Assembly: GCA_016202555.1 (NCBI GenBank) | Contig: JACQOL010000153.1 | Coordinates: forward strand, 1 to 13,077 | Source: Chloroflexota bacterium | GTDB lineage: Bacteria; Chloroflexota; Dehalococcoidia; Dehalococcoidales; UBA2162 | Length of the DNA stretch: 13,077 nt | Reading direction: 5' to 3' | Shown here: piece by piece, positions 1 to 13,077 of the stretch | Numbering within the stretch: the stretch's first letter is position 1 | Layout: every line of letters starts with the position of its first letter | Program-made: the position numbers and the translations under genes | Notes under the pieces: model-generated | Told to the model about the DNA's origin: nothing | What the model saw: the letters and a program-made list of their open reading frames with translations, nothing else | Database searches by the model: none

Positions 1-634
1 CAGCTTCACCGGCGACTGCCTTAGCCAGCAGCGTCTTGCCTGTACCGGGCGGACCAACTAACAAGACCCCTCTCGGGATACGTGCTCCCAGAATCTGAAA
101 CTTTTCCCGCGACTTAAGAAATTCAACTACCTCAGTAAGCTCCTGCTTAGCTTCGTCAACTCCAGCCACATCAGCAAAAGTAACCGAAGGTTTGTCCGGT
201 GGGGCCAGCCGAGCCTGGCTGCGACCAAAAGTAAGCGCCTGGTTATTCGCTCCACGGGCGCGGAAGAAGATAAAGAAGATTAAGCCACCGAGTAAAATAG
301 CTGGTAAGAAGCTAATTAAAATATTCCCCCAGTTAAAACCAGCGGCTTTAATCTCATATTTTACCTCAGCACTGAGACCAAGTTGCCGTAAGTCGTTATA
401 GTTAAGAGCCCCGATATCGGTCTTCAGTTCCTCACCAGCAATGGTCGTAACCGTTAGCCACTCACCCTCCTCAACGACCTTCTCTATCTTTTTGTTTTGT
501 GACATCGTTATTACTTCACTCAACGGGATTTCCTTCGGCTTTGGAGGCGCCGAAAAGAAAACAGCAACCAGAGCTACCCCGGCAAACAAGATAGCTAAAT
601 ATAGTAAACCGCTACGCTTCCAACCTTGCCCCAT
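1..634 (-). CDS. ftsH: FtsH ATP-dependent zinc metalloprotease, N-terminal part (cut by window edge)
   Basis: Only the first 211 residues lie in the window; the gene continues past base 1. FtsH is a membrane-anchored hexameric AAA+ protease that extracts and degrades misfolded or short-lived membrane and cytosolic proteins. Seen: a hydrophobic segment at about residues 9-27, a polar extracytoplasmic domain at about 30-103, a second hydrophobic segment at about 104-124, then the start of the AAA module with the conserved [16 protein letters not shown] stretch (151-166) and Walker A GPPGTGKT (194-201). The domain order and the distance from N-terminus to Walker A are normal for FtsH. The zinc site (HEXXH) and Walker B are out of view. 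The start is ATG at 634-632 with GAGGTGAG just upstream on the minus strand. It lies 78 nt downstream of the nfo stop on the same strand, so the two may be co-transcribed. Confidence 0.95.
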
Positions 635-712
635 CTCTCACCTCATTAGTTTTCGAACTAACCTACAGGTATTATAACAGAAATAACAGCCATAGAAAAG
701 TACCCTAACCTA

Positions 713-1552
713 TTAACTGACCTTCGGCAGAGTGTTATAGGTCTTTTGCAGAAGCAGCGCATCATCTTCCAGATTCGGGCTTTCGCAGATTACCAGACCC
801 TTGACCTCATAATCCCGCAGTGCTTTAAGAAGTTCAACATACTTTAAATCTGACTCTTGCAAGACCAAATGTTTTATTTCTCCCTTGTCTCCATACTTTA
901 TACCGGAGAAGTGAATGTGAATATCATCCAGGGCGGCTTGGCCCAATCGTTCTTTAATCTGTAACAGAACGGAGGCAAACTCCGGGTACGAGTTGCATGC
1001 CCCGGTCCGGGCATGCCAGTGAGCAACATCCAGGCAGGGTGCTAACCCTTCTAATTCGGTGCACAGGTTAAGTATTTCTTCGATTGTACCAAACTGACTG
1101 CCTTTCCCCATAACTTCCGGCCGCAGGCGCACCCGGTTATTTTCCTGGCTAAGCTGGTGTAATACTTCCCCCAGATATTGCTTTATGGTGTTATAGGCTT
1201 TTTCTGGCGGGTCGCCAAGGTAAAAAGCAGTGTGAAAAACCACGCTCCCCGCCCCACACAAAGCAGCAATTCGAGCCGTCTGCAGTAATCTCTGCTGGCT
1301 CGCCCTTATTTTCTCCGCCTCATGAGCGTTAAAGTTCAGGTAGTAAGGAGCGTGAGCCGATAGCTTAATGCCTTCTCTGGTCGCCACCTCAGCAACCTGT
1401 CGGGCACTCGACTCACTCATTCTGACGCCCTGGACAAATTCCAGCTCCATACAGCCCAGTCCCAGTTCAGCAATACGCCTGATACCATCTATGGTAGTCC
1501 GTGTTTTAGTGCTATTTGGTATGCCACCTGTTCCAAAAAGAAGTCCGCCCAT
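713..1552 (-). CDS. nfo: Endonuclease IV-family AP endonuclease (TIM barrel)
   Basis: 279-residue protein of the Nfo/AP endonuclease 2 family. These are trinuclear-zinc enzymes that incise DNA 5' of abasic sites in base excision repair. Seen: likely metal ligands spread along the barrel in the expected order, namely H in SAHAPYYLN (about residue 67), H in VVFHTAFY (about 106), E in LRPEVMGK, D and H in CLDVAHWHA, H in DIHIHFSG and E in VICESP near the C-terminus. The N-terminal GTGGIP replaces the more usual G.H.S. start of bacterial Nfo, and the central ligand motif is PEVMGKGSQ rather than the common EN.AGQG. It therefore resembles the divergent branch common in archaea and anaerobes rather than E. 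coli Nfo. A related sugar-phosphate isomerase of the same fold is less likely because of the ligand pattern. ATG start with GGAGG about 10 nt upstream; it ends 78 nt before ftsH. Confidence 0.82.
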   Translation of the reverse strand: MGGLLFGTGGIPNSTKTRTTIDGIRRIAELGLGCMELEFVQGVRMSESSARQVAEVATREGIKLSAHAPYYLNFNAHEAEKIRASQQRLLQTARIAALCGAGSVVFHTAFYLGDPPEKAYNTIKQYLGEVLHQLSQENNRVRLRPEVMGKGSQFGTIEEILNLCTELEGLAPCLDVAHWHARTGACNSYPEFASVLLQIKERLGQAALDDIHIHFSGIKYGDKGEIKHLVLQESDLKYVELLKALRDYEVKGLVICESPNLEDDALLLQKTYNTLPKVS

Positions 1553-1628
1553 TTATTTCTTCCCTCCGGGTCTGTCAGATAGATATTCGTTCATAATTTT
1601 ACCCCAACTCATTTAACTACCTTAATTA

Positions 1629-1637
1629 TGCTATAAT
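1629..1637 (+). promoter_or_regulatory. Extended -10 promoter for rsfS
   Basis: TGCTATAAT is a perfect TATAAT hexamer (1632-1637) preceded by the TGn extended -10 element. No convincing -35 is present at 16-18 nt, as is usual for extended -10 promoters. Transcription would begin near 1644, giving a leader of about 36 nt that carries the AAGGAGG of rsfS. The identical nine bases occur on the other strand before thiL. Confidence 0.6.
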
Positions 1638-1679
1638 CGTTTTAGTGGAATCAAGCGACTAAGTAAGGAGGTTTCGCCT

Positions 1680-2024
1680 CTGGAAGCATTAGCCGTCGCC
1701 CACAAAGCAATCGAAGCTGCCAGTGAGAAGCAGGCCAGTGATATTGTCCTGCTGGATGCCCGCCAGGTCTGTAGCTTTACCGACTATTTTGTGATATGCA
1801 GCGGTGAGAGCGAGCGTCAAATTAAGACCATCTATGATGAAGTTACTCATGCTTTAAAGAAAGAGGGCATCTCACCGCACCACCGTGAGGGGGCACTGGA
1901 TTCAGGATGGCTGGTGCTTGATTTTAGTGATGTTATCGTACACATCTTTGCCCCTACCGAACGAGCCTACTACCAGCTGGACAAGCTGTGGAGCGAGGCT
2001 ACCACGCTCGTCAGGATTCAATAA
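1680..2024 (+). CDS. rsfS: Ribosomal silencing factor RsfS (YbeB/Iojap family), CTG start
   Basis: RsfS binds ribosomal protein uL14 and blocks joining of the 30S and 50S subunits, lowering translation when nutrients are short. Read from CTG at 1680 the product has 114 residues, normal for the family, and contains the typical order: N-terminal helix, DIVLLDAR, FTDYFVICSGESERQI, PHHREG, GWLVLDFSDVIVHIF and a C-terminal YYQLDKLW. No ATG, GTG or TTG lies in frame between an upstream stop-free stretch and the middle of the domain. The first ATG (1791) would delete the first 37 residues, including the first beta strand. AAGGAGG at 1665-1671 sits 8 nt before the CTG, which decides the start. The gene is monocistronic here, convergent with ndk, and read from the extended -10 promoter at 1629-1637. 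Confidence 0.9.
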   Translation: MEALAVAHKAIEAASEKQASDIVLLDARQVCSFTDYFVICSGESERQIKTIYDEVTHALKKEGISPHHREGALDSGWLVLDFSDVIVHIFAPTERAYYQLDKLWSEATTLVRIQ

Positions 2025-2062
2025 CTTCGTTCACCACCTGAGGCTATCCCGATAGTCTGAAC

Positions 2063-2476
2063 TCAAAAGATTTCATCTTGGGTAAAGAACAATTTGATTT
2101 CCTTCTGGGCACTCTTCACTGAATCAGAACCATGGACAGCATTGTGCTGAATATCCGAGCCAAAATCTTTCCGAATAGTCCCTGGCTCAGCCTTAGCTGG
2201 GTCAGTTGCTCCCATCGCTTTTCTAATCACCTCCACCGCCCCCTCCCCCTCAAAGACAATGGCAATTATCGGTGTGGAAGTAATATATTTTACCAGGTCG
2301 GTAAAGAAAGGTTTGCCGATATGAATATCGTAGTGCCGTGTCGCTAAGGCTTTATCCATGTGAAGCATCTTAATTGCCACAAGCTTCAGCCCCCGCCCTT
2401 CCAGACGGCTAATAATAGCCCCGGCTGACCTCTTTTCCATCGCATCCGGCTTGATAAGAACTAAAGACCTTTCCAT
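2063..2476 (-). CDS. ndk: Nucleoside diphosphate kinase
   Basis: Ndk moves the gamma-phosphate from ATP to NDPs through a phosphohistidine, balancing NTP and dNTP pools in the cytosol. Seen: ERSLVLIKPDA at the N-terminus, the RHYDIH region, and NAVHGSDS holding the catalytic histidine near the C-terminus, followed by a short EIKLFF tail. From ATG at 2476 the protein has 137 residues, a normal bacterial length. A GTG two codons upstream (2482) is also open, but the AAGGAG there sits 1-2 nt from the GTG and about 7 nt from the ATG, which favours the ATG. It is the last gene of the likely thiL-tsaE-tsaB-small ORF-ndk run on the minus strand and converges with rsfS, leaving 38 nt between the stop codons. 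Confidence 0.95.
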   Translation of the reverse strand: MERSLVLIKPDAMEKRSAGAIISRLEGRGLKLVAIKMLHMDKALATRHYDIHIGKPFFTDLVKYITSTPIIAIVFEGEGAVEVIRKAMGATDPAKAEPGTIRKDFGSDIQHNAVHGSDSVKSAQKEIKLFFTQDEIF

Positions 2477-2544
2477 ATTCACACTCCTTTTTCAAACTGG
2501 CAAACTTATCTATCTAAGTCCATCCATTTTGTCAAAGTTACCCG

Positions 2545-2682
2545 TTACTTACCGATAGGTTTGCAAGCCCAGTAGCACAGCTTGCTTCCGGTACGGACAC
2601 AAATCAGACGACACCACCAGGGTAACCATCTAGCTACCCTAAGTTCCTGACACTTTAGTGGAATCTGTGGTCGGGTTGTCAT
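2545..2682 (-). CDS. Small Cys/Trp-rich ORF, 45 residues, function unknown
   Basis: An unrecognised small ORF in the tsaB-ndk gap. Supporting evidence is a strong GGAGGAT at 2692-2686, five bases before its ATG, and its position 42 nt after the tsaB stop in the same direction. The 45 residues include five cysteines (11, 24, 28, 36, 40), four of them as two CX3C pairs, four tryptophans (19, 22, 23, 38), and about nine Lys/Arg. The net charge is strongly positive. The pairs could bind metal or form disulfides, and the Trp-rich centre could sit at a membrane surface; both are guesses. There is no clear signal peptide or long hydrophobic segment. It could be a chance ORF, but the placement and ribosome binding site make translation likely. 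About 68 nt separate it from ndk. Confidence 0.5.
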   Translation of the reverse strand: MTTRPQIPLKCQELRVARWLPWWCRLICVRTGSKLCYWACKPIGK

Positions 2683-2724
2683 TTTATCCTCCACTCTAAA
2701 CTACTTTTTCCAACGGTTTATTTA

Positions 2725-3408
2725 TCAGCGGCGTTTAGCTTGTGTAATTGCCGGTCCTCGCAGGTAAAGTGGCTGTAAGATAGCCGGGTCATCATAATCG
2801 CCCGCCTGAAATCGGTTAAGTCCTAATTCAGCCAGAAAGCCGGCTCGCCGTAACCCGGCGGCAGGAGATGGTATTACCGCTTTCTGCTTGAGCTGCTTTT
2901 TTAGTTGAGGAGCAATAAACGATACGAATTCACCACAGAATATGGTTTTACTGGCTATCTGAGAGCACAAAGCGTCAACCGTAGTCAGGTGCTCGGCAGC
3001 TAGCTGACACCATTTACTACCTTTCCTCTGGTAAGTAGCCGTAGCAATCTCTCCTCTGCCGGCATTAAATACCGGGCAGACCGGCAAACCCCTCTCGGCA
3101 TGCTGATAGGCTTCTGCTTCCAGAGTGCCGACCCCAATCAAGGGAACACCCAGGCTGAAGGCTAGCCCCTTAGCAGTGCTAATACCCACCCGCAAGCCAT
3201 TATAGCTTCCCGGTCCCTTAGCGACAATAATGCAACTGGCAGACTGCAGACTTAACTTCGTCTGATTCAGCAAATGAGAAAGGTTTGGTAATAGCTGGGT
3301 AGAATGGTTTTGCCCACAGCGCCAAGTCAGTTCAGCCAGAACTTCTCCATCCTGAAGCAAAGCCAGTCCAGCCGTATCGGTTGAGGTATCTATCGTTATT
3401 TGAATCAT
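2725..3408 (-). CDS. tsaB: tRNA threonylcarbamoyladenosine (t6A) biosynthesis protein TsaB
   Basis: TsaB is the inactive ASKHA-fold paralogue that bridges TsaD and TsaE in the bacterial complex making t6A at position 37 of ANN-decoding tRNAs. Seen: the N-terminal ITIDTSTDTAGLALL, a Q-N-H-S stretch around residues 34-38 (counting from ATG), and the hallmark VAKGPGSYNGLRVGISTAKGLAF, then a GVGTLEAEA region and a variable C-terminal half. The length from the ATG at 3408 is 227 residues, typical for the family. A TTG three codons upstream (3417) is in frame; neither start has a good Shine-Dalgarno, and the ATG fits the usual start of the family. The tsaE stop is 31 nt upstream. The two partners thus sit side by side; tsaD is not in the window. 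Confidence 0.92.
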   Translation of the reverse strand: MIQITIDTSTDTAGLALLQDGEVLAELTWRCGQNHSTQLLPNLSHLLNQTKLSLQSASCIIVAKGPGSYNGLRVGISTAKGLAFSLGVPLIGVGTLEAEAYQHAERGLPVCPVFNAGRGEIATATYQRKGSKWCQLAAEHLTTVDALCSQIASKTIFCGEFVSFIAPQLKKQLKQKAVIPSPAAGLRRAGFLAELGLNRFQAGDYDDPAILQPLYLRGPAITQAKRR

Positions 3409-3439
3409 ATTAACCAACTGTTTTGTGCTTAAACACGGG

Positions 3440-3913
3440 CTAGGTCAGGGAAAACTGTTTCAGTTCTGCGACTATCTCACGATAGCGCTGGCCGCTGGGT
3501 TTTATCTGAAAGCGGCGTTCGGTATCAGAAAGATAGCTAATTTCAATCAGCAGATGCTCTATGGGCAGTATGCTTAACGCCTTTTCGGCCCATTCTACAA
3601 CAGAAACACCCCGACCGTAGAAATAGTCATCCAAACCCAAATCCATAGTTTCTTCAATACGATCAAGCCGATACAGGTCGATATGATAGAGAGGCAACCG
3701 GCCATAAAGCTCCCTCATTAGAACAAAGGAAGGGCTCAGGGCATACTCGTTGATGTCTAACCCCCAGGCAATACCCTGGGTAAGGCAGGTCTTACCCACC
3801 CCAAGGTCGCCAACGAGCAGAAAAACATCACCGGGTAGTGCCAACTGACCGAGACGCCTGCCCAGTTTTTGCGTCTCTTCCGGGCTCCGACTGATTAGCT
3901 CAATATGACTCAT
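3440..3913 (-). CDS. tsaE: t6A biosynthesis ATPase TsaE
   Basis: TsaE is the small P-loop ATPase that resets the TsaBD complex during t6A formation on tRNA. Seen: Walker A GDLGVGKT (about residues 34-41), the SPSF segment and the LYHIDLYRLDRIEE stretch typical of the family, and VVEWAEKA before the C-terminal strand region. From ATG at 3913 the product has 157 residues, normal for TsaE. An open frame extends upstream to 4003 but would overlap the 3' end of thiL and adds no conserved sequence, so the internal ATG is preferred. Only a GAGG about 21 nt upstream, overlapping the thiL stop, resembles a ribosome binding site, so translation may depend on coupling to thiL, whose stop is 25 nt away. 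Confidence 0.93.
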   Translation of the reverse strand: MSHIELISRSPEETQKLGRRLGQLALPGDVFLLVGDLGVGKTCLTQGIAWGLDINEYALSPSFVLMRELYGRLPLYHIDLYRLDRIEETMDLGLDDYFYGRGVSVVEWAEKALSILPIEHLLIEISYLSDTERRFQIKPSGQRYREIVAELKQFSLT

Positions 3914-3938
3914 AGTGAATCCAGTAGCTTGCTTATCC

Positions 3939-4952
3939 TCAAGTCGTCCTAAAATGCTCCCACCCCGCCTTAGCCAGGTTAACCGGATTTCCCTTGCCGT
4001 CAAGCAGAGTTACCTCGCCCGCTTTCCCCGCCGTAATTTCACCGATTATTGTTATTGGGCAAGGTGCAGCAGCGATTACCTTATCAATAATATTAGCGCT
4101 AGCCGTGAACAAAAGTTCGTAGTCCTCTCCTCCAGCCAGTGCCAGCCCCAGAGCTTTATCATCAAAGTTAGCCCTGACTGCCGGCAGAACCGGCAAGCGG
4201 TCGATTTCTATCCGGGCACTAACCCGGCTTGCCTGACAGATGTGCCTCAAGTCTGAAATTAAGCCATCGCTAATATCGATGGTTGCCCTCACTCCGTGTC
4301 CTACCAGTATTTGCCCCTCAGCTACTCGTGGATAGGGACGGGAAAAAGCCTTTTTCAAACTGGCCATAGCTTCAGCGTCAAATGAAAGGTGTTTCGTCAG
4401 CATCTCCAGCCCGGCGGCGGCTGTCCCCAAATAGCCGGTAACCGCCACTTTCTCCCCGGGCTGAGCGGCAGAGCGAGTGAGCAGATGTGCCTCCCGACTT
4501 CCGGTGCTACCAATAATAGTAGTAGTAATATCTACCAGCGGGGCATCATCGGTATCGCCACCAACAATGGCTACCCCAAACTCCTTGGCCAATTCAAGCA
4601 TTCCCGCATAGAGAGCAGTAACATCCTCTACCTCAGTACTGCCAGGTAAAGCTAATGCCACCAGGGCATATCGGGGTAAGCCACCCATCGCCGCAATGTC
4701 ACTCAGATTAACTGCCAGCGCTTTCCAGCCCAGGTCTACCCAGGAAGTTGTCTCCAGAATAAAGTGAACGCCCTGTCTCAGGGAATCAACGGTCGCCAGT
4801 TGCACCGAAGCATCACCGTACCAGGCAGCGGCATCGTCACCAATGCCGAGTATAAGCTGTTGCCCGGCTCGGCTTTGTTTGTCCAGGGCTCGGGAAACCA
4901 TTTTAGAAAGAAGGTCAATCAGCCCGAGCTCCCCTAGCTCAGAAACTTTCAT
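3939..4952 (-). CDS. thiL: Thiamine-monophosphate kinase
   Basis: ThiL phosphorylates thiamine monophosphate with ATP to give thiamine diphosphate, the active cofactor. Seen: GIGDDAA (about residues 36-42), VDSLRQGVHF, the hallmark NLSDIAAMGG (82-91), GGDTDDA (131-137, where many homologues have GGDTT or GGDTS), VAVTGYLG, DISDGLISDL and GGEDYELLF. The 337-residue length is normal. It is the first gene of a minus-strand group with tsaE, tsaB, a small ORF and ndk; thiL-tsaE adjacency is common in bacteria. No Shine-Dalgarno precedes the ATG. Instead a perfect TATAAT ends only 8 nt before it, implying a leaderless or nearly leaderless transcript. Confidence 0.95.
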   Translation of the reverse strand: MKVSELGELGLIDLLSKMVSRALDKQSRAGQQLILGIGDDAAAWYGDASVQLATVDSLRQGVHFILETTSWVDLGWKALAVNLSDIAAMGGLPRYALVALALPGSTEVEDVTALYAGMLELAKEFGVAIVGGDTDDAPLVDITTTIIGSTGSREAHLLTRSAAQPGEKVAVTGYLGTAAAGLEMLTKHLSFDAEAMASLKKAFSRPYPRVAEGQILVGHGVRATIDISDGLISDLRHICQASRVSARIEIDRLPVLPAVRANFDDKALGLALAGGEDYELLFTASANIIDKVIAAAPCPITIIGEITAGKAGEVTLLDGKGNPVNLAKAGWEHFRTT

Positions 4953-4960
4953 ATCGCCAA

Positions 4961-4969
4961 ATTATAGCA
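4961..4969 (-). promoter_or_regulatory. Extended -10 promoter of the thiL operon (leaderless geometry)
   Basis: Read on the minus strand this is TGCTATAAT, the same nine bases as before rsfS, with no clear -35. The TATAAT ends at 4961 and the thiL ATG begins at 4952. A transcript starting the usual 6-8 nt after the -10 would begin at or within a base or two of the start codon. Confidence 0.6.
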
Positions 4970-5007
4970 CGATTTAAAAAGAGGGGTCTAAAGATAAGCC
5001 ACCAATC

Positions 5008-5037
5008 TTGACTTATCCGCCGTCAGTAAGATATATT
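5008..5037 (+). promoter_or_regulatory. Sigma-70-type promoter for the lipoprotein-TiaS-like-transporter-moa run
   Basis: TTGACT (5008-5013, 5 of 6 to consensus) and TATATT (5032-5037, 5 of 6) are separated by 18 nt. The start would be near 5044, leaving an untranslated leader of about 140 nt before the first gene at 5184. It is the only good promoter seen upstream of this plus-strand gene run. Confidence 0.6.
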
Positions 5038-5092
5038 TAAGATACCTTTACGGTGTTGAATAAGATTTACTAAGCCAAAGATTAACCTCCAA

Positions 5093-5170
5093 ATTGCTCT
5101 CCCTAATGGCTTTTGCCGATGGGAAGCAATCGATAAGGTGTGAAAGGAAACGCTCACGCCCCCCGTGTTT
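5093..5170 (+). ncRNA. Candidate structured 5' leader (two hairpins)
   Basis: The leader can form ATTGCT-c-TCCC (5093-5103) paired with GGGA-AGCAAT (5121-5130), enclosing a small GGC-TTTT-GCC hairpin (5108-5117). A second stem, CACG-ccccc-CGTG with flanking AAAC/TTT pairing, falls at about 5150-5170, directly before the GGAAAGGAGG of the first gene. The second stem is close enough to affect ribosome access. No known riboswitch was recognised with confidence. A molybdenum- or tungsten-cofactor sensor would fit the downstream genes but is only a hypothesis. Confidence 0.3.
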
Positions 5171-5183
5171 GGAAAGGAGGGAA

Positions 5184-5696
5184 ATGAATATAAGGTCGGG
5201 CCTTGCCCGTTTATCCCCTCGTCCCTTGTTGGTTTGTAGTTTTATTCTGCTGGTAATTGGGCTTGTCTCTGCCCCCAGCTGTTCGCCAGGAAGCTCAAGC
5301 ACACGGACGCCCTCTACCCCTTCCAATGTCAGTGCTACAACAACTTCGGCGCCATATGCCATAGCGGTGCTACAAAATGATAAGCAAATAGCCTCTCTTA
5401 CTATCAGTGATTTATCAAAACTAACTCAGGTAAAGGCCAATGTTGCTGGGACGGACGAGCAGGGACCAGCCCTTCTTTCCGTACTGAGTTTAGCAGGCAT
5501 AACAGATTTCGGAGAGGTAACTGTTTATGGATTTAGCAAAGGCCGGGTTACCTCTGCCGAACTGACACTGAAAAAAGCAGAAATAACTGATAACGTAATA
5601 CTAGCATTAGTGACTCGGGGCACGGCAAAGCTAACCGGCACAGACATCGGAGCTCAAAAGATGATAATAGACGTTAGTAAGCTGGTGGTTAGATGA
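5184..5696 (+). CDS. Secreted lipoprotein-like protein with a molybdopterin-oxidoreductase-like domain
   Basis: 170 residues from ATG at 5184, which has AAAGGAGG at 5173-5180. The frame is open back to 5094, but the chosen start gives a clean signal sequence: Arg-rich N-region, hydrophobic core at about 15-30, and APSC with Cys33 as a possible lipidation site. Pro and Ser at -2 and -1 make the lipobox imperfect. A Ser/Thr/Pro-rich linker (34-57) follows, then a compact domain (58-170) with TISDLSKL, a GPALLSVLSLAG segment, VTVYGFSKG and a terminal MIIDVSKLVV. This order resembles shortened sulfite-oxidase-type molybdopterin-binding domains, but without an identifiable cofactor-ligating Cys, so cofactor binding is unproven. 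Its TGA overlaps the ATG of the next gene (ATGA), so it heads a coupled operon with transport and Moco genes. A role in extracytoplasmic capture is inferred from context. Confidence 0.7.
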   Translation: MNIRSGLARLSPRPLLVCSFILLVIGLVSAPSCSPGSSSTRTPSTPSNVSATTTSAPYAIAVLQNDKQIASLTISDLSKLTQVKANVAGTDEQGPALLSVLSLAGITDFGEVTVYGFSKGRVTSAELTLKKAEITDNVILALVTRGTAKLTGTDIGAQKMIIDVSKLVVR

Positions 5697-6439
5697 GTTA
5701 CATCTTATATATCGGCGTGGATGACACTGATATTATTGGCAGCGCCGGCACTGGTAAGGTGGCCCGGGGACTGGCGAACCACCTCGTTAAGTTGGGTCTG
5801 GGCGAATCTCTGGGCGTCAGCCGTCACCAATTACTGGTCGACGGGCGGATAAGATACACTTCTCATAACAGCGCCAAGGGCATTGCACTGACAACCGAGA
5901 GAAAGGTCACCGAGTTCTACCAACCTTCCACCGACTATATTAAAGAATGTTTCCAGCCTGGCTCTGACCCCGGACTCTGTATTTGTAGTGAAGAGATGAT
6001 TGATGAAGAAATCATACAGTTTGGCAAGCGGGCAGTATCAGAAGTGCTCCTGATACGGGATGCCATTGACCTGGCAGCCCGGCACAAACTCTTTCTGAAA
6101 GGATTAGAGGGTAATGGTGAGGGGATAATCGGTGCCTTGGCGGCGGTTGGTCTGCGGGCCTGGGGCAACGAGAGTCGGTTAGTCGACCTGCCGGGTATTC
6201 GTGAGATTAAGGGACTAATTACGGTAGCTGAGATACTGAAGAGCACCCCCATCTGTTCGGTGCAGGATACCGATGGTAAGCTTCTGGATCAGAATGAGGT
6301 AATTGATAGCCTCGATTGGATAAGGCCATCACTTATCGGGGGACAGCCGGTACTTAGGGTCAAGCCGACTACAAATAGTGCCGGCAAGAGAATTTGGCTA
6401 TCCATTGAGAAAAGAGCTAAATCTGGAGGGGATGACTAA
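5693..6439 (+). CDS. TiaS-like two-domain protein (tRNA-Ile2 agmatinylcytidine synthetase family, truncated form)
   Basis: 248 residues. The N-terminal IGVDDTD (7-13) matches the start of the archaeal TiaS kinase-like domain, and GLEGNGEGIIGALAAVGL (137-154) matches its ferredoxin-like domain. Archaeal TiaS continues with OB-fold and zinc-ribbon domains that bind the tRNA; both are absent here. Bacteria normally modify the same C34 with TilS (lysidine), so agmatinylcytidine synthesis is unlikely. The retained part is the ATP-using half, and the protein may act on another substrate. Cys96 and Cys98 in GLCICS are an extra close pair. The start overlaps the upstream lipoprotein stop by 4 nt and the stop is 1 nt before the next gene, so all three are probably coupled. 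The link to molybdenum or tungsten metabolism comes from context only. Confidence 0.75.
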   Translation: MSYILYIGVDDTDIIGSAGTGKVARGLANHLVKLGLGESLGVSRHQLLVDGRIRYTSHNSAKGIALTTERKVTEFYQPSTDYIKECFQPGSDPGLCICSEEMIDEEIIQFGKRAVSEVLLIRDAIDLAARHKLFLKGLEGNGEGIIGALAAVGLRAWGNESRLVDLPGIREIKGLITVAEILKSTPICSVQDTDGKLLDQNEVIDSLDWIRPSLIGGQPVLRVKPTTNSAGKRIWLSIEKRAKSGGDD

Positions 6440-6440
6440 A

Positions 6441-7016
6441 ATGAGTAACGCAGAACTGACAGCAGAAAGTCTGAAGTTAAGACTGGTGCGGTGGGGACAA
6501 TCACAAAAGGTGAAAACACTCCGCCAAGTTTTACTCTTGGTTGGCATAGGGGTGGTGGCTACCCTGGCGAAGAGGCTTGAGCCATCTCTGGGTATCCCCG
6601 GTTCCAGCGCCCCCTTGTGGCTGGGAACTCTGGTAGCCGGACGGGCCATCGTGCGACGGGACGGGGCCGGCGTCCTGATGGGTGCTAGCGTGGCTGTTAT
6701 GGGCATCCCGGTAGGTCTCAACAACACTTTTTTACATAATCTCAGTCTCTACGGTCTCACCGGCTTATCTCTGGATATCATCGCCCGGCTGCCCAAAATA
6801 AATATCAGGAATCCGCTGGGTGCCATAGTCTGTGGGGCATCGGCACACATGGTCAAATTTGGTTTCATTATCGGGGCGGCTTATGCCAGCCCGGTAACCA
6901 AACATTTCCTGGTAGTTGGTCTAACGCAGGCGGCCCTCCTGCATCTGACCTTCGGAGCGACGGCTGGCATTATTGGTTGGGGAGCTTACCGAATCACGCG
7001 GCCGCACGCGAAATAG
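6441..7016 (+). CDS. Small integral membrane protein, ECF S-component-like
   Basis: 191 residues from ATG at 6441. A start three codons earlier (6432) overlaps the previous stop and lies only 2 nt after GGAGG, whereas 6441 is 11 nt after it. Hydrophobic segments fall at about 27-43, 52-70, 75-93, 98-115, 127-148 and 155-181, giving five or six helices. A basic cytoplasmic N-terminus contains KLRLVRWGQSQKVKTLR. The motif GIPGSSAPLWLGTLVAGR (51-68) and the overall size resemble the substrate-binding S components of ECF vitamin transporters (BioY/ThiW-like). No EAA-loop permease motif of ModB, WtpB or TupB type is visible. It precedes an ABC ATPase by 124 nt, so it may be the membrane partner of that ATPase. 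The substrate is unknown; molybdate, tungstate or a pterin or cofactor precursor are guesses from context. Confidence 0.65.
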   Translation: MSNAELTAESLKLRLVRWGQSQKVKTLRQVLLLVGIGVVATLAKRLEPSLGIPGSSAPLWLGTLVAGRAIVRRDGAGVLMGASVAVMGIPVGLNNTFLHNLSLYGLTGLSLDIIARLPKINIRNPLGAIVCGASAHMVKFGFIIGAAYASPVTKHFLVVGLTQAALLHLTFGATAGIIGWGAYRITRPHAK

Positions 7017-7046
7017 CAGTTGATGGAGTTAGCTAATAATCTCAAT

Positions 7047-7071
7047 AATCTAAAAGCGAGGAAAGAGGAAA
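7047..7071 (+). repeat. Direct repeat copy 1 (purine-rich ribosome-binding-like segment)
   Basis: These 25 bases (from AATCTAAAAG to AGGAAA) match 8216-8240 at 23 of 25 positions. The second copy supplies the ribosome binding site and the first base of the moaA ATG. This one is followed by no start codon and lies in the 124-nt gap before the ABC ATPase gene. Confidence 0.6.
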
Positions 7072-7140
7072 AATTAAACCATAGTTTGTTTGCTATGCCC
7101 TTTCAAATAAGGGGAATCTGGAGGTAAGGGCAAAGACAAG

Positions 7141-8187
7141 ATGATAGAAATCAAAGATTTATCAGTTAGCCTGGGTAGCTTTTTAATGAAAGATGTTACT
7201 CTAGACGTCCAGGATGGAGAATATTTTGTCCTTCTGGGACCTACCGGCGCCGGCAAAACCGTGCTCCTAGAATCTATCGCCGGACTGAAGCCCATTAGCC
7301 GTGGGCAAATATGGATCAATGGCCGGGATGTTACCCACCTCAATCTAGAGCAAAGGAATATCGGTTTTGCCTATCAGGACTATGTTCTCTATAGTCACCT
7401 ATCAATTCGTGGCAACATAACCTTCGGCTTAATGTGGAAGAACAAAAAGCAACGAGAGCTTGAAGAGGCGGTTGACCGAATAGTCGAGCTTCTTGGCATT
7501 AAATACCTGCTGGATAGAAGACCCCTCTCTCTAAGCGGGGGAGAAAGTCAGAAAATTGCCCTGGCCAGAGCACTAGCCATAAAGCCTGACCTTCTCCTCC
7601 TTGATGAGCCTTTGAGCGCCGTTGACCCGCAGACCAAAGAGACCTTTGAGAGGGAATTAAAAGAAATACATAACCGCCTGAGACTAACGACCATTCATGT
7701 TACTCATAACTTTGAAGAGGCGATTGCCCTTGGCGACCGTATCGCCGTTATCGGCGATGGACGTATCGTCCAGGTAGGCACTCCGGAGCAGATATTTCGC
7801 CACCCAAACTCAGAATTTACCGCCCGATTTGTCGGCACTAGAAATATCTTTAGCGGAGAAGTTACGGATGCCACCGAGGGACAAAGCATTTTCTGTATTG
7901 ATGGGGTAAGGTTGGCAGTAAATACCCAACGACGGGGTAAGCTTCACGCCTCTATTCGCCCAGAAGACATTCTGATTTCAAGAGAGCCGCTACACTCCGA
8001 CACTACTAATAGCCTTCCGGGCACCATCACCCATATCGCTGACCGTGGTTCGGTAGTCTACCTTACGGTAAATATACCGCCAGAATTCACCTGCCTCATC
8101 CTCCACCGTTCGCTTGAGGAGACAGGCTTCAGAGAGAAGGAGAAGGTATTCATCACCTTTAAGACATCAGCTGTGAATATCTTTTGA
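7141..8187 (+). CDS. ModC/WtpC-type ABC transporter ATP-binding protein (molybdate/tungstate-like)
   Basis: 348 residues. Seen: Walker A GPTGAGKT (33-40), Q-loop glutamine at about 79, signature LSGGESQK (131-138), Walker B LLLLDEP (151-157) followed by LSAVD, and the H-loop histidine at about 189. A C-terminal extension with SIRPEDILIS and later beta strands is the TOBE-like regulatory or oxyanion-binding domain of ModC, WtpC and CysA importers. It would power an importer from the cytosolic face of the membrane. No ModB-type permease or ModA-type binding protein is encoded nearby; the only candidate partners are the membrane protein and lipoprotein upstream, with moaA and moaC following. A molybdate or tungstate role is therefore likely but the subunit composition is unusual. 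GGAGGT lies 15 nt before the ATG, longer than ideal, and no better in-frame start was found. Confidence 0.85.
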   Translation: MIEIKDLSVSLGSFLMKDVTLDVQDGEYFVLLGPTGAGKTVLLESIAGLKPISRGQIWINGRDVTHLNLEQRNIGFAYQDYVLYSHLSIRGNITFGLMWKNKKQRELEEAVDRIVELLGIKYLLDRRPLSLSGGESQKIALARALAIKPDLLLLDEPLSAVDPQTKETFERELKEIHNRLRLTTIHVTHNFEEAIALGDRIAVIGDGRIVQVGTPEQIFRHPNSEFTARFVGTRNIFSGEVTDATEGQSIFCIDGVRLAVNTQRRGKLHASIRPEDILISREPLHSDTTNSLPGTITHIADRGSVVYLTVNIPPEFTCLILHRSLEETGFREKEKVFITFKTSAVNIF

Positions 8188-8215
8188 GGAAAGGGGCGAG
8201 ACAAGTTACAATCTT

Positions 8216-8240
8216 AATCTAAAAGTGAGGAAAGGGGAAA
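8216..8240 (+). repeat. Direct repeat copy 2, carrying the moaA ribosome binding site
   Basis: Matches 7047-7071 at 23 of 25 positions. It contains GAGGAAAGGGG and ends on the A of the moaA ATG. A shorter look-alike pair, AAGGGGCGAGACAAG (8191-8205) and AAGGGCAAAGACAAG (7126-7140), accompanies it in the opposite relative order. Confidence 0.6.
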
Positions 8241-9226
8241 TGACCGGCCTTTTTGACTCCTGGCAACGCCAGATTAATTATCTGAGAATATCGGTTACTG
8301 AGCGCTGTAACCTGAACTGTATCTATTGCTCGGCAGCTTCTATTGCTCCTCTACCCCGTAATGAAATACTAAGCTATGAACAAATCCAACGCATCGTCAG
8401 GGTGGCTGCCGGTATGGGTATCACTAAGGTACGCCTCACCGGTGGTGAGCCTCTGGCTCGGCCCGATTTTATTAAACTGGTGGGTATGATTGCTGGGATA
8501 AACGGCATCGACGATGTCGCAATAACAACCAACGGCATCCTGCTGGGTAAGTATGCCAGGGAACTGAAAGATGCCGGCCTGAACCGGGTCAATGTCAGCC
8601 TGGATACTCTGAAACGAGACAGGTTCAAGCAGATTACCGGCGGGGACAAACTGGCTGAGGTGCTCGCCGGTATCGAAGACGCTCATCTGGCTGGATTAGA
8701 GCCAGTCAAGATAAACGTAGTGGTGATGCGGGGTAAGAATGACGATGAAATTTTAGACTTTGCCCGTAAAACCATTACCGAAGGCTGGCATATCAGGTTC
8801 ATTGAATTTATGCCCTTCGGGACGTGTGGAACCGATGGTGTTGAGACGGTAGCCACTCGTGAAATCCAGGAACGTCTTCAGGTTCTGGGCAAGCTGGAGC
8901 CTTTCGCCGGTCCGGCAGGTAACGGGCCTGCTAAATATTTTAAGTTTCCCGGCTCAAAGGGCAGCGTCGGTTTTATTACCCCGATGACGGAGCACTTTTG
9001 TGCTACCTGCAACCGCCTCCGGATTACTTCGGACGGACAGCTACGCCCCTGCCTGTTAGGTAATGACGAAGTAAATCTGAAGGGAGCCCTGGGCAATGAG
9101 TCAAGTGATGATGAGATAAAACAGCTTATCCAGCAGGCGGTCAGGCTTAAGAGGGAAGAGCATCACCTGAGCGGTGAGCTTATCCCGGAGGCAGTGACCC
9201 GTCCGATGCGCCAGATAGGAGGCTAA
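8240..9226 (+). CDS. moaA: GTP 3',8-cyclase MoaA (radical SAM)
   Basis: MoaA converts GTP with S-adenosylmethionine to 3',8-cyclo-GTP, the first step of molybdopterin synthesis. Seen: the radical-SAM cluster CNLNCIYC (Cys23, 27, 30), RLTGGEPL (about 66-73) and the C-terminal second 4Fe-4S site CATC...C (Cys254, 257, 271). The protein ends in Gly-Gly, the flexible tail that inserts in the MoaA active site. At 328 residues it is full length. An in-frame GTG five codons upstream (8225) is rejected because it overlaps the ribosome binding site GAGGAAAGGGG; ATG at 8240 begins TGLFDSWQRQINYLRIS, as in the family. It follows the ABC ATPase by 52 nt and precedes moaC, its pathway partner, by 90 nt. 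Confidence 0.96.
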   Translation: MTGLFDSWQRQINYLRISVTERCNLNCIYCSAASIAPLPRNEILSYEQIQRIVRVAAGMGITKVRLTGGEPLARPDFIKLVGMIAGINGIDDVAITTNGILLGKYARELKDAGLNRVNVSLDTLKRDRFKQITGGDKLAEVLAGIEDAHLAGLEPVKINVVVMRGKNDDEILDFARKTITEGWHIRFIEFMPFGTCGTDGVETVATREIQERLQVLGKLEPFAGPAGNGPAKYFKFPGSKGSVGFITPMTEHFCATCNRLRITSDGQLRPCLLGNDEVNLKGALGNESSDDEIKQLIQQAVRLKREEHHLSGELIPEAVTRPMRQIGG

Positions 9227-9241
9227 GTTAAAGGGGAGAGT

Positions 9242-9265
9242 TTGAGAGGGCTAACGCCCTCTCAA
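9242..9265 (+). terminator. Perfect 10-bp hairpin after moaA (terminator or palindromic repeat)
   Basis: TTGAGAGGGC and GCCCTCTCAA pair perfectly around a TAAC loop, 15 nt after the moaA stop. No real U-run follows, so it may be an attenuating or mRNA-stabilising hairpin rather than a full terminator. A hairpin with the same GGGCTAACGCCC core is at 11200-11223, pointing to a dispersed repeat family. Confidence 0.55.
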
Positions 9266-9277
9266 GTATCATATCTT

Positions 9278-9302
9278 CCCCCTCTCCTTCCAGGAGAGGG
9301 GG
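9278..9302 (+). repeat. Palindromic intergenic repeat (CCCTCTCCT/AGGAGAGGG type) before moaC
   Basis: An 11-bp perfect stem, CCCCCTCTCCT with AGGAGAGGGGG, closes on a 3-nt loop. It is followed by GTCAGGGGGTGAGGT, which runs directly into the moaC ATG. Repeats of this appearance (CCTCTCC...GGAGAGG...GGGTGAGG) are scattered between genes in many bacteria. Here the flank of the repeat serves as the moaC ribosome binding site, so folding could lower initiation of moaC. Confidence 0.6.
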
Positions 9303-9316
9303 TCAGGGGGTGAGGT

Positions 9317-9793
9317 ATGCCTAAACTAACTCATCTCAATGCCAAAGGCGAAGCCCGAATGGTAAATATCAGCCAGAAGGGTGATACCGAGCGTGAGGCG
9401 GTCGCCAGGGGCAAAGTAATAATGAAGCCGACCACCCTGGAGCAGATAAGGGCTAATAGCCTGAAGAAGGGGGATGTTCTGGCAGTCGCCCGGGTGGCTG
9501 GCATTATGGCTGCCAAAAAGACGCCTGAGTTAATACCACTCTGCCACCCAATCCTGACCAATGAAATCGCCATTGATTTCGACCTCTCTGAGAATGATGC
9601 CATCGGCATCACCGCCACGGTAAAGTGCCTGGGTAAAACAGGGGCCGAAATGGAAGCCCTAGTCGCCACCTCGGTGGCTGCCCTAACCATTTATGATATG
9701 GGCAAGTCTGTGGATAGAGGTATGACCATCACCGAAATCTACCTGGAAAGCAAGCGGGGGGGAAAGAGCGGAGTTTACAAGAGGGAAAAGTAG
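9317..9793 (+). CDS. moaC: Cyclic pyranopterin monophosphate synthase MoaC
   Basis: MoaC rearranges 3',8-cyclo-GTP made by MoaA into cyclic pyranopterin monophosphate. Seen: MVNISQKGDTEREAVARG, AGIMAAKKTPELIPLCHP and the active-site region TGAEMEALVATSVAALTIYDMGK, with the conserved Lys-Ser-Val-Asp that follows. The length of 158 residues is normal. The ATG follows GGGGGTGAGGT immediately, an unusually tight ribosome binding site formed by the flank of a palindromic repeat. It is 90 nt after moaA. The last ten codons (from GGA at 9761) are repeated, with changes, at 9879-9908 beyond an inverted-repeat element, so the original 3' end of the gene seems to have been altered. Other Moco genes (moaD, moaE, moeA) are not in the window. 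Confidence 0.96.
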   Translation: MPKLTHLNAKGEARMVNISQKGDTEREAVARGKVIMKPTTLEQIRANSLKKGDVLAVARVAGIMAAKKTPELIPLCHPILTNEIAIDFDLSENDAIGITATVKCLGKTGAEMEALVATSVAALTIYDMGKSVDRGMTITEIYLESKRGGKSGVYKREK

Positions 9794-9808
9794 TCCAATG
9801 CTTTCCCG

Positions 9809-9872
9809 TGTCATTCCCGCACAGGCGGGAATCTATAGTTTTTTCTGGATACCAGCTTTCGCTGGTATGACA
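9809..9872. repeat. MITE/REP-like inverted-repeat element (TGTCATTCCCGC ... GGTATGACA)
   Basis: A 64-nt element with terminal TGTCAT and ATGACA inverted repeats and two internal perfect hairpins: TTCCCGC-acag-GCGGGAA (9814-9831) and ATACCAGC-tttc-GCTGGTAT (9849-9868), separated by a T-rich stretch. The TCATTCCCGC...GCGGGAATC...CTGGATACC form is a widespread bacterial intergenic repeat. It begins 15 nt after the moaC stop and is bordered on the far side by a second copy of the moaC 3' end. The first hairpin with the following TAGTTTTTTCT could also terminate moaC transcription. Confidence 0.75.
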
Positions 9873-9878
9873 ATAGTG

Positions 9879-9908
9879 GGAAAGAGCGGGGTGTACAAGA
9901 GTAAATAA
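9879..9908 (+). pseudogene. Duplicated moaC 3' end (C-terminal ten codons)
   Basis: GGA AAG AGC GGG GTG TAC AAG AGT AAA TAA reads GKSGVYKSK-stop, against GKSGVYKREK-stop at the true moaC end (9761-9793). In the shared seven codons only two third positions differ (GGA/GGG, GTT/GTG), and both are synonymous. A remnant of a coding moaC allele is therefore more likely than a chance or recent target-site duplication. It has no start of its own and lies 6 nt beyond the inverted-repeat element. Confidence 0.65.
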
Positions 9909-9988
9909 GCTCTAAGCATTGCATAAAGCTTTATAGGGCACCATTATCATAAAATAGGATGTTTCTAACTCTCGCAGCTTGTTCCAAA

Positions 9989-10552
9989 TTAAAATAGGGT
10001 GTCCCACATGGGCTTTTCTTTCTTTCTCTTCTTCGTAGGTATTAGACGCTTCGTTGTCTTAGGGAGCTTTTTCTTAGACTTTTCACTCACAGAATGCAAG
10101 TCTGCATTGGTCACGACCCCAGAAAGTTTATTAATATACTGGCGTTTTGTAGGAGCTTTTCGATGGGAATCAAACATCGTTTCAACGACTTGCCCGGTCA
10201 CTCTTATATGATGTTTCCCTGCTAGTAGTTTTAGTTGCGTGATGGTCAGTGTTTCCAAAGTCGCCTTCATATCTGTTTTCGGGTCTTTTATCCCCTGTTT
10301 CTTCATAAAGGTAGCCCAACTATCAGTGCCCTGTAACTTGTTACATCGATAACAAATGCAAACACTGTTTCTTAAAGTAGTACTTCCCCCCTTCGACCAT
10401 GCAGTCTTATGCCCTACTTGCATTTCATCGAATTCTATCTTCTTGTTACAGCCAGGGTTTTGGCATCTACCTTTAGAATTACGGTATAGAATCTGTTTGT
10501 CTCTTATGCCGATAGTCCGTTTCGAGTCGAGTCCATTATCAAAGAAAAACAT
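9989..10552 (-). CDS. HNH endonuclease-domain protein with Lys-rich tail
   Basis: 187 residues. Seen: an HNH/beta-beta-alpha-metal nuclease core with CQNPGC (Cys30, 35), VGHKTAWSKGGSTTLRNSV (His48, Asn62) and CYRC (Cys67, 70) followed by NKLQG. The two Cys pairs would bind structural zinc and His48 would be catalytic. A helical segment, LTITQLKLLAGKHHIRVTG (102-120), plus KAPTKRQYINKLSG, resembles a SAP-like DNA-binding unit, and the C-terminus (about 159-180) is very Lys/Arg rich. Strong AAGGAGGT 6 nt before the ATG. The gene is visibly AT-richer than its neighbours and splits moaB from moaC, suggesting acquisition. It could belong to a mobile element or a defence or restriction function; no integrase or methylase is next to it, so the target is unknown. 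Confidence 0.8.
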   Translation of the reverse strand: MFFFDNGLDSKRTIGIRDKQILYRNSKGRCQNPGCNKKIEFDEMQVGHKTAWSKGGSTTLRNSVCICYRCNKLQGTDSWATFMKKQGIKDPKTDMKATLETLTITQLKLLAGKHHIRVTGQVVETMFDSHRKAPTKRQYINKLSGVVTNADLHSVSEKSKKKLPKTTKRLIPTKKRKKEKPMWDTLF

Positions 10553-10604
10553 CGGAATACCTCCTTAGCCTTAGTGGAAGATCAAACCTAAAACAGCATT
10601 ACCG

Positions 10605-11108
10605 TCACCGGCTTGCCTCTCTCACCATATGCCCGATTTCGGGTAAGATTACCTTATCCATGGCCAGAGTTACCGCCCCCAGAGAGCCGGGGAGACAGAG
10701 AGTAATCTTGCCTCCCACCACCCCGGCAATAGCCCGGCTCAACATACTCGCCGAGCCAATCTCCTGGTAAGATAAGAAGCGGAAAAGCTCGCCAAAGCCG
10801 TCCAGTTTCTTCTCCAGCATCGGGGAGATTGTCTCCACGGTAACATCCCGGTGGCTGAGCCCAGTGCCGCCACTGATGATGATAACCTGAAGCTCTTGCT
10901 GCCCCACCAGCTCGGCTATTTTCTGCCTGATAGATTCGGCGTCATTTTTCAAAAGGGAGTAAGCCATTACCTGGTGCCCGTTCTGGCTGAGCCTTTGCTT
11001 AATCAGCCGACCCGATTCATCAGTCTGTTCCGTCCGGCTATCCGAAATGATGACAACAGCACAGTTCACGCTCCGGGGCGACTTCTCCCGGTGTTCCTGA
11101 TAGCTCAC
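10605..11108 (-). CDS. moaB: MoaB/MogA family molybdopterin adenylyltransferase
   Basis: MogA/MoaB-fold proteins adenylate molybdopterin to prepare it for metal insertion; in anaerobes MoaB-type members serve tungstopterin as well. Seen: AVVIISDSRTEQTDESG, ISGGTGLSHRDVT (78-90) with the conserved GGTG and Asp88, SYQEIGSASMLSRAIAG (113-129) and LPGSLGAV (139-146). The length of 167 residues matches MoaB. MoaB and MogA cannot be told apart safely from sequence reading alone. The start is GTG at 11108, with AAAGG-type purines 8-14 nt upstream and no nearby ATG. It is read away from moaC, with an HNH gene 52 nt downstream on the same strand. A strong promoter lies at 11170-11141. Confidence 0.92.
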   Translation of the reverse strand: MSYQEHREKSPRSVNCAVVIISDSRTEQTDESGRLIKQRLSQNGHQVMAYSLLKNDAESIRQKIAELVGQQELQVIIISGGTGLSHRDVTVETISPMLEKKLDGFGELFRFLSYQEIGSASMLSRAIAGVVGGKITLCLPGSLGAVTLAMDKVILPEIGHMVREASR

Positions 11109-11140
11109 TACTCTCTACCTTTCTATATCGGCTAAGAATT

Positions 11141-11170
11141 ATTATAGAGGCTACTGGTAACGAATGGCAA
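11141..11170 (-). promoter_or_regulatory. Sigma-70-type promoter of moaB
   Basis: On the minus strand TTGCCA (11170-11165, 5 of 6 to consensus) and a perfect TATAAT (11146-11141) are 18 nt apart. The start would be near 11134, a leader of about 25 nt before the GTG. It also probably drives the HNH gene behind moaB. Confidence 0.65.
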
Positions 11171-11199
11171 GATAAAGGGGAAACAGAGGGGCATATGAG

Positions 11200-11223
11200 A
11201 AAGAGGGGCTAACGCCCCTCTTT
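11200..11223 (-). terminator. Perfect 10-bp hairpin after the pyruvate-kinase-like gene
   Basis: AAAGAGGGGC and GCCCCTCTTT pair around TAAC (GTTA on the minus strand). It lies about 33 nt after the stop of the gene at 11257-11877 and before the moaB promoter, the right place for a terminator; the 3' arm ends in TTT and is followed by CTC, a weak U-tract. It shares its core with the hairpin after moaA. Confidence 0.55.
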
Positions 11224-11256
11224 AACTCTCCTTAGATTAAGAAACAGCATGAACCC

Positions 11257-11877
11257 CTAATGGTGCGGGTGAGCAGTAGCAACTGGAGTAACCGTAGCCG
11301 CCGGAACAACTGGCGAAAGGTGAGGTTTACAGAGAATCTCCTTAACCCTGAGGTCAAAGAAATTGTTGGAACTGACCGGCCTGAGCACCACGGCCGTATC
11401 CGCCCCCTTACCACTGCCAGCGATAACGACAATATCCTCGTCGGTAGACACCAGACCAGAATCAGCCGCCATGACAGCGATTTCACAGACAACCTTCATC
11501 CCCTGCCCGAAAATACGCAGAACATAAGCGACAATTTCACCAAGAGCAATCGTATTAAATTTCAAACGCAGAGCCCGGTCAATGCCAGCAAAAGCATGCG
11601 TGGTAGTCAGGACTACACCCCCTCTACTCTCCACCTTCTGCCTGTTTTCTGCGGTAAACTCATGAACACCTGACTCTCTAAAGCCATAGGAATGGCTCAC
11701 GGCAACCACCTTCGCCCCCGTAAAGACCTCTACTGCCCGGGCAGCAGTATCGCCACGGGTGGAGGATACCAGGATAGTTTTGATACCCAGTTCATCGGCT
11801 CGCTGCTTGGCGATACGGAGTGTCTCCTCGGTATTTTCTTTACCAACTTTCTCAAAGTAGACTATCTTTCCTTCCAT
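11257..11877 (-). CDS. Free-standing pyruvate kinase C-terminal (alpha/beta) domain protein
   Basis: 206 residues resembling the C-terminal domain of pyruvate kinase, the allosteric-effector domain, without the catalytic barrel. Seen: TEETLRIAKQRADELGIKTILVSSTRGDTAARAVEVF (about 16-52), VVAVSHSYGFRESGVHEF (57-74) and VVLTTTHAFAGIDRAL, then a DIVVIAGSGKGADTAVVLRP strand-loop (148-167). The tail (about 187-206) is Ala/Thr/Val/Pro rich and ends HPHH, which could bind a metal ion or be disordered. Proteins of this architecture occur in archaea and anaerobic bacteria and have no established function; they may bind a small phosphorylated ligand. No catalytic residues of pyruvate kinase are expected or seen. 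GAGGAGGT lies 11 nt before the ATG. It is monocistronic and followed by a hairpin at 11200-11223. Confidence 0.8.
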   Translation of the reverse strand: MEGKIVYFEKVGKENTEETLRIAKQRADELGIKTILVSSTRGDTAARAVEVFTGAKVVAVSHSYGFRESGVHEFTAENRQKVESRGGVVLTTTHAFAGIDRALRLKFNTIALGEIVAYVLRIFGQGMKVVCEIAVMAADSGLVSTDEDIVVIAGSGKGADTAVVLRPVSSNNFFDLRVKEILCKPHLSPVVPAATVTPVATAHPHH

Positions 11878-12055
11878 CTTGTTTTTCTACCTCCTCATAA
11901 TACCTGCCTCAATTTTACCACCTACTGTAGAGTTTATCACCAAATGGGAGCATTGTAAAGAAACTACTATAAGCATCAAGAACATATCAGACTTTCGCAC
12001 TGCTACATTATCGTCCATTGCCAGCTTGCTAAATAGAAAGGGTTGTGGTAACATA

Positions 12056-12165
12056 AGTTCCAGTAGTGTTTATCATTTTGGTTGCGGCTACACTTGGTGG
12101 TCGCAATATTTTTGTGCCTTTAGCGGAGGCCACTGGTAGAAGGAAGCCTCCGAAACTGTAGAACT
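12056..12165 (+). ncRNA. Candidate riboswitch-like three-stem leader before the iron-sulfur protein gene
   Basis: A closing stem AGTTC-CAG (12056-12063) pairs with CTG-ta-GAACT (12156-12165). Inside are a hairpin TTGCG...CGCAA (about 12082-12106, with CTAC/GTGG inner pairing) and a perfect 7-bp stem CGGAGGC (12124-12130) with GCCTCCG (12146-12152), enclosing CACTGGTAGAAGGAA. The 3' strand of the closing stem abuts AGGTG, the ribosome binding site of the gene at 12177, so folding could control translation. The 290-nt intergenic region holds no gene. Moco/tungsten-cofactor sensing is plausible from the surroundings, but I could not match it to a known consensus. Confidence 0.4.
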
Positions 12166-12176
12166 AGGTGAAAAAG

Positions 12177-12854
12177 ATGGCTGACATCACGGTAACAATG
12201 AACGGTGCCCAAGTGACCGGACGTGCCGGGATGACTATCCTTGAGCTTGCCCGGGAAAACGGCATTGATATTCCTACTCTGTGTTATCTGGCCGAGCTAT
12301 CCCCGACTGGTTCATGTCGTCTTTGTGTCGTCGAGGTGAGTGGTTCCAGAACCCTGGTTGGTTCATGCCACACTCCAATCACTCCAGGGATGGTCATTCA
12401 AACTCACTCACCCAAGGTTTTAGCTACTCGTAAAGTAATAATTGAGCTTCTGCTGGCCAGTCACGCTGGTTTCTGCTGGGTGTGTGATAGGGCGAATGAA
12501 TGTGAGTTCCGCCGGATTGCCGCTGACATGGATATCGGGCTATCCCGCTTCCAGTCAAGGAGACGATATTACCAGGTAGAGGATATCAGCCCTTATGTTA
12601 CCCGTGATTTGTCTAAGTGTATCTTATGTCGAAGATGTATCAAGGTATGTAATGAAATAGTGAAGCATAAGGTATATGGCATGGGCTACCGTGGTTTTAA
12701 TTCCAAGGTTATCGTCGATTGCGACCAGCCGATAAACAAAGAGGTCTGCCGGGATTGCGGTGCCTGTATCCCCTTGTGCCCCACCGATGCATTAAGCAAA
12801 CCAGGGGCAGCACGAGTGGATAGGCAAGGGAAACCACTAATCATCAAGGGTTGA
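12177..12854 (+). CDS. NuoG N-terminal-type iron-sulfur subunit (2Fe-2S + three 4Fe-4S; HoxU/HydB-like)
   Basis: 225 residues forming an electron-transfer subunit without a catalytic domain. Seen in order: plant-type 2Fe-2S site Cys36, 47, 50, 64; the NuoG His-Cys cluster motif H-x3-C-x2-C-x5-C (His96, Cys100, 103, 109); and two classical ferredoxin motifs, CILCRRCIKVC (148-158) and CRDCGACIPLC (191-201) followed by Pro. All expected ligands are present. Such subunits wire NADH-oxidising modules to formate dehydrogenase or [FeFe] hydrogenase, or form HoxU of bidirectional hydrogenases. The start is ATG at 12177, 6 nt after AGGTG; a GTG at 12168 is in frame but overlaps that site. A NuoE-type gene follows after 27 nt. 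The Moco genes to the left favour a formate dehydrogenase partner. A structured leader precedes it. Confidence 0.9.
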   Translation: MADITVTMNGAQVTGRAGMTILELARENGIDIPTLCYLAELSPTGSCRLCVVEVSGSRTLVGSCHTPITPGMVIQTHSPKVLATRKVIIELLLASHAGFCWVCDRANECEFRRIAADMDIGLSRFQSRRRYYQVEDISPYVTRDLSKCILCRRCIKVCNEIVKHKVYGMGYRGFNSKVIVDCDQPINKEVCRDCGACIPLCPTDALSKPGAARVDRQGKPLIIKG

Positions 12855-12881
12855 CTACCGGACGACTGATGGAGAGCGAAG

Positions 12882-13077
12882 ATGAATAGAGATCAAGAAG
12901 GAATTCCAACACAGGGTAAAAATCAGGCGGATTTGCTGGTGCTACTAGAGGAGGCACAGCATAAATTTGGTTATTTGTCCCCGGAGTTTATGGCTGGGCT
13001 GTCTAAATCCCTGGATATACCGCTTAGCGATGTCTATGGGGTAGCTAGCTTCTATTCTTTTCTATCGACTAAACCAC
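12882..13077 (+). CDS. NuoE-type (24 kDa) NADH dehydrogenase-like subunit, partial
   Basis: The first 65 residues before the right edge match the N-terminal helical part of NuoE/HymA/HoxE proteins: LLEEAQHKFGYLSPEFMAGL followed by LDIPLSDVYGVASFYSFL. The thioredoxin-like 2Fe-2S domain with its four cysteines would follow outside the window. These subunits pair with a NuoF-type flavoprotein to exchange electrons with NAD(H). GGAGAG lies about 7-8 nt before the ATG. It is 27 nt downstream of the iron-sulfur subunit, surely the same operon; NuoF-type and catalytic subunits are expected next, by inference. Confidence 0.9.
   Translation, partial: MNRDQEGIPTQGKNQADLLVLLEEAQHKFGYLSPEFMAGLSKSLDIPLSDVYGVASFYSFLSTKP

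Follow-up and report, generated by a model that had tools for sequence, protein, structure and literature searches.

Organization of the Locus

The window is the whole 13,077-nucleotide stretch of contig JACQOL010000153.1 (assembly GCA_016202555.1) from a Chloroflexota bacterium of the order Dehalococcoidales. Six open reading frames, all on the forward strand, lie between positions 5184 and 9793 in one apparent operon. The first frame (5184–5696, 170 aa) encodes a lipoprotein with a truncated sulfite-oxidase/PruR-like domain of the pterin-binding type. It is followed by a TiaS-like (TCKD-type) cytoplasmic protein, a putative ATP-dependent enzyme (5693–6439, 248 aa), and by a small membrane protein with a predicted YkoE-like ECF S-component fold (6441–7016, 191 aa). 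Stop and start codons overlap between genes of this three-gene cassette. The fourth frame encodes a WtpC-like ABC ATPase with a TOBE domain (7141–8187, 348 aa), probably a later addition that now appears to share a single operon with the cassette. The last two frames are moaA (GTP 3',8-cyclase; 8240–9226, with ATG 8240 as the likely start; TIGR02666, 372 bits against a cut-off of 284) and moaC (9317–9793; TIGR00581, 199 bits against 141.5).

A Moco/tungsten-cofactor riboswitch (RF01055) was located on the forward strand at 5075–5195 using cmscan, with a score of 71.3 bits against a gathering score of 36 and with the conserved structure present. The P3 stem is deleted in the cmscan alignment; absence of P3 is the subclass criterion for the form tied to the tungsten cofactor in the available text of PMC2408646, and the subclass is assigned here by structure. 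A Shine–Dalgarno-like stretch of the lipoprotein gene (5174–5182, forward strand), read from the sequence against the cmscan structure line, sits within the 3' closing strand of the aptamer, and the lipoprotein gene may be under translational control by the riboswitch. The first-pass annotation had described a Mo/W-cofactor-linked operon, which is borne out by the riboswitch, moaA, and moaC. The riboswitch itself was absent from that annotation.

Conservation of the Three-Gene Cassette

The genes for the lipoprotein, the TiaS-like protein, and the membrane protein are adjacent and in the same order in all five loci found, two in Dehalococcoidia and three in Riflebacteria and thus in two phyla. 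Gene names in the compared loci were taken from profile scans or, failing these, from the first residues read by eye. When the lengths of the listed longest contigs were compared, 17 exact coincidences were obtained between 47 membrane-protein matches and 120 listed TiaS-like matches; these include the window and locus L003, and a few may have arisen by chance. A jitter control gave a mean of 1.0 and a maximum of 5.

A WtpC-type ATPase adjoins the cassette in the window only (one of the five loci, a count that leaves out the nearest metagenome relatives, which are up to 85% identical and mostly on short contigs). A blastp search of the window WtpC against the frames of L003, L004, L005, and L055 gave no match at 1e-20. 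In L003, an ABC ATPase and an ABC-2-like partner (by eye) are found about 1 kb on, past an integrase on the opposite strand. The proposal that four genes form one unit is therefore not sustained for the ATPase, and a four-gene transporter with an ATPase core was rejected because none of the other four cassette loci has an adjoining WtpC-type ATPase.

In both the window and L003, a Moco riboswitch with P3 missing precedes the cassette. It was not found in the three Riflebacteria cassette genomes, where scoring covered 150 of 540, 222, and 155 first-look candidates; in the cassette genome G186 it covered 150 of 217. In all three Riflebacteria loci a TonB-dependent receptor lies directly after the cassette. 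Its best name is B12-type (163.6 bits against a cut-off of 599.7), which was not counted as substrate evidence. A molybdopterin oxidoreductase and FdhD are encoded near the cassette in one Riflebacteria locus. The MoaA C-terminal domain is present in all five cassette genomes; import is therefore not needed for want of synthesis.

Lipoprotein and Membrane Protein

The predicted model of the lipoprotein matches PruR and the sulfite-oxidase fold, in agreement with the molybdopterin-oxidoreductase-like fold first assigned to it. The lipobox column contains Cys in 15 of the 17 aligned rows, the other two being gapped at that column, and beyond the lipobox zero columns contain Cys in at least five rows. 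The sulfite-oxidase fold without the metal-ligand Cys, as in PruR, is thus seen in both model and alignment. A role as a Mo-enzyme was ruled out because the domain has no conserved Cys. A PDB sequence search with the lipoprotein alignment gave no credible match. The lipobox Cys is present in both Dehalococcoidia loci; a clear lipobox was not seen by eye in the three Riflebacteria homologues, where the Cys of L005 lies inside the hydrophobic stretch. Such a distribution, read from sequence, is what would be expected of a binding protein that works outside the membrane.

From residue 22 onward, the predicted model of the membrane protein shows six long helices; an N-terminal helix and a short helix are also present. 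The top 12 VIA rows for this model are all S components, and the best match is YkoE (5edl). The Foldseek S-component match has an E value of only 0.025, and Z is about 3 above that of unrelated helical rows. The resemblance to an ECF S component noted at first pass is upheld by this predicted fold. PF09819 is detected weakly in 6 of 24 relatives (best score 20.9 bits against a cut-off of 25.2) and not in the window protein, and no curated family among those viewed matches the membrane protein above its cut-off. PDB sequence searches with the alignment and with one relative gave no credible match. A scan of genome contigs with the alignment yielded 14 stretches, three of them relatives, and 24 pattern matches in viral contigs included no relative.

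The residues Trp60, Lys44, Asn100, Tyr104, His136, Lys139, and His168 are invariant in the alignment and, as judged from the helix list, probably lie in the outer half of the protein. The invariant Trp is on the helix following the first long helix. The pyrimidine of the YkoE ligand stacks on a Trp of helix H2, according to the structural description in PMC5037267, and the two residues may be equivalent. Neither the window nor the other four cassette loci displayed EcfT and EcfA in the ECF group I arrangement. EcfT (PF02361) is encoded somewhere in three of the five cassette genomes and was not found in two. For the xxxA-type EcfT contact motif of helix 1, AxxxA appears in 6 of the 24 rows; YkoE is likewise described without the group II EcfT contact motif (PMC5037267, in the available text).

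These two folds also allow a reading as a sensor, in which the PruR-like and S-like proteins would act together as a receptor and the signal, a pterin or a metal, would be read out by the TiaS-like protein. The available part of PMC13259868 describes PruR as a pterin sensor subunit located in the periplasm, and S-component folds occur in receptors too, as stated in the accessible text of PMC11109136. No output domain or regulator is common to all five loci, the TonB receptor of the Riflebacteria suits import, and a full FecCD-type importer occupies the place of the membrane protein in order-mates. Sensing is considered improbable.

TiaS-like Protein

The NCBIfam TiaS model aligns to residues 5–154 at model positions 3–152 of 422 with 33.4 bits against a cut-off of 600. 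Assignment as TiaS proper was ruled out by this score and by length (248 aa against 422 model positions). The protein matches PDB entries 3u02, 3au7, 3amt, and 4rvz with E values of about 1e-7. The family is large and mostly unnamed: 5,999 of 8,000 scored candidates matched, with 120 among the matches listed. Three distant matches were obtained from plasmids. Nothing useful on TiaS homologues was obtained from the open-licence papers among the matches listed.

TiaS-like genes accompany three unlike import modules, namely FecCD-type, TupABC (where the gene is inside the operon, L022), and S-like, and there are weak matches to methanogenesis marker 11. Both observations are consistent with the TiaS-like protein being a maturation enzyme for the W/Mo cofactor, with the lipoprotein and membrane protein serving another membrane step in a merely co-regulated operon. 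The tight adjacency and constant order of the three genes at five loci, with the overlap of stop and start codons in the window, argue against this explanation, to which we assign a low probability. In the class, 7 of 12 TiaS-like contexts examined have no Mo/W link; these contexts cover 12 of 14 genomes (G209 and G227 left out), and the class and order searches are samples from larger groups.

ATPase and Molybdate/Tungstate Importers

The ATPase matches ABC_tran with 109 bits. Its best NCBIfam model is WtpC (NF040840, 403 bits against a cut-off of 440), and ModC scores 197 against 285, so that its original placement in the molybdate/tungstate class stands with neither equivalog cut-off reached. 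The protein is 56–63% identical to WtpCs that adjoin WtpB in order-mates and is therefore probably a recruited canonical WtpC. A 26-nt direct repeat flanks wtpC on the forward strand, with the upstream copy at 7046–7071 and the downstream copy at 8215–8240, at the moaA start codon. The two copies are identical at 24 of 26 nt; the best of 60 dinucleotide shuffles gave 19. Since it adjoins the cassette in the window only and is flanked by this repeat, wtpC looks to have been added to the locus later.

No permease or binding protein is encoded in the window, as reported at first pass. The WtpB model has no match in the same genome, a metagenome-assembled genome that is 61.8% complete and whose missing part could hold an importer. 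This genome contains seven BPD permease matches, read as Opp/Dpp and Pst types, and two weak ModB matches (35.6 and 27.5 bits against a cut-off of 182.6), both at Pst-type places. Tup- or Mod-type importer genes, permeases included, are present away from the cassette in all four other cassette genomes. Within the order, the Moco riboswitch class leads wtpB-wtpC operons; the P3-lacking form heads a wtpB-wtpC-SBP operon in one order-mate (L061). A PF00174 lipoprotein with the fold of the cassette lipoprotein heads a WtpABC operon (L058).

These data bear on the import of bare tungstate or molybdate, in which the S-component-like protein would replace WtpB, the lipoprotein would replace WtpA, and WtpC would supply ATP. 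The position of wtpC after the cassette, the want of a WtpB match in the incomplete genome, the riboswitch of L061, the TiaS-like gene within TupABC, the lipoprotein ahead of WtpABC, and the invariant Lys and His residues, which suit an anion, all favor this possibility. It is weakened by the single adjacency of a WtpC-type ATPase among five loci, by the position of wtpC between repeat copies, and by the separate permeases of the other four genomes. S-component and PruR folds are known chiefly with organic ligands, which also argues against an oxyanion; the Co/Ni S components are the exception. An ECF transporter for cobalt is on record in the available text of PMC13119186. Oxyanion import is regarded as possible but rather unlikely.

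Proposed Function

The operon is tentatively proposed, at somewhat below even probability, to be an import module for an organic compound related to the Mo/W cofactor, such as a molybdopterin-type pterin or a metal-pterin species. The module would be made when the cofactor is low. The PruR-like lipoprotein would capture the compound outside the membrane, and the S-component-like protein would bind it via the invariant residues and carry it across. Inside, the TiaS-like ATP-dependent protein would modify and thereby trap the compound. Passage over the outer membrane in Riflebacteria would fall to the TonB-dependent receptor. WtpC would be an accessory, either driving a WtpB encoded at an unlinked site or recruited to this locus, and moaA and moaC would serve to make the same cofactor de novo. 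In favor of this proposal are the P3-lacking riboswitch ahead of the cassette in two loci, the conserved adjacency together with the contig-length coincidences, the two predicted folds, the invariant Trp, the lipobox pattern, the separate permeases of the other cassette genomes, the TonB receptor, and the molybdopterin oxidoreductase and FdhD near one Riflebacteria cassette.

The first-pass suggestion of an undescribed uptake system for molybdate, tungstate, or a cofactor precursor remains plausible as to uptake, and the link to the Mo/W cofactor is retained. The bare oxyanions are weakened as substrates because the other four cassette genomes have Mo/W-type permeases elsewhere. An organic cofactor-related substrate fits better, given these separate importers and the TonB receptor in Riflebacteria. 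Several observations count against cofactor import. The TiaS-like gene in TupABC and the PF00174 lipoprotein before WtpABC point to an oxyanion. Also against it are the MoaA C-terminal domain in all five genomes, the size of the PruR site (likely too small for Moco in the available part of PMC13259868), the want of EcfT beside the cassette and of any EcfT match in two of the five genomes, the weak Foldseek E value, the Z margin of about 3, the failure to find a riboswitch in the scored Riflebacteria candidates, and the TiaS-like contexts with no Mo/W link.

A more specific and more doubtful reading sees in the cassette the first system known to take up (salvage) molybdopterin, Moco, the tungsten cofactor, or a pterin precursor. 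Under the control of a Moco/Tuco riboswitch, it would combine a capture protein of the PruR type, a solitary carrier resembling an S component, and a TiaS-like trapping enzyme, with a TonB receptor in diderms. The available part of a riboswitch regulon survey (PMC3766115) has coenzyme-uptake categories for B12, thiamin, riboflavin, queuosine, and folate, but places Moco under biosynthesis only and Mo/W transporters under metal homeostasis. If the salvage reading is true, a vitamin-transporter-fold protein controlled by a Moco riboswitch beside a pterin-binding-type protein would fill the Moco-uptake gap in that survey, and the TiaS-like family would gain a testable role.

Comparison with Known Systems

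The TiaS-like protein aligns with tRNA-Ile2 agmatinylcytidine synthetase over the N-terminal 150 residues but is far shorter, scores far under the cut-off, and has no tRNA context. The lipoprotein resembles PruR, as described in the accessible text of PMC13259868, in fold, small size, secretion, and a domain without conserved Cys. It differs in being lipid-anchored in Dehalococcoidia and in belonging to an uptake-type operon, and no DcpA-type receptor was seen by eye among the frames of the window.

YkoE and the solitary S components BioY and BtuM share with the membrane protein the predicted S fold, the weak PF09819 signal in some relatives, a riboswitch-controlled operon, and an invariant Trp in one of the first membrane helices. 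Here, however, the operon has no EcfT or EcfA, no curated family among those viewed matches above cut-off, Lys and His are invariant, and the link is to Moco rather than to a B vitamin. The WtpABC, TupABC, and ModABC systems are approached through the WtpC-like ATPase of the window and the riboswitch class at the head of wtpB-wtpC operons in the order, whereas the locus has no permease or binding protein and the other four cassette loci have no WtpC-type ATPase. The FecCD-type operons of order-mates (L020, L021, and L056) likewise carry a Moco riboswitch, a lipoprotein gene first, and a TiaS-like gene last. Their lipoproteins were recognized with PF00174 at 23.7 bits against a cut-off of 24 in L056, with no Pfam match in L021, and by alignment only in L020. 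In these operons a full ABC importer stands in place of the S-like protein of the window.

Operon Organization and the Moco Riboswitch

The host genome is a MAG of 955 kb (61.8% complete), and the window is one entire contig of it (C124). One apparent operon occupies + strand positions 5075-9793; its elements are, in order, Moco riboswitch, lipoprotein, TiaS-like protein, small membrane protein, WtpC-like ATPase, moaA, and moaC. The first three genes overlap or almost touch, and 124 nt separate the membrane protein gene from wtpC. A MoCF_biosynth (MoaB/MogA-type) gene at 10605-11108 on the − strand is oriented toward the operon and may contribute to this pathway. An HNH endonuclease gene with no obvious link (9989-10552, − strand) lies between it and moaC.

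The riboswitch was absent from the first-pass annotation, which was read from the sequence. RF01055 (Moco riboswitch) is detected at 5075-5195; it scores 71.3 bits, and the threshold is 36. Within the aptamer, the conserved strand GGAAAGGAG includes the Shine-Dalgarno-like sequence for the lipoprotein ATG (5184); the natural reading is therefore that bound cofactor would repress translation of the lipoprotein gene.

The founding paper reports that P3 is absent from 58 of 176 Moco RNAs and that tungsten-cofactor genes occur in 17 of 19 organisms having P3-lacking Moco RNAs (PMC2408646). The P3 stem is missing from the window riboswitch in the alignment. It is also missing from the aligned RNAs of the G186 cassette leader (L068), a FecCD-type operon (L056), a wtpB-wtpC operon (L061), and both tandem copies ahead of the G186 Tup genes (L065). 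Among the aligned RNAs, the WtpABC leader of L058 retains P3. Conserved positions of the window riboswitch differ from the consensus: the linker reads AA instead of GA, and stem letters have changed, with partial re-pairing. Its specificity may have diverged. In the region L020:14792-16999, two tandem Moco riboswitches precede two genes, one ferredoxin-like as judged by eye and the other encoding an aldehyde ferredoxin oxidoreductase (AFOR_N, 244 bits), a member of a tungsten-enzyme family. A wtpB-wtpC pair is followed by a further two tandem Moco riboswitches (L062:6475-6785).

Conservation of the Cassette

The membrane protein was found in 2 of 245 sampled Dehalococcoidia class genomes and, within the phylum Riflebacteria, in 3 of 39. 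The gene order SUOX-like protein, TiaS-like protein, membrane protein is found at all five loci (window, L003, L004, L005, and L055); L003 and the G186 cassette contig agree in reading frames and riboswitch coordinates. Of the four-gene set suggested earlier, these three genes are adjacent throughout, and a WtpC-type ATPase adjoins them only in the window (1/5). A TonB-dependent receptor gene is directly 3′ of the cassette in all three Riflebacteria loci, with an additional TonB gene in L004. An HTH plus PBP_like regulator is encoded upstream in L005 and L055; the region at L055:11119-17492, beside the cassette, encodes this regulator, a LysR regulator, a molybdopterin oxidoreductase, and FdhD.

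TiaS-like proteins were found in 14/245 class genomes and 5/151 order genomes. Twelve class contexts were examined (11 fetched loci and the window), and five have a Mo/W link: the window, G186, G238, G135, and G021. The genes in G238 and G135 comprise a Moco riboswitch, lipoprotein, FecCD-type permease, ATPase, binding protein, and TiaS-like protein (family scans on the G135 genes). The G021 class-mate has TupA, TiaS-like, TupB, and a WtpC/TupC-type ATPase (L022:6957-10879), and no Moco riboswitch was found at this locus. The position between TupA and TupB ties a mostly unnamed family to tungstate uptake. In the remaining seven contexts (one more distant family), no Mo/W genes were recognized by eye and no Moco riboswitch was found. 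The FecCD arrangement recurs in G302 (L056), and the G320 context (L057) ends at a contig edge.

A second lipoprotein of G135 (PF00174, 58.9 bits) is encoded by the first gene of a riboswitch-led WtpABC operon (L058). This locus (L058:2772-6665) contains a P3-containing Moco riboswitch followed by the PF00174 lipoprotein, WtpA, WtpB, and WtpC. Here a SUOX-type lipoprotein supplements an otherwise canonical tungstate importer.

Origin of wtpC

The window WtpC is 56-63% identical to order-mate WtpCs adjoining strong WtpB matches and 40-46% identical to those of G320 and G135. In L060, L061, and L063, a riboswitch is followed successively by wtpB, wtpC, and a binding protein gene (identified as SBP_bac_11 by scans of L060 and L061). 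Locus L062 has riboswitch, wtpB, and wtpC; the contigs of L064 and L059 end before any leader. A 26-nt direct repeat flanks the window wtpC (7046-7071 and 8215-8240; 24/26 identical, best of 60 shuffles 19), and the second copy reaches as far as the start codon of moaA. The repeat suggests that wtpC is a later arrival, placed between the cassette and moaA.

Substrate and Proposed Mechanism

In the host genome, of which about 38% may be missing, the WtpB model has no match, the ModB model gives two weak matches, both at Pst-type permeases, and the seven BPD permeases recovered look peptide- and phosphate-type. The other four cassette genomes all have Mo/W-type permeases elsewhere. In G186, tandem riboswitches lead genes for TupA, TupB, and an ATPase, G245 has ModB (over cut-off) and TupA, G246 has TupA and TupB, and G401 has a ModB-like permease and TupA; the TupA, TupB, and G401 ModB scores are below curated equivalog cut-offs. 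The cassette is therefore probably not the sole Mo/W supply in these four genomes.

Because of these permeases, the TonB receptor, and the predicted folds (PruR-like for the lipoprotein, S-component for the membrane protein), uptake of an organic cofactor or pterin is tentatively favored. The MoaA domain, present in all five cassette genomes, counts against such a ligand, as do the associations of the TiaS-like gene with TupABC and of the PF00174 lipoprotein with WtpABC. These associations speak for an oxyanion, a substrate we consider somewhat less likely than an organic cofactor or pterin.

In the proposed mechanism, the riboswitch, recognized by its structure, would control the operon, and the lipoprotein, from its predicted fold, may capture the ligand outside. 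The S-like protein would carry it across without EcfT, and the ATP-dependent TiaS-like protein would trap it.

Searches of open-licence papers turned up no report directly connecting S components or ECF transporters with molybdate, tungsten, or molybdopterin. The cassette is not classed as an ECF transporter because the operon has no EcfT. EcfT genes occur in three of the five cassette genomes, so an ECF module acting in trans is possible in some; genome searches found none in the host (G000) or G401. Solitary BioY proteins are reported to transport biotin (a study cited in PMC11109136), and the S-like protein of the cassette may well work likewise, as a solitary S component.
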